Source: Prevotella sp. (GTDB lineage Bacteria > Bacteroidota > Bacteroidia > Bacteroidales > Bacteroidaceae). Taken from it: a stretch of DNA of 64,000 nt. A program made the position numbers and the translations under genes. Below are positions 1 to 64,000 of this stretch, piece by piece (the first letter of the stretch is position 1; each line of letters begins with the position of its first letter). The stretch is taken from positions 1 to 64,000 of the forward strand of contig JAFPVC010000028.1 in NCBI GenBank assembly GCA_017413085.1. The letters run 5' to 3'. The notes under the pieces are model-generated. The model was given only the letters and a program-made list of their open reading frames with translations. It ran no database searches and was not told the DNA's origin.

Positions 1-24
1 CAACTTCGCTATGCTCAGAGTGAA
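1..24 (+). repeat. Dispersed repeat, CTTCGCTATGCTCAGAG type
   Basis: This sequence begins CAACTTCGCTATGCTCAGAG and runs into GTGAAAA-type simple repeats up to about position 47. A near-identical copy lies at 40484-40507 (one base differs in the core), and a related copy lies on the minus strand at about 61966-61993. All three are next to GTGAA-rich simple sequence. The stretch 1-130 contains no gene that I can support. Confidence 0.7.
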
Positions 25-130
25 AAGTGAAGAGTGAAAAGTGAAAAATACCATGCGGAATATTTTCGTTTTCGTCTTCGTTTTCGTTTATGCATTACGA
101 ATTTTTCCTAAACAACTCAATATATTTTCT

Positions 131-514
131 ATGGCAAAAGGAAAGAGAACCTGCAAGATACTGAAAGAGATTCGCCGCCAGATAGCAGAGGCGAACGACA
201 TAGAGTATGTGACAGAGGAATGTCAGTACAAAGGCGACTGCCTCGGCACATGCCCAAAGTGCGAGGCAGAGGTCCGCTACCTCGAACAGCAGTTGCACCA
301 GCGCCAGTTGCTCGGCAAGGCGGCGATGATTGCCGGCGTGTCTGTGGGAATGTTGACACTGAGCAGTTGTAATGGAACAGGCCAAAGACTGCAGGGAGAT
401 GTTCCAAACCCACAAATGATTGACAGTTGCAAGAATGACAGCCTTGACGAGATACAACTTGAAGGCGACGTTTACGCCCCAGACTCCCTTGACCCCGAAA
501 AGAAAGCGCAATAG
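131..514 (+). CDS. Cysteine-cluster small protein partnered with a radical SAM activase
   Basis: The protein is 127 residues from the ATG at 131. An upstream in-frame ATG at 41 lies in repeat sequence and is unlikely to be the start. The N-terminal half is charged and carries a compact cluster C-x5-C-x3-C-x2-C (ECQYKGDCLGTCPKCE), which suggests metal or Fe-S binding. A hydrophobic stretch follows, ending in LSSC, which could be a membrane segment or an internal lipobox-like motif. The tail is acidic. The stop codon is only 2 bases before the next ATG, so translation is probably coupled to the radical SAM gene. I recall similar pairs in other Bacteroidetes but know no demonstrated function. 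Confidence 0.75.
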   Translation: MAKGKRTCKILKEIRRQIAEANDIEYVTEECQYKGDCLGTCPKCEAEVRYLEQQLHQRQLLGKAAMIAGVSVGMLTLSSCNGTGQRLQGDVPNPQMIDSCKNDSLDEIQLEGDVYAPDSLDPEKKAQ

Positions 515-516
515 CC

Positions 517-1152
517 ATGACGTCCCATGAACTCACAGGCAGATTTATCGGCATTGTCCGTCACCGGCTGGCAGTGGACGGCGAGGGTGTGACCACACTC
601 GTGGCATTCTACGGATGTCCTCTGCGATGCAAATACTGCCTCAATCCGCAGAGCATTTCAGATGACATGATGTGCATGGAGCGCACTGTGGAAGAACTGA
701 TTGACGAGGTGCGCATAGACCAGCTTTACTTCCTCGCCACGGGCGGAGGTATAACCTTCGGCGGCGGTGAGCCATTGCTTCACAGCACATATATCAAGGC
801 ATTCTGCGAGCAGTGCCCGAAGGAATGGCGCATAGCCATAGAGACCAGCCTCAACGTACCGCGCAGGAACATAGAGGATGTGCTGCCGTTCATCAAAGAA
901 TGGATTATTGACATCAAGGACATTAACCCCAGAATATACAAGGCTTACACAGGCATAGGCAACGAACGCGTCATCGACAACCTCAAGTGGCTTGCCTCAG
1001 AACATGCCGACATACTTTCCTCTGTCAAACTGCGGTTGCCACACATTCCCAACCACAACGACGATGATGACATAAATAATAGCCAAGCGTATCTTGAAAC
1101 GCTTGGCTACCATAATTTCGACCGCTTTGATTATATTATAAGACCTATTTAA
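517..1152 (+). CDS. Radical SAM protein, glycyl-radical-activating-enzyme type
   Basis: The 211-residue protein has the radical SAM signature CPLRCKYC (CxxxCxxC) at about residues 33-40, which binds the 4Fe-4S cluster that cleaves S-adenosylmethionine. The glycine-rich GGGITFGGGEPL follows at about residues 71-82. The layout matches short pyruvate formate-lyase/NrdG-type activases without an added ferredoxin domain. No glycyl radical enzyme lies nearby, so its substrate is unknown. The upstream cysteine-cluster protein could be the substrate or an electron-transfer partner; that is inference. The 3' end overlaps the convergent nitroreductase gene by 8 bp. Confidence 0.85.
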   Translation: MTSHELTGRFIGIVRHRLAVDGEGVTTLVAFYGCPLRCKYCLNPQSISDDMMCMERTVEELIDEVRIDQLYFLATGGGITFGGGEPLLHSTYIKAFCEQCPKEWRIAIETSLNVPRRNIEDVLPFIKEWIIDIKDINPRIYKAYTGIGNERVIDNLKWLASEHADILSSVKLRLPHIPNHNDDDDINNSQAYLETLGYHNFDRFDYIIRPI

Positions 1153-1699
1153 TATACTTCACCTTTGAGGTGTCGCGTGGCTTAGCTTCCGGCTGCTCAT
1201 CTGGATAGCCGATGGAGATTACATACAGCAGTTTGTAGCCTTCAGGAATGTCAAGACTGTTCATGAAGGTCTTGGCTTTTTCGTCTGTTGTAAGGAAACG
1301 AACCGGACCTGTCTGGATGCAGGTGCCAAGTCCAAATGACTGAGCCGCCAGCATCATGTTCTCACCCATCAGACCTGCGTCAAGGTCAAACCTGCCGTCA
1401 GACGGAGCACAGACGCAAATAAGGTTCGGAGCATTGCGACACATTTTCTTCACGTCAGCCAGCAATTTCTGGTCTTCTACGATTCGTACAGCCCAGTTCT
1501 GCAAGTTCATGGCACTGGGCGCATTGATGCCGCACTTTACCACAGCCTCCAGCTTCTCGTGTTCCACAGGCTTGTCAAGGTATTTGCGTACCGAGCGACG
1601 CGCCATGATATTGTTAGTCACTTCGTTTTCATACACACTCTGTGCCGACAGCGTCAGCACACACAACATTGCCATGAGGCAGAGAGAAATCCTTTTCAT
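1145..1699 (-). CDS. Exported nitroreductase-family protein
   Basis: The product is 184 residues when started at the internal ATG (MKRISLCLMAMLCVLTLSAQS), which opens a clear Sec signal peptide; the longer start at 1729 would hide it. The mature part is nitroreductase-like: ARRSVRKYLDKPV near the start is the typical FMN-phosphate-binding region, and the C-terminal section with a GLGTC motif fits the fold. Family members are NAD(P)H- and FMN-dependent oxidoreductases and are usually cytoplasmic, so an exported one is unusual. The gene is convergent with the radical SAM gene and overlaps it by 8 bp. Confidence 0.85.
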   Translation of the reverse strand: MKRISLCLMAMLCVLTLSAQSVYENEVTNNIMARRSVRKYLDKPVEHEKLEAVVKCGINAPSAMNLQNWAVRIVEDQKLLADVKKMCRNAPNLICVCAPSDGRFDLDAGLMGENMMLAAQSFGLGTCIQTGPVRFLTTDEKAKTFMNSLDIPEGYKLLYVISIGYPDEQPEAKPRDTSKVKYIK

Positions 1700-1735
1700 A
1701 ATAACTATGGTGGGGTTTATAAGTTGCAAATTAAA

Positions 1736-2617
1736 TTAGTCTGTAGAGACAACCACGAGTTGCTCACCAGCATCAAGGGCAGCCTTGATGTCCTTGCCTC
1801 CGCTCTGCACCTTGCAGTGGCTGATGTCGTCGCCATCTACAGACTCAATCTTCAGTTTGCCGATTTGTGTCTTTGCCTCGCGGCCGGCAATGGTCTTCAC
1901 CTTATACACAGCCAAGTGCAGACCTTCTGAAGCGCCCTCTCGCGTGCCAAGGTCGATATACACTTCCTTCTGCTTGTCTTTCTTGGCTGTAGAGCCCTCT
2001 ATGATGCTAGCCTGCAAAGGAAGATACTTGTTGAGCCACGTGGTGATGCTGGAAGACAGATGGCCTATGGCATAGCGCATAGCCTTGTCAGAGTCGGAAT
2101 TATAGGAAGTGCCTGTTCCCGAACCGCTGAACGACGGATTGCCAATTACCTCACCCGTCTTTACATCCTTCAGTGTGAGCATAGCCTCTACCTCACCCTT
2201 GTATGAAGTGGTAATCTGCGGTCTGCCATCCTTTCCCTTCGAAGTACGGTTTTCCGTCCTCATCTGTATGTTGGTGATGACAGCTTCAACCACGAGGTTG
2301 CCCGCCACTATTGCATCGTTATTTTCCAGCATACTGTCGTCATAGCGATAGCGATGAGAATTGGAGAGGCCCTTGATGATAGCGTTGATCACGTCTTGCT
2401 CGTATTCGGTTGCCTGTATGGAGGTCTTGCCGGTCAGCATGCCGGTCATAACCTTGCTGACAGCCTCACTTGATGTCATCTTTTCATCACTGTGAGTATA
2501 CTGCACACCGCCGAGCGTGATTGTGTACGAACGGTTTCTGTCTGTCTGGGTGTTTTGAGCCAGAGCTGTTATTGCGCAGCAAAAGACGGCTGCGAGCGCC
2601 ACGAGAATCTTTTTCAT
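1736..2617 (-). CDS. CsgG/LpoB-like exported protein of unknown role
   Basis: The product is 293 residues with a Sec signal peptide (MKKILVALAAVFCCAITALA). The layout of a conserved N-terminal domain (DVINAIIKGLSNSHRYRYDD), an outer-membrane-associated style middle, and a C-terminal domain with 'VYIDLGTREGASEGLHLAVYKV' resemblance recalls CsgG-like proteins followed by a FlgT C-terminal-like beta domain. There is no lipobox cysteine right after the signal peptide. A likely -7 box reads leftward at 2695-2702 (TATTTTTG). It lies 36 bp upstream of the nitroreductase and may be co-transcribed with it. The assignment is by fold impression only. Confidence 0.6.
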   Translation of the reverse strand: MKKILVALAAVFCCAITALAQNTQTDRNRSYTITLGGVQYTHSDEKMTSSEAVSKVMTGMLTGKTSIQATEYEQDVINAIIKGLSNSHRYRYDDSMLENNDAIVAGNLVVEAVITNIQMRTENRTSKGKDGRPQITTSYKGEVEAMLTLKDVKTGEVIGNPSFSGSGTGTSYNSDSDKAMRYAIGHLSSSITTWLNKYLPLQASIIEGSTAKKDKQKEVYIDLGTREGASEGLHLAVYKVKTIAGREAKTQIGKLKIESVDGDDISHCKVQSGGKDIKAALDAGEQLVVVSTD

Positions 2618-2942
2618 TATCTATTGTTTTTATTAGTTATACCTTCTTACCTCCTTATCTCCTCATTTCTAATTTTCATGTAACAAACAATATACAAAAA
2701 TACAACTTTTTTTTCAGTTACAACCCATTTTGAATTATAAATCTGCGTTTTATTCTTCATTTTTAACATTTGTATGAATGTCGGTAACTGTTCAGCGAAT
2801 GACATCAGGTATTATCGTTAATGCCATCAATATCATCCATTAATGGAATGTTCTATAATTCATCCTTGGTATGCCACTTCGTGGCAGAAGGTTTAGCTCG
2901 ACAGCCGAAGGCGATAATAAATAGAAGTCCCTTTAAATAGAA

Positions 2943-2994
2943 GTTGTCTGTGTTGTCTTCCATTCTTTTTGTATTAAAGACAACTTTGGACAAC
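2943..2994 (+). repeat. TTGTC/GACAA nested inverted repeat, copy 1
   Basis: GTTGTCT and GTTGTCTT on the left pair with AAGACAAC and GGACAAC on the right, around an AT-rich loop. The same nested design occurs at 9520-9592, 46181-46240 and 47301-47375. This is the most divergent copy. Confidence 0.6.
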
Positions 2995-3020
2995 CATGAC
3001 AACTTTATCTAGTAATAAAT

Positions 3021-3051
3021 TTTGCCGTTTCATTAAATATTCGTAACTTTG
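3021..3051 (+). promoter_or_regulatory. Bacteroidetes-type promoter of ridA
   Basis: TTTG at 3021-3024, a 19-bp spacer and TAACTTTG at 3044-3051 match the Bacteroidetes -33/-7 consensus. Transcription should begin about 6-8 bases downstream, inside the 5' arm of the branched hairpin element, giving a leader of roughly 120 nt before ridA. Confidence 0.75.
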
Positions 3052-3115
3052 CACTCGTAAACTCGCCAAGGCGACCACGAGCCTGCTTCGCAGACACTCG
3101 TTGTTTACTTCGTGC
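3051..3115 (+). repeat. Branched hairpin element, copy 1 (ridA leader)
   Basis: The element is bounded by GCACTCGTAAAC (3051-3062) and GTTTACTTCGTGC (3103-3115), which pair imperfectly. Inside are two arms: TCGCC-AA-GGCGA (3063-3074), and ACGAG-C-CTGC-TTC-GCAG-ACA-CTCGT (3077-3101). It starts within the -7 box of the ridA promoter. Four further copies lie at 9267-9400 and 10257-10384. Confidence 0.75.
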
Positions 3116-3180
3116 GATAATATTGCACCAAGAATAATTGAAGGATGGAAAAATTGAAAAATTGAAGTTATAAGAAACAC

Positions 3181-3564
3181 ATGAAGAAAACAATCAGCAC
3201 AGCAAAAGCACCGGCCGCCATTGGCCCGTACAGTCAGGCAATACAAGTTGGTAACCTTGTCTATACATCAGGACAGATTCCCATCGACCCTGCAACAGGA
3301 AACCTTGTAGAAGGCGGCATCAAGGAACAGGCACGACAGGCACTGAAGAATATTCAGGCAATACTTCAGGAAGCAGGCCTGTCAATGGCAAACGTCATCA
3401 AGACTACTGTCTTCATGGCCGATATGAATGACTTTGCCGACATGAACGCCGTATATGGAGAATTCTTCTCCGAACCCTACCCTGCCCGCTCTGCAGTGGC
3501 AGTGAAGACACTGCCGAAAGGAGCGCTGACAGAAATAGAAGTGATTGCAGAATTAAAGAATTGA
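3181..3564 (+). CDS. ridA: RidA family reactive enamine/imine deaminase
   Basis: This 127-residue protein has the RidA/YjgF/UK114 pattern throughout: IGPYSQAI near the N-terminus, YTSGQIPIDP, VIKTTVFMADMNDFADMN in the middle, and PARSAVAV with the substrate-binding arginine, then GALTEIEVIA. The family hydrolyses 2-aminoacrylate and related reactive enamines released by PLP enzymes. The size is typical. The last residues, ELKN, and the stop codon lie in a GAATTAAAGAATTGA repeat that also ends two other genes here, so they may not be ancestral. Confidence 0.95.
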   Translation: MKKTISTAKAPAAIGPYSQAIQVGNLVYTSGQIPIDPATGNLVEGGIKEQARQALKNIQAILQEAGLSMANVIKTTVFMADMNDFADMNAVYGEFFSEPYPARSAVAVKTLPKGALTEIEVIAELKN

Positions 3565-3631
3565 AGAGTTGAAGGATTGAAGAATTGAAGAATTGAAAAA
3601 CGGAAGTAGTTATCAGAGCAATTAATAACTA

Positions 3632-4432
3632 ATGGCAATAGACAGTGCTATATTTCGCAGAAGCGAACTGCTGTTAGGTGACGAGGCGATGGAGCGCATT
3701 GCCCAAAAGCGCGTGATTATCTTCGGCGTGGGCGGCGTTGGGTCATGGTGCGCAGAAAGTCTTGTGCGCAGCGGCATACGCCAGATGACCATTGTTGACA
3801 GTGACCGTGTGTGTATTACCAACATCAACCGTCAGTTGATGGCAACGACGAAAACCGTGGGTGAGGTGAAGGTAGATGTCCTGAAGGAGCGCCTACTGAC
3901 CATTAACCCTTCGGCAGAGATCACAGCCCTGCAGAAGATATTTACACAAGAGACGGCAGACGACTTCAATCTTGACAGCTACGACTACATTATTGATGCC
4001 ATTGACTCGCTGAAAGACAAAGCGGCACTTATCCTTCTGGCTTGCAAGACGAAAGCCAAGCTCTTCTCTTCGATGGGGGCTGCCCTTAAACTCGACCCCA
4101 CACGCATCAAGGTCACAGAGTTCTGGAAGGTGCAGGGCGACCCATTGGCACGCGCCCTGCGCAAGAAGTTTAAATCGCAGAAGCAGTTCCCGAAACACAA
4201 GTTTCAGTGTGTGTACAGTGACGAACTTCTTGAGAACCGTGGTCACAATGCCACATGCGGCACAGAGCAATGTATGTGTCCGAAAGCGAAAAACGGCCCT
4301 GGCGACCAGAGTCTCCTGAACCATGAATGGTGTTCATCGAAAGCACAGATTAACGGTACTCTCGCCCACATCACTGCCATATTCGGTTTTATGCTGAGCG
4401 GACTGGTGCTGCAGGATATTACTGAAAGGTGA
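3632..4432 (+). CDS. tcdA: tRNA threonylcarbamoyladenosine dehydratase
   Basis: The 266-residue protein is a ThiF/E1-like ATP-dependent enzyme: GVGGVGSWCAESLVRSGI (about residues 31-48) is the nucleotide-binding Rossmann turn, followed by DSDRVCITNINRQL and a DAIDSLKDKAALI segment, as in TcdA (YgdL/CsdL). TcdA cyclises t6A37 of tRNAs to ct6A. Its length matches the E. coli enzyme. tsaB, which acts earlier in t6A formation, is also in the window. The gene lies 67 bp after ridA across a simple-repeat spacer. Confidence 0.92.
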   Translation: MAIDSAIFRRSELLLGDEAMERIAQKRVIIFGVGGVGSWCAESLVRSGIRQMTIVDSDRVCITNINRQLMATTKTVGEVKVDVLKERLLTINPSAEITALQKIFTQETADDFNLDSYDYIIDAIDSLKDKAALILLACKTKAKLFSSMGAALKLDPTRIKVTEFWKVQGDPLARALRKKFKSQKQFPKHKFQCVYSDELLENRGHNATCGTEQCMCPKAKNGPGDQSLLNHEWCSSKAQINGTLAHITAIFGFMLSGLVLQDITER

Positions 4433-4456
4433 AAAGTGAAAGGTGAAAGGTGAATT

Positions 4457-5227
4457 ATGCTTATAAAGAATCCAGAGACTTTTGACGGCGAATGTTTCGC
4501 CTTCATAAATAAAGAAATAATACTCAGAAAGAACAATGCTCCGATGTGCTTGCAGGACATGGAGCAGCTGAAACATGATGCACAAGGCAGCGACATATAC
4601 TGCGAACCTGAATACGGCATCTGTTTCATGCTGGCGAAAGACAAGGAACTGCCTTCTGATTACACCACGGAAGCGCTGCGCCTATATAATGCCCGCAACA
4701 CTGAGGAGGAAGCCATGAAGGTGTTTCGTGCCAAGGCACTTGCCAGTTGGACAGACAGCACACGTTACTGTGCCGGTTGCGGAAGTGCACTGACGCCTCA
4801 CAAAGAACTGACAGCCATGGTATGCACGAGCTGCGGCAAGATTGTGTTTCCACGCATTGAGCCATGCATCATCGTTTTGGTGCGCAAGGGCGACAAGATG
4901 CTGCTGGCACGCCATGCACAGAGAAACCAGGACATATATGCCTGCATAGCTGGTTTCATGGAGGCTGGCGAGACTGCCGAACAGACCGTAAGACGTGAGT
5001 TGATGGAGGAGACTGGCATAAAGGTGAAAAACATAAAGTACTTCGGTACACAGAGTTGGCCGTTCCCTTCACAACTGATGATTGCCTTCACAGCAGAATG
5101 GGAGAGCGGCGAGATAAAACCACAGGATGATGAAATCAGCGATGCCGGATGGTTCTCAATCGACGACTGCCCTGCTACGCCTCAACCTGGTTCTATAGCA
5201 TATAGGCTGATTCACAGCGACAATTAA
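4457..5227 (+). CDS. nudC: NAD(+) diphosphatase / NAD-decapping Nudix hydrolase
   Basis: The protein has 256 residues. It has the zinc ribbon CAGC...CTSC (about residues 104-125), the Nudix box GFMEAGETAEQTVRRELMEE with the TGI extension (about 167-189), and a NudC-type signature downstream that reads TQSWPFPSQ rather than the usual SQPWPFP. NudC hydrolyses NADH/NAD and removes NAD caps from RNA. The proline-to-serine change in the signature is a small departure. Its stop codon overlaps a perfect 22-bp palindrome that separates it from the convergent MATE gene. Confidence 0.9.
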   Translation: MLIKNPETFDGECFAFINKEIILRKNNAPMCLQDMEQLKHDAQGSDIYCEPEYGICFMLAKDKELPSDYTTEALRLYNARNTEEEAMKVFRAKALASWTDSTRYCAGCGSALTPHKELTAMVCTSCGKIVFPRIEPCIIVLVRKGDKMLLARHAQRNQDIYACIAGFMEAGETAEQTVRRELMEETGIKVKNIKYFGTQSWPFPSQLMIAFTAEWESGEIKPQDDEISDAGWFSIDDCPATPQPGSIAYRLIHSDN

Positions 5228-5247
5228 TGCACAATGCATTGTGCATT
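5226..5247. terminator. Perfect 22-bp palindrome between convergent genes
   Basis: AATGCACAATG (5226-5236) and CATTGTGCATT (5237-5247) are exact reverse complements with no loop. The palindrome fills the 27-bp gap between nudC and the MATE gene and overlaps the nudC stop. An A/T-rich run follows to the right. A bidirectional terminator is the simplest reading. Its sequence belongs to the ATGCATAATGCA-type dispersed simple repeat. Confidence 0.6.
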
Positions 5248-5254
5248 GAAAAAA

Positions 5255-6592
5255 TTATTTCACAAACCCTTTATTCCTCCACTTTCCTGAGCGCCAGCGG
5301 CGCACGAGGATGATGCCACGGATGTTTTCGTCAAGCGCGAAGCCTATCCACATACCTACGAGGCCATAGCCGAGGGGGATGCCTATGACGTATGCCAAAC
5401 CGACGGCTATGCTCCACTGGAACACCACTCCTACTACAAGGGGATATACGGTGTCGCCTGTGGCACGCAGCGTGCTGGTGGCAAAGATGTTTGACGTACG
5501 CCCCAATTCAAGGAAACAGTCAACGACAAGCACCCATACACCCATGGTGACAATCTCTACATTATCAGTAAAGGCACTGAGGATGCTGTGGCCCGTCAGT
5601 GCGAGCAACACGGAACCGGTGAGCGTGATTATCAGCGACCAGCGGAAGAAATAGTTGCCCATGACGTAGGCAGCCTGATGGCGTTTCTGTCCTACAAGGT
5701 GTCCCACGAGTATGTCGCCGCCCTGCGTGATGCTGATGCAGAAAAGATTTACAAACGTAATCAGGTTGGCACAGTATGTGCGTGCTGCCAATGCCTCGTT
5801 GCTAATCTGGTTGATGAAATAGGTGATGACCACCTGCGACAGACAGTATGAAATATTCTCGCTCATGGCCGGCACACCAATCTTTAGCAGTTTGCCAAGC
5901 TCCTGCCAGGGTATGGGACGGAAATAATGCAGCGGAAACTTTGGTATATGCACCCTGAAATGTATGATTGCGAGCAGTATCATGGCTACGGCACGGCTGG
6001 TAGCCGTAGCGATAGCCGCACCCTCAACGCCCAGTTGCGGACATCCCCAGTGTCCGAATATCAGGGCGTAGTTGCCAAAGATGTTGATGACATTGACGAT
6101 GCCCGTCACTGTCATGGGCCATATCACTTTGTCGGCACTGCGCAGCGAAGCAGAGAACGTGAGCGACAATGCCTGGAAGAACGACAGTGCACCTGTCAGT
6201 CGCAGATACACCAGTCCGTCGCCCATAAGTTCAGGGCGCAGTCCCATCAGGTGCAGCAGTTGTTCCGCGAAGAAGAAAAGCAGGGCACTTACCGTCAGTC
6301 CCAACAGCAGGTTTACCACCAAGGCCATGCCCACCACCTGCACAAGTTGCTTCCTCAGTCCAGCCCCGATATACTGCGCACAGAGTATGGCGGCACCCAT
6401 CGAGAAGAACTGATAGACGAGGAACACAAGTGATATCAGCTGGTTGTCAAGACCGACGGCAGCAACGCTGTCGTCGCTGTAGCGACTCAGCATCACCGTA
6501 TCGACGGCACCCAGCAGCATCACCAGCGCCATCTCAATGAACACCGGGATGGTGAGTACTTTCAACTGTTTTTTCAGGGACTGTTCGGCCAT
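5255..6592 (-). CDS. MATE family efflux transporter
   Basis: The 445-residue protein is almost entirely hydrophobic with about 12 membrane segments in two similar halves, as in MATE/MatE (NorM/DinF) cation-coupled exporters. Characteristic stretches are IPVFIEMALVMLLGAVDTVMLS near the N-terminus and the repeat-like 'ALIFG..GCPQLGVEGAAIATATSRA' pattern in the middle. The substrate cannot be told from sequence. The flanking gap on its 5' side (6593-6759) is filled by simple repeats. Confidence 0.9.
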   Translation of the reverse strand: MAEQSLKKQLKVLTIPVFIEMALVMLLGAVDTVMLSRYSDDSVAAVGLDNQLISLVFLVYQFFSMGAAILCAQYIGAGLRKQLVQVVGMALVVNLLLGLTVSALLFFFAEQLLHLMGLRPELMGDGLVYLRLTGALSFFQALSLTFSASLRSADKVIWPMTVTGIVNVINIFGNYALIFGHWGCPQLGVEGAAIATATSRAVAMILLAIIHFRVHIPKFPLHYFRPIPWQELGKLLKIGVPAMSENISYCLSQVVITYFINQISNEALAARTYCANLITFVNLFCISITQGGDILVGHLVGQKRHQAAYVMGNYFFRWSLIITLTGSVLLALTGHSILSAFTDNVEIVTMGVWVLVVDCFLELGRTSNIFATSTLRATGDTVYPLVVGVVFQWSIAVGLAYVIGIPLGYGLVGMWIGFALDENIRGIILVRRWRSGKWRNKGFVK

Positions 6593-6596
6593 TGAA

Positions 6597-6758
6597 AGAA
6601 TTGAAAAGTTGAAGAATTGAAAAATTGAAGCTTTCCTTACGGGAAGTTAATAATGAATAGTGAATAGTGAAAAATACAAGTTACGCACAAGTATCATCAC
6701 GCACTATGTCATTGGCGTATTTTTCATTTTTCACTATTCACTTTTCACTAAAAGACTC
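6597..6758. repeat. Long inverted repeat of GTGAATAGTGAA type
   Basis: On the left, after a GAATTGAA run (6597-6625), is a GAATAGTGAATAGTGAAAAA run (about 6652-6675). On the right (about 6716-6750) lies its reverse complement, TTTTTCACTATTCACTTTTC. Together they can form a hairpin of about 30-35 bp per arm. It lies between two minus-strand genes (GH127 ends at 6760, MATE starts at 6592). It may act as a GH127 terminator. Confidence 0.6.
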
Positions 6759-6759
6759 T

Positions 6760-9141
6760 TTAATTCTTAACCAGTCTTACTTCATATATCTCACCTATCT
6801 GCTTGCGTGGCTTGGCCACGAACTTCACACGCACCTGCTGCTTGCCTTTCAACAATTCTGCCGGCACTGGATAGGTTTCATACTTAAATTCCGAGATGCG
6901 GTACTTGCCTGTGTTGTTCACTTCCTTGACAAGCACGTCATCAACATAGATGTCAAACTCATGGGTCTTCCATTCACCCACACCCCAGTATTTCAGTTGC
7001 AGACTGAGTTCTGTCTGTCCGCCGGTCTGCATCAGGTAACTGAAGTAGTGGCCGTCGCGTGCATCACGATAGAAGGTGTCGTTGGTGTTGCCCACGTTTG
7101 AACGGTCGGTCTCCATCTTATGGTCTGTCTCAGGCTGCTGTTCGCCCGGCTGCACCTTATCCACGGTGCGTGCCTCAAGTGCCTGACGCTCCTGCTCCTG
7201 CTTGGCAAGGTTGTCAAGATAACCCTTGTAGTTCTGCTCCGTCAGTGCAAGCCAGTATATCATGTAACGTGAGTCGTGTATCTCGAAGAAAGGCATCAGT
7301 TCGTTGTGTATGCCGTTCTCCATCTTTGTCGCCAGGGTATAGTGCAGCGGCTTTCCTGCTACGGGCTGCAACTGATCTGCAATGCCATCGATGTTGTCGT
7401 TGATGAGTATCGGAGCCTTGTCTATGGGCAGTTTCTTGCCGCCGGCATACTGTCCGAAACGGCTGTCGTCGGCAATGAGGTGAGCCAGGTCTTCGGTGCC
7501 GGTCTTCATGCCGAGCAGTATCGGACCGTGCATCAGTGCAACATACTGCGGCACGTTTGGCAGGTATTTCACGCTGTTGTGCATTGGGAAGGTGATGTCT
7601 ATGACGTCGCCTTTCTTCCATTTACGGTCAATGCTGACGTATGACGACGGACCTGTGACGATGCTTACAGGCTGTCCGTTTACCTTCACCTCAAACTCTC
7701 CCGGCTTCACCCACGCAGGATAGCGCACCAGGATTGTCTGTGCATTGCGCGCCGCGCATTGCGTAACGGTGATGCGGCTTGTCTCTGCGTATGGGAACTG
7801 TGTCTCCTGGCGCAGCACCATGCCCTTCTCCTTCCAGTTCAGTTCTGAAGCCACGAAGAGGTTCACGAAGAGCGCATCGCCCTTGTGTGTATATACAAAC
7901 TGTCCGTACTTGCCGTGGTTCTCCATGCCTGTACCCACGCAGCACCACATTGCCTCGTTTGGTGCTGAATAGTTACGGTAGTGACGCGGACGTGCCGGCG
8001 TGAAATACACATAGCCGCCGTGCTCTGGATGCTGGCTCGACAGGATGTGGTTGAACGTAGCCAACTCATAGTAATCGGCATAGCGTGCCTCTGGATTGCG
8101 GCGGTGCATGTCCTCTGTCAGTTTCAGCATGTTGTTGGTGTTGCACGTCTCCGGACCGTCAATATCGTTGATGAAGTCGGTGCATGCCTCACGGCTCGGG
8201 AAGTGCTCGCGGCGGCTGTTGCCTCCGAAGGCGAGTGAACGCTCACCCGTCACGATGTCCCAGAAGAAGTCTGCTGCATTATGGTATGTCTCGTCGCCGC
8301 TCAGTTCGCTTATACGCTCAAAGCCCACCACCTTCGGCACCTGCGTGTTGGCGTGCATGTTGTCGAGGTTGTCCTGGCGCTGCGACATCGGCGTGAGCAG
8401 ACGGCGGTGTGAGAAACGGCGCGCCACGTCGAGGTATTTCTTTTCCTTGGTGATGGCGTAGGCATCGGCCAGCACCTCGTTCATGCCGCCATGCTCATTG
8501 CCCAGCATACGCTCCATCTGGTCGTCGGTAAGCCCTGCGGTAAGGTCGATGGCCCAGTCGCAGAAACCGAGGAAGAGGCGCTTAGCCTGCTCGTTGCCGC
8601 AATACAGCCATGCGTCGCGCAGACCGGCATACATCTTATGCAGGTTGTAGAACGGTGCCCACGAACCGAAGTATGTACCGAAGTCACCTTTCTTGAATGT
8701 TGACCAGATGCGCTCACTGTTAGGCATACCGCCCACGTAACCCCTGCCCCACTCCGGGTGATTCTTGATATTCGCATCAGCGCACTCCTGCAGTTCACTT
8801 ATCATGTACTCCATGCGCTTGCGGCACTCCTCGTTGCCCGTGGCTGCATTCATCGCCATGGCAGTAAGGTAGTGTCCACCCACGTGTCCGTCCAGTCCGT
8901 CCCAGTTGGGATAAGTCTTTGCCTTGGGTTCCAGTCCGGCTTCCTTGCGGTATGGAGCCAGCAGCCTGTCGCAGTCATACTGCAACAGAGTTTTGATGTT
9001 CAGGTCGCGAGCCTTCTTCAGTGGACCGTCCAACAGTGTGACGTCGCCGATTGGAAACTCGTCGCTGTAGAGTTTGTCCTGCGCCTCAGCCATCGTGCCG
9101 ACGGCGAGCAGTGCAGAAAGGATAAAGATTTTCTTTTTCAT
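6760..9141 (-). CDS. GH127 beta-L-arabinofuranosidase-type glycoside hydrolase
   Basis: Started at the ATG that opens the signal peptide (MKKKIFILSALLAVGTMAEA; the upstream extension to 9204 is repeat sequence), the product is about 793 residues. It is a DUF1680/GH127 alpha-alpha barrel enzyme with a C-terminal beta domain. The zinc/cysteine site seen in Bifidobacterium HypBA1 is recognisable: an E-x-C motif (PETCN, about residues 330-332) and a C-C pair (MWCCVGTG, about 398-399). GH127 removes beta-L-arabinofuranose. A role in trimming arabinose-bearing plant polymers is inferred. The 250-bp leader holds two branched hairpin elements behind a TAACTTTG box at 9400-9407. Confidence 0.88.
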   Translation of the reverse strand: MKKKIFILSALLAVGTMAEAQDKLYSDEFPIGDVTLLDGPLKKARDLNIKTLLQYDCDRLLAPYRKEAGLEPKAKTYPNWDGLDGHVGGHYLTAMAMNAATGNEECRKRMEYMISELQECADANIKNHPEWGRGYVGGMPNSERIWSTFKKGDFGTYFGSWAPFYNLHKMYAGLRDAWLYCGNEQAKRLFLGFCDWAIDLTAGLTDDQMERMLGNEHGGMNEVLADAYAITKEKKYLDVARRFSHRRLLTPMSQRQDNLDNMHANTQVPKVVGFERISELSGDETYHNAADFFWDIVTGERSLAFGGNSRREHFPSREACTDFINDIDGPETCNTNNMLKLTEDMHRRNPEARYADYYELATFNHILSSQHPEHGGYVYFTPARPRHYRNYSAPNEAMWCCVGTGMENHGKYGQFVYTHKGDALFVNLFVASELNWKEKGMVLRQETQFPYAETSRITVTQCAARNAQTILVRYPAWVKPGEFEVKVNGQPVSIVTGPSSYVSIDRKWKKGDVIDITFPMHNSVKYLPNVPQYVALMHGPILLGMKTGTEDLAHLIADDSRFGQYAGGKKLPIDKAPILINDNIDGIADQLQPVAGKPLHYTLATKMENGIHNELMPFFEIHDSRYMIYWLALTEQNYKGYLDNLAKQEQERQALEARTVDKVQPGEQQPETDHKMETDRSNVGNTNDTFYRDARDGHYFSYLMQTGGQTELSLQLKYWGVGEWKTHEFDIYVDDVLVKEVNNTGKYRISEFKYETYPVPAELLKGKQQVRVKFVAKPRKQIGEIYEVRLVKN

Positions 9142-9266
9142 TAATATTTTGTTTGTTAGATTAAGAGTTGAAGGATGGAAAGATGGAAGAATGGAAGTTG
9201 CCATGCGGGAATAACTTCAATTTTTCAATTCTTCAATTCTTTCATTTTTCATGGTGCAATGTTATC

Positions 9267-9326
9267 GCACGAAGTAAATAGTGCGTGTCAATCGAAGATT
9301 GGCGCACGTCTCTGATTTACGAGTGC
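9267..9326 (-). repeat. Branched hairpin element, diverged copy with compensated stems
   Basis: Read on the minus strand, the outer arms are GCACTCGTAAAT and ATTTACTTCGTGC. The main arm is GTGCG-C-CAATC-TTC-GATTG-ACA-CGCAC. Compared with the other copies, the paired bases differ on both sides of the stems, while the TTC loop, the single C bulge and the ACA bulge are kept. The small TCGCC/GGCGA arm is lost. It is the second of two tandem units in the GH127 leader. Confidence 0.7.
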
Positions 9327-9335
9327 AATATTATC

Positions 9336-9400
9336 GCACGAAGTAAACAACGAGTGTCTGCGAAGCAGGCTCGTGGTCGCCTTGGCGAGTTTACGAGTGC
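9336..9400 (-). repeat. Branched hairpin element, first unit of the GH127 leader
   Basis: This copy is essentially identical to the one at 3051-3115, on the opposite strand. It again starts inside the TAACTTTGC box (9399-9407) facing GH127. It is followed by GATAATATT and then the diverged unit. Confidence 0.75.
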
Positions 9401-9407
9401 AAAGTTA
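9400..9407 (-). promoter_or_regulatory. -7 box (TAACTTTG) facing the GH127 gene
   Basis: TAACTTTG on the minus strand matches the Bacteroidetes -7 consensus. No good TTTG lies 19-21 bp upstream, so the promoter may be weak or activator-dependent. The predicted leader to the GH127 start is about 250 nt and contains both branched hairpin units. Confidence 0.55.
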
Positions 9408-9519
9408 CTAATTTATTTTCAATTACGATGCATGCGGCATGTCTGTTTACCGTGATGTATGTTTCATGTTTTGCGTGTTTTTGTTACATGGCCACGAAAC
9501 ATCTGCATGAGGATTATTT

Positions 9520-9592
9520 TTGTCCTTTGTTGTTAATTGTTGCCTTTGAAAAAAACATCATCTTTGTTTTATCGAAGACAACACAGGACAAC
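9520..9592 (+). repeat. TTGTC/GACAA nested inverted repeat, copy 2
   Basis: TTGTCC and GTTGCCTT on the left pair with AAGACAAC and GGACAAC on the right. The segment TTGAAAAAAACATCATCTTT between the arms is close to that of the copies at 46181 and 47301. A 60-codon open frame across this region is explained by the repeat and is not reported as a gene. Confidence 0.7.
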
Positions 9593-9695
9593 TTTGGACA
9601 ACGGTATTAAACGGAAATTGAAATTCGCAGGTAGTTTTTCAGAAACGAATTTCCATAATCAACCTTAATTTCATTCATAAATTAATCTTTGGTAT

Positions 9696-9710
9696 GCCAC
9701 TTTGTGGCAG
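9696..9710. repeat. TGCCAC-TTT-GTGGCA hairpin repeat
   Basis: This is a perfect 6-bp stem with a 3-base loop, in the context TTTGGTATGCCACT...GGCAGAAGG...CGATAATAAAT. The sister copy at 2872-2886 has a TTC loop and carries an extra GCC-GAA-GGC mini hairpin. Both are REP-like in form. Confidence 0.6.
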
Positions 9711-9955
9711 AAGGCGATAATAAATGGTGCCAGACTTAACTATAACTAACGACATCTGCAAACGACCAAAACGAGGAAAAGTGTTAAAAATACGTTATTT
9801 TCAGCGGAAACATATATAAAAATGGTATTTTCCGCTGATTATAGAGAGTTTTTCATTGTATTTCCAGCGGATTTTTATAAAAATATAGTTGTCCCAGAGA
9901 AGCCTATATCCGACATTTACGTAAATGTTAAAAATGTTAAGTTTTCTTAATGCGG

Positions 9956-10041
9956 TGTAATCAGGCCTTAATTACAATGTAATTAGCACCTGATCAGGTG
10001 GTAATCAGACCCTGATTATGCAGTAATTTGGGCCTAATTAG
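9956..10041. repeat. Array of four palindromic GTAAT units, copy 1
   Basis: There are four adjacent units of 21-22 bp at 9956-9977, 9978-9998, 9999-10020 and 10021-10041. Each is a near-palindrome of the form GTAATnAGnnCCTnATTAC. A second four-unit array lies at 45894-45984. No gene overlaps it. Confidence 0.75.
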
Positions 10042-10256
10042 TGCACAATTCACAATGCATAATACATGATTTTAGCGTAAATCTCGCATTTTTTACCCCG
10101 CATGACATAATTGAACATTGTGAATTATGCATTGTGAATTAAAAAAAGCTTTTTAAGCCGCCTCTACGCGATTCTACCCCCGTTGTGGGCTCCTTGCCCA
10201 TCACACCCCTTTACCCCTGCTTAAAATGAGTTTTCTTGGGAGTGGAGAAATTGGAC

Positions 10257-10309
10257 AACGAGTGTCTGCGAAGCAGGCTCGTGGTCGCCTTTGGCGAGTT
10301 TACGAGTGC
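10257..10309 (-). repeat. Branched hairpin element, 3'-truncated copy
   Basis: This unit has both internal arms (TCGCC-AAA-GGCGA and the TTC-loop arm), but the 3' outer arm GTTTACTTCGTGC is missing and is replaced by unique sequence. It is the distal unit of a tandem pair reading leftward. Confidence 0.65.
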
Positions 10310-10318
10310 AATATTATC

Positions 10319-10391
10319 GCCCGAAGTAAACAACGAGTGTCTGCGAAGCAGGCTCGTGGTCGCCTTTGGCGAGTTTACGAGTGCAAAGTTA
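10319..10391 (-). repeat. Branched hairpin element with its own -7 box, no gene downstream
   Basis: The element spans 10319-10384 and is preceded on the minus strand by TAACTTTGC (10383-10391). Both internal arms are intact. The small arm has an AAA loop here instead of AA. Transcription from this box would run leftward into the repeat island, where I find no coding sequence, and diverge from the CDF gene. Confidence 0.65.
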
Positions 10392-10465
10392 CACAATTTC
10401 CCCCAAATAAGCCTGTCAAGGAAAAGAAAAAGTGTAAAAACATCATTATTTTCAAAAATAATCAC

Positions 10466-10473
10466 TATATTTG
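10466..10473 (+). promoter_or_regulatory. -7 box of the CDF gene (TATATTTG)
   Basis: TATATTTG fits TAnnTTTG and lies 19 bp before the ATG at 10493, so the leader would be about 12-14 nt. No clear TTTG is seen at the -33 position. Confidence 0.5.
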
Positions 10474-10492
10474 CACACTCAAAGCTGACACG

Positions 10493-11386
10493 ATGGATAG
10501 AAACAAGGAAATATACAGTGTGACACTGGCGGGCGGTGCAGTGAACGTGGTGCTGCTTGTCTTTAAGTTTGTGGCGGGCATAATGGGCCACAGTGCCGCC
10601 ATGGTGGCCGACGCCATACACTCGCTCAGCGACTTCATAACCGATGCCATAGTACTCATATTCGTACACATCAGCGGCATGCCCAAGGACAAGACACACG
10701 ACTATGGCCACGGCAAGTATGAGACGCTTGCCATGACCATCATCGGCGTGGCACTACTGGCTGTGGCTGCCGGCATTGTCTATGGCGGCACAATGAAGGT
10801 GGCGGCATGGATGCGCGGTGAAGCAATAGAGGCTCCCGGCACGCTTGCTCTGTGGGCGGCACTGCTGTCGGTGGTGCTGAAAGAGGGTGTATACCGCTAT
10901 TCTATGGTGAAGGCACGCAAACTCAATTCACAGGCGGTGGAGGCCAACGCATGGCATCACCGCAGCGATGCGCTGTCGTCAGCAGGCACGGCGGTGGGCA
11001 TCGGTGGAGCAATATTCCTCGGAGAGCGATGGACGGTGCTCGACCCTGCGGCATCAATCATAGTAGGGCTGTTCATAGCAAAGGTGTCGCTCAGCCTACT
11101 GCGCGACGGCATAGGCGACCTAATGGAACGGTCGCTGCCCGACGAAGTGGAAGCAGAGATTCTGCGCATAGCAGCATCGGTAGACGGAGTGGCAGAGCCT
11201 CACGACCTGCGCACACGCCGCATAGGCAACCACTATGCCATTGAGATGCACATCATGATGGACGGCGGCATGACACTGCGCGAGGCACACGACAAAGCCT
11301 CAGAAGTAGAGGAACTCCTGAGGCTTCATTATGGAAACGAGACTCACATAGCCGTGCATGTGGAGCCGGAAGAATTAAAGAATTGA
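10493..11386 (+). CDS. Cation diffusion facilitator family transporter
   Basis: Started at the ATG after the -7 box, the product is 297 residues. A longer reading frame back to 10226 is translated repeat and sits upstream of the promoter. The protein has six membrane segments and the CDF metal site: HSLSDFITDA in TM2 and HHRSDALSS in TM5 supply H/D ligands. A cytoplasmic C-terminal domain with conserved histidines follows (YAIEMHIMMDGGMTL, HIAVHVEPE). The family exports Zn2+, Fe2+ or Mn2+ by proton antiport; the metal cannot be assigned. The C-terminal ELKN plus stop come from a GAATTAAAGAATTGA repeat. Confidence 0.92.
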   Translation: MDRNKEIYSVTLAGGAVNVVLLVFKFVAGIMGHSAAMVADAIHSLSDFITDAIVLIFVHISGMPKDKTHDYGHGKYETLAMTIIGVALLAVAAGIVYGGTMKVAAWMRGEAIEAPGTLALWAALLSVVLKEGVYRYSMVKARKLNSQAVEANAWHHRSDALSSAGTAVGIGGAIFLGERWTVLDPAASIIVGLFIAKVSLSLLRDGIGDLMERSLPDEVEAEILRIAASVDGVAEPHDLRTRRIGNHYAIEMHIMMDGGMTLREAHDKASEVEELLRLHYGNETHIAVHVEPEELKN

Positions 11387-11500
11387 AAAATTAAAGAATT
11401 GAAGAATTGAAGTTTTTACCGCATGGCAACTTCCATTCTTCAATCCTTCAATTCTTCAACTCTTCAATCCTTCAATTCTTCAACTCTTCAATTCTTAAAA
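11380..11500. repeat. GAAGAATTGAAG inverted repeat with CCGCATGG core
   Basis: Repeats of GAATTGAA (11380-11412) are followed by the core TTACCGCATGGCAAC (about 11417-11431) and then by their reverse complement, CTTCAATCCTTCAATTCTTC (11433-11495). The structure can form a long hairpin exactly at the convergent ends of the CDF and GH31 genes, and probably works as a bidirectional terminator. Confidence 0.65.
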
Positions 11501-13918
11501 TTTCACCTTTATTACCTTGCCGGTATAATTGATGGTTTTCGTCTGTCCGTTTGACAGCTTCACGATAAAGGTGCGATTCTCTGACATTCCGTTGTAGCTG
11601 CCTGTTCTATTGCCGATTTTCAGTGTGTGGGTCTTGTCTATCCACTCCATCGGAATCTCGGAATACTGTCCGCGCTCGTAGTTGTAGTTGTCACCCTCGT
11701 CTTCATACAGCACGAAGCTGGCGTTCTTTCCTGCGTAGATGTTCAGTGTCACCTCCCTGCCTATCTGTGCTGCGGAGTATTCTGTCACCGGCGCCGTGGG
11801 GATGATGCTTCCAGCACGTACATAGAGCGGGAAGGTGTCTATCGTCACCGGTGCCTTCAGTGTTTGTCCGCCGGTGTATTCCTTGCCTGTCCAGTAGTCT
11901 ATCCATGTCGCACCTTTAGGAAGATACACGTCACGACTCGTGGCATGGGCCTCTGTCACAGGGCATACGAGGAACGCCGGGCCCAGCATGTATTCGTCCT
12001 TTATGTCGAGGACGTTTGCATCACCGGCAAAGTCGAAGGCAAGCATACGCGCCATGGTGTAGTCACGGTGTGTTGTCCATCCCGCCATGCTATATAGATA
12101 AGGTATCATCTCATAGCGCAGGTTTATCATCTTCAGGATGGCATCGTAGTATGGTGTGCCGGGTTCGCCAAACTGCCATATCTCGCGCGGTGTGTCGGTG
12201 CCGTGACTGCGCAGCATCGGAAGGAATGTGCCCCACTGGAACATACGCGTGTAGTATTCGCGGTATTCCGGGTCGCGCACTCCCTGCGGAAACTCTCCCT
12301 TGTTGAACCAGCGGCTGTCGTTCTTCGTGAAGAACGAGCCTACGTCCACCGTCCAGTACGGACAGCCCGTGGCCATGAAGTTCAGTCCGGCAGGTATCTG
12401 CTGGCGGAACGACTTCCACGAGGCATGTGTGTCGCCGTTCCATGTAATGGTGGCATAGCGCTGCTGACCGGCATATGAACTGCGCGTGAGGTTGAGCACA
12501 CGCTTCTCCTGTGCGATGCCGGCAGCAAGGAGTGAATCCTGCTTCAAACGCTGGTTTTCATATATTCCCATGGCATGATAGAGGGAATAGAGCGAACTGC
12601 GCTCTGCGCCGAGGGCATCGGAAAGGATGTCCTGATTCTTGTGCCAGCGTTCCTCCTGACTGTCCCAGCCATAGTCGCCCAGTCCCCATGTCCAGTCACC
12701 GTCGAGGGGTTCCGAACAGTCGCACCACCATGCATCGAAGCCTTTGGAGAAGAACTCATGGTTGACGTATGACCAGTAATACTTGCGTGCATCCGCATTG
12801 AAGGCATCATACACGGAGTGTTCCAGCATATAGCCACGCTGCTTGAAGTCGTCGGCCTGCGGACAATACTGCGGGTTGGGCCAGATGCTGACCATCAGCT
12901 TCGCATTCATGGCATGCACAGAGTCGGCAAGGGCCTTGGGATTGGGATAGAACTTCGGATCCATCTTCATATACCCCCACCCTTGCGGCCAGTAGTTCCA
13001 GTCCTGCACTATCATGTCGATAGGCACATGACGGCGGCGGTATTCGCCCAGCGTGCGCAGTATGTCGTCGGAACTGACGTAGCGTTCCTTCGACTGCGTA
13101 TAGCCGAACATATAGCGCGGCATCATCGGGCACTCGCCCGTCAGGTATCTGTATTGCTTGACCACCGCATCCATGTTCTCGCCTGCCATAAAGTAATAGT
13201 CCATCTGCTTGGCAGCCTCAAACTCGATATAGTCGTCCTGCATCTTCATGGCACAGCCGGCATCAAAGAGCAAGCCGTATCCCCTGGTGGAGTTGAGCAC
13301 GGGAATCATTGCCTTGAGGTTGTGCTGGGTGAGGTACATGGTCTTGCCACGCAGGTTCATGTAGTCTTCCATGTGCGAACCGAGTCCGTAGAGAGCCTCA
13401 TCGTCCTGCCACAGGAAATGGTTGCGGTAGCGCCAACTGCGGCCTATGGTGTCGCGCCTTATTTCGTCCTTGACGGTAATCTTACCGTTGGCGGTCTCCA
13501 CGATACGCGCGGAAGAATCGTCATAGATGATGCGCTCCTGCACCACATGCTCAAAGTCGCGGGGCTTGTCAGTGCGCTCCGACAGCAACACCCTGCCCGA
13601 CTTCCTGTCACGGAATGTCACTGCCCCACTCTGCTTGTTTATCTCAACGACAAGGCTGTCGCCTATCAGACACACAACATTCTTGTCTGTCTTGCTCGGC
13701 ACTTCCTTTACCTTGACATCCTGCTGGCTGCGCTCTACGCATACGCCAGTAGTGCTATTATAAATCTGTCCGTCTGCCGAGAAGGAGACGTGCACGATGC
13801 TCGGCGTTACGAAAGCAACCGAAAGCTTACCGCCGTCGTGCATAAAAAAATGCACGTTCCCTGCCAGCAACGAAATTGCACTGGCAAGAAACGAGCATAT
13901 TGTAAGAAACTTTTTCAT
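11495..13918 (-). CDS. GH31 family alpha-glycosidase, exported
   Basis: The 807-residue protein has a signal peptide (MKKFLTICSFLASAISLLAG), an N-terminal galactose-mutarotase-like domain, a GH31 TIM barrel and a C-terminal DUF5110-like beta domain. The catalytic nucleophile is the aspartate in FDAWWCDCSEP (about residue 399). The acid/base is probably the aspartate in NGDTHASW (about 494). GH31 includes alpha-glucosidases and alpha-xylosidases. Specificity is not fixed by what I can see, but the neighbours favour a xylan- or xyloglucan-related substrate. It lies 56 bp after the GH43-esterase gene, likely in the same operon. Confidence 0.9.
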   Translation of the reverse strand: MKKFLTICSFLASAISLLAGNVHFFMHDGGKLSVAFVTPSIVHVSFSADGQIYNSTTGVCVERSQQDVKVKEVPSKTDKNVVCLIGDSLVVEINKQSGAVTFRDRKSGRVLLSERTDKPRDFEHVVQERIIYDDSSARIVETANGKITVKDEIRRDTIGRSWRYRNHFLWQDDEALYGLGSHMEDYMNLRGKTMYLTQHNLKAMIPVLNSTRGYGLLFDAGCAMKMQDDYIEFEAAKQMDYYFMAGENMDAVVKQYRYLTGECPMMPRYMFGYTQSKERYVSSDDILRTLGEYRRRHVPIDMIVQDWNYWPQGWGYMKMDPKFYPNPKALADSVHAMNAKLMVSIWPNPQYCPQADDFKQRGYMLEHSVYDAFNADARKYYWSYVNHEFFSKGFDAWWCDCSEPLDGDWTWGLGDYGWDSQEERWHKNQDILSDALGAERSSLYSLYHAMGIYENQRLKQDSLLAAGIAQEKRVLNLTRSSYAGQQRYATITWNGDTHASWKSFRQQIPAGLNFMATGCPYWTVDVGSFFTKNDSRWFNKGEFPQGVRDPEYREYYTRMFQWGTFLPMLRSHGTDTPREIWQFGEPGTPYYDAILKMINLRYEMIPYLYSMAGWTTHRDYTMARMLAFDFAGDANVLDIKDEYMLGPAFLVCPVTEAHATSRDVYLPKGATWIDYWTGKEYTGGQTLKAPVTIDTFPLYVRAGSIIPTAPVTEYSAAQIGREVTLNIYAGKNASFVLYEDEGDNYNYERGQYSEIPMEWIDKTHTLKIGNRTGSYNGMSENRTFIVKLSNGQTKTINYTGKVIKVKF

Positions 13919-13974
13919 CTTTCGACTTTCAACACTTTAATTCTTCAACTCTTCAATATTTCAATTCTTCCACA

Positions 13975-16176
13975 TTACTTAACCTTGCTGTTCTTCTCAA
14001 TGGTCCAGTCCTTGCGTTTCAGTATTCCGCAGTCCTTGCCTACGAACATCTTGGAAGCGTCCTTGTTGCCCTTGAGTTGCCAGTCGAGCCATGCAACGGC
14101 AGGAATAGAGAACTCACCACCATGAGGCTTGCGGTATGTACCGCCGTGACCTACAGGATAGTTGACGGCAATGGCCGGCACATGGTCTATGCGGTGGAAG
14201 TCGTCCATGCCGTTCTTGTAGGCAATGTCGGTCTCACCGCCGAGGATGTAGATCACCGGTGTATGGATGTCCTTCAGCTTATCCTTGCCAGGCATAGGCA
14301 TGTTAGGCATGGCAATGCTTGGGTCGAGGAACAGTCCGCTGTTGCAAATCATCAATGCTGTGATGCGCTTGTCGGCACAGTTGAAGAGGCTCTGCAGACC
14401 ACCGCACGACATGCCTGCCACGCAGATGTTCTTAGTGTCAACCTTGCCATAAAACGGACTGTTCTTGTCATTGTTCTGTGCGATAATCCAGTCTATCGAC
14501 TCTATCTGCTGCTCCGGCTTAGACATCTCGCCACGATATGGCGTGTCGCCCTCAGGGATATAGCCCGTTGCAAGAACGATGTAGCCGTGTGAGGCAATCT
14601 CGTTGAGGAAACGATAATGCTCCCAAGGAGAGTTAGTGCATGCACCGTTGCCCCATACGAGTATGGGAAGAGGATTCTTATTGTTGAACTTAGACATATC
14701 CGCTGGCATGAACACGGTATGGGCATCAAAGCCATCAAACTCCTGCATCACTGCCTTGTAATCGCCTATGCCGCCATCCTCAACCGTAACGGAACTTGTA
14801 ACGTCACCTTTCTTGAGAGGTTCCATCTGCCACCAGTCAAAGTTGAAGAGGTTCTTCTTCTGGAGTCGGCTGCCCTTGAACACGAAATAGAGGTCGTGCT
14901 TGCCGTTTACCGGCTCAAGCACAGTAGTGAACTCACGATACTTGAACTGTGTATTGGTAACTGTCACGTTGCCGATGACCTTGCCTTCCACGCCGTCAAT
15001 GCGTATCTCTATCTTGCCACCCTCAAGGAGAGCAGAGCAAGAAGCCGTGAACTTAATCTTGCCCTTGTCTCTGCCGAAGTCAACGCCACGGAGCTGAATG
15101 TACTCGCCATCGTCAATGTTCGTGACAAAGAGAGTAGGATTCCAAGGGCCGGAAGGATTCTCGCGTGTAGTGCGCAGCCCATAGCCCCACGCCATTGTCT
15201 CAGTCTCAACACGGCGGTAAGGATTGAATGAGCCAACCTGGTTGAGTTCGCAATGCAGAAAATAAGGAAGTTCCTGAATCGTTCCGTCCTCGTTGTATGT
15301 CATCTCTGCCGCCGATACGCTGCGCTGCTCTGCATGCGCACTCGTCTCCATGCGGTAGATGTCGTAGTTGAGTCCGAAGCAATACGACTTACCCTTGAAG
15401 TCGATGATACCCGGATGGTTGCCTCGTGTCTGAGGTGTGTGGTTCATAATATGTCCCTTGTATTCCCATGGGCCTGTAGCCTTGTCACTCATGGCATAGC
15501 CGATACCCTCAGGACAGCATGTGGAAGCAAATGCCATGTAGTATTTCTTCTGTCCCTTCGCATTCTTGCGGCTCCAGAACCAAGGGCCTTCCTGATAGTC
15601 CTTGATTTTCGGATGTTCTACGATGTCGCCGGAATAAGAAATCATGTCCTCGTTGAGCTTAACCATGTAGAGATTAGGATTGCCCCAATACATGTAAGCC
15701 TGGCCGTCGTCGTCAATCCACACCGTTGGGTCAATGTCATACCAATGGTCCTTCTGCCACACAAGCGGCTTACCAAGAGGGTCTTTGAACGGACCGTAGG
15801 GAGAGTCTGCCACAAGCACGCCTATTCCATTACCGTGGATAGGACAGTACATGTACCACTTGCCGTTACGTTCGATAACCTGTTCTGCCCATGCGCCATT
15901 GTCGCCCTTATACCACTTGAAGTTACGGAGCGAAGCCACTGCGCCGTGGTCTTCCCAGTTCACCATGTCGGTGGAAGTATAGAGCAGCCAGTCCTTCATA
16001 AGGAAACCACCTGCGCCCTCCTCGTCATGAGTTGTATATAGATACACCGTGTCGCCATGCACATAAGGTGCAGGGTCAGCAGTGTACTTTGTCTGAATGA
16101 TTGGCAGATTGAGTTGCTGGGCATCAGCAGTTGAGAATACTCCCAACGCCATGCATAAACCTAATAAATGTTTCAT
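13975..16176 (-). CDS. GH43 glycosidase - CBM6-like - esterase fusion
   Basis: The 733-residue protein carries a signal peptide ending ADAQQ. Residues about 25-340 form a GH43 five-blade propeller with its acidic triad: D in TADPAP (about 33), D in DIDPTVWIDD (about 150) and E in EGPWFW (about 194). Residues about 350-450 look like a CBM6-type beta sandwich. The C-terminal 250 residues are an alpha/beta hydrolase with nucleophile serine in GMSCGG (about 588), D in GGETDIAY (about 648) and H in VGHGGTY (about 676). GH43 usually removes arabinose or xylose from xylan. The esterase could remove acetyl or feruloyl groups from the same chains. Confidence 0.85.
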   Translation of the reverse strand: MKHLLGLCMALGVFSTADAQQLNLPIIQTKYTADPAPYVHGDTVYLYTTHDEEGAGGFLMKDWLLYTSTDMVNWEDHGAVASLRNFKWYKGDNGAWAEQVIERNGKWYMYCPIHGNGIGVLVADSPYGPFKDPLGKPLVWQKDHWYDIDPTVWIDDDGQAYMYWGNPNLYMVKLNEDMISYSGDIVEHPKIKDYQEGPWFWSRKNAKGQKKYYMAFASTCCPEGIGYAMSDKATGPWEYKGHIMNHTPQTRGNHPGIIDFKGKSYCFGLNYDIYRMETSAHAEQRSVSAAEMTYNEDGTIQELPYFLHCELNQVGSFNPYRRVETETMAWGYGLRTTRENPSGPWNPTLFVTNIDDGEYIQLRGVDFGRDKGKIKFTASCSALLEGGKIEIRIDGVEGKVIGNVTVTNTQFKYREFTTVLEPVNGKHDLYFVFKGSRLQKKNLFNFDWWQMEPLKKGDVTSSVTVEDGGIGDYKAVMQEFDGFDAHTVFMPADMSKFNNKNPLPILVWGNGACTNSPWEHYRFLNEIASHGYIVLATGYIPEGDTPYRGEMSKPEQQIESIDWIIAQNNDKNSPFYGKVDTKNICVAGMSCGGLQSLFNCADKRITALMICNSGLFLDPSIAMPNMPMPGKDKLKDIHTPVIYILGGETDIAYKNGMDDFHRIDHVPAIAVNYPVGHGGTYRKPHGGEFSIPAVAWLDWQLKGNKDASKMFVGKDCGILKRKDWTIEKNSKVK

Positions 16177-16540
16177 AACTTGTTAGATGAATTTAAAAAA
16201 ATATTTATGCTTAAAAAGTTGCACACCTCGTTGCTTTTTGTAACTTGAGCTATACTCAAACTACTAAGTACTATTACCATAGATATGCGCAATTTCGTTA
16301 CAACGTTCGGAAATGTTCTTGAGATATACAAGATCTTTGCAGAAAATCAAATAAACGAGAAAATGCTCCTCAATGTGGTGTCGCGCCCTCTTTCTCTGAC
16401 CTGGAGGTGGTGAATCTTTCCATCACGGCATAGGTGCTGAGTTTTGAAGGTAAAGCCCCTAATTCAAAAGAAAATTTCCTACGCAGATAATAAGGAAAAA
16501 TCCGATAATCCTGTGTCATCTATGGTCGTTTTAATACTCA
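16177..16540. other. Intergenic stretch with no recognised feature
   Basis: These 364 bp separate the RHS locus from the GH43/GH31 operon, all on the minus strand. I see no clear TAnnTTTG box, hairpin terminator or conserved repeat. A short open frame at about 16380-16440 has no recognisable product. Confidence 0.5.
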
Positions 16541-17632
16541 TCATAAATTGATTTTCTCACTGTATATTCTCCCGTTTACGTTAATGTATAGAATGTATAT
16601 CCCTCTCCTCAGTCCGTTACAGTCTATGCGACGTGTGTAGCCATTGCCATCCTGCTGCGTCCACTCCGCACGGCGGTACGTCATGCCGAAGGCATCTGCC
16701 ACGAGCGTAACGATATGTGCAGGAGCATCGAGGTCGTAGTCAAGTGTTATCACACCGCCGCTGACACTTGTCTTATAGTGTATGATGTCACGGTTCGCCG
16801 CCTCACGCTGGGCTTCGGCTATCGAGTCCTTGCGCTGCACCTCACGGTTCACGCTGTCGTTTAGAGACAGAAGGTCTGACGGCAGACAGCAGTAAGCAGT
16901 GCGCTTTGTGCCGAGAACCTGCATATTGTCGTAGCTTGTGCTGGTCTTGGTCTGCAGTACAGGATAACGGTTGCCACGTGCATACCACTCATAGGTTTCC
17001 TCTATCACCTGACGTAGTTTTGCCGTGTCGAGTGCGGCAGGGTTCATGTCCATGCAGATGGAATAAGACTTCAGTGTATATACACGCAATACGTTGCGCA
17101 GTGTATCGCCCTCATCCACTACCAACGAACCAGTGGCATCTGCCATAACCGTCGTGGCTCCGCGCTTGTTAAAGTGGTGATCACCACAGTACACACCCTC
17201 GCCATGGAACGGCCTTGCTATGCTGTCGCCGTATTCGAAAGGGTATTTCATGCGAAGGAGCGGACTTACATAGTCGGTTTTGCTCAGCGGACTCTCCTCG
17301 CGACACTGGAACTGCTGCCATATCGTGGTGCCCATTGTGCTGTCGGCTTTCTCAAGATAGAACTCCGCATGAGTGTCGTCCGTCATGCGATAGACACCGA
17401 GAAAATCCACTCCGACGTTTATCTCCGTCTCATGGTTGTCAATAAACTCTATGGGATATTCCCACAAGAGGTCTTCGCCTCCCTGCCCTGCATCAAAGAA
17501 CTCGATGCCATGTCTGGTGAAGTCGCCCTCAAGCAAACCGTTGCTCTCATGCGTCAACATTGGCTGAGCCTCAGTTGTTACAGTTACAAAACAAAACAAA
17601 AATGAATTTAGAAAAATCTTTCGTAATAGCAT
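16541..17632 (-). CDS. Exported protein with T9SS-like C-terminal tail
   Basis: The product is 363 residues. It has a signal peptide (MLLRKIFLNSFLFCFVTVTTEA), then a body I do not recognise, and finishes with GLRRGIYILYINVNGRIYSE and KINL, the pattern of a type A sorting domain for the Bacteroidetes type IX secretion system. A pro-rich linker is absent; a charged segment rich in arginine and glutamate (about residues 250-285) precedes the tail. It is the last gene of the RHS locus on the minus strand and may be a cell-surface or secreted accessory. No function is assigned. Confidence 0.7.
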   Translation of the reverse strand: MLLRKIFLNSFLFCFVTVTTEAQPMLTHESNGLLEGDFTRHGIEFFDAGQGGEDLLWEYPIEFIDNHETEINVGVDFLGVYRMTDDTHAEFYLEKADSTMGTTIWQQFQCREESPLSKTDYVSPLLRMKYPFEYGDSIARPFHGEGVYCGDHHFNKRGATTVMADATGSLVVDEGDTLRNVLRVYTLKSYSICMDMNPAALDTAKLRQVIEETYEWYARGNRYPVLQTKTSTSYDNMQVLGTKRTAYCCLPSDLLSLNDSVNREVQRKDSIAEAQREAANRDIIHYKTSVSGGVITLDYDLDAPAHIVTLVADAFGMTYRRAEWTQQDGNGYTRRIDCNGLRRGIYILYINVNGRIYSEKINL

Positions 17633-17707
17633 TTCTTGTAAAAATTTTAAGTCAGTCTGGATACCAAATTATTGCTAATTTATCAGGCGTATCGATGGTT
17701 TTGTTCT

Positions 17708-18157
17708 TTACAACGCAAACTCTGCCGTAACAGAGGATTCCAAAGACTTGTACCAGTCAGCATGAAACTGGGCATAATGTTTGCCTAATGGCATCTGTAT
17801 TCCGCCACCGAGATAAAGACCGAAATGCTCCATTATATCCCATTCTGCTTCCAACACCTTTTCGGATTTGTAATATCTGGTTTCTTCATTGCTAAAATGT
17901 ACAGTGTAGAATCCTCCGCCACGGACAAATGGTAGAGCTTTTCTCTTTCCATAATATTTGACCATTCCCAAGGATACTTTCATCCTGCTTTTCTCATAAA
18001 TGCACTGCCTTAACAGTTTCTCGTTGGTGCGGAAATCAATGATACCCCTAACAGTGTCTCCATCGTTTGTAGTGATAAATACCTGTTTGGGGTAGGTCTG
18101 AGCCTTTGTCATAATTGCTAAAACAGCAAACAAGAAGATGAGAATGATTTTTATCAT
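17708..18157 (-). CDS. Small exported protein, possibly a deleted outer-membrane protein
   Basis: The product is 149 residues with a signal peptide (MIKIILIFLFAVLAIMTKA). After it, QVFITTNDGDTVRGIIDFRT resembles the start of Bacteroidetes outer-membrane beta-barrel proteins of about 350-450 residues, and the end (LYLGGGIQMPLGKHYAQF) resembles the last strands of such barrels. The middle is too short for a barrel, so an internal deletion is plausible. The gene lies 9 bp downstream of the RHS-type gene and is probably co-transcribed with it. Confidence 0.6.
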   Translation of the reverse strand: MIKIILIFLFAVLAIMTKAQTYPKQVFITTNDGDTVRGIIDFRTNEKLLRQCIYEKSRMKVSLGMVKYYGKRKALPFVRGGGFYTVHFSNEETRYYKSEKVLEAEWDIMEHFGLYLGGGIQMPLGKHYAQFHADWYKSLESSVTAEFAL

Positions 18158-18166
18158 TTGTTTATC

Positions 18167-21100
18167 TTATTTTATATAATTGTACTCGTGTGATTGCATT
18201 ATTCTTCTATCATTATCTTTTGCGTCTTTCAATCTTCCGAAGGCATCATAGTTGTAATGGATCGTATTGCCGTTCGGCAACGTCTCTGACGTGATACCAA
18301 CCAGAGGCTTGTATGTGTAGGTCGTTGCATAACCTCCCTTTTGCTTGACAGCATTGCGTATTAAGTTGAAGTCTGCCGCAGTGGGTTCTGCCTTGCACAA
18401 CAAATGTGATATTGTTGGTTGTCCTATGGCTGATACCACATCATCATAAGCCAGACCTTCTATTTTAGCTATTGGATATTGACTGTTGTATGACCATATA
18501 TAGACAATCTCTGTGCCATCAACCTTAACAGAACGTACATTCAAGGAATCGTCGTATGAATACCACGCCCTAATTTCAAGTATTGCGTCTCCTATGGATG
18601 TGGAAAGCGAATCGGGCAGATAATAGTCAGAACCATTGACATGATGGGAACCATAGGATGTATGCTGGGTATTCATGCATTGTTCCTTGCCATTCTCCTT
18701 CAGTATGGTCTTGTTCTCCACGACGTCGTTCAGTCTGTGGGCTTTCGCCACCATCCATTTACTGGCATTGTCTGTCATATCTGCAGAATATATGATTTCT
18801 GTCCGTCGTATCTGGTCTGACATATTGCTTTTCTCTTCTATCTGAGATACTTGATGATTTTTATCATTATAGCTGTATTCCTTTGTGGTCATGATAATGC
18901 TGCCGTCAGAACTTTTCTCTGTGGTTGTGGTCTTTGACAGGTCAACTCTATATAGGATATACGGATAATGCCACATTGTAGTGTATGGAATATTGGAACC
19001 TGTATACCCAGAAGCAATCGAGTTACCTATTATTGTCTCATCACGATATCCAATATTAACAGCATAATGGTCTTCCATATAACTGTTATAAGTATTGTCA
19101 ACCTTAATTATTTCATTGTTGTTTGCATCTATGATTTTCTGGCTGACAATATTTCCATTGCTGAGATCTTGATAGTAATCTATTACAGCTATAGACTTTC
19201 CTGCATCCTTGAAATTCTTCGGACTTTCATTTTTGAACGTTGTAATGATTGTTTTCTCTGCTTTCCCTGTATGATCGTATCTACACTTGGTAACTTGTGA
19301 ATAACCAACGATACCAGGATTGCAAGACGCATAAAAATCGGCAAAGCGAGTTCTGCCTGGGGTTATTGCGTATACATCAGCTTCTGCAGTGTAGTTTAAT
19401 ATGTAAGTACCAGAGGGACTATATACCTTGTCTTTAAAGTATTTACAATGCAAACTGTCTATCGTTTCGATGTTATTTAAGAGAACTCCAGTGCAGCCAT
19501 TTTCGTTATTATAATCATAGGTAGTATAATTAAGTTTTTTACCATTATTATCATAGTTGCTTATGGTCTTAATTCGTAAACCTCCACATAATAGGTAATA
19601 ATCCGATTGCTGGATTTGGTCTGTGTCTAACCATCTTAATTGACAAGTGGCAGAATAAGACCTTGGACTTGAAGCCCTATCTGAACATTCAATTAACAGA
19701 GTATGCTTTCCTGCAGGAAGTGTAATTTTTTTTATGAAAGAGTAGTCTTTCGAAGGTTTAATAGCTATAGGAATAGTAGTCATGACTCCTGATGTTAAAA
19801 TCATGATTTTTATGTTGGCAAAGTCCGTACCACCTGCATTGAATTTTGAATATAAATCATACGTTCTTTCTTTTTCAAGTATAATTCCCTTTACTCGGTT
19901 GTTCTCGTCATATTTCCATGAATTAGAAAGAAGAAACTTAGTGATTGATGCCTCTATTATAGATTCTTTCATTTCTTTGTATTTCTGTGTTTTTTCCATA
20001 GTATTCACAGGAATCCTGTTTGCCTCATATTCATAGGTGGTATAGCCGCCTGTGGGATACGTTATTCTATTAAGTATAGCAGCTTGCATGAATTTTTCAT
20101 TGCAAAGCCTGTCTGCACCTGTATAACCGCTTTTGCTTAGCACTGCACTATAATTATATGACATGAAGTCTTGCGGAGTTGGTATCAAAGTATACCCAAA
20201 TCCTTTCACATAGTTTTCCTTACCATTGTAATACCCCCAATAATCCTGTGCACAGGATCTTTTCGACGGCAGTTCTAACTTATTATACGTAAAACTGGTT
20301 GTAAGAGTGTCTGTAGATGCAATTTCCTTGACGTTGTCCAGTTTTAGTCTGTATTCGGAATTGTATACTCCATCCGCAGGAACTGAGTTACCCCCAACAT
20401 TGGAATATCCGAATCCCATTTTATCATAACTAAAATCAATGGTTTTAAATAAATTTCCACCAGACAATATTGTTATTTTGTCCAATCTTTTTCCACTGCT
20501 TTCTTTGCAGTTAGAGGTTTTGAAAATAACTGTCTGATTTGCTGTTGTAATCTTTTCAAGATAAAAATTGTTGACATATGCTTTCTTCGTAAAAATGTTA
20601 TGTTTGTCTTTGATGAAATCTGATTCGGAGAAATGGTAATAATCCAATGTCTTTAAATCAACATAGTAAAGTGACTCAACTCTCGTCCCTCTGCCATAAT
20701 GTCTTGGAACCTGAGTATATGAAAACTCTACTTTTTCTCCTTTAGGAGAGTATACCTCTGTGAGATACCAACATGACGTATACCACCATCCCGTAATTCC
20801 TTTACCATATGGTTCTTCAAGTTTGTCTCCTTCTCTGAATTTGTAAATATACCCATTAGAATCTATTATTTTCCAATTTTGTATACGTTCTTGGCGTCCT
20901 TGACCTGTTGTTTTCTCAAGATTCGGTTCTATTTCTATTTTAAATTCATCTCCGGCTTGTCCTATTTTGTAAATCTTCAGTGTGAATGGATCAACAAAAA
21001 ACATGAAGGATTTACCCAATATATTCACTGAATAAAAGTCTCGTTCTCCATAGCCCCTGTCTAAATACTGTTTCATCCCCCAACCATTATCTATTTTACA

Positions 21101-21589
21101 CTGATATGGTTCCACGAATGACTGATTGTATGGTAGCTTTGCCATCCAGTTTGATGTTTCACCCCTTTTGTATTTATATAAATTGTTAGTAAGATATTGA
21201 GTCCAGATACTATCGTGGATGTTTGGTCCAATCTCTATGTCCTTAGTTCCCGCACATATATAGTTGATGCAGCCTCCCACCATCAAGTTCCATCCGAGTC
21301 CCACCCATGATGCCTCTTGTTCCACTTTGATGCCAGATGCGTCATACCGCAGTACGAGGGGGATGTCTATGTCCTTGCATTTTATTGTGTACAGAGGAAC
21401 GGAGATGTCTGTCGTTCCAATGTATTCATTCACTGATTCTTCTCCGTATTTTTTGAAAGCTGCCGCCTCTGGTGTTCTGAGATAATCAAGATTGAATGTC
21501 TCTTGCACTTCATCGCTGAAAGCTATCTGAGAAGTTATCATAAATAATATCAACACGATATACTGCCTATTGTTTTTTATATTTAACAT
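18167..21589 (-). CDS. RHS/YD-repeat-type exported protein without a core or toxin tip
   Basis: The 1140-residue protein has a hydrophobic export signal at about residues 10-26. The N-terminal region (TPEAAAFKKYGEE, then ISVPLYTI, GIKVEQEASWVGLGWN) matches the SpvB/TcB-like start of Bacteroidetes RHS proteins. YD-type repeats follow, and the protein ends in GNTIHYNYDAFGRLKDAKDN without the RHS core DPxG/NNP region or a variable C-terminal domain. It could be a shell component that works with the upstream RHS protein; that is inference. The region is AT-rich compared with the rest of the window. Confidence 0.8.
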   Translation of the reverse strand: MLNIKNNRQYIVLILFMITSQIAFSDEVQETFNLDYLRTPEAAAFKKYGEESVNEYIGTTDISVPLYTIKCKDIDIPLVLRYDASGIKVEQEASWVGLGWNLMVGGCINYICAGTKDIEIGPNIHDSIWTQYLTNNLYKYKRGETSNWMAKLPYNQSFVEPYQCKIDNGWGMKQYLDRGYGERDFYSVNILGKSFMFFVDPFTLKIYKIGQAGDEFKIEIEPNLEKTTGQGRQERIQNWKIIDSNGYIYKFREGDKLEEPYGKGITGWWYTSCWYLTEVYSPKGEKVEFSYTQVPRHYGRGTRVESLYYVDLKTLDYYHFSESDFIKDKHNIFTKKAYVNNFYLEKITTANQTVIFKTSNCKESSGKRLDKITILSGGNLFKTIDFSYDKMGFGYSNVGGNSVPADGVYNSEYRLKLDNVKEIASTDTLTTSFTYNKLELPSKRSCAQDYWGYYNGKENYVKGFGYTLIPTPQDFMSYNYSAVLSKSGYTGADRLCNEKFMQAAILNRITYPTGGYTTYEYEANRIPVNTMEKTQKYKEMKESIIEASITKFLLSNSWKYDENNRVKGIILEKERTYDLYSKFNAGGTDFANIKIMILTSGVMTTIPIAIKPSKDYSFIKKITLPAGKHTLLIECSDRASSPRSYSATCQLRWLDTDQIQQSDYYLLCGGLRIKTISNYDNNGKKLNYTTYDYNNENGCTGVLLNNIETIDSLHCKYFKDKVYSPSGTYILNYTAEADVYAITPGRTRFADFYASCNPGIVGYSQVTKCRYDHTGKAEKTIITTFKNESPKNFKDAGKSIAVIDYYQDLSNGNIVSQKIIDANNNEIIKVDNTYNSYMEDHYAVNIGYRDETIIGNSIASGYTGSNIPYTTMWHYPYILYRVDLSKTTTTEKSSDGSIIMTTKEYSYNDKNHQVSQIEEKSNMSDQIRRTEIIYSADMTDNASKWMVAKAHRLNDVVENKTILKENGKEQCMNTQHTSYGSHHVNGSDYYLPDSLSTSIGDAILEIRAWYSYDDSLNVRSVKVDGTEIVYIWSYNSQYPIAKIEGLAYDDVVSAIGQPTISHLLCKAEPTAADFNLIRNAVKQKGGYATTYTYKPLVGITSETLPNGNTIHYNYDAFGRLKDAKDNDRRIMQSHEYNYIK

Positions 21590-21624
21590 TCTTGTATTGT
21601 TGTTTTGTTTGTTATTATTCTTTG

Positions 21625-22017
21625 TTATTGTTGGTTCTTGTATTTTACTTTTTTCTTACAATATTGATATATAAACCATATAATAATAAATATATTTTCT
21701 GAAACAAATATAATTATTATCATTTTGTCACGGAAAACAATACTAATATCTGATACATATTTTATTATATAGGTCAAAATAAACGGAAACAATGAATACA
21801 GCAAAGGATGCTTCATTATTTGTGTATTTATCTTATAAATTTTATATATATACGCAAAAATAGTACATAATGGAGAATAAAATAACAAGACGAAAAACAT
21901 CGCTATGGGAAATCCAAATTTCAATTCTTGGATATCCGAATAAAAATATGATGTAATAAGATGGAACAAAATATTCCCCAAACTGCTAAAAAAATAAAAA
22001 AATAGTAATTGCTTCAT
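21625..22017 (-). CDS. Four-TM membrane protein, candidate immunity protein for the RHS tip
   Basis: The 130-residue, very AT-rich gene encodes a protein with about four membrane segments and a lysine-rich C-terminus (CKKKVKYKNQQ). Its ATG overlaps the stop codon of the RHS gene as ATGA (22014-22017), so the two are translated together. In polymorphic toxin loci, the small gene directly after the toxin tip normally encodes the immunity protein. A membrane immunity protein would suit a toxin acting at the envelope or in the periplasm. I recognise no family, and the immunity role is inferred from position only. Confidence 0.65.
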   Translation of the reverse strand: MKQLLFFYFFSSLGNILFHLITSYFYSDIQELKFGFPIAMFFVLLFYSPLCTIFAYIYKIYKINTQIMKHPLLYSLFPFILTYIIKYVSDISIVFRDKMIIIIFVSENIFIIIWFIYQYCKKKVKYKNQQ

Positions 22018-25000
22018 AATGAATTGGATAATGATTCTAATCTTTTATTTTCTGCTTCTTTTCTCAGTTTCTCTTCCTCTACAATTTTTTTCTGCTCACT
22101 TTTAGTCCATGGTTTTGGAGTTGAAGAGAACCCCCAATGAAATCCTTCAATTTTATCATTTATTTCATCAATCATTTTATTACTTACTCCTGATTTCTTC
22201 AAGATTGTAGAAGAACTTGAATTACAATTTCCCTCGTCTTTTTTTGTAGGGTTCAGTTTATACCTTATATTTGGATTATTTCCAAATTCATTAATTACAT
22301 CAACTACTTTTGAATCAAATTCATCAGAGGACATTCCATTAGGAACAGGTATAATTTCTACACCTTTAACATGATTGCTTTTCTTTTGTTTTGTCAAGTA
22401 ATCTGTGTAGGCTTTTTTATCGCTTGAATAATTACATCGTGACAAAACATCATTTCCAGAAATAGGATCATTGTTTTTAGGACCATATGCCGCATACGTT
22501 ATATTGCCTTGTCTGTTTTGAACGACAATAAACGTATGTGTTGCAAAAGGAACCCAATTTGCGCCGGGTAAAGATGTTGAAAAAAGATATACTTCTTTTC
22601 CATCATAATCAACATTCTTCACAGGATTATTCGCACAATACGCATACGGACTGACGGAGTAGTATTTCTCGCATAATGGGTCCATTCTGTCCCAACGACC
22701 GAACAAAGAACAGTATTGTCTTGCACCGTAGTCGTAGGCATTGAGTCCGTGTGTTGCATCAAACTCCTTGCCGTTGTACTTCCTATCCTGCTGGTCGGGA
22801 TTATGCGTAGCAAAGTCTTCCGCACTGTATGGAGTGCCGAAAGGATAGTAGTTGGTAATCTGTACTACGTCGCCTTTTTCGTCTATCACTTCTCGTACGT
22901 TGCCGAGGTGGTCAGAATTGTAATAGAAGAATGCAAAATCATCAGAATTATTTGCTTCATCTGCTGTTGCTTGCGCATATCCACCATCAAAATAGTATTT
23001 GTCTGCTTTGCCGTTCTTCACAGTCAACTTGCCGCCAAGGTAGTAGTCTGTAACATCCTCATACAGCATTTCCGAGGCAGTCAGTTCATGCGCTGTACCC
23101 ATAGCCACGGTGATATTCGGCGCAGCTGTCTGGTGGATGGTGCGCAGTTTCTCGCCAGTGGCGGAGTAAACATACTTCGTCACGTTGCCGTTAGTAAACT
23201 GTATTCTGCTTGGATTGTTCATATTGTCGTACTTTATCAGTGCTATATTTCTTCCTTCGTCGCTGGTGAGCGAGCCGACACCATTGTAGGTGCATGATGT
23301 CTGCTTACCCCTCTCGCCCTTATAATCTGTACTACCCTCGGCGGTTACTGGTGTTGCCCAATCACTTATGGCGGTCAACTGATTGCCTGTATAGGTCATG
23401 GCGAGGTTGTCAACGTTTCCGTATTCACCATTTTGTCTTTTGCCATTGCGCAAGATATTTGTTATGTTGCCATTTTTGTCATACGAGAACATCTCGGTGT
23501 AGTTTGGAGTTTGTGCCGGAGTTGTACCATCCACTCTTTCTTCACTATAGGCAGCCCCCTTTAGTCTGTTGGTGTCGTAATAGACATATCGGTAACTGCG
23601 TGTAACATTCTGATTATCCTTTATGTTCAGTTTATCTGTAAAGACTAGGTATTCTGTTACACTTGTCCCACTGAGGTACATGTTTGCAATTTGGTTGGCA
23701 TCAGACATGGTTATATACCCGTCACCATTCACGTCGGCTGCAGCAAAGTTGAAGTCACTTGGCTTGTCTTCTGCAAGATAGTAGTTCATCACCATATTGA
23801 CATCAGACATTGTTATACTGCCGTCTCCATTCACGTCGCCACGGATATAGTCTAATGACTGAATCCATTCCTTGACGTTGCTGTTCTTCCACTTCATGGC
23901 GCTTATGTTGCCGTTGTAGCATGGTGTCGTACCGTCCTGATACAGTAACTGTTCCATGAATCCGTCTGTGGTGCTTATCTCGCGTGTCCACCCTCGCATG
24001 TCGTAGGCGTAGTTCACGGTGCTGCTGCCTGCGTCACTGTTCAGTTGTCTTGTCCTGCCGGTCAGTCTGCCGAGCTGGTCGTAGGTGTAGCCGACGTTCG
24101 TCAGAGCATCATTAGCGCCGTGGTTCAGTCTTATCTCTGTGCCTGTCAGCAGGTCTGTGACGTTGCTGTAGGTGTTTGCCTCCTTCATCACGATGTCGCC
24201 ACCGTAAAGGTTGCTCAGTCGCAGTTCCGCCTCGCTTACGTTGTTGGTGAAGGTAAACTCAGAGTTTCCCGTTTCTATCACTCCATTGGGATAGCGTGTC
24301 TTGTGTCCGAGCGGATTGCCCTTGATGTCGTTCCACTGCACCGTGGCAATGTGTCCGCCGTCGGTCGTGGCTATGATAGAGCCAGTCTGGTAGCCAACCA
24401 TGTATTCCTTGGCCGTGAGACTGAGGTCTGGCTTCAGTCCTCCCATCATCACGCCACTGCCGGCACCAGTGGTGAAGTTGTAGTTGTCGTAGTAGTTCGC
24501 AACCTCCAGCGTAGGGTTGGTAAGCAGTGTATTGGCATACTGCGTATCGAGAATGTAGCTCGTTCCGCACACGCCCGAACGGGTCGGGTCTATTTTCACC
24601 TTGGGCATCAGTCCGTCGTTGCTGCTGCGCTTGCAGTTGTCGCATAGTCCCTGCACGCACAGCCTTCCCAGTGCATCGTAGAGCATGAAGCGGTACTTTC
24701 CTCTTTCCCTCAGCGTGGAATCCTGCACATATAGCAGGCGGTCGGCCTTGTCATACCAGTACTGAGTGTATCCGCATCCGGGGAGAATTTTCTTTACCAT
24801 CCTGCCACGAGCGTCATAGCGGTATTCGTAGGCATCAAGTTCTTTTTTCTTTTCGCTCTGATACTTTGGCGTAAGCACATAGCGCAATTGTCCGAGGTCG
24901 TTATACACGTAGTAGGTGTCGCCTGCCGCCGTGCGCTCCAATATCTTTTCTCCGAAGAGATTGGTGAACGTCGTCACCGTCTTGCCGTCGGCATCATGGG

Positions 25001-25562
25001 TGGTCTCCTTGCGCAGTGTGCCGGCTGGGTAATACATATAGCTGGAGTTCTCCGCCTTTATCAGCGAGATTTTTCCGTAGGGTGCCTCGTAGTGCTTCAC
25101 CTTGTCTGCGTCGGTGTTTGCGGAATACTCCGTCCCATTGTCTTTTCCGTTGTTCCTCCACTCGCGGCCGGGCAGGTCGATACTCGTCACACGGTCGAGA
25201 GCATCGTAATGGTTCTGGGTATATCCGAAGCCGTCGGAATGGAACGATGACGCTGCACTTATAATATCTTCAGGCGACAGGTAGTTCATGCTGTTGCCTA
25301 TCGGTACGGGAAGATATTTCTTTTCTTCCCTGCGCTTACCGTCGTAGGTGGTCAGACTGTATGATGTACTGCCGTCCGTTCCCGTGGTGGCAGCACTGAC
25401 AGTCGGGAATCCCAGTCCGTCGTAGTACTGCACCGACTGGATGTAGTGCCCCTGCTCGTCTATCATCTTACGAGTGGCGATGTAGTTCTGCTCCTGGCTT
25501 TGAGCAATAACCTCACCGAGTGCAAAGGCACTAATTATTATCGAAATGACAAAATGTTTCAT
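22014..25562 (-). CDS. RHS polymorphic toxin with dockerin-like insertion and papain-like tip
   Basis: The 1182-residue protein has a signal peptide (MKHFVISIIISAFALGEVIA). Its N-terminus (YYDGLGFPTVSA) is DUF6443-like, followed by YD repeats. Residues about 570-630 hold two EF-hand-like dockerin repeats (DVNGDGSITMSDVNMVMNYY and DVNGDGYITMSDANQIANMY). The RHS-associated core (YNGKEFDATHGLNAYDYGAR, GRWDRMDPL, SPYAYCANNPV) ends near residue 983. The remaining 200 residues are a separate AT-rich tip with HTFIVV (about 1009) and GNCNSSSSTIL (about 1110), a His-before-Asn-Cys order typical of permuted papain-like/NlpC-type folds. The activity of the tip is inferred. Confidence 0.85.
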   Translation of the reverse strand: MKHFVISIIISAFALGEVIAQSQEQNYIATRKMIDEQGHYIQSVQYYDGLGFPTVSAATTGTDGSTSYSLTTYDGKRREEKKYLPVPIGNSMNYLSPEDIISAASSFHSDGFGYTQNHYDALDRVTSIDLPGREWRNNGKDNGTEYSANTDADKVKHYEAPYGKISLIKAENSSYMYYPAGTLRKETTHDADGKTVTTFTNLFGEKILERTAAGDTYYVYNDLGQLRYVLTPKYQSEKKKELDAYEYRYDARGRMVKKILPGCGYTQYWYDKADRLLYVQDSTLRERGKYRFMLYDALGRLCVQGLCDNCKRSSNDGLMPKVKIDPTRSGVCGTSYILDTQYANTLLTNPTLEVANYYDNYNFTTGAGSGVMMGGLKPDLSLTAKEYMVGYQTGSIIATTDGGHIATVQWNDIKGNPLGHKTRYPNGVIETGNSEFTFTNNVSEAELRLSNLYGGDIVMKEANTYSNVTDLLTGTEIRLNHGANDALTNVGYTYDQLGRLTGRTRQLNSDAGSSTVNYAYDMRGWTREISTTDGFMEQLLYQDGTTPCYNGNISAMKWKNSNVKEWIQSLDYIRGDVNGDGSITMSDVNMVMNYYLAEDKPSDFNFAAADVNGDGYITMSDANQIANMYLSGTSVTEYLVFTDKLNIKDNQNVTRSYRYVYYDTNRLKGAAYSEERVDGTTPAQTPNYTEMFSYDKNGNITNILRNGKRQNGEYGNVDNLAMTYTGNQLTAISDWATPVTAEGSTDYKGERGKQTSCTYNGVGSLTSDEGRNIALIKYDNMNNPSRIQFTNGNVTKYVYSATGEKLRTIHQTAAPNITVAMGTAHELTASEMLYEDVTDYYLGGKLTVKNGKADKYYFDGGYAQATADEANNSDDFAFFYYNSDHLGNVREVIDEKGDVVQITNYYPFGTPYSAEDFATHNPDQQDRKYNGKEFDATHGLNAYDYGARQYCSLFGRWDRMDPLCEKYYSVSPYAYCANNPVKNVDYDGKEVYLFSTSLPGANWVPFATHTFIVVQNRQGNITYAAYGPKNNDPISGNDVLSRCNYSSDKKAYTDYLTKQKKSNHVKGVEIIPVPNGMSSDEFDSKVVDVINEFGNNPNIRYKLNPTKKDEGNCNSSSSTILKKSGVSNKMIDEINDKIEGFHWGFSSTPKPWTKSEQKKIVEEEKLRKEAENKRLESLSNSL

Positions 25563-25687
25563 TGTTGTTTAGTTTTTACGTAGATAGAAGAAGTTAGAGG
25601 AAGATAGAAGACAATACGCTTGCTTGTTCATTTCGTCTGACACATTTGTCTTTTATCTCCTTCCAAATTCTTCATACTATTTTGTCA

Positions 25688-28240
25688 TTATTTCAATATT
25701 TTTATTCCGTTGCTGATGTAGATACCCGGTCTCAGTTGCTTTGATGTCACAGGGCGACCCTGCAGGTCATATATCTTAGAGTCATTCTTCTTAGCCACAT
25801 CAACGGTCTGTGTGATACCGTCGGCAGGCAGTTCAAGAGGAATGAATGATTCCTGCGAATTGATGGTGGCATACACATCAAACGGATTAAGCACCGACTG
25901 ACTCTCTACACGCTGGAAGCCCCACTGTCCGTCCTGCAGTGCCAGGACATAGTCACCGGCAAACAACTGTACTGGAGTGTAAGTGCCGCGCAGTTTGTCA
26001 GCTATCGGCGACTTGGCAAATGATACCTCGCCCTCACCGCTGAATACCACCGTGCCAGGCTCGTCAGCCACCACAAGCACCGGAGTGTGGGCAGGTATGG
26101 CATCAATCTGTGTCAATGTCTGGTCGTCAGCTATGCTGTATGCCGTCACACCCTGTGGCACTGCGGCAGCGAATGGCAGCATAAGCAGACGACATTCGTC
26201 CATCTGTGTAGTGAACGTTGCCTGTTCTGCTTGGAACGCACTGGCAGGACGGAATGTACCGCCATCGGTAGTGAGCACAAGATTGCTGCAGGTACCGTTC
26301 TGTATGATGTTAGCACCTGTTGCCATGCTGTTTTCTGGAAGCCAGACCACGCGGTTTGTGCCCTGCAACCACGGATACTCCGACGGAACATCTGTGCATG
26401 CCGTCATGTCAATACTTGTGCAACGAGCATCAGAGGTATAGTCAAGTACATTGCCGTCATCCTCCACATACGCGCCGCTAAGCGTTGCAGCGTATGTTGC
26501 ACCGAAACCATTGTCAAGATAAACATCACCAAATGTAAACGTAAGTATAGATGACCAGTTGTCGTTTGACAGTGACATCAATCCCTTACATCCATTTGGC
26601 AGTGCTGCCGGTGTCAAGTCGAAAATCATGCTGAAGTCATCTTTGCGACTCACGTCAACCACGCCATAGTCGTGGGTGGACGTGACTCCCTTTGAATTAA
26701 TGAAGCGGAGCGTGGTCTTCGATGAATTGTAATTCATTGTAGATGACACCTTCTTCACATTAAACACCAGTCGGCTGTAGCGGTCATCCAGTGCCACATA
26801 GCCATTTGTAGAACTTGTATTCGCTGATATAAGCGGATTGCTGTGGTCAAGAGTAGCGGTTGCGCCACTCAACTTATATTTCGTGCCGAAACCTGTCTTG
26901 GTAGTTATCATATCATCTATGCGGTCGAAACATGTTTTTGTGCCTGTCATGTTTGACACCTGACGCTCGCGGCTCTTCACAAACAGCACCGTGCTGACGC
27001 TATTCGATGGAACATTAACGACAGGTCGGCAGGTCTCTGCATCAAGAGTCAATGTCGTAAGCCTCTTGTTATAACTGCTTGTTGTGCAGTAAAATTTGCC
27101 CGACTGCGTATAGAAAGGCAAGTCTAATGTCATCTCAACTGAACTGGTTGCATCATTAGCCATAACAACCACTACTGTGTCACCCGTCTGAGAAAGGTAA
27201 GCTGAACCTTCCAGACCTGCCGCACTGAGGTCGGCATCAACGCGTGTCATGCCTGTCACATGCTTTGCAAAGTGCGCCATGATATAGCCGCGCTTGGTAA
27301 TAGTGCCATTCGACGTACCGTTCTGTCCATCGCCCAGCATGGCATAGTAACGCTTGGAAGCATAGTGAATCCATGCGTTGAAGTCGCCGAGCATACACGT
27401 ATTGATGGCACGGAAGAAGTTGAAGAAATCTTTTGAGAAATCAAAATTACGGGAAGTCGGCTGATTCTCATTCCAGTTGATGAGGTATTCCGTCATCCAT
27501 ATCTCCTTGCCCTTTGCTGCAAGGTTCTTGTATGACGAACCTAATCCGCCATACTGGTGACCGCCATATATATCGAAGCCTGCAAGCACATCGGCACTAT
27601 TCAGTGCATTGGCATAATAGTCGCTGGCTCCAACCGATTCCGGTGCTATCACCGGACAACTGATTCCGGCACCGTATGTCTTTACGAACTCGGCAATCTC
27701 CGCTGGAGTCCACATGCAACCGGCATATTTACAATCCATGTCAGGCTCATTCTGTATAGATATGGCATCCAGTTCCACACCGTTGTCCCTCAGATACTTC
27801 ACATAATCATTCAGATATTCCGCATAGTCGCCCCAGTTTTCTTTTTTCAGGCTTCCTCTTTCATTATTGCTGTTCACGGCATCACTGCTATTGTTGGTCT
27901 TCCACTCAGCAGGCTGTCCCCAGGGCGAGGCGAACACTATGAGTCCCATCTGCTTGGCAAGCTTTGCTGTATTCAGCGACTGACTCCAATAGTTCCTGCC
28001 TATGGGAATATATAGACGCATGATGTTGCAGCCCAGGGTACTCGTTGAACCCCACACTTTCTTGATTTCCGATTCCGTCATGTGACCATAGCCGAAACTC
28101 GGTGAGCATACAAAGCCGCCGAAGCCAGTAATACGCTGGTGGGTCTTCGTAGCATCAATTCTAACAGTGGTTTGTGCCGTCGCACTAGAGAACGACAAGC
28201 ATGAAATGATGATTGATAAGCTTAAAAGGATTTTCTTCAT
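25688..28240 (-). CDS. GH30 (subfamily 8-like) xylanase with C-terminal extension
   Basis: The product is 850 residues with a signal peptide (ending SSATAQ). Residues about 25-430 form a GH30 TIM barrel plus side beta domain: ITGFGGF at the start, acid/base glutamate in IQNEPDMD (about 163) and nucleophile glutamate in WMTEYL (about 249). This layout resembles GH30_8 glucuronoxylanases, which cut xylan near methyl-glucuronic acid side chains. The C-terminal half holds beta-rich domains I cannot name. It ends in KIYDLQGRPVTSKQLRPGIY, a sorting-tail form common in Prevotella secreted proteins. It lies 48 bp after the esterase gene, probably in one operon. Confidence 0.87.
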   Translation of the reverse strand: MKKILLSLSIIISCLSFSSATAQTTVRIDATKTHQRITGFGGFVCSPSFGYGHMTESEIKKVWGSTSTLGCNIMRLYIPIGRNYWSQSLNTAKLAKQMGLIVFASPWGQPAEWKTNNSSDAVNSNNERGSLKKENWGDYAEYLNDYVKYLRDNGVELDAISIQNEPDMDCKYAGCMWTPAEIAEFVKTYGAGISCPVIAPESVGASDYYANALNSADVLAGFDIYGGHQYGGLGSSYKNLAAKGKEIWMTEYLINWNENQPTSRNFDFSKDFFNFFRAINTCMLGDFNAWIHYASKRYYAMLGDGQNGTSNGTITKRGYIMAHFAKHVTGMTRVDADLSAAGLEGSAYLSQTGDTVVVVMANDATSSVEMTLDLPFYTQSGKFYCTTSSYNKRLTTLTLDAETCRPVVNVPSNSVSTVLFVKSRERQVSNMTGTKTCFDRIDDMITTKTGFGTKYKLSGATATLDHSNPLISANTSSTNGYVALDDRYSRLVFNVKKVSSTMNYNSSKTTLRFINSKGVTSTHDYGVVDVSRKDDFSMIFDLTPAALPNGCKGLMSLSNDNWSSILTFTFGDVYLDNGFGATYAATLSGAYVEDDGNVLDYTSDARCTSIDMTACTDVPSEYPWLQGTNRVVWLPENSMATGANIIQNGTCSNLVLTTDGGTFRPASAFQAEQATFTTQMDECRLLMLPFAAAVPQGVTAYSIADDQTLTQIDAIPAHTPVLVVADEPGTVVFSGEGEVSFAKSPIADKLRGTYTPVQLFAGDYVLALQDGQWGFQRVESQSVLNPFDVYATINSQESFIPLELPADGITQTVDVAKKNDSKIYDLQGRPVTSKQLRPGIYISNGIKILK

Positions 28241-28288
28241 TGTTTTTAGTTAGTTGTTAATGCACAATTAAAGATGCATAATGCACAA

Positions 28289-29233
28289 TTACTTGCGAAC
28301 GGCATTGAGAAATTTCACCATCTCCTGCAAGTTGCGCTCGCTATACATGTTCATGCCGTGGCCTCCATTCGGCACGAAGGTCGCCTCGGTCTTCACACCG
28401 GCAGCCTTCAACTGCTCATAGAAGCCCTTGCCCTGACAACAAGGCACCACGTTGTCCTTTTCACCATGGAAGATGATGACAGGCGGGTCATTCTTGTCGA
28501 TGTATGTAGTAGCACTCAGACTGAGATACTTGTCCGGTTCTTTATCTAATTTTGAATTGAGCAGTACGTCCTCGGGACTGTCTGCACCCATTGTCATGTG
28601 CTCGCCACAGTCCATGGCCATCAGGTCGATAGGGCCAGACCAGTCACATGCAGCATTGACGGTGCTGCTTTCCTTGGTATATTTTCCCAAATCACCCTCA
28701 AGGTCTATGTCAACGGTTCCCACTTTGGTCTGCTTGGTACCGCTGGTGGTGGCAGCCATTGAAGCAAGATGGCCTCCGCTTGAGAATCCACTGGTAGCCA
28801 CAAACGACGTATCAAACTTATATTTCTTTGCCTCACCGCGCACGAAACGTATCACTGCACGTATGTCGTGAATCTGTGCCGGCCACTTGGCGTCACCGCT
28901 TGAACGGTGGTTGGGGCACACTACGGCATAGCCTGCATCAAGCAGAGCCTTAACGATTGTGCCAAGATCAGCTGCGCCCTTGCTGTTGTTGCTGAACCAT
29001 GCACTGCCATAGATATGGATCACCACTGGATAGCTGGCAGCCTCTTTCTTAGGCAGATATATGTCGCAGGTGTGATAAGCCTTGTCATCGCCTGCGTAGT
29101 TAACGTCTTTCCACTCCTGACTGGTTTCCAGTTTCACCTGTGGCACCTGAAAGCCACCAAAGCCTCCTGCCGGCTGTGCCATGGCCACGATGACCAGACA
29201 CGGCATGATAATCGAAAGTAAAGTTTTTTTCAT
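28289..29233 (-). CDS. Exported alpha/beta-hydrolase esterase (BD-FAE-like)
   Basis: The 314-residue protein has a signal peptide (MKKTLLSIIMPCLVIVAMA). The oxyanion region VVIHIYGSAWF replaces the usual HGGxW. The nucleophile is in SGFSSGGH (about residue 147), the acid in HGEKDNVVP (about 256) and the histidine in NGGHGMNMY (about 292). This matches the bacterial BD-FAE/acetyl-xylan-esterase type of dienelactone-hydrolase-like esterases. Being first in an operon with a GH30 xylanase, it probably removes acetyl or feruloyl groups from xylan. A TAACTTTG box faces it at 29287-29294. Confidence 0.85.
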   Translation of the reverse strand: MKKTLLSIIMPCLVIVAMAQPAGGFGGFQVPQVKLETSQEWKDVNYAGDDKAYHTCDIYLPKKEAASYPVVIHIYGSAWFSNNSKGAADLGTIVKALLDAGYAVVCPNHRSSGDAKWPAQIHDIRAVIRFVRGEAKKYKFDTSFVATSGFSSGGHLASMAATTSGTKQTKVGTVDIDLEGDLGKYTKESSTVNAACDWSGPIDLMAMDCGEHMTMGADSPEDVLLNSKLDKEPDKYLSLSATTYIDKNDPPVIIFHGEKDNVVPCCQGKGFYEQLKAAGVKTEATFVPNGGHGMNMYSERNLQEMVKFLNAVRK

Positions 29234-29286
29234 TTCTTAAAGATTGATATTACAAAGGTTTTTCTATATATTCTTAAAAACAGACG

Positions 29287-29294
29287 CAAAGTTA
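29287..29294 (-). promoter_or_regulatory. -7 box of the esterase-GH30 operon
   Basis: TAACTTTG on the minus strand lies 53 bp upstream of the esterase start. At the -33 distance only ATTG (29311-29314) is found, so a regulator may be needed. The divergent heparinase-like gene has its own TAATTTTG box at 29466-29473, and the AT-rich 170 bp between them could hold operators. Confidence 0.5.
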
Positions 29295-29465
29295 ATAAAA
29301 ATATGTGAACCAATAATTATAAGAACGTGTTTTTTTTATATGGAAAATGTTTCTCAATAAGAATAATTAAGACAAAACGTTTCATTTTGGAGATTTCTAT
29401 CGCAAGGAATCGCTGGTTTAATACATTTTTTATAAGGAATAAGAATGTATTTCATGTTTTTTATG

Positions 29466-29473
29466 TAATTTTG
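29466..29473 (+). promoter_or_regulatory. -7 box of the heparinase-like gene (TAATTTTG)
   Basis: TAATTTTG fits TAnnTTTG and lies 25 bp before the ATG at 29499. No TTTG is found at the expected -33 distance. Confidence 0.5.
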
Positions 29474-29498
29474 CACTATTATTAATAAAAAACAAAGA

Positions 29499-31412
29499 AT
29501 GAAAGCAATAAAGAGGATTATTCTATACTGCCTAATGTTACTGTCTCTGCCAATGCAGGCACAAAGACTGGGCGACTACACGGCCAAACTTGACAGTCTG
29601 CTAAAGCATCCCGGACAGTTTGAGCCACTGCCACGCTGCGACAATGCCTTCTGGCGTGACTCGTTACCACTGGAGATGCGCAGCAGTTACATAGAGTATG
29701 GCGAGCATGAACTGGGAAAACCATGGCCAACACTGCCCTACAGTGTGTTCGCACAATTCAAGACCAACGGCAACCGCGTGAACTATGAGGCACTGTGCTT
29801 TGAAAAGCGCAGGCATCTGGCTGTGCTCGTCATGGCAGAACTATGTGAGGGACGCGGCCGCTTCGTTCCTGACATAGTGGACGGACTGGGTGCTTTCTGC
29901 GAAGAAACATGGTGGGGCATACCTGCCCACTATAAGACAAAGGTGCCACGCGCGGAAGACCAAACCGTAGATCTCTTCAATGCAGAGACGGCAAGTCTCG
30001 TGGCATGGACAACCTATGTCATGCGTCCGCAGCTCGATACTTTTGCACCGCAACTGTCAAAACGCATTGCCGATGAACTGCACCGACGCATACTGGAACC
30101 TGCGCGGCTACAGAAATACTGGTGGAAAACAGCCGGTATGAACTGGAATCCATGGATTTGCTCTAACTGGTTGGCATGCACCCTACTCTTTGAAACCGAC
30201 CGTGAGCGGCAACTCGATGCCGTGACACAAATAATGAAAGCCACGGATGCTTTTATAGACTCATACAAAAGCGACGGCGGATGCGACGAAGGGCCAGGTT
30301 ATTGGGACCGGGCAGCCGCATCAATGTTTGAGGTGCTCAGCCTGTTGCGCCAGGCTACAGACGGTTACGTGGACTTATCAGGAAATGAGAAGATACAAGC
30401 CATGGGCAGTTACGTATACAAGACATATATCGGCAACGGCTACTGTACTACATTTGCTGACACACACAGCAACCTCGCCGTGGGCGAACCGAACATTCTC
30501 TACCCCTTCGGCTGCTACCTTGACGATAGGCTTATGAAGGGGTATGCCGCATACGCAGCACAACGCCACGACTATATTGCAAAGGCAGGGCAGTTGTTCT
30601 CAGAAAGTCCTAACTTTCCATCGCTGGCACGCGAACTGCCCTTTCTGCTAAAGATACGCGGTTTCATAGCCGAAAAACCACGTGAGCCGCTACTAAAAGA
30701 TGTATGGCTGCCCGACCTGCAGGTGTTCACCGCACGCCGCAGTCCATTCTTCGTGGCAGTAAAAGGAGGCAACAACGGTGAGAGTCACAACCACAACGAT
30801 GTGGGAGAATTCATCGTCTATGCCAATCCGTCTTCTCACTCCCCACAAGGCGGAGATGGCAACCTGCTGCCTCTGCTTATTGATCCCGGTGTGGGAGAAT
30901 ATACAGCACAAACTTTCTCACGCGGACGCTACGGCATTTGGACTATGCAGTCGCAATATCACAACCTGCCACAGGTGAACGGCACCGACCAGAAAGACGG
31001 CAAGGACTACTGCGTAAAGGTTGTGGCACAGAAGAAAGGCAAGGTAACCCTCGAACTGGCTGGTGCATATCCGCCCGAAGCAGCCGTAAGGTCGTGGCAG
31101 CGCACGGTGACAACTGACAGCAAAGCAATAAGCATGACCGAAAATTACAATTTGTCAGACTATCACTCACCTACACGAATCATGCTGCTCACTGTAGAGG
31201 AACCTATGGTGGAAAAGCCAGGGCGCATCAAACTGGGGCATGGCTACACGCTTACCTACGATGCACGACAACTTGAACCAGCAGTAGAGAACATAAGCGC
31301 AAAACTCGACCCCGTACTGCAAGGCATGTGGGGACAACACATGTACCGCATCATACTCACCATACGCCAGCAGTCATTGAACGGGCATATCACCTATCGT
31401 ATAAGCTACTGA
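29499..31412 (+). CDS. DUF2264/heparinase II-III-like exported protein
   Basis: The 637-residue protein has a signal peptide (MKAIKRIILYCLMLLSLPMQA). The first 400 residues look like an (alpha/alpha) toroid, rich in aromatic residues (KYWWKTAGMNWNPWICSNW). The next part is a beta sandwich opening with GESHNHNDVGEFIVY (about residues 427-441), the HNHND signature of heparinase II/III-type polysaccharide lyases. The protein therefore looks like a lyase or hydrolase on acidic glycans, but no known specificity can be assigned. It is divergently transcribed from the esterase-GH30 operon. Confidence 0.75.
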   Translation: MKAIKRIILYCLMLLSLPMQAQRLGDYTAKLDSLLKHPGQFEPLPRCDNAFWRDSLPLEMRSSYIEYGEHELGKPWPTLPYSVFAQFKTNGNRVNYEALCFEKRRHLAVLVMAELCEGRGRFVPDIVDGLGAFCEETWWGIPAHYKTKVPRAEDQTVDLFNAETASLVAWTTYVMRPQLDTFAPQLSKRIADELHRRILEPARLQKYWWKTAGMNWNPWICSNWLACTLLFETDRERQLDAVTQIMKATDAFIDSYKSDGGCDEGPGYWDRAAASMFEVLSLLRQATDGYVDLSGNEKIQAMGSYVYKTYIGNGYCTTFADTHSNLAVGEPNILYPFGCYLDDRLMKGYAAYAAQRHDYIAKAGQLFSESPNFPSLARELPFLLKIRGFIAEKPREPLLKDVWLPDLQVFTARRSPFFVAVKGGNNGESHNHNDVGEFIVYANPSSHSPQGGDGNLLPLLIDPGVGEYTAQTFSRGRYGIWTMQSQYHNLPQVNGTDQKDGKDYCVKVVAQKKGKVTLELAGAYPPEAAVRSWQRTVTTDSKAISMTENYNLSDYHSPTRIMLLTVEEPMVEKPGRIKLGHGYTLTYDARQLEPAVENISAKLDPVLQGMWGQHMYRIILTIRQQSLNGHITYRISY

Positions 31413-31515
31413 AGAAGAGTTGAAGGATTGAAAAATTGAAGAATTATAAAATTGAAGGATTGAATAAGGTGAAGGTCTGAAGGATTGAAAAGGTGAAAAA
31501 CTAAGAATGAGAGAT
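31413..31515 (+). repeat. GAAGGATTGAAAAATTGAA simple repeat
   Basis: A run of GAAGAATT/GAAGGATT/GGTGAAGG units follows the heparinase-like stop codon. It is the same dispersed family as at 3563-3600, 9160-9240, 11380-11500, 39720-39838, 47460-47522 and 58123-58226. Confidence 0.6.
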
Positions 31516-31542
31516 TGCACAAGTTAATTTTTTAGCCTTAAT

Positions 31543-31574
31543 TTTGGCAGAACGGAAAAATCTTTGTACTTTTG
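31543..31574 (+). promoter_or_regulatory. Promoter of the tsaB-murA-rimM gene group
   Basis: TTTG at 31543-31546, a 20-bp spacer and TACTTTTG at 31567-31574 match the consensus. The start codon of tsaB is at 31594, so the leader is only about 13 nt. Confidence 0.8.
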
Positions 31575-31593
31575 CAATTTAAAACATCCATTT

Positions 31594-32355
31594 ATGGCTT
31601 GCATATTACATATAGAAACAAGCACCAACGTGTGCAGCGCAGCTTTGAGCAAAGACGGATTCCTGCTTTACGAAATCACCGACCATGGTGACAACAAAGG
31701 AAGCAATGCGGCTGAGAAACTCGGAGGTTTCGTAAGCGAAGCCCTGAACAAAGCAAAAGACTCTGAACTGAAAATTGATGCCGTCAGTGTGAGCAGCGGC
31801 CCAGGTTCATACACGGGACTGCGTATAGGAGTGTCGATGGCGAAAGGTGTGTGCTACGGCAGCGATGCCAGCCTCATCAGCGTGCCGACACTCGAACTGT
31901 TGTGCGTCCCCATATTGCTGAGCGACCGCATACGCTACACCACATATACAGACGGACAGACAGAGAACCTGACAGCCGAACTTGACGACGATGCCCTGCT
32001 CTGTCCCATGATTGACGCAAGACGCATGGAGGTATTCGCTGCCGTGTACGACCGCGCACTCAATGCGGTGAGGCCAACGCAGGCCGACATCGTTGATGCC
32101 ACCACATACCGCGCACTACTTGACAAGCACGTGGTATACTTCTTTGGCAACGGTGCGGCCAAATGTATGGAAACCATCAACCACCCGAACGCACGCATGA
32201 TCAGCAATGTTGAACCGCTCGCAAAATACATGTTGCCGCTCGCCGACAAGCGTTTCACACAAGGGAAGATGGAAGACGTAGCATATTTCACACCGCAATA
32301 TATAAAGGAATATCAGGCCAAGATGCCAAAGAACCCCTTAAACCAAGCACGATAA
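31594..32355 (+). CDS. tsaB: tRNA threonylcarbamoyladenosine biosynthesis protein TsaB
   Basis: The ATG at 31594 follows the promoter at a short distance. An upstream in-frame start at 31564 would lie before the transcription start. The 253-residue protein shows the TsaB ASKHA-fold marks: ILHIETSTNVCSAAL at the start and VSVSSGPGSYTGLRIGVSMAKG (about residues 66-87). TsaB is the scaffold partner of TsaD in t6A37 synthesis. Its stop codon overlaps the DUF4290 start by one base. Confidence 0.92.
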   Translation: MACILHIETSTNVCSAALSKDGFLLYEITDHGDNKGSNAAEKLGGFVSEALNKAKDSELKIDAVSVSSGPGSYTGLRIGVSMAKGVCYGSDASLISVPTLELLCVPILLSDRIRYTTYTDGQTENLTAELDDDALLCPMIDARRMEVFAAVYDRALNAVRPTQADIVDATTYRALLDKHVVYFFGNGAAKCMETINHPNARMISNVEPLAKYMLPLADKRFTQGKMEDVAYFTPQYIKEYQAKMPKNPLNQAR

Positions 32356-32948
32356 TGGAACTCCAAGGACTTGACTATAACACCACACGCGAGAAGATAC
32401 GCCTGAAGGCATACGGTCGCAACATACAGCAGCTTGTAGAGAAATGCCTTACGCTGCCCACGAAGGAAGAAAGGCAGAAGTTTGCCGAGGAAATAATCAC
32501 AATAATGAAACGTGCCACGCCGCAGTCGCAACAACCTCAAAAAGACCGTATGGCAGTGTTATGGTATCACTTGGCACTGATGAGCAATTTCCAACTCGAC
32601 ATTGACTACCCCTACCCTATCGTACACGAGGACAAGATGGCAACGCCGCCCGACCGCATAGTATACACCAACAAACGACATATGCCAATAAAGCACTACG
32701 GAAGGTTGCTCTTTGAAATGTTCAATCATCTGAAGACCATGTCTGCAGGTCCGGCACGCGACGCTCTCGTGCAGACCACCGCCGGACAGATGCAACGCAG
32801 CCTGCAGATGTGGGGACTGGCCACAGCTGACAAAGAGAAAGTGGCAAGCGACCTTGCACGCTTCACTGACGGGGTGATACAAGTAGACCCACAGGATCTG
32901 AAACTCGACTCTGCGGGCGGGAGCAAGAAAAGAAAAAAGAAAAAATAA
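32355..32948 (+). CDS. DUF4290 family protein
   Basis: The 197-residue protein matches, as I recall it, the Bacteroidetes-specific DUF4290 family: GLDYNTTREKIRLKAYGRNI at the start, a helical middle with HMPIKHYGRL, and a lysine-rich tail (KKRKKKK). It is one base overlapped with tsaB and 20 bp ahead of murA, so it is in the same transcription unit. Its function is unknown. The basic tail could bind nucleic acid. Confidence 0.8.
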   Translation: MELQGLDYNTTREKIRLKAYGRNIQQLVEKCLTLPTKEERQKFAEEIITIMKRATPQSQQPQKDRMAVLWYHLALMSNFQLDIDYPYPIVHEDKMATPPDRIVYTNKRHMPIKHYGRLLFEMFNHLKTMSAGPARDALVQTTAGQMQRSLQMWGLATADKEKVASDLARFTDGVIQVDPQDLKLDSAGGSKKRKKKK

Positions 32949-32968
32949 CGAGGCAGCAGCAAATACAC

Positions 32969-34273
32969 ATGGACAGCTTTATAATAGAAGGAGGCCACGC
33001 TCTAAAGGGAGAAATCACGCCGCAGGGAGCCAAGAACGAAGCACTTGAGGTGATATGTGCCACATTGCTTACTGATAGTGAAATTACTATAAGCAACATT
33101 CCCGACATTCTTGATGTGAACAACCTGATACAGCTATTGCGAGACATCGGCGTAAAGGTGACACGCAAGGATAAGGGTACATACTCTTTTCAGTCAGACG
33201 CACTCGACCTCAACTACCTATCGAGCGATGAATTCGTGAGCAAATGCGCACAGTTGCGCGGTTCGGTTATGATGATCGGACCATTGCTCGGACGCTTCGG
33301 ACGCGCAACGGTGGCAAAACCAGGCGGTGACAAAATAGGACGGCGCAGACTTGACACCCACTTTCTGGGTTTCCACAAACTCGGAGCCGTATATAACCGG
33401 GTGACAGGCCGCAATGTATACGAACTGAAGGCCGACAAACTATGCGGATGCTACATGCTGCTCGACGAGGCTTCTGTAACCGGTACCGCCAACATAGTGA
33501 TGGCAGCCGTGATGGCCGAAGGCACCACAACCATCTACAATGCTGCCTGTGAACCATACATACAGCAACTGTGCAGGATGCTCAACCGCATGGGAGCCAA
33601 CATAAAAGGCATTGGCAGCAACCTGCTCACCATAGAGGGGGTTGACAAACTGCACGGAACCGACCATCGTCTGTTGCCCGACATGATAGAGGTTGGCTCA
33701 TTCATAGCCATGGCGGCAATGGTGGGCGACGGCATACGCGTCAAGGATGTGTCGATACAGAACCTCGGAATCATTCCCGATGCTTTCCGCAGACTTGGCG
33801 TGCAGATAGTGGAAGACGGCGACGACCTATACATACCACGCCATACGCATTACCAAATAGACTCTTTCATCGACGGCACCATCATGACACTGAGCGACGC
33901 ACCGTGGCCTGGACTTACCCCCGACCTGCTCAGCGTATTGATTGTGGTAGCCACACAGGCTCAAGGCTCGGTACTGTTTCACCAGAAGATGTTTGAAAGT
34001 CGTCTGTTCTTTGTAGACAAGCTCATCGACATGGGAGCGCAGATTATCCTGTGCGACCCACATCGCGCCGTGGTAGTGGGCCACGACCACAAGGTGCGTC
34101 TGCGTGCCGGACGCATGTCAAGCCCCGACATCAGAGCCGGCATAGCACTGCTTATTGCCGCGCTATCAGCTGAAGGAACTTCTCAAATAAACAACATATC
34201 GCAGATAGACCGCGGATATGAGGACATAGAGGGACGCCTGAATGCCCTTGGCGCAAGAATAACAAGAGCATAA
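32969..34273 (+). CDS. murA: UDP-N-acetylglucosamine 1-carboxyvinyltransferase with Asp in place of Cys
   Basis: The 434-residue EPSP-synthase-fold enzyme catalyses the first committed step of peptidoglycan synthesis, transferring enolpyruvate from PEP to UDP-GlcNAc. It begins FIIEGGHALKGEITPQGAKN with the conserved lysine and asparagine. The active-site loop reads AKPGGDKIGRRRLDTH: the usual PGGCxIGxRP cysteine (Cys115 in E. coli) is aspartate here (about residue 119). That substitution is known in other bacteria to keep activity and block fosfomycin attack. Length and the rest of the sequence look normal. Confidence 0.95.
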   Translation: MDSFIIEGGHALKGEITPQGAKNEALEVICATLLTDSEITISNIPDILDVNNLIQLLRDIGVKVTRKDKGTYSFQSDALDLNYLSSDEFVSKCAQLRGSVMMIGPLLGRFGRATVAKPGGDKIGRRRLDTHFLGFHKLGAVYNRVTGRNVYELKADKLCGCYMLLDEASVTGTANIVMAAVMAEGTTTIYNAACEPYIQQLCRMLNRMGANIKGIGSNLLTIEGVDKLHGTDHRLLPDMIEVGSFIAMAAMVGDGIRVKDVSIQNLGIIPDAFRRLGVQIVEDGDDLYIPRHTHYQIDSFIDGTIMTLSDAPWPGLTPDLLSVLIVVATQAQGSVLFHQKMFESRLFFVDKLIDMGAQIILCDPHRAVVVGHDHKVRLRAGRMSSPDIRAGIALLIAALSAEGTSQINNISQIDRGYEDIEGRLNALGARITRA

Positions 34274-34331
34274 CACATAACGCACGATGCACGACAAGAG
34301 CACTGTGCGCTGTTATCATGTCGCATAGCTT

Positions 34332-34838
34332 ATGATAAGAAAAAACGATGTCTATAAGATAGGAACGGTAGGCAAAGCCCACGGTTTGAAAGGAGAGGTA
34401 ACAATCCACATCGATGATGATGTGTTTGACCGCACTGAGACAGAGTATCTCATTCTCGAGATTGACGGGATACTGGTGCCGTTCTTCATGGAGGAGTACC
34501 GTTTCAAGACCGACGAAACCGTACTGATGAAGTTTGAGGGTATAGACTCGCAAGAGCGGGCACGCCAGTTGACCGGCACTGAGGTCTTTTTCCCACGCAA
34601 CGAGGCGGTCGACGATAACGATGGTGAACTGTCATACGCCCAGCTCACAGGCTTCACCGTCATAAACTCCGCTGACGGGAAAGCCGTCGGCGAGATAGCC
34701 TACATTGACGAACAGACGGCAAACATAATGTTTGAGTTGACTGACGGTACGCTGCTGCCTGCCGCAGAAGAATTGATAGACGACATCAACATAGAACAGC
34801 GCACCATAACACTGCGCATTGCCGACGGACTACTGTAA
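34332..34838 (+). CDS. rimM: Ribosome maturation factor RimM
   Basis: The 168-residue protein has the two RimM domains: an N-terminal beta barrel with YKIGTVGKAHGLKGEVTI and a C-terminal PRC-type barrel with LPAAEELIDDINIEQRTITL. RimM binds ribosomal protein S19 and assists 30S head assembly. It follows murA by 58 bp in the same orientation. Confidence 0.93.
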   Translation: MIRKNDVYKIGTVGKAHGLKGEVTIHIDDDVFDRTETEYLILEIDGILVPFFMEEYRFKTDETVLMKFEGIDSQERARQLTGTEVFFPRNEAVDDNDGELSYAQLTGFTVINSADGKAVGEIAYIDEQTANIMFELTDGTLLPAAEELIDDINIEQRTITLRIADGLL

Positions 34839-34877
34839 TACTAACACAATAAAAACAACAACGCTTTCTAACGCTAC

Positions 34878-35894
34878 ATGGACACTTTACTATACATAGG
34901 AGAATTTCTAATCGGATTGTTGGTCATTATAAAGGGTGCAGACTGGCTCACTGACGGTTCGGCATCGGTGGCACGCAGGTTCGGCATTCCATCACTCGTA
35001 GTGGGCATGACCATAGTGGCCGTAGGCAGTTCGGCTCCCGAACTTGTAGTCAGCATCATGGCAGCAATCAAGGGCAATGCCGACATGGCCGTGGGCAATG
35101 TAGTGGGTAGCAACATCTTCAACATACTTGGCATAATGGGTATTACGGCAATGGTATCACCTATAATGGTGGAGCGCGGCAACGTAAGGAACGACGTGCC
35201 ATTCGCCGTATTGTCAAGCGCAGTAATAGCGATAACAGCCTTCGACTCATTCTTCACGCCCGGTGCAGTAAACAGCATAAGCCGCACCGACGGACTGCTC
35301 ATGCTTGCCATGTTCGCCATATTCATGTCATACACGCTGGCATTGACCGGGCAGGAAAAGAAAGGAAGCAACACAAAGGCTGAAGATACCACAGATGGGG
35401 TTGAAGGAAACAGCAAGAAGGACAAAGAACCAGGATTACTTCTTTCTTCATTCTTCATCGTTATCGGTCTTGCATGTCTAATACTCGGCGGCGACTGGCT
35501 CGTAAACGGTGCCTCCGGCATAGCCTCAGCCATGGGCATAAGTGATGCGATAATAGCACTTACGATAGTGAGTGCCGGAACGTCGGCTCCCGAACTGGCC
35601 GCCTCGGTGATGGCGGCACGCAAGGGCGATACCGCCATGGCCTTAGGAAACATTGTAGGCAGCGTCGTATTCAATGTATTTTTCGTGCTCGGCATAGCAG
35701 CAAGCATCCTGCCGCTTGGCGCCGGCGGCATCACATGGTTCGACATCACCACACTGTTCGTTGCCTCATGCGTACTGTGGCTGTTCTGCCGTTTCGGCAA
35801 ACGCTACCTGACGCTGACCCGAACTGAGGGAGCTATCTTGACGCTGATGGCCATAGCATATTACACAGTGCTGATTGTCAAGGCCGGGCATTAA
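34878..35894 (+). CDS. Calcium/sodium antiporter (CaCA family, YrbG-like)
   Basis: The 338-residue membrane protein has two inverted homologous halves of about five segments each. Each half bears an alpha-repeat ion-binding motif: VGSSAPELVVSI (about residues 52-63) and AGTSAPELAASV (about 232-243). Glycine-rich GNVVGSN and GNIVGSV motifs accompany them. This is the K+-independent Na+/Ca2+ exchanger layout. A hydrophilic loop at about residues 155-185 (EKKGSNTKAEDTTDGVEGN) is followed by a stretch encoded by CTTCATTCTTCAT-type simple sequence. Confidence 0.92.
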   Translation: MDTLLYIGEFLIGLLVIIKGADWLTDGSASVARRFGIPSLVVGMTIVAVGSSAPELVVSIMAAIKGNADMAVGNVVGSNIFNILGIMGITAMVSPIMVERGNVRNDVPFAVLSSAVIAITAFDSFFTPGAVNSISRTDGLLMLAMFAIFMSYTLALTGQEKKGSNTKAEDTTDGVEGNSKKDKEPGLLLSSFFIVIGLACLILGGDWLVNGASGIASAMGISDAIIALTIVSAGTSAPELAASVMAARKGDTAMALGNIVGSVVFNVFFVLGIAASILPLGAGGITWFDITTLFVASCVLWLFCRFGKRYLTLTRTEGAILTLMAIAYYTVLIVKAGH

Positions 35895-35970
35895 ACGTCT
35901 AACCATTAAGCACGGAGCAACGCACATAATCTGACAAGAGCTTTTTTTGAAGCTATCGGCAAACAAAAAC

Positions 35971-38688
35971 ATGACTATTCTATTCAATATACACTACGAC
36001 ACTGCTCAAGGCGAATGCCTATACATAAACCTGCAGCACGACGGGTCTCTTGAGACACTGCGCATGACCAAGCAGGGCGGAGACCTGTGGCGATATGAAC
36101 TGCGCTGCGACGGTTGGAGCGAAGAATACATTGACTACCATTACTCTCTGCAAAAAGAAGGCAAGACGTTGCGCACAGAGTGGACTACCCAGGCACACCG
36201 TATATATATAAAGCGCAGCAACATCACCACATACACAGTGTGGGATACATGGATAAGCATCCCCTACGACACATATCTCTACACATCTGCTTTCGCACAG
36301 TGCGTGAACCGACGCGAGAGTCATGGTGCATACTTTCGCGAGAGTCCCACCGCCATAAGGCTGAAGGTACGCGCACCGCAACTGCGCGGTTTTGAGCATC
36401 TGGTGCTTACGGGCAGCCACCCCGTATTGGGCGAATGGAATCTTACCCGCGCACTGCCATGCACTGAGCAGGCCATGAACGAATGGGTATGCGAAATCAG
36501 CGCTGAATACCTTGCCGAACAGACACTCGAATTCAAGTTTGTTGCCGTAAGAGACGGCGATGAGCAGAACTATCCTCTCTGGGAAACGGAAGACAACCGC
36601 ACACTCCTCGTGCCACGCCTCAGACAGGGCGAGATAATGGAATATGAATTGTCACAGGCTTTCTTCAAGATATGGAACGTAAAGAAAGCCGGCACATTGA
36701 TACCTGTGTTTTCCCTGCGTACCGACGGCAGTTTCGGTGTTGGCGACTTCGGCGACCTGTGCCGCATGATTGACTGGGTGGAATACACCGGACAACGATT
36801 GCTGCAGGTGCTGCCCATCAACGACACCACGATTCTGCGTACATGGAGAGACTCATACCCTTACTCATGCATCAGTGTATTTGCGCTGCATCCTCTGTAT
36901 GCCGACCTGCGGCAACTGCCTCCACTCAACGACAAAGCCAAGGCTGCCGAACTTGAGGAACTGCGCAAGGAACTTAATTCCCTGCCAGAGATAGACTACG
37001 ACAGGGTGATTCACGCCAAGGAGGAATATCTACGGCTGCTCTATGCACAAGAGCGCACACAGGTTTTCGCAAGCGACGGTTTCAAGAAATGGTTTGCCGA
37101 AGAGGAAGGCTGGCTCGTACCATACGCTCAATACAGTTACCTACGCGATGAATACGGCACAGCCGATTTCACCAAGTGGCCAGACCACAACACCTGGAGC
37201 GAGTCTGAGCGTGACACGCTGAAGAACCCACGCAGCAATGCTTACAAAAAGGCATCTTATTATTACTACGTACAATACATCCTCGCACAGCAGATGCGCA
37301 AGGCTCACGAGCATGCCCGCGAGAAACGAGTGATACTGAAGGGCGACATTCCTATCGGCGTGCATCCGTTGAGCTGCGACGTATGGCAGGAGCCACGCTA
37401 TTTCAACCGTGAATATCAGACGGGCGCACCACCCGATGATTTCTCCATCAATGGACAGAACTGGGGCTTTCCCACATACAACTGGGACGAGATGCTGCGT
37501 GACGGCTGCCAGTGGTGGGTGCGCCGCTTCCAGAGCATGCAAAGGTATTTTGACGCATACCGCATTGACCATGTGCTGGGATTCTTCCGTATATGGGAGA
37601 TACCAGACCATGCCGTCCACGGACTGCTCGGACAGTTTCAGCCCGCCCTGGGACTTACTCCTGCCGAGATTACTGCCTACGGTCTGCCGTTCCGCAGTGA
37701 AGTATTCACAGAACCGTATATCAACAAGGAGATTGTAGAAGACATCTTCAAGGACAAAGCGGCATACGTGCGCGACACATTCCTCATGCCACTCACCAAC
37801 GGCCGGTATAAACTGCGCCCGGAGGTTGACACGCAGAAGAAGGTGCAGAAGTTCTTTGCTTCACTAAAAGACACAGAACAAGACAACCTGGATTCATTCT
37901 TGGTTCTTCACTCTTCATTCCTTCGCGACGGGCTCTACACCCTGCTGAGCAACATTCTCTTCCTGCCTGACCACAAGAAGGCCGGACTGTACCATCCGCG
38001 AATAGCAGCCCAGCACTCCCACACATTCAAGATGCTACTGACCGAACAGGAGCAACGCAACTTCAACCGTCTCTACGACGACTATTTCTATCACCGCAAC
38101 AACCTCTTCTGGCAGCGCGAGGCTATGAAGAAACTGCCACGCCTGATTGAGGCTACGCGAATGCTCGTCTGCGCTGAAGACCTGGGAATGATTCCACCGT
38201 GCGTTCCCACGGTGATGAACGACCTGCGCATCCTGTCGCTCGAGGTTCAGTCTATGCCCAAGGAATACGGAGTGCGCTTCGGCAATCCCGAGCACTACCC
38301 CTATCGTTCCGTCTGCATCATCGACAGCCACGACATGGCACCACTGCGACAATGGTGGGACGAAGACGAGCAGCGCGCACAGGAATACTACTCACAGATG
38401 CTCGGCCGCCGCGACATTGCGCCGCATCCCCTGCCTTGCTGGCTGGCACGCGACATCATCTGCCGCAACCTGCTGGCCGAGTCGATGCTCTGCGTAATGT
38501 CGCTGCAAGACTGGCTTGCCATAAGTGAAGACCTGCGCCACCCCGACCCGAATGCCGAGCGTATTAATATTCCTGCCAATCCACACCACTATTGGCGCTA
38601 CCGCATGCACATCACCATCGACGACATGATGCGCAACCATCGCTTCTGCGACGACGTGGCTGAGATAATACGCCAGTCAGGCAGGTGA
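35971..38688 (+). CDS. malQ: 4-alpha-glucanotransferase, DPE2-like with two starch-binding domains
   Basis: From the ATG at 35971, the product is about 905 residues, much longer than E. coli MalQ. Two N-terminal CBM20-like domains (about residues 1-110 and 125-235) precede a GH77 barrel with an insertion, as in plant cytosolic DPE2. Catalytic residues: nucleophile D in YFDAYRIDHVLGFFR, acid/base E in VCAEDLGM and D in SHDMAPLRQWW. It transfers glucan segments between maltose or maltodextrins and larger glucans. A simple CTTCATTCTT-type sequence encodes FLVLHSSFL at about residues 645-653. Confidence 0.92.
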   Translation: MTILFNIHYDTAQGECLYINLQHDGSLETLRMTKQGGDLWRYELRCDGWSEEYIDYHYSLQKEGKTLRTEWTTQAHRIYIKRSNITTYTVWDTWISIPYDTYLYTSAFAQCVNRRESHGAYFRESPTAIRLKVRAPQLRGFEHLVLTGSHPVLGEWNLTRALPCTEQAMNEWVCEISAEYLAEQTLEFKFVAVRDGDEQNYPLWETEDNRTLLVPRLRQGEIMEYELSQAFFKIWNVKKAGTLIPVFSLRTDGSFGVGDFGDLCRMIDWVEYTGQRLLQVLPINDTTILRTWRDSYPYSCISVFALHPLYADLRQLPPLNDKAKAAELEELRKELNSLPEIDYDRVIHAKEEYLRLLYAQERTQVFASDGFKKWFAEEEGWLVPYAQYSYLRDEYGTADFTKWPDHNTWSESERDTLKNPRSNAYKKASYYYYVQYILAQQMRKAHEHAREKRVILKGDIPIGVHPLSCDVWQEPRYFNREYQTGAPPDDFSINGQNWGFPTYNWDEMLRDGCQWWVRRFQSMQRYFDAYRIDHVLGFFRIWEIPDHAVHGLLGQFQPALGLTPAEITAYGLPFRSEVFTEPYINKEIVEDIFKDKAAYVRDTFLMPLTNGRYKLRPEVDTQKKVQKFFASLKDTEQDNLDSFLVLHSSFLRDGLYTLLSNILFLPDHKKAGLYHPRIAAQHSHTFKMLLTEQEQRNFNRLYDDYFYHRNNLFWQREAMKKLPRLIEATRMLVCAEDLGMIPPCVPTVMNDLRILSLEVQSMPKEYGVRFGNPEHYPYRSVCIIDSHDMAPLRQWWDEDEQRAQEYYSQMLGRRDIAPHPLPCWLARDIICRNLLAESMLCVMSLQDWLAISEDLRHPDPNAERINIPANPHHYWRYRMHITIDDMMRNHRFCDDVAEIIRQSGR

Positions 38689-38692
38689 TTAT

Positions 38693-38790
38693 TAATACAC
38701 AATTCACAATGCATAATGCATAATTGGCTACCGCATGATTAATGCATAATGCATAATTGGCTGCCGCATGGTAATTATGAATTATAAATT
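38693..38790 (+). repeat. ATGCATAATGCATAATT repeats with CCGCATG cores
   Basis: CACAATGCATAATGCATAAT units are followed by GGCTACCGCATGATT (about 38724-38736), another run of the same units, and GGCTGCCGCATGGTAATT (about 38760-38777). The run of ATGAATTAT units that follows contains the start codon of the PfkB-family gene (38791). Confidence 0.65.
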
Positions 38791-39732
38791 ATGAATTATA
38801 ATAAGGTCATTGGTCTCGGCGAGACCGTATACGACATAATATTCCGCAACGACCAGCCGCTAAAGGCCGTGCCGGGCGGTTCTGCCTTCAACGCCATAAT
38901 ATCGCTTGGGCGTTGCGGTGCACCTTGCCTTATGTGCAGTGAGGTGGGCGATGACCGCGTGGGTAGCATCGTAACACGCTTCCTTGCCGCCAACGGCGTG
39001 CAGACGGATTACGTCTACCGTCATCCTGGAACGCAGTCACACATCTCGCTGGCTTTCCTCAACGAACGCAACGATGCAGAATACCAGTTCTACAAGATGC
39101 ACGACGCTCTCTCCATGCCTCTCGACATGCCGGAGGTCAACGCGGGCGACATCCTGCTGTTTGGTTCCTACTTCGCCGTCAACCCCATGGTGCGTCACTA
39201 TGTCTGTGCCATGCTCGAAAGGGCGAACGCGGCACAGGCCCTAATATACTACGACGTGAATTTCCGCCGTTCTCATCTGCCCGACCTGCCCGAAATGATG
39301 CCGCGCATTACACATAACATGCAAATGGCAACGGTGGTTCGCGGCTCACGCGAGGACTTCCAGTTGCTTTTCGGTAGCGACAACCCTGACGAGGTATACG
39401 AGAAGCACATAGCACCGCTATGCGACACTTTCATCTATACCGATGCCGACCAACCCGTGCGTGTGTTTACACCACGCTTCCGCACTCAGTATGCGGCCAA
39501 GCCCATACAGACGGTCAGCACTATCGGTGCTGGCGACAATTTCAACGCCGGCTTCTGCTATGCTCTGACACGCTGCGGCATAGACTCGCCACAGGCTCTG
39601 TCGCAAACAGACGAAAAGACGTTTGCCAAACTCATAAGCTACGGACAGTGTTTCTCCTCACACGTTTGCCAGTCGCTCGACAACTACGTCTCGACCGACT
39701 TTGCCAAAGAGATTAAAGAATTGAAAAATTGA
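38791..39732 (+). CDS. PfkB family carbohydrate kinase (fructokinase-like)
   Basis: The 313-residue protein is ribokinase-like: PGGSAFNAIISLGRCG near the N-terminus (signature 1) and STIGAGDNFNAGFCYA (about residues 245-260), with the catalytic aspartate, near the C-terminus. A fructokinase or similar hexose kinase is most likely; its neighbour malQ suits sugar metabolism, but the substrate is not determined. The start codon lies in an ATGAATTAT simple repeat. The C-terminal ELKN and stop lie in a GAATTGAAAAATTGAAGG repeat. Confidence 0.85.
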   Translation: MNYNKVIGLGETVYDIIFRNDQPLKAVPGGSAFNAIISLGRCGAPCLMCSEVGDDRVGSIVTRFLAANGVQTDYVYRHPGTQSHISLAFLNERNDAEYQFYKMHDALSMPLDMPEVNAGDILLFGSYFAVNPMVRHYVCAMLERANAAQALIYYDVNFRRSHLPDLPEMMPRITHNMQMATVVRGSREDFQLLFGSDNPDEVYEKHIAPLCDTFIYTDADQPVRVFTPRFRTQYAAKPIQTVSTIGAGDNFNAGFCYALTRCGIDSPQALSQTDEKTFAKLISYGQCFSSHVCQSLDNYVSTDFAKEIKELKN

Positions 39733-39838
39733 AGGATGGAAGAATTGAAAAATTGAAGGATGGAAGAATGGAAGAATTAAAGGATTAAAGGATTGAAGAA
39801 TTGAAGAATTGAAATATTGAAGAATTGAAGGATAGAAA
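39720..39838 (+). repeat. GAAGGATGGAAGAATTGAA simple repeat
   Basis: About 120 bp of tandem-like GAAGAATT, GAAGGATGG and GGATTAAA units fill the gap between the PfkB and DUF1599 genes and overlap the PfkB stop codon. No unique sequence remains between the two genes. Confidence 0.7.
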
Positions 39839-39840
39839 AT

Positions 39841-40374
39841 ATGACAAACACCAACCAGCAGTTCAAGGAGGCCTTGGAGCTCTGCCGCGACATATTCCAA
39901 AAGAAGCTCTACGACTACAAACCGTCGTGGCGCATGCTGCGCCCGCAGTCACTCACCGACCAGCTCTTCATCAAGGCCAAGCGCATACGCACGCTTGAGG
40001 TGACGGGCGAGTCGCTCGTGGGCGAAGGTATACTGCCTGAGTTCATGGCACTTATCAACTACGGCATCGTGGGTCTGATACAGTTGGAGAAGGGTTATGC
40101 CGACAAGGTCGACATGACCAACGACGAGGCTATGGCCCTGTATGACGAATATGCAGAGGAGTGTCTCAGCCTGATGCAGAAGAAGAACCATGACTACGGC
40201 GAGGCGTGGCGCGATATGCGCGTGTCGTCATACACCGACATTATTCTCACCAAACTTGAGCGCATCAAGGAGATTGAAGACAAGAACGGCCTGACCACGG
40301 TAAGCGAGGGCATCGACTCCAACTATATGGACATTATCAACTACTCCGTCTTCGCCGTAATAAAACTGAGTTGA
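39841..40374 (+). CDS. DUF1599 (nucleotide-modification-associated type) protein
   Basis: The 177-residue protein is an internal duplication. FQKKLYDYKPSWRMLR plus an IKAKRIRTLE helix in the first half corresponds to MQKKNHDYGEAWRDMR plus LTKLERIKEIE in the second. This is the DUF1599 layout found widely in Bacteroidetes. The name comes from its association with DNA-base-modification genes in comparative genomics; in this window no such genes are near. The biochemical role is unknown. Confidence 0.8.
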   Translation: MTNTNQQFKEALELCRDIFQKKLYDYKPSWRMLRPQSLTDQLFIKAKRIRTLEVTGESLVGEGILPEFMALINYGIVGLIQLEKGYADKVDMTNDEAMALYDEYAEECLSLMQKKNHDYGEAWRDMRVSSYTDIILTKLERIKEIEDKNGLTTVSEGIDSNYMDIINYSVFAVIKLS

Positions 40375-40433
40375 GATTTTGTAATGACTTTGGAATAAGG
40401 TTAGAAGAAAAAGAAACATATTATCGTATCTGT

Positions 40434-40472
40434 GCAACAGAATCCGTTGAGGGTTCTGTTGCTTTTTTTTTT
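40434..40472 (+). terminator. Rho-independent terminator after DUF1599
   Basis: GCAACAGAA (40434-40442) pairs with TTCTGTTGC (40454-40462) and is followed by ten T residues (40463-40472). The orientation ends the transcript that includes DUF1599. Confidence 0.88.
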
Positions 40473-40659
40473 ACCTTTGCATTCAACTTCGCTATACTCA
40501 GAGTGAATAGTGAATAGTGAAAAATCCCATCCGGGTAACAATTATGAAATAGTTGTTTAGTAGATTAGTCGTTTCGGCAACAATAGGACAAAATAGTTAA
40601 ATGATGTAAACTTATTGATAAATCATGGATATAGTGGCGTGGCTTTGCAAAGAATTGTG

Positions 40660-40667
40660 TAAATTTG
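40660..40667 (+). promoter_or_regulatory. -7 box of the GH115-GH95 operon (TAAATTTG)
   Basis: TAAATTTG fits the consensus and lies 60 bp before the GH115 start. No TTTG sits at the right distance upstream, which would suit an inducible promoter needing an activator. Confidence 0.5.
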
Positions 40668-40727
40668 CATACGCTACACACTTTTTATCCAATCAATCCA
40701 TTATTCCTAAAGTATTAAAGTGACGAA

Positions 40728-43145
40728 ATGAAGAAAATCGGTTTCTTTTTATTTGGCATGGTGTGCTGCATCCTGTCGGCTGGCGCAGTCGATTTGAAGC
40801 AGTGCCGTGTGGTGGTGGCAGAGAGTGACGTAGCCCTGGTGAAGAAGATTGCAAACGTATTCTCCGACGACGTGGAGAGAGTGACGGGCGCAAGGCCTGC
40901 GGTGACAGCTGACAGGAAACTAAGAGATAAAGCCAGTGTTCCTCTGGTGGTGATTGCCACGGTGGAAGGAATGAAGCAGTTGGGACTGGCAGAGGCCGTA
41001 GGAGCAGATGATATCCGCGGCTGCTGGGAGCGCTATAGGATTGTGACAAAGGGCAACCGCCTGTATATCGTAGGCAGCGACGCAAGGGGTGCGGCATACG
41101 GTGCCCTGCATGTCAGCGAGCGCATCGGCGTGAACCCTTGGTACTGGTTTGCCGACGTGCCTGTGCAGAGGAAGGCGGTGCTGGACTATAAGGAGAACTA
41201 CACGTCGAAGGAGCCAACGGTGAAATACCGCGGCATCTTCATCAACGACGAGGACTGGGGACTGAAGACCTGGGCGGCAAGGAACTTTGAAAAGGAACTT
41301 GGCGACATTGGTCCGAAGACATACGACAAGGTGTGCGAACTGCTGCTGCGCCTGAAGGCCAACATGCTGGCTCCTGCCATGCACACCTGCACGGGGGCCT
41401 TCTACAGTCATCCCGAGAGTCAGGTGAAGGCCGCAGAATGGGGCATTATGATTACGACGAGCCACTGCGAACCGCTGCTCTTCAACAACGCCGCCCCGTC
41501 GGAATGGAACAAGGAGAAAGACGGTGAATGGAACTACCTGACGAACAAGGAGACCATCTGGAAGAAGTTTGACAACCGCCTCAGGGAGACGGCGCAGTAT
41601 GACAACATTTACACCATGGGCATGAGGGGACTGCACGACGAGGCCATGAAGGGTTCCACCGACCCTGCGGTGAGGGCACGCACACTGGAAACGGTGATGG
41701 CTGACCAGCGCCAACTGCTCGAGACACACAAGAAGAAACCTGCAAAGGATATTCCGCAGATATTCGTTCCCTACAAGGAGACTCTCGACATATATGATGC
41801 CGGACTGCGCGTGCCCGACGACATCACGCTGGTATGGCCCGATGACAACTACGGCTACATGAAGCGCGTGAGCAACAGCGAGGAGCACATGCGCAGCGGA
41901 GGAAGCGGCGTATATTACCACCTGAGTTACTTAGGTACGCCTCACGACAATCTGTGGATTTCGACGATGGCTCCCGTACTGATGTATGAGGAACTGAAGA
42001 AAGCACACGATGCCGGTGCCGACCGCTACTGGCTGCTGAACGTGGGCGACATCAAGCCCATGGAACTTGACATGCAGCTGTTCTTCAGCATGGCATGGGA
42101 CTTGCCTGCTTTCACCTACGAGAACGTCAACAGCTATCAGGCACAGTGGCTCGCCGGGGTGTATGGCAAGGAATATGAACAGGACTTCCAGTGGGTGCTC
42201 GACCAATACCACCGTCTGGCATGGCAGCGCAAGCCTGAGTTCATGGGCTATGAGTTTGAATGGGACAGCAAAGAGAACAACCGCCTGCACGATACCGACT
42301 TCTCATTTGACAACGGCACCGCTCAGCAGCGGCTGGCTGACTACAAAGCCATCAGCGACCGTGTGGACGAGATACAGAAGCATCTTCCTGCCGACCTGCG
42401 CCCTACCTTCTTCGAGATGCTGGGATATTCAGTGAAGGGTGCATATCAGATGAACCGCAAATTCCTAATGACACAGAGAAACCATGAGACGGGCAGCGAG
42501 GAATATGCTCGCGAGTCAACGGCGGCATTTGACAGCATCCAGGCTCTGACACATGAATACAACACCCAGCTTGACGGCAAGTGGAACCAGATGATTTCAC
42601 AGATTCCGCCGGGATATACGGCAAAATATCACCTGATGCCCGAACTTGTCAATGCTCCGACGGATGCATACAAACTGCCCGAAAGCCAACAGCGCACAGA
42701 GTTTGCCAACAAGGTGGCTCTCAACAAGACGAAGGCCAAGGCACCGTTCCGTCTGATAGAGGGCATCGGCACCGACTGGCTCTCACTGCAGTTGGGCGAG
42801 CCGCTGGACAATGTGCAGGACCCCGGCAGCCTATCTTCACAGCACATCGACCTTGCGCTTGACGGTGTCAGCGGCGACTCCATCACGCTCTGCATCTCTG
42901 CAGTGCCCTTCTGGCCTGTAAACTATGACCGCAGCAACCGCTTCGGCGTGAGCGTGGACGGACAGCAGCCTGTCGTATGCGAAAACAAGTTTGAGGAATG
43001 GGGCTGGACATGGAAACTGCAAGTACTGGAGAACAGAAAAGACTACGTCATCACTTTGCCCCTCAGCAGCAGCAGGCAGAATCACACCCTGTCGCTGATC
43101 ATCGGCGACCCTGGACAGATAATACAGAAGATAACATACAAATAA
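40728..43145 (+). CDS. GH115 xylan alpha-1,2-glucuronidase
   Basis: The 805-residue protein has a signal peptide (MKKIGFFLFGMVCCILSAGA). It shows the GH115 layout: an N-terminal domain similar to that of GH67/GH20 enzymes (ARGAAYGALHVSERIGVNPW), a TIM barrel beginning KYRGIFINDEDWGLKTWA, the segment WPDDNYGYMKRVSN, a helical region, and a C-terminal beta sandwich. GH115 removes (4-O-methyl-)glucuronic acid from internal or terminal xylose of xylan. It is 12 bp ahead of GH95 in the same operon. Confidence 0.92.
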   Translation: MKKIGFFLFGMVCCILSAGAVDLKQCRVVVAESDVALVKKIANVFSDDVERVTGARPAVTADRKLRDKASVPLVVIATVEGMKQLGLAEAVGADDIRGCWERYRIVTKGNRLYIVGSDARGAAYGALHVSERIGVNPWYWFADVPVQRKAVLDYKENYTSKEPTVKYRGIFINDEDWGLKTWAARNFEKELGDIGPKTYDKVCELLLRLKANMLAPAMHTCTGAFYSHPESQVKAAEWGIMITTSHCEPLLFNNAAPSEWNKEKDGEWNYLTNKETIWKKFDNRLRETAQYDNIYTMGMRGLHDEAMKGSTDPAVRARTLETVMADQRQLLETHKKKPAKDIPQIFVPYKETLDIYDAGLRVPDDITLVWPDDNYGYMKRVSNSEEHMRSGGSGVYYHLSYLGTPHDNLWISTMAPVLMYEELKKAHDAGADRYWLLNVGDIKPMELDMQLFFSMAWDLPAFTYENVNSYQAQWLAGVYGKEYEQDFQWVLDQYHRLAWQRKPEFMGYEFEWDSKENNRLHDTDFSFDNGTAQQRLADYKAISDRVDEIQKHLPADLRPTFFEMLGYSVKGAYQMNRKFLMTQRNHETGSEEYARESTAAFDSIQALTHEYNTQLDGKWNQMISQIPPGYTAKYHLMPELVNAPTDAYKLPESQQRTEFANKVALNKTKAKAPFRLIEGIGTDWLSLQLGEPLDNVQDPGSLSSQHIDLALDGVSGDSITLCISAVPFWPVNYDRSNRFGVSVDGQQPVVCENKFEEWGWTWKLQVLENRKDYVITLPLSSSRQNHTLSLIIGDPGQIIQKITYK

Positions 43146-43157
43146 CCCAACTTAAAC

Positions 43158-45551
43158 ATGAAAAAGAATCACTATGGACTATTGGGGCTGATGACCCTGC
43201 TATGTGCGAGTTTCTCGCTTTTTGCCAAGGCAAGTGTAACATCCGACAATGACCAGAGGCTGTGGTACGACCGCCCTGCAACAGTGTGGCTCGAGGCTCT
43301 GCCGCTGGGCAACTCGCGCATGGGTGCCATGGTGTATGGAGGTACGGAGAAGGAAGAGATACAACTGAACGAGGAGACGTTCTGGAGCGGCGGGCCATAC
43401 AACAACAATAGCACGACTGCGCTGCAATACCTCACGGAGGTGCGCAGCCTCATCTTTGACGGTAAGGAGAAAGAGGCTGAGAACATCATCAACAGGGAGT
43501 TTATCAAAGGCCCCCACGGCATGCGTTTCCTCACGGTGGGCAGCCTCTGCATGGACTTCGGCCACAAGGACGTGAAGGACTATGTGCGCGAACTGGACCT
43601 GCAGACCGCCGTCAACACTACGTCTTACACATACAACAACGTGAAGTACACACGCCGCGTCATCGCCTCGTTGGCCGACGGCGTAGTGGTGGTTAGCGTG
43701 AAGGCAAGCAAGAAGGGTGCACTCTCGTTCACCGCCTCACACAAATGCCAGTTTCCGCTCACGGTGAAGGCCGACGGCAAGACACTCATCGCCACCATAC
43801 AGGGTGTAGAACAAGAGGGCATACCTGCGGCACTGACAGCGCAGTGCCGTACCGACGTGAAGGCTGACGGCAAGGTTACCGCCGACGGCGAGACCATCAG
43901 GGTGGAGGGTGCCACCGAGGCCACGCTGTATATCTCTGCTGCCACCAACTTCGTGAACTACCACGACGTATCGGGCGATGCAGCGAAGAAGAACGAGCAG
44001 TTCCTTGCCGCTGCCGAGGCAATGAAGTTCGACCAACTGATGAAACGACACCTGACGGAATACCAGAAGCAGTACAACCGCGTGAAGCTGTCGCTTTCAG
44101 CGTCTGACAACCAGAGCCTCCCCACCGACCAGCGCCTTGACAAGTTCTACGGCAGCACCGACATGGGCATGGTGGCACTGCTCTTCAACTATGGCCGCTA
44201 CCTGCTCATTTCTTCATCACAGAAGGGCGGACAGGCTGCAAACCTGCAGGGTGTATGGAACGACAAGCGCAACGCGCCGTGGGACAGTAAATACACCATC
44301 AACATCAATGCACAGATGAACTACTGGCCTGCCGAGGTGTGCAATCTCTCCGACAATGCCGAACCACTGTTTTCTCTGACGCGAGACCTCAGCGAGACAG
44401 GCCGTGAGACTGCCCGCGTGATGTATGGCTGCCGTGGCTGGATGGCTCACCACAACACCGACCTGTGGCGCATGACAGGTCCTATAGACGGTGCTCACTG
44501 GGGTATGTTCCCCAACGGCGGCGGATGGCTCATCACGCATCTCTGGGAACATTATCAATACACTCTCGACAAGGATTTCCTGCGTGAATACTATCCTGTC
44601 ATGAAGGGGGCTGCTGAGTTCTACCTCGACTTCATGGTAGAACGTGACGGCGAACTGCTCGTGGTGCCAAGCGTATCACCCGAACACGGCGGCGTGGGCA
44701 AGAAATCCACGGTGTGCGCCGCATGCACGATGGACAACCAGATTGTGCGCGACGTGCTCAGCCAGACACTGGCTGCCGCTCAGATTCTGAATGAAGACAG
44801 TGCACTGCAGCAGAAACTGATTAAGGCTCTTCCCATGCTGCCCCCGATGAAGGTGGGACAGTATGGACAACTGCAGGAATGGCGCGAGGACATCGACGAC
44901 CCGAAGGACGACCACCGCCATATCTCTCACCTCTACGGTCTGTATCCCTCTAACCAGATTTCGCCATATGCCACCCCCGAACTGTGGAAGGCTGCCGGCG
45001 TCACACTGCAACAGCGCGGCGATCAGGCCACGGGATGGAGCCTGGGATGGAAGACCAACTTCTGGGCGCGCATGCTCGACGGCAACCATGCTTTCAAGAT
45101 TATCAGCAACATGCTGCGCCTGCTACCCAACGAAGGCAGGGAACGCGACTATCCCGACGGCCGCACCTTCCCCAACCTCTTCGATGCTCATCCGCCATTC
45201 CAGATTGACGGCAACTTCGGTGTCACCGCCGGCATCGCCGAGATGCTGATGCAGAGCGATCCTATCACGGTGGAGCATCCAGCCATTCACCTTCTCCCTG
45301 CCCTGCCCGACGCATGGAAGGACGGCAGCGTGAGCGGTCTGCGCGCACGCGGCGGCTATGAGGTCAGCGTGGCATGGAAGAACGGCGCCCTAACCACCGC
45401 CAGCATCAAGGCACAGCATGACGGCACGCTGCGCATACGCTGCAAAGACGCACTCACTGCCAACGGTATGTCACTTGTCTCTAACCACGACGGTATCAAC
45501 GAATACGAAGTACCCGTCAAGGCAGGACAGACAATCATGCTCAAGCGATAA
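43158..45551 (+). CDS. GH95 family alpha-L-fucosidase / alpha-L-galactosidase
   Basis: The 797-residue protein has a signal peptide and three parts: an N-terminal beta domain (WLEALPLGNSRMGAMVYGG), an (alpha/alpha)6 barrel and a C-terminal beta domain. Catalytic candidates by analogy to Bifidobacterium AfcA are the asparagines in TININAQMNYWPAE, the glutamate in VPSVSPEHGG and the aspartate in QIDGNFGVTAGIAEML. GH95 cleaves alpha-1,2-L-fucose. Some Bacteroides members instead cleave alpha-L-galactose on corn glucuronoarabinoxylan. Its pairing with a xylan glucuronidase favours the second activity. Confidence 0.9.
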   Translation: MKKNHYGLLGLMTLLCASFSLFAKASVTSDNDQRLWYDRPATVWLEALPLGNSRMGAMVYGGTEKEEIQLNEETFWSGGPYNNNSTTALQYLTEVRSLIFDGKEKEAENIINREFIKGPHGMRFLTVGSLCMDFGHKDVKDYVRELDLQTAVNTTSYTYNNVKYTRRVIASLADGVVVVSVKASKKGALSFTASHKCQFPLTVKADGKTLIATIQGVEQEGIPAALTAQCRTDVKADGKVTADGETIRVEGATEATLYISAATNFVNYHDVSGDAAKKNEQFLAAAEAMKFDQLMKRHLTEYQKQYNRVKLSLSASDNQSLPTDQRLDKFYGSTDMGMVALLFNYGRYLLISSSQKGGQAANLQGVWNDKRNAPWDSKYTININAQMNYWPAEVCNLSDNAEPLFSLTRDLSETGRETARVMYGCRGWMAHHNTDLWRMTGPIDGAHWGMFPNGGGWLITHLWEHYQYTLDKDFLREYYPVMKGAAEFYLDFMVERDGELLVVPSVSPEHGGVGKKSTVCAACTMDNQIVRDVLSQTLAAAQILNEDSALQQKLIKALPMLPPMKVGQYGQLQEWREDIDDPKDDHRHISHLYGLYPSNQISPYATPELWKAAGVTLQQRGDQATGWSLGWKTNFWARMLDGNHAFKIISNMLRLLPNEGRERDYPDGRTFPNLFDAHPPFQIDGNFGVTAGIAEMLMQSDPITVEHPAIHLLPALPDAWKDGSVSGLRARGGYEVSVAWKNGALTTASIKAQHDGTLRIRCKDALTANGMSLVSNHDGINEYEVPVKAGQTIMLKR

Positions 45552-45730
45552 ATATTTAAATATGTAATTATCAATGCGAGTTCGATGAAATAAATATTTA
45601 TAATCGTTAATGTCGTTAATATAGACCATTAATATCATTAATAATCTCAAGGAAAAGCATTAATGGTATTAACGAATGAAATTAACGGTATTAACGTAAA
45701 AAGGCTACAATGGAGATTCGTGTTAAAAGA

Positions 45731-45762
45731 TTTGTCAGGAAAACAGCCGTTTTCCTGACAAA
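45731..45762 (+). terminator. Perfect 14-bp hairpin, probable GH95 terminator
   Basis: TTTGTCAGGAAAAC (45731-45744) and GTTTTCCTGACAAA (45749-45762) pair fully around an AGCC loop and are followed by TTGATTTTTC. It lies 180 bp after the GH95 stop, with no other candidate nearer. Confidence 0.7.
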
Positions 45763-45893
45763 TTGATTTTTCGCAGTGCCCAAATACTCGCGTATTTCAA
45801 AAAATCTTTCCCGCAGTTTCGTACAGCGGAAATATGGCGATTTTGTTAATCGCTTTCAAATCAACCATTTAGTTTTTGGAGCATTTTTCCACC

Positions 45894-45984
45894 GTTGTAA
45901 TCAGCACCTAATTGCAACGTAATTAAGGCCTGATTACAGTGTAATCATGGGCAAATTACAGTGTAATTAGGTGCTGATTACAAC
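45894..45984. repeat. Array of four palindromic GTAAT units, copy 2
   Basis: Four near-palindromic 20-24 bp units span 45894-45984. The first (GTTGTAATCAGCACCTAATT...) and last (...AATTAGGTGCTGATTACAAC) units are also reverse complements of each other, so the whole 91 bp can fold as one large cruciform. It is followed directly by a terminator-like hairpin. The sister array is at 9956-10041. Confidence 0.75.
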
Positions 45985-46033
45985 GAAAAACCATAGCAAT
46001 TCCATAAAACTTGCTACGGTTTTTCATTTTTTT
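45985..46033 (+). terminator. Terminator-like hairpin after the palindrome array
   Basis: GAAAAACCATAGCAA (45985-45999) pairs with TTGCTACGGTTTTTC (46011-46025) with one mismatch and is followed by ATTTTTTTAT. No gene ends nearby on the plus strand except GH95, 434 bp upstream. It may therefore end a transcript made from the array itself. Confidence 0.7.
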
Positions 46034-46180
46034 ATGGTTTTGTCAGCATCTCAACCGTGATTTCGTTGCGAGTCCACTTCCAGATTGCACGTTGGAGACG
46101 AGATTTTGAAAATATCATTCTGTAAGCAAAACCGCCCAAATAGTGTCAAAGTGTAATTCATATTTTTTACGTTAATGCCT

Positions 46181-46240
46181 TATTTTGTTGTTAATAGTTG
46201 TCTTTGAAAAGAACATCATCTTTGTTTTATTGAAAACAGC
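46181..46240 (+). repeat. TTGTC/GACAA inverted repeat, copy 3
   Basis: This copy shares TTGTTGTTAATAGTTGTCTT and the following GAAAAGAACATCATC with copy 4 at 47301. The right arm (GAAAACAGC) is degraded. Confidence 0.65.
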
Positions 46241-46314
46241 ATAAGACTAATGGGCTCGAAAACATCAGCAAAACTTTACAATTTTTATCATTCTGGCACA
46301 ATTCTACAAAAAAG

Positions 46315-46346
46315 TTTGGAAGTGTCAGATAAAGTTTGTATCTTTG
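46315..46346 (+). promoter_or_regulatory. Promoter of the GNAT-like gene, near-leaderless
   Basis: TTTG at 46315-46318, a 20-bp spacer and TATCTTTG at 46339-46346 match the consensus exactly. The ATG is at 46356, so with usual start-site spacing the mRNA has a leader of only about 2-4 nt. Confidence 0.78.
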
Positions 46347-46355
46347 CACTTAGAT

Positions 46356-46925
46356 ATGGATACCGAAAATATTATAAGAGAAATAGATATTTGGATTGAT
46401 GAATTCACTCCCTGCTTGAAGGATAATCTGACGGGAGAGGTAGTGAATACTGAGGTAATTCGTATCCGACGGAAGAGTTTTCTTGGCAAATTCAACCGAA
46501 AGAGTGGCTGGTATGTGAACTGGGGGAAGATTGTAGAGGATTATGAGGTGTATGCATTAGTACTGGAAGGGACAGTGGATATTCAAGGACTTGTGGCCCT
46601 TAAGCGTAACGACGAACTGAAAGCTATGTATATCGCCTGGATGTGTACTGCTCCTCAAAACAATCCTAAGATGAATGATTCGCCTAAGTATACAGGCGTG
46701 GGAGGACATTTGTTTGCCATTGCTGGAAGTGAATCTATTAAGGCTGAATATGGTGGTGCCATTTATGGTTACGCTGCCAACCAGCAGGTTCTGGAGCACT
46801 ATATGAAGAAAATGCATGCCACGCATGTGGGCGTTCTTCATCCTTATCAGTTCTGTGTGTTTGAGAATGAAATGCAAGAAATCATAAAAACGTATACTTA
46901 TGCTTATTCAGGAGAAGAAATATAA
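46356..46925 (+). CDS. GNAT-like acetyltransferase family protein
   Basis: The 189-residue protein starts at the ATG at 46356; a TTG-initiated reading from 46344 lies inside the promoter. The C-terminal half (GVGGHLFAIAGSESIKAEYG, then GAIYGYAANQQVLEHYMKKM) follows the acetyl-CoA-binding motif A and following helix of GNAT enzymes; the N-terminal half fits less well. It forms a two-gene unit with a 63-residue protein whose ATG is 8 bp after this stop. The substrate is unknown. A toxin-antitoxin or protein-modification role is possible but unsupported beyond gene pairing. Confidence 0.7.
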   Translation: MDTENIIREIDIWIDEFTPCLKDNLTGEVVNTEVIRIRRKSFLGKFNRKSGWYVNWGKIVEDYEVYALVLEGTVDIQGLVALKRNDELKAMYIAWMCTAPQNNPKMNDSPKYTGVGGHLFAIAGSESIKAEYGGAIYGYAANQQVLEHYMKKMHATHVGVLHPYQFCVFENEMQEIIKTYTYAYSGEEI

Positions 46926-46932
46926 GGATTAT

Positions 46933-47124
46933 ATGTCACAGAAATATGAACCTGTGGATGAGTCGATGATGCCTTATCTTGTTGACATACGTGCCATTAA
47001 GCAGTATGCAGACAGCAAGGGCGTTAGTATCACCGCTCTTTCTGATGAGGAGAAGCAGCGGTTTATGATTCCTAATCCAAATTACCGAAAGCGGCGTAGA
47101 CACGGCATTGCGGCTGTGTTCTAA
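46933..47124 (+). CDS. Small protein paired with the GNAT-like gene
   Basis: The 63-residue protein starts at MSQKYEPVDESMMPYLVDIR with an AAGGA ribosome site at suitable spacing. An alternative ATG at 46900 would overlap the upstream gene. The acidic N-terminal half is predicted helical. The C-terminus is strongly basic (NYRKRRRHGIAAVF). I recognise no family. Tight coupling to the GNAT-like gene suggests a shared role, for example as an antitoxin, adaptor or substrate. A hairpin CCATCACC/GGTGATGG (47132-47163) follows. Confidence 0.7.
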   Translation: MSQKYEPVDESMMPYLVDIRAIKQYADSKGVSITALSDEEKQRFMIPNPNYRKRRRHGIAAVF

Positions 47125-47300
47125 ATTCATTCCATCACCATATACGTTTTTAGTAGGTGATGGGATTTCATTCTCTGCGAGGCACAATTTAGGTTTAACT
47201 CGGCGATTCGAAGAAGAACCAACAGTCGACAGCCCAAAGGGGAAGATTAAAGTTAATGCCCATAAACACCATGAATTTCACCATAGATTTATGAGAAAAT

Positions 47301-47375
47301 GTTGTCCTTTGTTGTTAATAGTTGTCTTTGAAAAGAACATCATTTCTGTTTTATTGAAGACAACATCGGGACAAC
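47301..47375 (+). repeat. TTGTC/GACAA nested inverted repeat, copy 4
   Basis: GTTGTCC and GTTGTCTT pair with AAGACAAC and GGGACAAC. This and the copy at 9520 are the best preserved. Both are followed about 50-60 bp later by GAAACGAATT-CCATAAT, so the repeat unit may be longer than the hairpin. Confidence 0.7.
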
Positions 47376-47599
47376 ATATAGTTTGAGTTCGTTTTCTTTT
47401 GAAACGAATTACCATAATTTTCCATAATTTATTTATTAATCATTAAGAAGAGAAGATGAGATGAGATGAAACTCCAATTCTTCAATTCTTCTACTCTTCA
47501 ACTCTTCATCTCTTCAATTCTTCCAACAGCAAAGTAACGAAGTTTTTTTCAAAGAACTTTCAAGCCGATGGAAAAAAAAGAAATGTTTCTTTGAAAATA

Positions 47600-47631
47600 T
47601 TTGCCTAAGTGATAAATAATGTGTAACTTTG
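47600..47631 (+). promoter_or_regulatory. Promoter of the DoxX-like - tpiA gene group
   Basis: TTTG at 47600-47603, a 20-bp spacer and TAACTTTG at 47624-47631 match the consensus. The first ATG of the downstream open frame (47619) lies inside this promoter and cannot be the start used from it. Confidence 0.8.
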
Positions 47632-47654
47632 CACTGGAAAAGAAAACACAGACC

Positions 47655-49058
47655 GTGAAAACGGACAGACTGAAAATAATATACACCATATTGGCAAACG
47701 CCGCCCGCATCATCGTGGGCGCAACGTTTGTTTTTTCAGGTTTCGTCAAAGCCGTCGACCCCATGGGCACGGTATACAAACTGCAGGACTACGCCGAGGC
47801 TTTGGGCTTCGGCGTGCAGCAGCATGAGTGGCTGCTGACGATGGCCGCCATAGCACTGTCGCTACTGGAATTCATGCTCGGCATCATGGTGTTGTTTGCC
47901 ATGCAGCGGAAGTTGACCACAAGGCTCACGCTGGCTTTCATGCTCGTAATGACCTGCCTGACGGTATGGATATATGCCGCCAACCCGGTGAGCGACTGCG
48001 GATGTTTCGGCGATGCCATCCGGCTGACAAACGGACAGACGCTGCTGAAGAACATCGTGCTGACAGCCCTTGCAGCCATGACCGCAGCATGGTGGGAACG
48101 CATGCCACGGCTCATAAGCCACGGCAACCGCTGGATAGTATGGCACTACTCCGCCGTCTTCCTCATAGCAGTGTCGGCATGGTCACTGTATCACCTGCCG
48201 CTGTTCGACTTCCGCCCGTACCACATAGGCGCAAACCTACCACAGGGCATGGAAATACCCGAAGGGGCAGAGCAACCAGAGTTTAAGACGACATTCATCA
48301 TGGAGAAAGGAGGCGAGAAGCGGGAATTTACCCTGGAGAACTACCCCGACAGCACGTGGACGTTCGTCGACTCGAAAAACGAACTCATCAAGGCCGGCTA
48401 TGAGCCGCCCATACACGACTTCAGCATACAGCGCATGAGCGACGGCGAAGACCTGACGGACAGTATACTGACGGCTCCCGACTATGTGTTCCTGCTTGTG
48501 TCGCCACATCTGGAACAGGCCGACGACACGAATTTCGGCCACTTCAACGAGGTCTTTGACTATGCAGAGCAAAACGGCTATGGATTCTTCTGCCTGACGG
48601 CAAGTACCGACAAAGCCACGGCACGCTGGGCAGACATGACAGGGGCAGAATACCAGTTCTGCAACACCGACGAGACCACGCTCAAGACCATCATACGCAG
48701 CAATCCCGGACTGCTCCTGCTGCATCGCGGCACGGTGGTGGCGAAATGGAGCCACAGGGACATTCCCGTGGAACAGATAACACAGGGCGGACGCATCACA
48801 GAGAAGTCGGCATTCCTGCCGCAGGAAGACATGGTATCGACAAAAGTAGCACGCATCCTCGTATGGTATGTATTGCCGCTGATACTGCTGGTCTTTGCCG
48901 ACAGGATGTGGATGTGGAGCCAGTGGTTCAGAAACAAGGAAGAGAAGCAAAAAAACATATTACTCAAACACTTAAAAGAAAAAAACAATGGCAAAGAAAA
49001 TTGTTGCAGGCAACTGGAAAATGAACAAGAACCTGCAGGAGGGCGTGGCTCTCGCTAA
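47655..49058 (+). CDS. DoxX/MauE-type membrane protein with thioredoxin-like domain (BT_3928 family)
   Basis: The ATG at 47619 overlaps the -7 box, so I place the start at the in-frame GTG at 47655, giving 467 residues. The N-terminus has four membrane segments with MauE/DoxX features ([20 protein letters not shown], and [12 protein letters not shown] as the MauE-type motif). A periplasmic part with a thioredoxin-like pattern but no CxxC follows, then a last membrane segment ([19 protein letters not shown]-like). It is probably involved in redox or membrane-electron metabolism. The last 71 bp overlap tpiA in another frame; the final 24 residues ([19 protein letters not shown]...) look like read-through. 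Confidence 0.8.
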
Positions 49059-49740
49059 GGAGCTGACCGAGGTAGTAAAGAATCCTAACTGCGGTGTCAT
49101 CATCTGCACACCGTTCATCCACCTCGCAAGCGTGGCTGAAATCGTGAAGGGTTCTGCCATCGAACTCGGTGCTGAGAACTGTGCCGACAAGGCCAGCGGC
49201 GCATTCACCGGTGAGGTAAGTGCAGAGATGGTTAAGTCTACCGGCGCACAGTATGTTATCCTCGGTCACTCAGAGCGTCGCGAGTATTACAACGAGACAC
49301 CGGAAATCCTGAAGGAGAAGGTGCAGCTCGCTCTGGCTAACGGCCTGAAGGTTATCTTCTGCATCGGCGAGTCTCTGGCTGAGCGCGAGGCTAACAAGCA
49401 GAACGAGGTTGTGAAGGCTGAACTGCAAGGCTCTGTATTCAACCTGACCGCCGAGGAGTGGAAGAACATCGTTATCGCTTACGAGCCAATCTGGGCTATC
49501 GGCACAGGCAAGACCGCTACCGCTGACCAGGCTGAGGAGATTCACGCTTACATCCGCTCTTGCGTAGCTGAGGTTTATGGTGCTGAGGTTGCTGCCGACA
49601 CTACCATCCTCTATGGTGGCTCATGCAAGGCTTCTAACGCTCCTGAACTGTTCGCTAAGCCAGACATCGACGGTGGTCTCATCGGCGGTGCTTCACTGAA
49701 GGCTGCTGACTTCAAGGGAATCATCGATGCTTGGAACTAA
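48988..49740 (+). CDS. tpiA: Triosephosphate isomerase
   Basis: The 250-residue TIM barrel has all the catalytic parts: NWKMNKN at the start, GHSERR with the catalytic histidine (about residue 94-99), [14 protein letters not shown] with the catalytic glutamate (about 167-180) and [14 protein letters not shown] at the phosphate site. It interconverts DHAP and glyceraldehyde-3-phosphate. Codon use is strongly biased (GCT/AAG/GAG-rich), as for a highly expressed gene. It overlaps the upstream gene by 71 bp. Confidence 0.97.
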
Positions 49741-49764
49741 TCAATAAAAATAAAGAATTAAAGA

Positions 49765-50538
49765 ATGAGGAACGAAGAATTAAACATAGAACTAAAGTCT
49801 GACATGATGCCGAAACAGAATGGGAAGAGTTCTGTTCGGAGAATGATGGGGTTGATAGTGATATTGATTCTTCATTCTTCATTCTTCATCTTTCATTCCA
49901 CGGCACAGACATTCACCGACCGTCTGCGCCAGTATGAGGACGGAAAGGGACGCGTGACCATAACGCAGTCGGCAGACGTGGAGAATCTGGTCAACAACGC
50001 CGTGCTCGTGCCGCAGCAGGCGAAACCCACGACACCACAGCCCTCTACAACGCAGCCCACGCAACAGCATGGACAGCCACAGCAGTATGTGCCGACCACG
50101 CCAAGAACTCAAGAGAACTCAAGCACTACGAGTTCGCAGGCCACACGCAACACCCCTACTACACCGAGACAGCAGACAACGGCCACGACTCCGTCAAAGC
50201 AGCAGCAACAGCAGACTACAGACAACGAGGAGACGACTACGCCCGACACGAGCAAGAAGATAATACGCGGAGGAAAGAAGGTGCAGGGATACCGCGTACA
50301 GGTATTCTCCGGCGGCAATTCGCGCGCCGACCGCCAGAAAGCGGAGCGCATAGGGGCGGCAATGAAGTCGCACTTCCCCGACCAGCCGGTATATGTTCAC
50401 TTCTACTCTCCATCATGGAAATGCCGCATGGGTAACTACCGCACGACCGAAGAGGCACGCCTCATACTGTCGCAGGTGAAGCAACTGGGCTACAGCAGCG
50501 CCTGCATAGTGAAAGGAACCATAACGGTGGGCAACTAA
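49765..50538 (+). CDS. SPOR-domain exported protein
   Basis: The 257-residue protein could start at 49765 or at ATGs at 49804 or 49843, all in frame. The hydrophobic signal region (GLIVILILHSSFFIFHSTAQ) is encoded by CTTCATTCTTCATTCTTCAT simple repeat. A long Thr/Gln/Pro-rich linker follows (about residues 70-160). The C-terminal 85 residues form a SPOR domain (QGYRVQVFSGGNSRADRQ, VYVHFYSPSWKCRMGNYR), which binds denuded peptidoglycan at division sites. It follows tpiA by 24 bp. Confidence 0.85.
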   Translation: MRNEELNIELKSDMMPKQNGKSSVRRMMGLIVILILHSSFFIFHSTAQTFTDRLRQYEDGKGRVTITQSADVENLVNNAVLVPQQAKPTTPQPSTTQPTQQHGQPQQYVPTTPRTQENSSTTSSQATRNTPTTPRQQTTATTPSKQQQQQTTDNEETTTPDTSKKIIRGGKKVQGYRVQVFSGGNSRADRQKAERIGAAMKSHFPDQPVYVHFYSPSWKCRMGNYRTTEEARLILSQVKQLGYSSACIVKGTITVGN

Positions 50539-50585
50539 CCAGAATACAAACAAACAACGAGACACAGGCGAACAGCCATAAAGCA

Positions 50586-51374
50586 ATGAAATTCATTTCC
50601 TGGAACGTAAACGGACTGCGCGCATGCGTGGGCAAAGGATTCGGCGACACATTCTGCGAACTCGACGCAGACTTCTTCTGCCTGCAAGAGACAAAGATGC
50701 AGCAAGGACAGCTCGACCTTGCATTCCCCGGCTATCAGTCCTACTGGAACTACGCCGAGAAGAAAGGCTACAGCGGCACGGCCATATACACCAAGCACAC
50801 ACCACAGAACGTGTTCTACGGAATGGGCACGGCTAATGCCGACGGCAGCATAACGTATGATGCCGACAACATTCACAACCACGAGGGACGCGTCATTACG
50901 CTCGAATACGAACAGTTCTACCTCATCACCGTCTACGTACCGAATGCGCAGGACGGCCTGCGACGCCTTGACTACCGCATGACATGGGAAGACGATTTCC
51001 TTACCTACATACGTGCGCTTGACAAGAAGAAGCCCGTAATATTCTGCGGCGACCTGAACGTAGCCCACAACGACATAGACCTGAAGAACCCAAAGACAAA
51101 CCACCAGAACCCTGGATTCACCGACGAAGAGCGCGGCAAGTTTACCGACCTGCTCGCAGCGGGATTCACCGACACGTTCCGCACGCTTCACCCAGACGAG
51201 CAGACATTCTCATGGTGGTCATACCGTTTTCATGCGAGAGAGAAGAACATAGGCTGGCGCATCGACTATTTCGTGGTCTCCAACCGACTCATGCCGCAGG
51301 TACAGTCGACTGCGATACACACAGACATCACTGGCTCCGACCACTGCCCGGTGGAACTTGTTGCCACACTGTAG
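50586..51374 (+). CDS. Exodeoxyribonuclease III family AP endonuclease
   Basis: The 262-residue protein has the EEP-fold nuclease motifs: KFISWNVNGLRA, FFCLQETKM with the metal-binding glutamate, YVPNAQDGLRRLDYR, FCGDLNVAHNDIDL, WWSYRF and, near the end, ITGSDHCPVEL with the catalytic histidine. The closest pattern is ExoA/XthA, which cleaves at abasic sites and trims 3' ends of DNA in base excision repair. It starts 47 bp after the SPOR gene. Confidence 0.92.
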   Translation: MKFISWNVNGLRACVGKGFGDTFCELDADFFCLQETKMQQGQLDLAFPGYQSYWNYAEKKGYSGTAIYTKHTPQNVFYGMGTANADGSITYDADNIHNHEGRVITLEYEQFYLITVYVPNAQDGLRRLDYRMTWEDDFLTYIRALDKKKPVIFCGDLNVAHNDIDLKNPKTNHQNPGFTDEERGKFTDLLAAGFTDTFRTLHPDEQTFSWWSYRFHAREKNIGWRIDYFVVSNRLMPQVQSTAIHTDITGSDHCPVELVATL

Positions 51375-51431
51375 GGAACATGCCTTACGACAAGCAACCG
51401 AACGTTTTCCAAGAAAAAAAGAAGAAAAAAA

Positions 51432-51463
51432 TTTGTAGATTAAAAATATTTTTCGTAACTTTG
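51432..51463 (+). promoter_or_regulatory. Promoter of the clpP-clpX-recQ operon
   Basis: TTTG at 51432-51435, a 20-bp spacer and TAACTTTG at 51456-51463 match the consensus. Transcription should start at about 51469-51471, inside the left arm of the 12-bp hairpin that follows. Confidence 0.8.
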
Positions 51464-51496
51464 TATGAGAATGTTGCCCCAGGGAACATTCTCATA
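51464..51496 (+). promoter_or_regulatory. 12-bp stem-loop at the 5' end of the clpP mRNA
   Basis: TATGAGAATGTT (51464-51475) and AACATTCTCATA (51485-51496) pair perfectly around GCCCCAGGG. CTTTTGTTTT follows. It begins at the predicted transcription start, so it may protect the 5' end of the mRNA; the following T-rich run also allows it to work as an attenuator. Confidence 0.65.
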
Positions 51497-51528
51497 CTTT
51501 TGTTTTATACATTATTAATATACAGCAC

Positions 51529-52206
51529 ATGAATATCACAAGCGATTTCCGTAAATTTGCCACCAGCCGCATGGGCATGAGCGGCATGGTAATAGACGAC
51601 GTAATGAAGGCACAGAACCAGTACCTCAACCCATACATACTTGAGGAGCGTCAGTTGAACGTGACACAAATGGACGTGTTCTCACGACTGATGATGGAAC
51701 GCATCATCTTCCTCGGCACAGAAATCAACGACTATACCTCTAACACCATTCAGGCTCAACTGCTATATCTCGACTCCACCGAGCCTGACAAAGACATCTC
51801 AATCTACATCAACAGCCCCGGCGGCAGCGTTACCGCAGGTTTAGGCATATACGACACCATGCAGTTCATATCGAGCGACGTGGCTACCATCTGCACAGGC
51901 ATGGCTGCATCAATGGGCGCCGTGCTGCTCGTAGCAGGACAGGAGGGCAAGCGTCAGGCTCTGCCCCACAGCCGCGTGATGATTCACCAGCCGCTGGGCG
52001 GAGTGCAGGGCCAGGCTTCTGATATTGAAATCGAGGCTCTCGAGATACAGAAGTTCAAGAAAGAACTCTACACCATCATCAGCAACCACTCCCACACTCC
52101 TTACGAGAAGGTATGGCAGGACTCTGACCGCAACTACTGGATGACAGCCGAAGAGGCAAAGGAATACGGAATGATTGACCAAGTGTTAGCTAAGAAGACA
52201 AAATAA
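51529..52206 (+). CDS. clpP: ATP-dependent Clp protease proteolytic subunit
   Basis: The 225-residue serine peptidase has the catalytic triad: serine in GMAASMGAVLL (about residue 128), histidine in SRVMIHQPLGG (about 153) and aspartate in the SDRNYWMTAEEAKEYG region (about 202). IYINSPGGSVTAGLGIYDTM is the typical substrate-binding strand. It forms a tetradecamer barrel that works with ClpX. The N-terminus is about 20 residues longer than in E. coli. The stop is immediately followed by the clpX ATG. Confidence 0.97.
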   Translation: MNITSDFRKFATSRMGMSGMVIDDVMKAQNQYLNPYILEERQLNVTQMDVFSRLMMERIIFLGTEINDYTSNTIQAQLLYLDSTEPDKDISIYINSPGGSVTAGLGIYDTMQFISSDVATICTGMAASMGAVLLVAGQEGKRQALPHSRVMIHQPLGGVQGQASDIEIEALEIQKFKKELYTIISNHSHTPYEKVWQDSDRNYWMTAEEAKEYGMIDQVLAKKTK

Positions 52207-53472
52207 ATGGCAAAAGGAAAGGGGAACTTCTGTAGTTTCTGCGGAAGAGGTGAGCGTGAAGTAAATATGCTCATCACGGGTATGCACGGATTCATCTGCG
52301 ACGAATGTGTAGAACAGGCATATCATATTACACACGAACTGTCAAACCTAAGCGCCAGCGTAGACAAGCTGACCTCTAACCAACTGGCAGAGAAAGCAAG
52401 CAACTCTGAAGACGTGGCTGCGGTGAACATGCAGAACGTGCCGAAACCACAGGAAATAAAGGCTTATCTCGACGAATACATCATCGGACAGGAGGATGCC
52501 AAGAAATACTTGTCGGTGGCTGTTTACAACCACTATAAGCGACTGGCACAGCCCGAAGAGAAAGATGACGTGGAGATAGAAAAGAGCAATATCATCATGG
52601 TTGGCTCCACCGGCACGGGAAAGACTCTGCTGGCTCGCACCATAGCCAAACTGCTGAACGTGCCGTTCACCATTGTTGACGCCACGGTGTTCACCGAGGC
52701 TGGCTATGTGGGCGAAGACGTGGAGAGCATACTGACAAGGCTGCTGCAGGTGGCTGACTACAACCAGAAGGCGGCAGAGCGCGGCATAGTGTTCATCGAC
52801 GAGATTGACAAGATTGCGCGCAAGACCGACAATCCGAGCATCACGCGCGACGTAAGCGGCGAGGGCGTGCAGCAGGGACTGCTGAAACTTCTTGAAGGCA
52901 CCATAGTCAACGTGCCACCTAAGGGCGGACGCAAGCATCCTGACCAAGAGTACATTCACCTTGACACACGCAACATACTGTTTATCTGCGGCGGCGCCTT
53001 CGATGGTATCGAGCGCAAGATAGCACAGCGCATGAACGCCCACACCATAGGCTACAACAGCGTGCAGAACGTGAAGCGCATTGACAAGAACGACATGATG
53101 CAGTATATAGCACCGCAAGACCTGAAGTCTTTCGGACTGATTCCCGAAATCATAGGCCGCCTGCCTGTGCTGACGCATCTCAACCCGCTTGACCGCGATG
53201 CACTGCGACGCATCCTGGTGGAGCCAAAGAACTCCATTGTGCGCCAGTATATCAAACTGTTCAAGATGGACAACATCGAACTGTCGTTCACCACAGAGGC
53301 CCTCGACTTCATCGTCGACAAGGCCGTGGAATACAAACTCGGTGCACGAGGACTGCGCTCCATCGTGGAAACGGTGATGAACGACGCCATGTATGAGGCT
53401 CCTTCACAGAACATTTCGCGCTTTGAGGTCACGAAAGAATATGCTGCTAAACAACTGGAAAGCAAATTTTAA
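52207..53472 (+). CDS. clpX: ATP-dependent Clp protease ATP-binding subunit ClpX
   Basis: The 421-residue AAA+ unfoldase has an N-terminal C4 zinc finger (CSFC...CDEC at residues 9-34), Walker A GSTGTGKT (about 132-139), Walker [12 protein letters not shown], the [20 protein letters not shown] segment with pore-loop context and a C-terminal sensor-2 domain ([13 protein letters not shown]). Length and order are normal. It abuts clpP with no gap and ends 3 bp before recQ. Confidence 0.97.
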
Positions 53473-53475
53473 TTT

Positions 53476-55656
53476 ATGAACCATGAATTAAATCAAAAAC
53501 TTAAACACTATTTCGGCTTCGACTCCTTCCGCGGACAGCAGGAAGAAATCATCACCCATCTGCTGAACGGGAATGATTGCTTCGTGCTCATGCCTACGGG
53601 AGGGGGAAAGTCTATGTGCTACCAACTGCCGTCACTGCTGATGGAAGGCACCGCCATAGTGGTGTCGCCGCTCATCGCACTGATGAAGAATCAGGTTGAT
53701 GTCATCAACGGCATCAGCGAGCACGACGGTGTGGCACACTGCCTCAACTCCTCCATGAGCAAGACAATGGTGGAGCAGGTGAAGAGAGACGTGAGAAACG
53801 GCGTGACGAAACTGCTCTACATGGCTCCCGAGTCACTGGTCAAGGAGGAGTACATCGAGTTTCTGAAGAGCATCAAAGTATCGTTCTTCGCCATCGACGA
53901 GGCTCACTGCATATCCGAATGGGGACATGACTTCAGACCTGAATACCGCCGCATACGCCCGGTGGTCGACGCAGTAGGGCGCGCTCCTATCATTGCACTG
54001 ACAGCCACGGCGACGGAGAAGGTGCGCAACGATATAAAGAAGAGCCTTGGCATATCCGATGCTCACGATTTCATGAGTTCATTCAACAGGCCGAACCTCT
54101 ATTACGAGGTAAGGCCGAAGACTTCCGACGTTGACAAGCAGATTATACGCTACATAAAGCAGCATCCAGGGCAGAGCGGCATCATCTACTGCCTGTCAAG
54201 GAAACAAGTAGAGGACTTGGCTGAGGTGCTGCGCATCAACGACATAAAGGCTGCTCCATATCATGCCGGACTTGACACTGCCGTGCGCAACCAGACTCAG
54301 GACGACTTCCTCATGGAGCGTCTCGACGTTATCTGCGCCACCATAGCATTCGGCATGGGTATTGACAAGCATGACGTGCGCTTCGTCATTCACTATGACA
54401 TTCCTAAATCGCTCGAAGGCTATTATCAGGAAACCGGACGCGCCGGACGCGACGGCGGCGACGGGCAGTGCATAGCGTTCTACTGCCAAAAAGACCTGCA
54501 AAAGCTCGAGAAGCTGATGGAGTCAAAGCAACCGACAGAGCAGGAGATTGGACGACACCTGCTGCATGAAATCAAAGCTTACGCCGAGTCTTCGATTTGT
54601 CGCCGAAAGGTGTTGCTGAAATACTTCGGCGAAACATATCCCGGCAACTGCGGCAACTGTGACAACTGCCGCAATCCAAAGCCAAGCATTGAAGCCACCG
54701 ATGGACTGCGTGTGCTGCTGACAGCAATAAAGGTGATGAAAGACCTTTACCGTTCACATACGGTAATCGACTTTATCAAAGGACGTCCGACCGACGAACT
54801 TGACGCTGCCGGACTGACCACCAACGAGGAGTTCGGTGCCGGTGAGGGGATGGCAGAAAAACTGTGGAACCCTATCATACGCCAGGCCATTGTCGAAGGC
54901 TATGTCGTCAAGGACATTGAGACGTATGGCAACCTGAAACTCACTGCCGCCGGACGCAAATGGCTCTCCAACGACAAGAACGGCATTCAGCCACAGCCTT
55001 TCTACGTAACGGAAGACAACACCTTTAACGACTGCGAGGCTGAAGGGGCAGCTAATGGCTCTGCACTTGACGAACAGCTGTATGCAATACTGAAGACCTT
55101 GCGACGCGAAGTGGCACGCAAGAAGGGTGTGCAGCCATATATCGTGTTTATGGAATCATCGCTCGAACAGATGGCTACGATGTATCCCGTCACACTCGAG
55201 GAACTGCAAAACATACAGGGCGTAGGACAAGGCAAGGCACGCCGATACGGTCAGCCGTTCATAGAGCAGATTAAGGCTTATTGCGAGGAAAACGACATTA
55301 TCAGACCAGAGGAGATAAGGGTGCGCAGCGTTGCAAACAAATCAGTGGGCAAGGTTAAGATTATCAGCTGCATCGACCGCAAGATGCCACTGAACGAGAT
55401 TGCCGACTCACTGCACCTAAAATTCCCTGAGTTGCTTGACGAACTCGAATCCATCGTTTACAGCGGCACGCGCGTTGACCTGCGCTACTACATAGAGGAG
55501 GTGATGGATGAGGAACAACTCGATGACATCTACGGCTACTTCGAAGAAGCAGAAACCGACTCTCTTGACGATGCCTACGATGAGTTCGACGGCGACTATT
55601 CAGATGAAGACATCCGCCTCGTGCGACTGATGTATATATCTGAGAATGCGAACTAA
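53476..55656 (+). CDS. recQ: ATP-dependent DNA helicase RecQ
   Basis: The 726-residue protein has helicase motif I MPTGGGKSMCYQLP (about residues 38-51), motif II AIDEAHCISEWGHDFR, motif VI QETGRAGRDG, the RecQ zinc site (C...CGNCDNC), a winged-helix domain, and an HRDC domain (LDEQLYAILKTLRREVARK). After HRDC lies an extra C-terminal helix-turn-helix-type domain and an acidic tail. It unwinds DNA at stalled forks and in recombination. It is 3 bp after clpX. Confidence 0.96.
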   Translation: MNHELNQKLKHYFGFDSFRGQQEEIITHLLNGNDCFVLMPTGGGKSMCYQLPSLLMEGTAIVVSPLIALMKNQVDVINGISEHDGVAHCLNSSMSKTMVEQVKRDVRNGVTKLLYMAPESLVKEEYIEFLKSIKVSFFAIDEAHCISEWGHDFRPEYRRIRPVVDAVGRAPIIALTATATEKVRNDIKKSLGISDAHDFMSSFNRPNLYYEVRPKTSDVDKQIIRYIKQHPGQSGIIYCLSRKQVEDLAEVLRINDIKAAPYHAGLDTAVRNQTQDDFLMERLDVICATIAFGMGIDKHDVRFVIHYDIPKSLEGYYQETGRAGRDGGDGQCIAFYCQKDLQKLEKLMESKQPTEQEIGRHLLHEIKAYAESSICRRKVLLKYFGETYPGNCGNCDNCRNPKPSIEATDGLRVLLTAIKVMKDLYRSHTVIDFIKGRPTDELDAAGLTTNEEFGAGEGMAEKLWNPIIRQAIVEGYVVKDIETYGNLKLTAAGRKWLSNDKNGIQPQPFYVTEDNTFNDCEAEGAANGSALDEQLYAILKTLRREVARKKGVQPYIVFMESSLEQMATMYPVTLEELQNIQGVGQGKARRYGQPFIEQIKAYCEENDIIRPEEIRVRSVANKSVGKVKIISCIDRKMPLNEIADSLHLKFPELLDELESIVYSGTRVDLRYYIEEVMDEEQLDDIYGYFEEAETDSLDDAYDEFDGDYSDEDIRLVRLMYISENAN

Positions 55657-55710
55657 GTGAAGGATACTGCCAATCAGTAAATTAGTATAGACAGAACAAG
55701 TGATAGAGTT

Positions 55711-55749
55711 AAAAAACACGAAATAATTATGTTGTTTCGTGTTTTTTTT
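55711..55749 (+). terminator. Terminator after recQ
   Basis: AAAAAACACGAAA (55711-55723) pairs with TTTCGTGTTTTTT (55735-55747), which ends in the T run. The symmetry of the A and T runs means it could also work in reverse. The -7 box of glyS starts 2 bases after it. Confidence 0.8.
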
Positions 55750-55750
55750 G

Positions 55751-55803
55751 TAACTTTGCACCTTAAAGTAAAAATCAAAACGCTTAAAGTAAAAATTAAA
55801 ACG
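55751..55803 (+). promoter_or_regulatory. glyS -7 box and 21-bp tandem repeat in its leader
   Basis: TAACTTTG (55751-55758) is the -7 box. No clear -33 TTTG is present. The leader contains two consecutive 21-bp units starting CTTAAAGTAAAAAT (55762-55782 and 55783-55803), identical except for one base. The ATG follows 12 bp later. Confidence 0.7.
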
Positions 55804-55815
55804 AAAATATAAGAA

Positions 55816-57360
55816 ATGGCACAGCAAGAAGATGTATTTAAGAAGATTGTAAGCCACTGCAAGGAGTATGGCTTTGTGTTTCCATCAAGTGATATCTACG
55901 ACGGACTGGGAGCCGTGTATGACTACGGCCAGAACGGCGTGGAGATGAAGAACAACATCAAGCAGTACTGGTGGCAGTCAATGGTATTGCTGCACGACAA
56001 CATCGTGGGCATTGACTCGTCTATCTTCATGCACCCAACAATATGGAAGGCATCAGGACACGTTGACGCTTTCAACGACCCTCTCATAGACAACCGCGAC
56101 TCTAAGAAGCGCTACCGCGCCGACGTGCTCATCGAGGAGCAGATGGCAAAGTATGAGGAAAAGATTGCCAAGGAGATTGCCAAGGCACAGAAGAAATTCG
56201 GCGACGCCTTCGACGAGAAGCAGTTCCGCGAGACCAACCCGCGCGTGCTGGAGAACCAGAAGAAGTTTGACGACCTGCACGCACGCTACAGCGAGGCCAT
56301 GAACAAGATGGACCTCGAGATGCTGAAGCAGATAATACTCGATGAGGGGATAGTATGTCCTATCAGCGGCACACGCAACTGGACCGACGTACGTCAGTTC
56401 AACCTGATGTTCTCTACGGAGATGGGCGCGTCTGCCGACAACTCAATGAAGATATACCTCCGTCCGGAGACAGCACAGGGTATCTTCGTGAACTACCTCA
56501 ACGTGCAGAAGACCGGCCGTATGAAGATACCATTCGGCATAGCACAGATAGGTAAGGCATTCCGTAACGAGATTGTGGCACGCCAGTTCATCTTCCGTAT
56601 GCGTGAGTTCGAGCAGATGGAGATGCAGTTCTTCATCAAGCCGGGCACAGAGCTCGACTGGTTTGCTAAGTGGAAGGAGATACGCATGAAGTGGCACCAG
56701 AACCTCGGCTTCGGTGCAGAGAACTACCGTTTCCACGACCACGACAAACTGGCTCACTATGCTAATGCAGCAACAGATATCGAGTTCCGCATGCCATTCG
56801 GTTTCAAGGAGGTTGAGGGTATCCACTCTCGTACAAACTTCGACCTGTCACAGCATGAGAAGTTCTCAGGCAAGCAGATAAAGTACTTCGACCCAGAGAT
56901 GAACGAGTCATACACTCCGTATGTCATCGAGACATCAATCGGCGTTGACCGTATGTTCCTCTCTATCATGTGCCACTCTTACGAGGAGGAGAAGTTGGAG
57001 AACGGCGAGACACGTACAGTGCTCCACCTGCCTGCTGCCATCGCACCGGTTAAGCTCGCAGTGTTCCCGCTCACAAAGAAGGACGGACTGCCGGAGAAGG
57101 CTCAGGAGATTATGAACGACCTGAAGTTCCACTTCAACTGCAAGTACGAGGAGAAAGATCAGATTGGTAAGCGCTACCGCCGTCAGGATGCCATCGGCAC
57201 ACCATACTGCGTCACCGTTGACCACCAGACACTGGAGGACAACACCGTGACACTGCGCGAGCGTGACTCAATGGAGCAGAAGCGCGTGAACATCAACGAG
57301 CTGCGCGGCATCATCGAAGACAAGGTTACGATTACTTCCCTGCTTAAGAAACTGCAGTAA
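55816..57360 (+). CDS. glyS: Glycine-tRNA ligase
   Basis: The 514-residue protein is the single-chain, class II dimeric type of glycyl-tRNA synthetase (archaeal/eukaryal-like), as is usual for Bacteroidetes. Marks are FVFPSSDIYDGLGAVYDYGQ near the start, MFSTEMGASADNSMKIYLRP, ETAQGIFVNY, FRNEIVARQFIFRMREFEQM (motif 2) and SIGVDRMFLSI (motif 3), plus a C-terminal anticodon-binding domain. It charges tRNA-Gly. The FKBP gene starts 2 bp after its stop. Confidence 0.96.
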   Translation: MAQQEDVFKKIVSHCKEYGFVFPSSDIYDGLGAVYDYGQNGVEMKNNIKQYWWQSMVLLHDNIVGIDSSIFMHPTIWKASGHVDAFNDPLIDNRDSKKRYRADVLIEEQMAKYEEKIAKEIAKAQKKFGDAFDEKQFRETNPRVLENQKKFDDLHARYSEAMNKMDLEMLKQIILDEGIVCPISGTRNWTDVRQFNLMFSTEMGASADNSMKIYLRPETAQGIFVNYLNVQKTGRMKIPFGIAQIGKAFRNEIVARQFIFRMREFEQMEMQFFIKPGTELDWFAKWKEIRMKWHQNLGFGAENYRFHDHDKLAHYANAATDIEFRMPFGFKEVEGIHSRTNFDLSQHEKFSGKQIKYFDPEMNESYTPYVIETSIGVDRMFLSIMCHSYEEEKLENGETRTVLHLPAAIAPVKLAVFPLTKKDGLPEKAQEIMNDLKFHFNCKYEEKDQIGKRYRRQDAIGTPYCVTVDHQTLEDNTVTLRERDSMEQKRVNINELRGIIEDKVTITSLLKKLQ

Positions 57361-57362
57361 AC

Positions 57363-58022
57363 ATGAAAAGGCATTTTTCATCTTTTCGTTTTTCGCTATT
57401 AGCCTCGCTGTTCTTATTAGCAGCGGCTATGACCTCGTGCTCCGAATCTGATGACACGGTTGAGGAATACGTTAACTGGGAAGCGCGAAACTACGAATAC
57501 TTCGAAAACATCTATCAGCAGGCCAAGACGGCCATCGACGGTGGCGACCTCTCATGGGTCATCATCAAGTCGTATTCCAAGCCCGACGGCCTCACGGCCT
57601 ACACTGCCGGTGCTGACATTGACGACTTACACACTAACTACATAGTGGCACACGTCATCACCACAGGCGAAGGCACTGAATCACCGTTGCAGACGGACTC
57701 TGTGCGCGTGCATTACCGTGGATGGCTCTTACCGTCTACCTCCTACCCCGAAGGTAAGCAGTTCGATTCATCATGGCAAGGAAACTACGACCTCACGACC
57801 ATGGTGCCGGCGAAATTCTCTGTAACAGGAAACATCAACGGCTTCGCTACCGCATTGATGTCTATGCACGTAGGCGACCGCTGGGAGGTTTACATACCGT
57901 GGCAACTTGGCTATGGTACATCGTCGTCATCATCGTCAATTCCTAATTGCAGCACGCTACGTTTCGACATCACACTGCACTCGTTCAGCAAACCAGGCAA
58001 GGCAATGCCGCCATTTAAATAA
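57363..58022 (+). CDS. FKBP-type peptidyl-prolyl isomerase lipoprotein
   Basis: The 219-residue protein has a lipoprotein signal with lipobox AMTSC (cysteine near residue 28). The residues after it, SESDDTVEE, fit the acidic surface-export signal described for Bacteroidetes lipoproteins. The C-terminal 110 residues form an FKBP domain (VRVHYRGWLLPSTSYPEGKQ FDSSW with a break, then WEVYIPWQLGYGT). It probably assists folding of envelope or surface proteins. It may be co-transcribed with glyS. Confidence 0.88.
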   Translation: MKRHFSSFRFSLLASLFLLAAAMTSCSESDDTVEEYVNWEARNYEYFENIYQQAKTAIDGGDLSWVIIKSYSKPDGLTAYTAGADIDDLHTNYIVAHVITTGEGTESPLQTDSVRVHYRGWLLPSTSYPEGKQFDSSWQGNYDLTTMVPAKFSVTGNINGFATALMSMHVGDRWEVYIPWQLGYGTSSSSSSIPNCSTLRFDITLHSFSKPGKAMPPFK

Positions 58023-58056
58023 AGGCTTAGGCATTTATTTAAATAAAAGCAAAGAT

Positions 58057-58110
58057 TAATGACGTCAGTATTAATGAACCAACGATAGTTCATTTATACT
58101 AACGTCATTA
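58057..58110. repeat. 23-bp imperfect inverted repeat between convergent genes
   Basis: The left arm (58057-58079, starting TAATGACGT) and right arm (58088-58110, ending ACGTCATTA) match at 21 of 23 positions around an 8-base loop. It belongs to the same AT-rich GTTAATG/CATTAAT family as at 2815 and 45600. Confidence 0.65.
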
Positions 58111-58122
58111 ACGATAATAAAC

Positions 58123-58185
58123 AAACTGAAGGATTGAAGATTTTCTTTGTTATGGAAAACTTCAATCCTTCAGTTTATTTTTTAA
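58123..58185. terminator. Long hairpin of GAAGGATTGAAG type between FKBP and xylA
   Basis: AAACTGAAGGATTGAAG (58123-58139) plus flanking ATTTTC is repeated in reverse complement at 58155-58176, with one extra base, and a T-rich run follows (58177-58183). A further copy of CTTCAATTTTTCAATCCTTC lies at 58199-58218, up to the xylA stop. This is a probable bidirectional terminator built from the dispersed simple repeat. Confidence 0.7.
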
Positions 58186-58233
58186 TCCTATTCTAAAACT
58201 TCAATTTTTCAATCCTTCAGTTTTATAATGCGA

Positions 58234-59550
58234 TTATTTTGCATACAGTGCAACGATAGCCTCGTAGAGCTCCTGCTTGCCAGAAGTCTGCTTTGGCTCG
58301 TTCACCTTCTTGCCATACTCGTAAACCTGCTCCAGTGTGAGCTTGCCATCCTCAAAGTCCTTACCCAGACCGCTGTCGAATGAAGCGTAGCGCTCCTTCA
58401 GCATCTTAGGAAGCTCAGACTTCTCCATGATTTCTACTGCATTGAGCAGTGCACGTGCACAAGCGTCCATGCCAGAGATGTGTGCGATAAAGATATCCTC
58501 AAGGTCGGTAGAGTTACGACGTGTCTTAGCGTCGAAGTTCGTACCACCTGTTCCGAGACCGCCGTTGCGTACAATCTGCATCCAAGCCTGTGTCAGTTCG
58601 AAGTTGTCGATTGGGAACTGGTCGGTATCCCATCCGTTCTGAGCGTCACCACGGTTAGCGTCGATAGAACCGAGCATGCCGTTGTCAACAGCCACTGCGA
58701 GTTCGTGCTCGAAGGTGTGGCCTGCCAGTGTAGCGTGGTTCACCTCAATGTTTACCTTGAAGTCCTTGTCCAGACCGTGAGTCTTCAGGAAGCCGATGAC
58801 TGTCTCTGTGTCAACGTCATACTGGTGCTTAGAAGGCTCCATTGGCTTTGGCTCGATGAGGAATGTGCCCTGGAAGCCCTTTGAGCGAGCGTAGTCGCGT
58901 GCCATGCCGAGCATGGTAGCCATGTGCTCTTTCTCACGCTTCTGGTCGGTGTTCAGAAGGCTCATGTAACCCTCACGGCCACCCCAGAATACATAGTTCT
59001 CAGCGCCGAGCTTGATACCAGCGTCGATAGCGTTCTTGATCTGCACGATAGCGCGAGCTACAACGTCGAAGTCTGGGTTTGTAGAAGCACCGTTCATATA
59101 GCGTGCGTTGCCGAATACGTTAGCGGTAGACCACAGCAGTTTGATGCCAGTCTCCTTCATCTTCTCCTGCAGGTAGTCAGTGATAGCCTTGAGGTTTGCC
59201 TCATACTCCTCTACGCTGTTACCCTCAGCAACGAGGTCAACGTCGTGGAAGCAGAAATAAGGGATACCGAGCTTCTGCATGATTTCGAAGCCAGCGTCAG
59301 CCTTGTTCTTAGCTATCTCTACAGCGTTGGCACCCTGGTTCCATGGAAATGTCTTTGTGCCGCCGCCGAACTGGTCAGCGCCCTCTGCGCACAGTGTGTG
59401 CCACCATGCCATAGCGAAACGCATCCAGTCTTTCATTTTCTTGCCAGCCACTACGCGCTCTGCGTCATAGTAGTGGAATGCCATTGGGTTCTTTGACTCT
59501 GGACCCTCGAATGGGATCTTGCCAATCTCTGGAAAATACTCTTTTGCCAT
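58234..59550 (-). CDS. xylA: Xylose isomerase
   Basis: The 438-residue protein is a class II xylose isomerase. Metal and substrate residues are recognisable: FCFHDVDLV with the catalytic histidine, FLIEPKPMEPSKHQYD with the glutamate, EVNHATLAGHTFEHE and IDANRGDAQNGWDTDQFP with the second metal site. It converts D-xylose to D-xylulose. Codon use is biased as for a highly expressed gene. It lies 84 bp downstream of xylB in the same orientation. The gap holds two copies of AATTAACGTAAA. Confidence 0.97.
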   Translation of the reverse strand: MAKEYFPEIGKIPFEGPESKNPMAFHYYDAERVVAGKKMKDWMRFAMAWWHTLCAEGADQFGGGTKTFPWNQGANAVEIAKNKADAGFEIMQKLGIPYFCFHDVDLVAEGNSVEEYEANLKAITDYLQEKMKETGIKLLWSTANVFGNARYMNGASTNPDFDVVARAIVQIKNAIDAGIKLGAENYVFWGGREGYMSLLNTDQKREKEHMATMLGMARDYARSKGFQGTFLIEPKPMEPSKHQYDVDTETVIGFLKTHGLDKDFKVNIEVNHATLAGHTFEHELAVAVDNGMLGSIDANRGDAQNGWDTDQFPIDNFELTQAWMQIVRNGGLGTGGTNFDAKTRRNSTDLEDIFIAHISGMDACARALLNAVEIMEKSELPKMLKERYASFDSGLGKDFEDGKLTLEQVYEYGKKVNEPKQTSGKQELYEAIVALYAK

Positions 59551-59634
59551 TTTTGTTTACGTTAATTAAGTGAATTTATTTGATTTGTTTGTTTTTACGT
59601 TAATTCTAACAATATATTTTTGTCGTTTATATCA

Positions 59635-61113
59635 TTACAGTCTCGCCTTCCAACGCAGGTATGCCTCCTGGTATTCTGCGGCATTGGTTGTGTCGGGCTC
59701 TATTGTAGCGATGCGCTTCAGGGTTGAGAAGGCCTCTACGTTGTCCTTGTAGATGCCGGCGCCTATGCCTGCACCCTTGGCTGCACCTACTGAACCGTCG
59801 GTCTCGAGGAGTTCGATGGTTGCACCAGATGTCGATGCCAGTGTGTCGCGGAATATCGGTGACAGGAACATGTTTGCCTTGCCGGCGTGGATTTTCTTTA
59901 TGTCCATGCCCATCTGACGCATTATCTCCATGCCATAGCAGAAAGAGAAGACTATGCCTTCCTGTGCGGCACGCACGATGTGCGAACGGTTGTGCTTGTT
60001 GAAGTTCACGCCCTTTATCTGACAGCCCACTTCCTTGTTCTCCAATACACGCTCTGCACCGTTGCCAAACGGAGTTATGATAACGCCGTCTGCACCGATA
60101 GGCGCCTGTGCAGCAAGGTCGTTCATCTCTGGGTAAGACAGGTCTGGTGTGATGTTGCGGTGCACCCATGCGTTGAGGATGCCCGTACCGTTGATGCAGA
60201 GCAGCACGCCGAGACGGTCAAGCTCTGTGGTGTAGTTCACGTGTGCGAAGGTATTCACACGGCTCTTCGGGTCGTAGTTCACCTCGCCCAGCACTCCATA
60301 TACCACTCCTGAGGTACCTGCTGTAGAAGCTATCTCACCTGGGTTGAACACATTCAGCGACAGAGCATTGTTCGGTTGGTCGCCTGCGCGGTAGCTTATC
60401 GGTGTTCCCTCTGCCAGTCCAGTCTCCTCTGCAGCGGCCTTGCTCACCTGCCCCTGAACGGCAAACGTAGGCACGATGTCGGCTATCATGTCATCGTGGA
60501 AGCCATAGTAGTCGAAGAGGAACTTGGCAGGACGCTTCTCTTTGAAGTCCCACATCATGCCCTCTGATAGTCCGCTGATGGTGGTGTTTATTTCACCGCT
60601 GAGTTTCATTGCGATGTAGTCGCCGGGGAGCATCACCTTATATATACGGCTGAACAGCTCTGGCTCGTTCTCCTTCACCCATGCCAGTTTTGCGGCGGTG
60701 AAGTTGCCCGGAGAGTTAAGCAGGTGCGTCAGGCACTGCTCACTTCCGAGAGCGCCGAATGCCTTGTCGCCGTATGGTACGGCGCGTGAGTCACACCAGA
60801 TGATGCTGTCGCGCAGCACTTCGCCCTGTTTGTCCACGCACACCAGACCGTGCATCTGGTATGATATGCCTATCGCCTTGATGTCGCTGCCGCTGACACC
60901 AGCCTCTGCCATTATCTTCTTCAGTGCGAGTTTTGCATTCTGCCACCACATGTCGGGAGCCTGCTCTGCCCATCCGGCTTTCAGTGCCTTGATGGGTGCT
61001 TCGCTTTCAGGAAAGAATGCAGTAGCCGCCATCTGTCCTGACTCTACATCTACGAGTGATGCCTTTACACTTGACGAGCCGACATCAAAGCCCAATAAAT
61101 ATTGTTTTGCCAT
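59635..61113 (-). CDS. xylB: Xylulokinase
   Basis: The 492-residue FGGY-family kinase has LLGFDVGSSSVKASLVD at the N-terminus (phosphate 1 region) and the second ATPase motif DGSVGAAKGAGIGAGIY near the C-terminus, with ISYQMHGLVC and AGDQPNNALSLN in between. It phosphorylates D-xylulose for the pentose phosphate pathway. It is first in a xylB-xylA unit, the reverse of the E. coli order. A consensus promoter lies at 61162-61192. Confidence 0.95.
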   Translation of the reverse strand: MAKQYLLGFDVGSSSVKASLVDVESGQMAATAFFPESEAPIKALKAGWAEQAPDMWWQNAKLALKKIMAEAGVSGSDIKAIGISYQMHGLVCVDKQGEVLRDSIIWCDSRAVPYGDKAFGALGSEQCLTHLLNSPGNFTAAKLAWVKENEPELFSRIYKVMLPGDYIAMKLSGEINTTISGLSEGMMWDFKEKRPAKFLFDYYGFHDDMIADIVPTFAVQGQVSKAAAEETGLAEGTPISYRAGDQPNNALSLNVFNPGEIASTAGTSGVVYGVLGEVNYDPKSRVNTFAHVNYTTELDRLGVLLCINGTGILNAWVHRNITPDLSYPEMNDLAAQAPIGADGVIITPFGNGAERVLENKEVGCQIKGVNFNKHNRSHIVRAAQEGIVFSFCYGMEIMRQMGMDIKKIHAGKANMFLSPIFRDTLASTSGATIELLETDGSVGAAKGAGIGAGIYKDNVEAFSTLKRIATIEPDTTNAAEYQEAYLRWKARL

Positions 61114-61161
61114 TGTTTTGGTTATTTGTACGGTTTACGTCTTGATTGACTTAAATCTACG

Positions 61162-61192
61162 CAAAGGTAATAATTTTATTGGTACAGACAAA
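61162..61192 (-). promoter_or_regulatory. Promoter of the xylB-xylA operon
   Basis: On the minus strand, TTTG (61189-61192), a 19-bp spacer and TACCTTTG (61162-61169) match the consensus. The leader to xylB is about 45 nt. Confidence 0.78.
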
Positions 61193-61196
61193 GAAG

Positions 61197-61237
61197 TATA
61201 GGTGAAAAATGTTTAAATGAAACATTTTTCACCTATA
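61197..61237. promoter_or_regulatory. Perfect 18-bp inverted repeat upstream of the xyl promoter
   Basis: TATAGGTGAAAAATGTTT (61197-61214) and AAACATTTTTCACCTATA (61220-61237) are exact reverse complements around AAATG. It overlaps the end of nadD (stop at 61229-61231) and ends 4 bp upstream of the xyl -33 box. It can be a nadD terminator, although no T run follows, or an operator for xylose control. Confidence 0.65.
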
Positions 61238-61807
61238 GAATGAATATTTCTCTATCTCTTCGGCAACTGCATCTGGCACAATATACGCCAAACTCGCCCT
61301 CTTGTGTACCATCTCGCGTACTTCCGTACTTGATATCGGGAACAGCGGAAGGTCATAAACATTCACGCCCTTTGCATAGCCCGGCGGTTGTTTTATCTCG
61401 GCACCGCCGCGCGGATATACTGCTATCTCATACTCTCGCAGTATGTCCTCATAGTGCGCCCACCTGTCAAAGTGCTCCCAGTTGTCTCCACCTATTATCA
61501 ACACAAACTCATCCTCAGGATAATCTTGCTTCAAGTTCTGAAGGGTATTCCATGTGTATGACGGCCGCGGCAACTTAAACTCATAGTCTGATGCCTTCAG
61601 TCGTGGTTTGTCCTTCAGTGCAAGTTCCACCAGGTGCAGCCTCGTTTCCTCCGCTTCTTGATTGCGCCCATCATTCTTCAGTGGATTCAATGGCGACACT
61701 ACGTACCACACCTCATCCAGTCCTGCATGTTCAAGCATCAGCTCTCCCAGCATCACATGTCCGTTATGTATGGGGTTGAACGACCCTCCGAATAGTCCTA
61801 TTCGCAT
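61229..61807 (-). CDS. nadD: Nicotinate-nucleotide adenylyltransferase
   Basis: The 192-residue protein has the nucleotidyltransferase start IGLFGGSFNPIHNGHVML with the HxGH-type motif, FVLIIGGDNWEHFDRW in the middle and PISSTEVREM with the ISSTxxR motif near the end. It makes deamido-NAD from nicotinate mononucleotide and ATP. The start overlaps a 34-codon upstream frame by 10 bases. The stop codon lies in an 18-bp inverted repeat. Confidence 0.95.
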   Translation of the reverse strand: MRIGLFGGSFNPIHNGHVMLGELMLEHAGLDEVWYVVSPLNPLKNDGRNQEAEETRLHLVELALKDKPRLKASDYEFKLPRPSYTWNTLQNLKQDYPEDEFVLIIGGDNWEHFDRWAHYEDILREYEIAVYPRGGAEIKQPPGYAKGVNVYDLPLFPISSTEVREMVHKRASLAYIVPDAVAEEIEKYSFYR

Positions 61808-61902
61808 ATATCTTCCTCTGCTGCTATTTGTCTGCTGTCGTTTATATCACCTTCGTATTCTGCAGCAATAATTTTCATTATGTAGGGATTCGGCATATTC
61901 AT
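61798..61902 (-). CDS. Possible small ORF overlapping the nadD start
   Basis: This frame of 34 codons starts MNMPNPYIMKIIAAEYEGDI and ends in another frame 10 bases inside nadD. The overlap would allow translational coupling. The peptide is acidic with no recognised family. It could be the remains of an upstream gene or a leader peptide. Support is weak: the evidence is only the overlap and codon pattern. Confidence 0.3.
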   Translation of the reverse strand: MNMPNPYIMKIIAAEYEGDINDSRQIAAEEDICE

Positions 61903-61965
61903 TTCAGCGGTTCAATTTTAATAGGTGACTCCGAATTTACTTATTTCTGGCATATTATTCACTTT

Positions 61966-61993
61966 TCATTTTTCACTCTGAGCGAAGCGAAGC
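61966..61993 (-). repeat. Dispersed CTTCGCT...CTCAGAGTGAA repeat, minus-strand copy
   Basis: On the minus strand it reads CTTCGCTTCGCTCAGAGTGA followed by AAAATGAAAAGTGAA. It is related to the copies at 1-24 and 40484-40507, with the ATG/ATA of the core changed to TTCG. Confidence 0.6.
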
Positions 61994-61995
61994 CC

Positions 61996-63747
61996 TCATT
62001 CCACATATACCGGCCTTATTGAGCAACCGCTGTTGCGCGTGCGACTGTAAAACGTAATATTGTTTGACAAGAAGCGCAACGTCCACGCCTGCTTTGGCTT
62101 CGCTTCATTTATTTGTGCTGTCCAGTAATATCCGTTGATACTCTGCGAATATATTCCTGTGTTATTACGGTAGCCTGCTGCCGGCATGAAGATATGAACG
62201 TCTTCATAAGTATAATACACATCGTAACCGGGGGTAGCGGTATTGTTCTGTCCCTTATGAACATCCGACTTCGTCTTATACACTGCATAGCCTGCCACTC
62301 CCGTACCATTATAGTCGGTAGTCCACTGCCAGTAGCACTCATTTTTCAGTTCTGTCATTTCTTCATATGTAGGCATGCGCCAAGCTCCGCCCCACGATGC
62401 TGTTGCCGCATCATCACCAGGACTTATCACCTTTATATCATCCACCTCTCCTGCCGTCGATAGCGTACAATATTTAGTAAGCATACCGCTTTCTTCATCC
62501 ATCCAACGGTAGTTCGACATGCTGTAGTCCTCCTTCGGAGTAATCTCGGCCCAGGCGTAGTAATCGCCGTTGTCTGTTGGTGTGGCGGCACCTACGTTAC
62601 ATGATGCCCACTTCACCGACAAGCCAAGGTCAACGCCTTCCCTCGTATCTGCATTCATACGTCTTACCTTACCATAGTGTACCGCACCGTCTATTACTAC
62701 AAAAGCCCTGTAATACCATGTTCCCATAGTAATGTTAGACAGCGTAACTTGATACGTCTGTGTTTCACTGTCAATCTCATCTGTTATTACTACGTGGTCT
62801 TCTATCGTAGGCTTCTCTCCAAACCCGTAGCACACGCCAGGAACAAGTTTAGTATACGGTCCTCCTGATATGTTCAGTGTTCCTGCAGCCTTCTTGGTTG
62901 CTTCATCTATTTCTTCCGTGGTAACTACGTCGTCTTCTTTTGTCGTAAACACACCTAATGCTCCATAGTTCACATATCCGTCAACCACTGCATACGGACG
63001 GTAGTAATATGTCGTCTTTCCCTTCAACCCCGTAAGCATCACGCTATACATTCCATCGGAATCACGATCCACAGCCAGTGCCACGCTATCGTTAACAGTA
63101 GTATCCGGTTCTGTTGCGAAACATACTCCATAACTCAACGTCTTATAGTTGGTCTGTTCTTCAATAATCATCTTTGATGCTATTTTTGCGCTGAAGCACG
63201 TCACCGAACCTGCATCGTAGGTTTCAAAGCTTACGCCCTGTCCAAACGTAGTAAACGTCTTCACCGCACCGTACCACCAGATGCCGTTCTCCTTGTAACA
63301 CGCACGATACCTATAAGTGGTCATCGGCACAAGGTCTGCCAAGTTTACTACGTACTCTCCGTCTTCGTTTGCATCTGCCAGCGTCACGTCTATTCGCTTG
63401 CTATTTGCCTGATATGGTATGCTGTCGGTTGTATACAGTATGCCTATACTTCGCTCATCGTCATTTTGCGCGTCCAGTCCTTCAACTCTTCCTGCCACAC
63501 TTGCCGTATAACAAGTAATTTCTGTAGCATCACCAGTCGTTACGCCGCTCTCCGGGTCAACATACAGCGTGTCTATGGCAACACCAGAGCCTTCTTCGCT
63601 TACGATGAAGTCAATGCTGTCCAGCTTAGCAAGGTCATAACATATAGTCGAGCCAGACTGCAGATGCAGACGTATGAGTCGCGTCTGAGCCGTCATCGAC
63701 AGTGTCATAACTGCGAATATGAATATTAATAGGTTTCGCACTTTCAT
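61996..63747 (-). CDS. Exported FISUMP-domain protein with Ig-like repeats
   Basis: The 583-residue protein has a signal peptide (MKVRNLLIFIFAVMTLSMTA). The middle (residues about 70-370) contains three fibronectin-III-like repeats, each with a GVCFATEPD or GVCYGFGEKP-type strand and a TTYYYRPYAVVDGYVNYG-type strand. The C-terminal 200 residues start VDLGLSVKWASCNVGAATPT and have AWRMPTYEEMTEL and the tail FYSRTRNSGCSIRPVYVE, as in the Fibrobacter succinogenes major paralogous (FISUMP) domain. It is probably a surface protein of unknown function. Confidence 0.85.
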   Translation of the reverse strand: MKVRNLLIFIFAVMTLSMTAQTRLIRLHLQSGSTICYDLAKLDSIDFIVSEEGSGVAIDTLYVDPESGVTTGDATEITCYTASVAGRVEGLDAQNDDERSIGILYTTDSIPYQANSKRIDVTLADANEDGEYVVNLADLVPMTTYRYRACYKENGIWWYGAVKTFTTFGQGVSFETYDAGSVTCFSAKIASKMIIEEQTNYKTLSYGVCFATEPDTTVNDSVALAVDRDSDGMYSVMLTGLKGKTTYYYRPYAVVDGYVNYGALGVFTTKEDDVVTTEEIDEATKKAAGTLNISGGPYTKLVPGVCYGFGEKPTIEDHVVITDEIDSETQTYQVTLSNITMGTWYYRAFVVIDGAVHYGKVRRMNADTREGVDLGLSVKWASCNVGAATPTDNGDYYAWAEITPKEDYSMSNYRWMDEESGMLTKYCTLSTAGEVDDIKVISPGDDAATASWGGAWRMPTYEEMTELKNECYWQWTTDYNGTGVAGYAVYKTKSDVHKGQNNTATPGYDVYYTYEDVHIFMPAAGYRNNTGIYSQSINGYYWTAQINEAKPKQAWTLRFLSNNITFYSRTRNSGCSIRPVYVE

Positions 63748-63796
63748 GGTAATTATATCGTTTGTAATTATTGTGTTTCTCCTTATGTCTCCAGTA

Positions 63797-63827
63797 CAAA
63801 GTTAATATTTTTTTTCCATTTCGCAAA
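63797..63827 (-). promoter_or_regulatory. Promoter of the FISUMP-domain gene
   Basis: On the minus strand, TTTG (63824-63827), a 19-bp spacer and TAACTTTG (63797-63804) match the Bacteroidetes consensus. The leader is about 45 nt. Confidence 0.75.
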
Positions 63828-63931
63828 TTATTATCGCAAAAAACGTCTTATTTTTTCAAACGTTCTGCTTTTTTAAACCGCTAAACCGAAAAAATAAACC
63901 ACCCTATTCGATATAATCACATCATTTTAAG

Positions 63932-63974
63932 AAAAAAGAAGCAGGGGCTATGTCTTTCTGTACACAACCCCTGC
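63932..63974 (-). terminator. Rho-independent terminator of a gene beyond the right edge
   Basis: GCAGGGG (63941-63947) and CCCCTGC (63968-63974) pair around a 20-base loop. On the minus strand the stem is followed by TTCTTTTTTC. It should end a minus-strand transcript that enters from beyond position 64000. Confidence 0.75.
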
Positions 63975-64000
63975 ACTATCTTCATTTGTCACTCTACACT

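Follow-up and report, generated by a model that had tools for sequence, protein, structure and literature searches.

A structure-conserved hairpin repeat at the -7 boxes of Prevotella promoters, with unit numbers that vary between close relatives

The window analysed here, a stretch of 64,000 nucleotides of Prevotella DNA, contains three arrays of a hairpin unit of about 65 bases, which raises the question of whether this unit acts as an RNA leader or is a REP-like mobile element, the two possibilities named in the first-pass annotation. The arrays comprise one unit on the forward strand (3051-3117) and two pairs of units on the reverse strand (9400-9265 and 10384-10257). As had been claimed, they start in -7 boxes: all three begin in GTAACTTTGC, with the leading units at 3051 (forward), 9400 (reverse) and 10384 (reverse). 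The features of the three arrays are the following.

3021 to 3024, forward strand: TTTG at the -33 position of the first array, read from the sequence (TTG peaks at the same distance over 116 arrays)
3044 to 3051, forward strand: -7 box TAACTTTG, read from the sequence; the unit starts with the last G of the box
3051 to 3117, forward strand: type A unit with outer stem, stem 2, arm 1 and arm 2 (model match 94.7 bits)
3123 to 3128, forward strand: TTGCAC 3' of the unit, repeating the TTGCAC at the unit start, read from the sequence
3181 to 3564, forward strand: downstream gene, ridA-like (Ribonuc_L-PSP, Pfam)
9400 to 9407, reverse strand: -7 box TAACTTTG of the second array, read from the sequence
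9334 to 9400, reverse strand: type A unit, leading (model match 94.7 bits)
9265 to 9326, reverse strand: type B unit, without arm 1; arm 2 is GTGCG-C-CAATC/GATTG-ACA-CGCAC (model match 50.6 bits)
6760 to 9204, reverse strand: downstream gene with a GH127 catalytic domain (Pfam, first 400 amino acids searched)
10384 to 10391, reverse strand: -7 box TAACTTTG of the third array, read from the sequence
10317 to 10384, reverse strand: type A unit, leading (model match 86.5 bits)
10257 to 10309, reverse strand: second unit, truncated before the 3' outer strand (model match 10242-10309, 50.9 bits)

Reading of the sequence confirmed the positions of all five copies recognised in the first-pass annotation, as well as the stem exchanges that it had named between the common copies and the one at 9265-9326, in which the C/ACA bulge is retained. 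Two generalisations had to be narrowed. The inner TCGCC/GGCGA arm, described for all five copies, is missing from the copy at 9265-9326, which has CAGAGAC there and represents a second subfamily (type B), and the outer pairing is impossible in the copy at 10257-10309, which is cut before the 3' outer strand. The copies folded beyond chance, with z-scores from -1.7 to -3.6 in the seven stretches folded.

Units are about 60-70 bp long and follow each other head to tail every 68-83 bp, in the arrays of this genome usually joined by TTGCAC. The type A fold consists of an outer stem (GCAC/GTGC), stem 2 (GTAAAC/GTTTAC), arm 1 (TCGC/GCGA) and arm 2 (ACGAG-C-CTGC/GCAG-ACA-CTCGT), and type B has CAGAGAC in place of arm 1. 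Between the subfamilies the sequence of stem 2 is swapped (GTAAAC, GCAAAC, AGGAAA) with complementarity retained, and two unpaired features, the C/ACA bulge and one base ahead of stem 2, persist in both. Uncorrected for shared descent, as are all covariation figures given here, 95.3% of 573 cells were paired in 25 distinct type A rows, and 11 of the 23 pairs had changed on both sides. Four of five compensatory measures lay above all 500 shuffles, and the fifth, which counts further pair types, showed no excess (500/500 shuffles were as high). When the partners were slid by 1-3 columns as a control, the paired cells fell to 24-46%. Type B showed double changes in 6 of 20 predicted pairs. Moreover, in 91 distinct rows from other assemblies, aligned to the covariance model, 96.0% of 1833 cells paired, double changes occurred in 18 of 23 pairs and all five measures exceeded every shuffle. 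The outer stem had zero double changes in both the 25 type A rows and the 91 other-assembly rows; it was intact in 64/80 single-unit arrays, in 35/47 leading units of longer arrays and in 27/54 later units, and is thus well kept without support from covariation.

The family extends far beyond the window. The first copy, used as a BLAST query, had 32 matches in the genome of the window and, among 60 genomes, matches in two, this one included. For a wider search a covariance model, R1, was made from 26 type A rows, 25 of this genome and one of genome G007. In the genome of the window it gave 45 matches at E up to 1, of which 41 were at E<1e-4. Across the genus it matched in at least 21 of 398 genomes (this one included) and across the order in one of 393 (this one), both of which are lower bounds, as 13 candidates per genome were scored under strict filters. 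A gapped DNA pattern recovered 64 stretches from GTDB species genomes, all titled MAG and nearly all titled Prevotella, Prevotellaceae or Bacteroidales; a rumen or reticulum sample is given in a few, and RUG in a title presumably stands for rumen genomes. The first-pass annotation had argued for selection on structure and had proposed a covariance-model search; the numerous covarying copies found in this and other genomes of the genus indeed support a conserved structure.

A phage or plasmid origin was rejected, since one exact pattern had zero matches in viral contigs and one type A copy had none among plasmid and phage records. A known RNA family was likewise rejected, as Rfam 15 gave zero matches over the whole window at gathering scores and zero for 9200-9450 at E up to 5. 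Among the titles and abstract openings returned by our literature searches none was on the element, which is apparently undescribed, as judged by these limited searches and Rfam.

The position of the unit relative to the promoter was nearly invariant. Directly before its first G, TAnnTTT was present in 114 of 121 distinct arrays (128 before merging those alike over 40 upstream bases and the first unit; since two routes led to some genomes, near-identical arrays may still be counted twice), and there the first unit begins exactly at the last G of TAnnTTTG. The remaining seven were two with TTACTTT, one N-masked, one at a contig edge and three fragments or weak matches. In 60/116 arrays a TTG occupies -30 or -29 relative to the start of the unit, which corresponds to the -33 box, and two further units of this genome likewise follow TAATTT. 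In genome G422 (Prevotella sp. isolate Tb.RUG.131, which holds locus L103) 35 of 37 arrays begin at TAnnTTTG and the other two are at contig ends. Placement at -7 boxes and in promoter direction holds for 114/121 arrays, as had been expected, and in these the unit lies on the sense strand at the transcript start, as judged by promoter consensus only (taken from PMC7366714). When TTTGCAC sites in rough non-gene sequence were compared, TAnn was present at 42/42 unit-bearing vs 28/50 unit-free sites (Fisher p = 1.3e-7; the loci were chosen for holding units and the gene mask is crude), and the position of the unit is beyond what the TTTGCAC motif alone explains.

The further suggestion that the element carries its own promoter end is not supported. 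The ispC promoter of G422 has TAACTTTG with no unit, the columns upstream of the box contain only promoter-like features, and the preference for the dinucleotides AC, AT and CC is shared by TAnnTTTGCA sites that lack a unit. The outer GCAC of a leading unit overlaps the -7 box. In Flavobacterium this box lies at -12 to -5 according to PMC9723704. If this spacing applies to Prevotella, the GCAC would be at -5 to -2, probably ahead of the first transcribed base, and the RNA of a single-unit leader would lack one strand of the outer stem and could not make that pairing.

The genes behind these promoters are diverse. A tRNA gene occurs within 500 bases of 11/121 arrays, five of them tRNA-Leu; these are tallies taken without a background promoter set and say nothing on enrichment of tRNA or core genes. 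At the tRNA-Leu(CAA) gene a unit is present in G007 as well as here, between flanks that do not resemble each other. Shortened units, consisting of stem 2 and arm 1 or less, were seen directly before tRNA genes at L014 (4710-4760), L007 (4926-4955) and L011. Pfam searches of 20 chosen downstream proteins revealed no common pathway: they included Ribonuc_L-PSP (ridA), GH127, LytTR, cation ATPase, an amino-acid kinase with an ACT domain, prephenate dehydratase, PDDEXK_2, DXP reductoisomerase (ispC), nitronate monooxygenase, a class I W/Y tRNA synthetase (trpS-like), lactate/malate dehydrogenase, signal peptidase II, RsfS, porphobilinogen deaminase, the aldehyde dehydrogenase family, PAPS reductase, leucyl-tRNA synthetase, dihydrodipicolinate synthetase, the phage-integrase family and a phosphopantetheine site.

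The comparison with G422 showed whole-unit differences between close relatives. Several long stretches of this genome match that of the window at about 95-98%, others less well, and R1 gave 60 matches in it at E up to 0.1, of which 59, in 37 arrays, were examined. The ridA promoter has one type A unit here and a type A followed by a type B unit in G422, and the ridA unit differs from its G422 partner at one loop base and one outer-stem base. Locus L009 has three units here and two in G422; the odd unit starts and ends at TTGCACTC, and this difference is clean and inside an array, where it could be a deletion. L045 has one unit here and two in G422, L003 has five type A units here and A plus B in G422, and trpS has one type B unit here and, at two contig ends in G422, a B unit with further mixed-arm units behind it. 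By contrast, the two genomes agree in their units at the array at 9400 and at the two arrays of L010. The ispC promoter carries two units here and none in G422, with TAACTTTG in both; since the genomes also differ upstream and in the bases that follow the box, this is no clean empty site. L012 was left out of the comparison, and the G422 counterparts of the 10384 array of the window and of L001 gave no upstream alignment. In these pairs, gain and loss are indistinguishable.

Mosaic units were also found in G422: at L146 and L149 a 5' half with AGGAAA is followed by a 3' half with GTTTAC, leaving stem 2 unpaired, and at L163 and L164 type A arm 1 is mixed with type B arm 2. Truncated units and remnants, such as the unit at 10257, occur as well. 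Missing from G422 is a segment of about 1.3 kb (4241-5530 of L006) in which a PDDEXK_2 gene and its promoter are accompanied by three units; the gene encodes a PD-(D/E)XK nuclease family transposase (PF12784), and the segment is a possible larger carrier of units. At L045, L148 and L177, among several arrays, similar DNA (AACAAAGGGGATTTCA...) precedes the box, hinting at duplicated promoter regions. Bursts of copying within single genomes were set aside, because the same-genome excess in a nearest-neighbour test was only modest (47/165 vs 30.7 expected).

If the sense RNA is under selection, G·U should clearly exceed A·C in stems. Among 189 distinct units (units with N or shorter than 58 bases left out; 54 type A by a rough pattern, with everything else, 135, counted as type B), the stem cells were 3582 Watson-Crick, 70 G·U, 115 A·C and 130 other, and without the outer stem 65 G·U and 75 A·C remained. 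The two were also about even in model-fitted alignments, which lean towards the model (29 vs 31 in A4 and 12 vs 17 in A3). A·C is thus no rarer than G·U, and selection on the sense RNA is not demonstrated by these counts. In 11 orthologous units of this genome and G422 (the ridA row left out), 13 differences fell on paired and 10 on unpaired sites; nine of the 13 break the pair in one genome, two give a wobble and two represent one compensatory double change. Folding energy by strand was discarded as evidence: the reverse strand folded better in 141 of 152 distinct units (those shorter than 55 bases left out), but shuffles explain most of this (3.19 observed, 2.57 shuffled). Among 15 array pairs before like proteins, four had an upstream identity of 0.43-0.63 (random mean 0.43), and the first units of these four were 0.69-0.84 identical (non-orthologous mean 0.72). 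Units at the same promoter despite diverged upstream DNA fit selection at some genes, or re-supply from other copies.

The observations describe a promoter-locked, structure-conserved, array-forming Prevotella repeat whose unit number varies between close relatives. We favour the reading that it is a non-coding hairpin repeat of the general REP/MITE kind, lodging at the -7 box between box and start site, with a probability of about 0.5. Units lie at the TTTGCA end of a sigma-A type -7 box, always in one orientation; the promoter remains intact, and the mRNA or tRNA leader would open with the unit. Copying to new sites may go through folded single-stranded DNA or through template switching between TTGCAC repeats, and promoters could be favoured since the DNA is open there. 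This reading is supported by the start of arrays at TAnnTTTG, here and in G422, beyond what the motif alone explains, by the whole-unit differences at ridA, L009, L045, L003 and trpS and the empty ispC promoter, by the mosaic units, truncated units and remnants, by A·C being no rarer than G·U in stems, by the broken pairs at nine of the 13 paired-site differences between orthologous units, and by the outer stem being intact in most single units though its 5' strand is probably untranscribed. It is weakened by finding no transposase tied to the element and no clean empty site, by the arrays at L010 and 9400 being alike in both genomes, by the retention of the unit at four diverged promoters, which a passive repeat would not need, and by the merely modest same-genome excess in the nearest-neighbour test. 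A narrower version of it, which we consider rather doubtful, is a mobile hairpin landing in the transcription bubble, whose folded single-stranded units would enter the melted stretch of open sigma-A promoters.

A functional RNA leader is a serious rival, if less probable than a REP/MITE-like repeat. The folded 5' end would protect the transcript, bind a protein or act on RNA polymerase, tandem units would add to the effect, and selection would retain the unit on leaders of core genes and tRNAs. The transcript-start position and single orientation, the strong covariation with the retained C/ACA bulge, the housekeeping genes and tRNAs downstream, the tRNA-Leu(CAA) unit shared with G007 between unlike flanks, and the same-promoter units in four pairs with strongly diverged upstream DNA are all consistent with it. 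However, G·U is not in excess over A·C, the outer stem of a single unit cannot form in the RNA if transcription starts about 5 nt after the box, yet single units keep it no worse than the leading units of longer arrays do, the downstream genes share no pathway, and unit number changes between close relatives. The structural part of the first-pass reading stands; of the two possibilities named at the outset, the whole-unit differences between close relatives favour the REP-like element, while units kept at the same gene in more distant relatives are compatible with the leader. Quasi-palindromes can be corrected by replication slippage or template switching between their arms, and such correction might keep the arms complementary in a passive repeat with no selection and no dedicated mover. 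The near equality of A·C and G·U outside the outer stem and the resemblance of the array changes to recombination between repeats agree with this, but arm correction should remove the C/ACA bulge and the unpaired base before stem 2, both of which survive in both subfamilies, and it gives no account of units being at promoters only, which makes it improbable. The least probable explanation is a double-stranded operator for a global regulator, overlapping the -7 box: the unit is palindromic and directly at promoters, yet a fixed-sequence operator would not allow the subfamilies to replace stem sequences while keeping complementarity.

A mover of the REP type was sought by a search for Y1_Tnp (PF01797), which found no transposase tied to the element. 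The genome of the window has one weak match (23.9 bits), with the element absent from the surrounding 2.3 kb and from its contig, and a match was present in 12/22 element-bearing vs 13/22 element-free genomes, many of them incomplete. A RAYT/IS200 origin was therefore rejected. With REP sequences the element shares the form of a short intergenic imperfect palindrome with many copies per genome and a structure kept better than its sequence; it differs in forming head-to-tail arrays of one orientation at the -7 box without an adjoining Y1 transposase gene. Like MITEs and PATEs it has no coding capacity, a short direct repeat (TTGCAC) at both ends and many copies, but no parent insertion sequence with the same ends was found in the PF01797 search; the TTGCAC repeat could be the target or part of the unit. 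Integron attC sites are imperfect palindromes of about 60 bp with unpaired bases too, whereas the arrays here hold units only, without gene cassettes. The HK022 put RNA is a folded element at the very 5' end of transcripts, as this one would be. With Flavo-1 (RF01705) and other Bacteroidetes leader motifs the element has in common that they are structured Bacteroidetes repeats without known function. Flavo-1 matches lie sense or antisense to transcribed regions and many lie outside them, according to PMC9723704, whereas our element has no Rfam match and is sense and at promoters in nearly all arrays.

A unit present in dozens of arrays in at least two genomes and tied to one promoter base position would shape the 5' ends of tRNAs and core genes, and differently so between close relatives. 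If mobile, its targeting rule would be open promoters, and we know of no REP-like repeat with such a rule. Landing in the transcription bubble, if true, would explain why units have a single orientation, keep a fixed distance to the -7 box and occur at genes that are expected to be busy; the element would then add leader modules to host genes with promoters unbroken. If it works as RNA, it would be a leader common to coding and tRNA genes and absent from Rfam.

Other repeats were noticed in the window. A separate multi-copy repeat of about 350 bp (9908-10258) has at least 10 matches in G422, some partial and some full, and its end coincides with the edge of the truncated unit at 10257. A 35-bp repeat with a small hairpin, GCCACTTCGTGGC, occurs at 2857-2891 and 9680-9714 (91% alike), both places being intergenic. 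Finally, intergenic tracts with an 8-bp period (GAATTGAA / TTCAATTC), several of them mutually inverted, are found at 3531-3623, 11353-11516, 13904-13981 and other positions.
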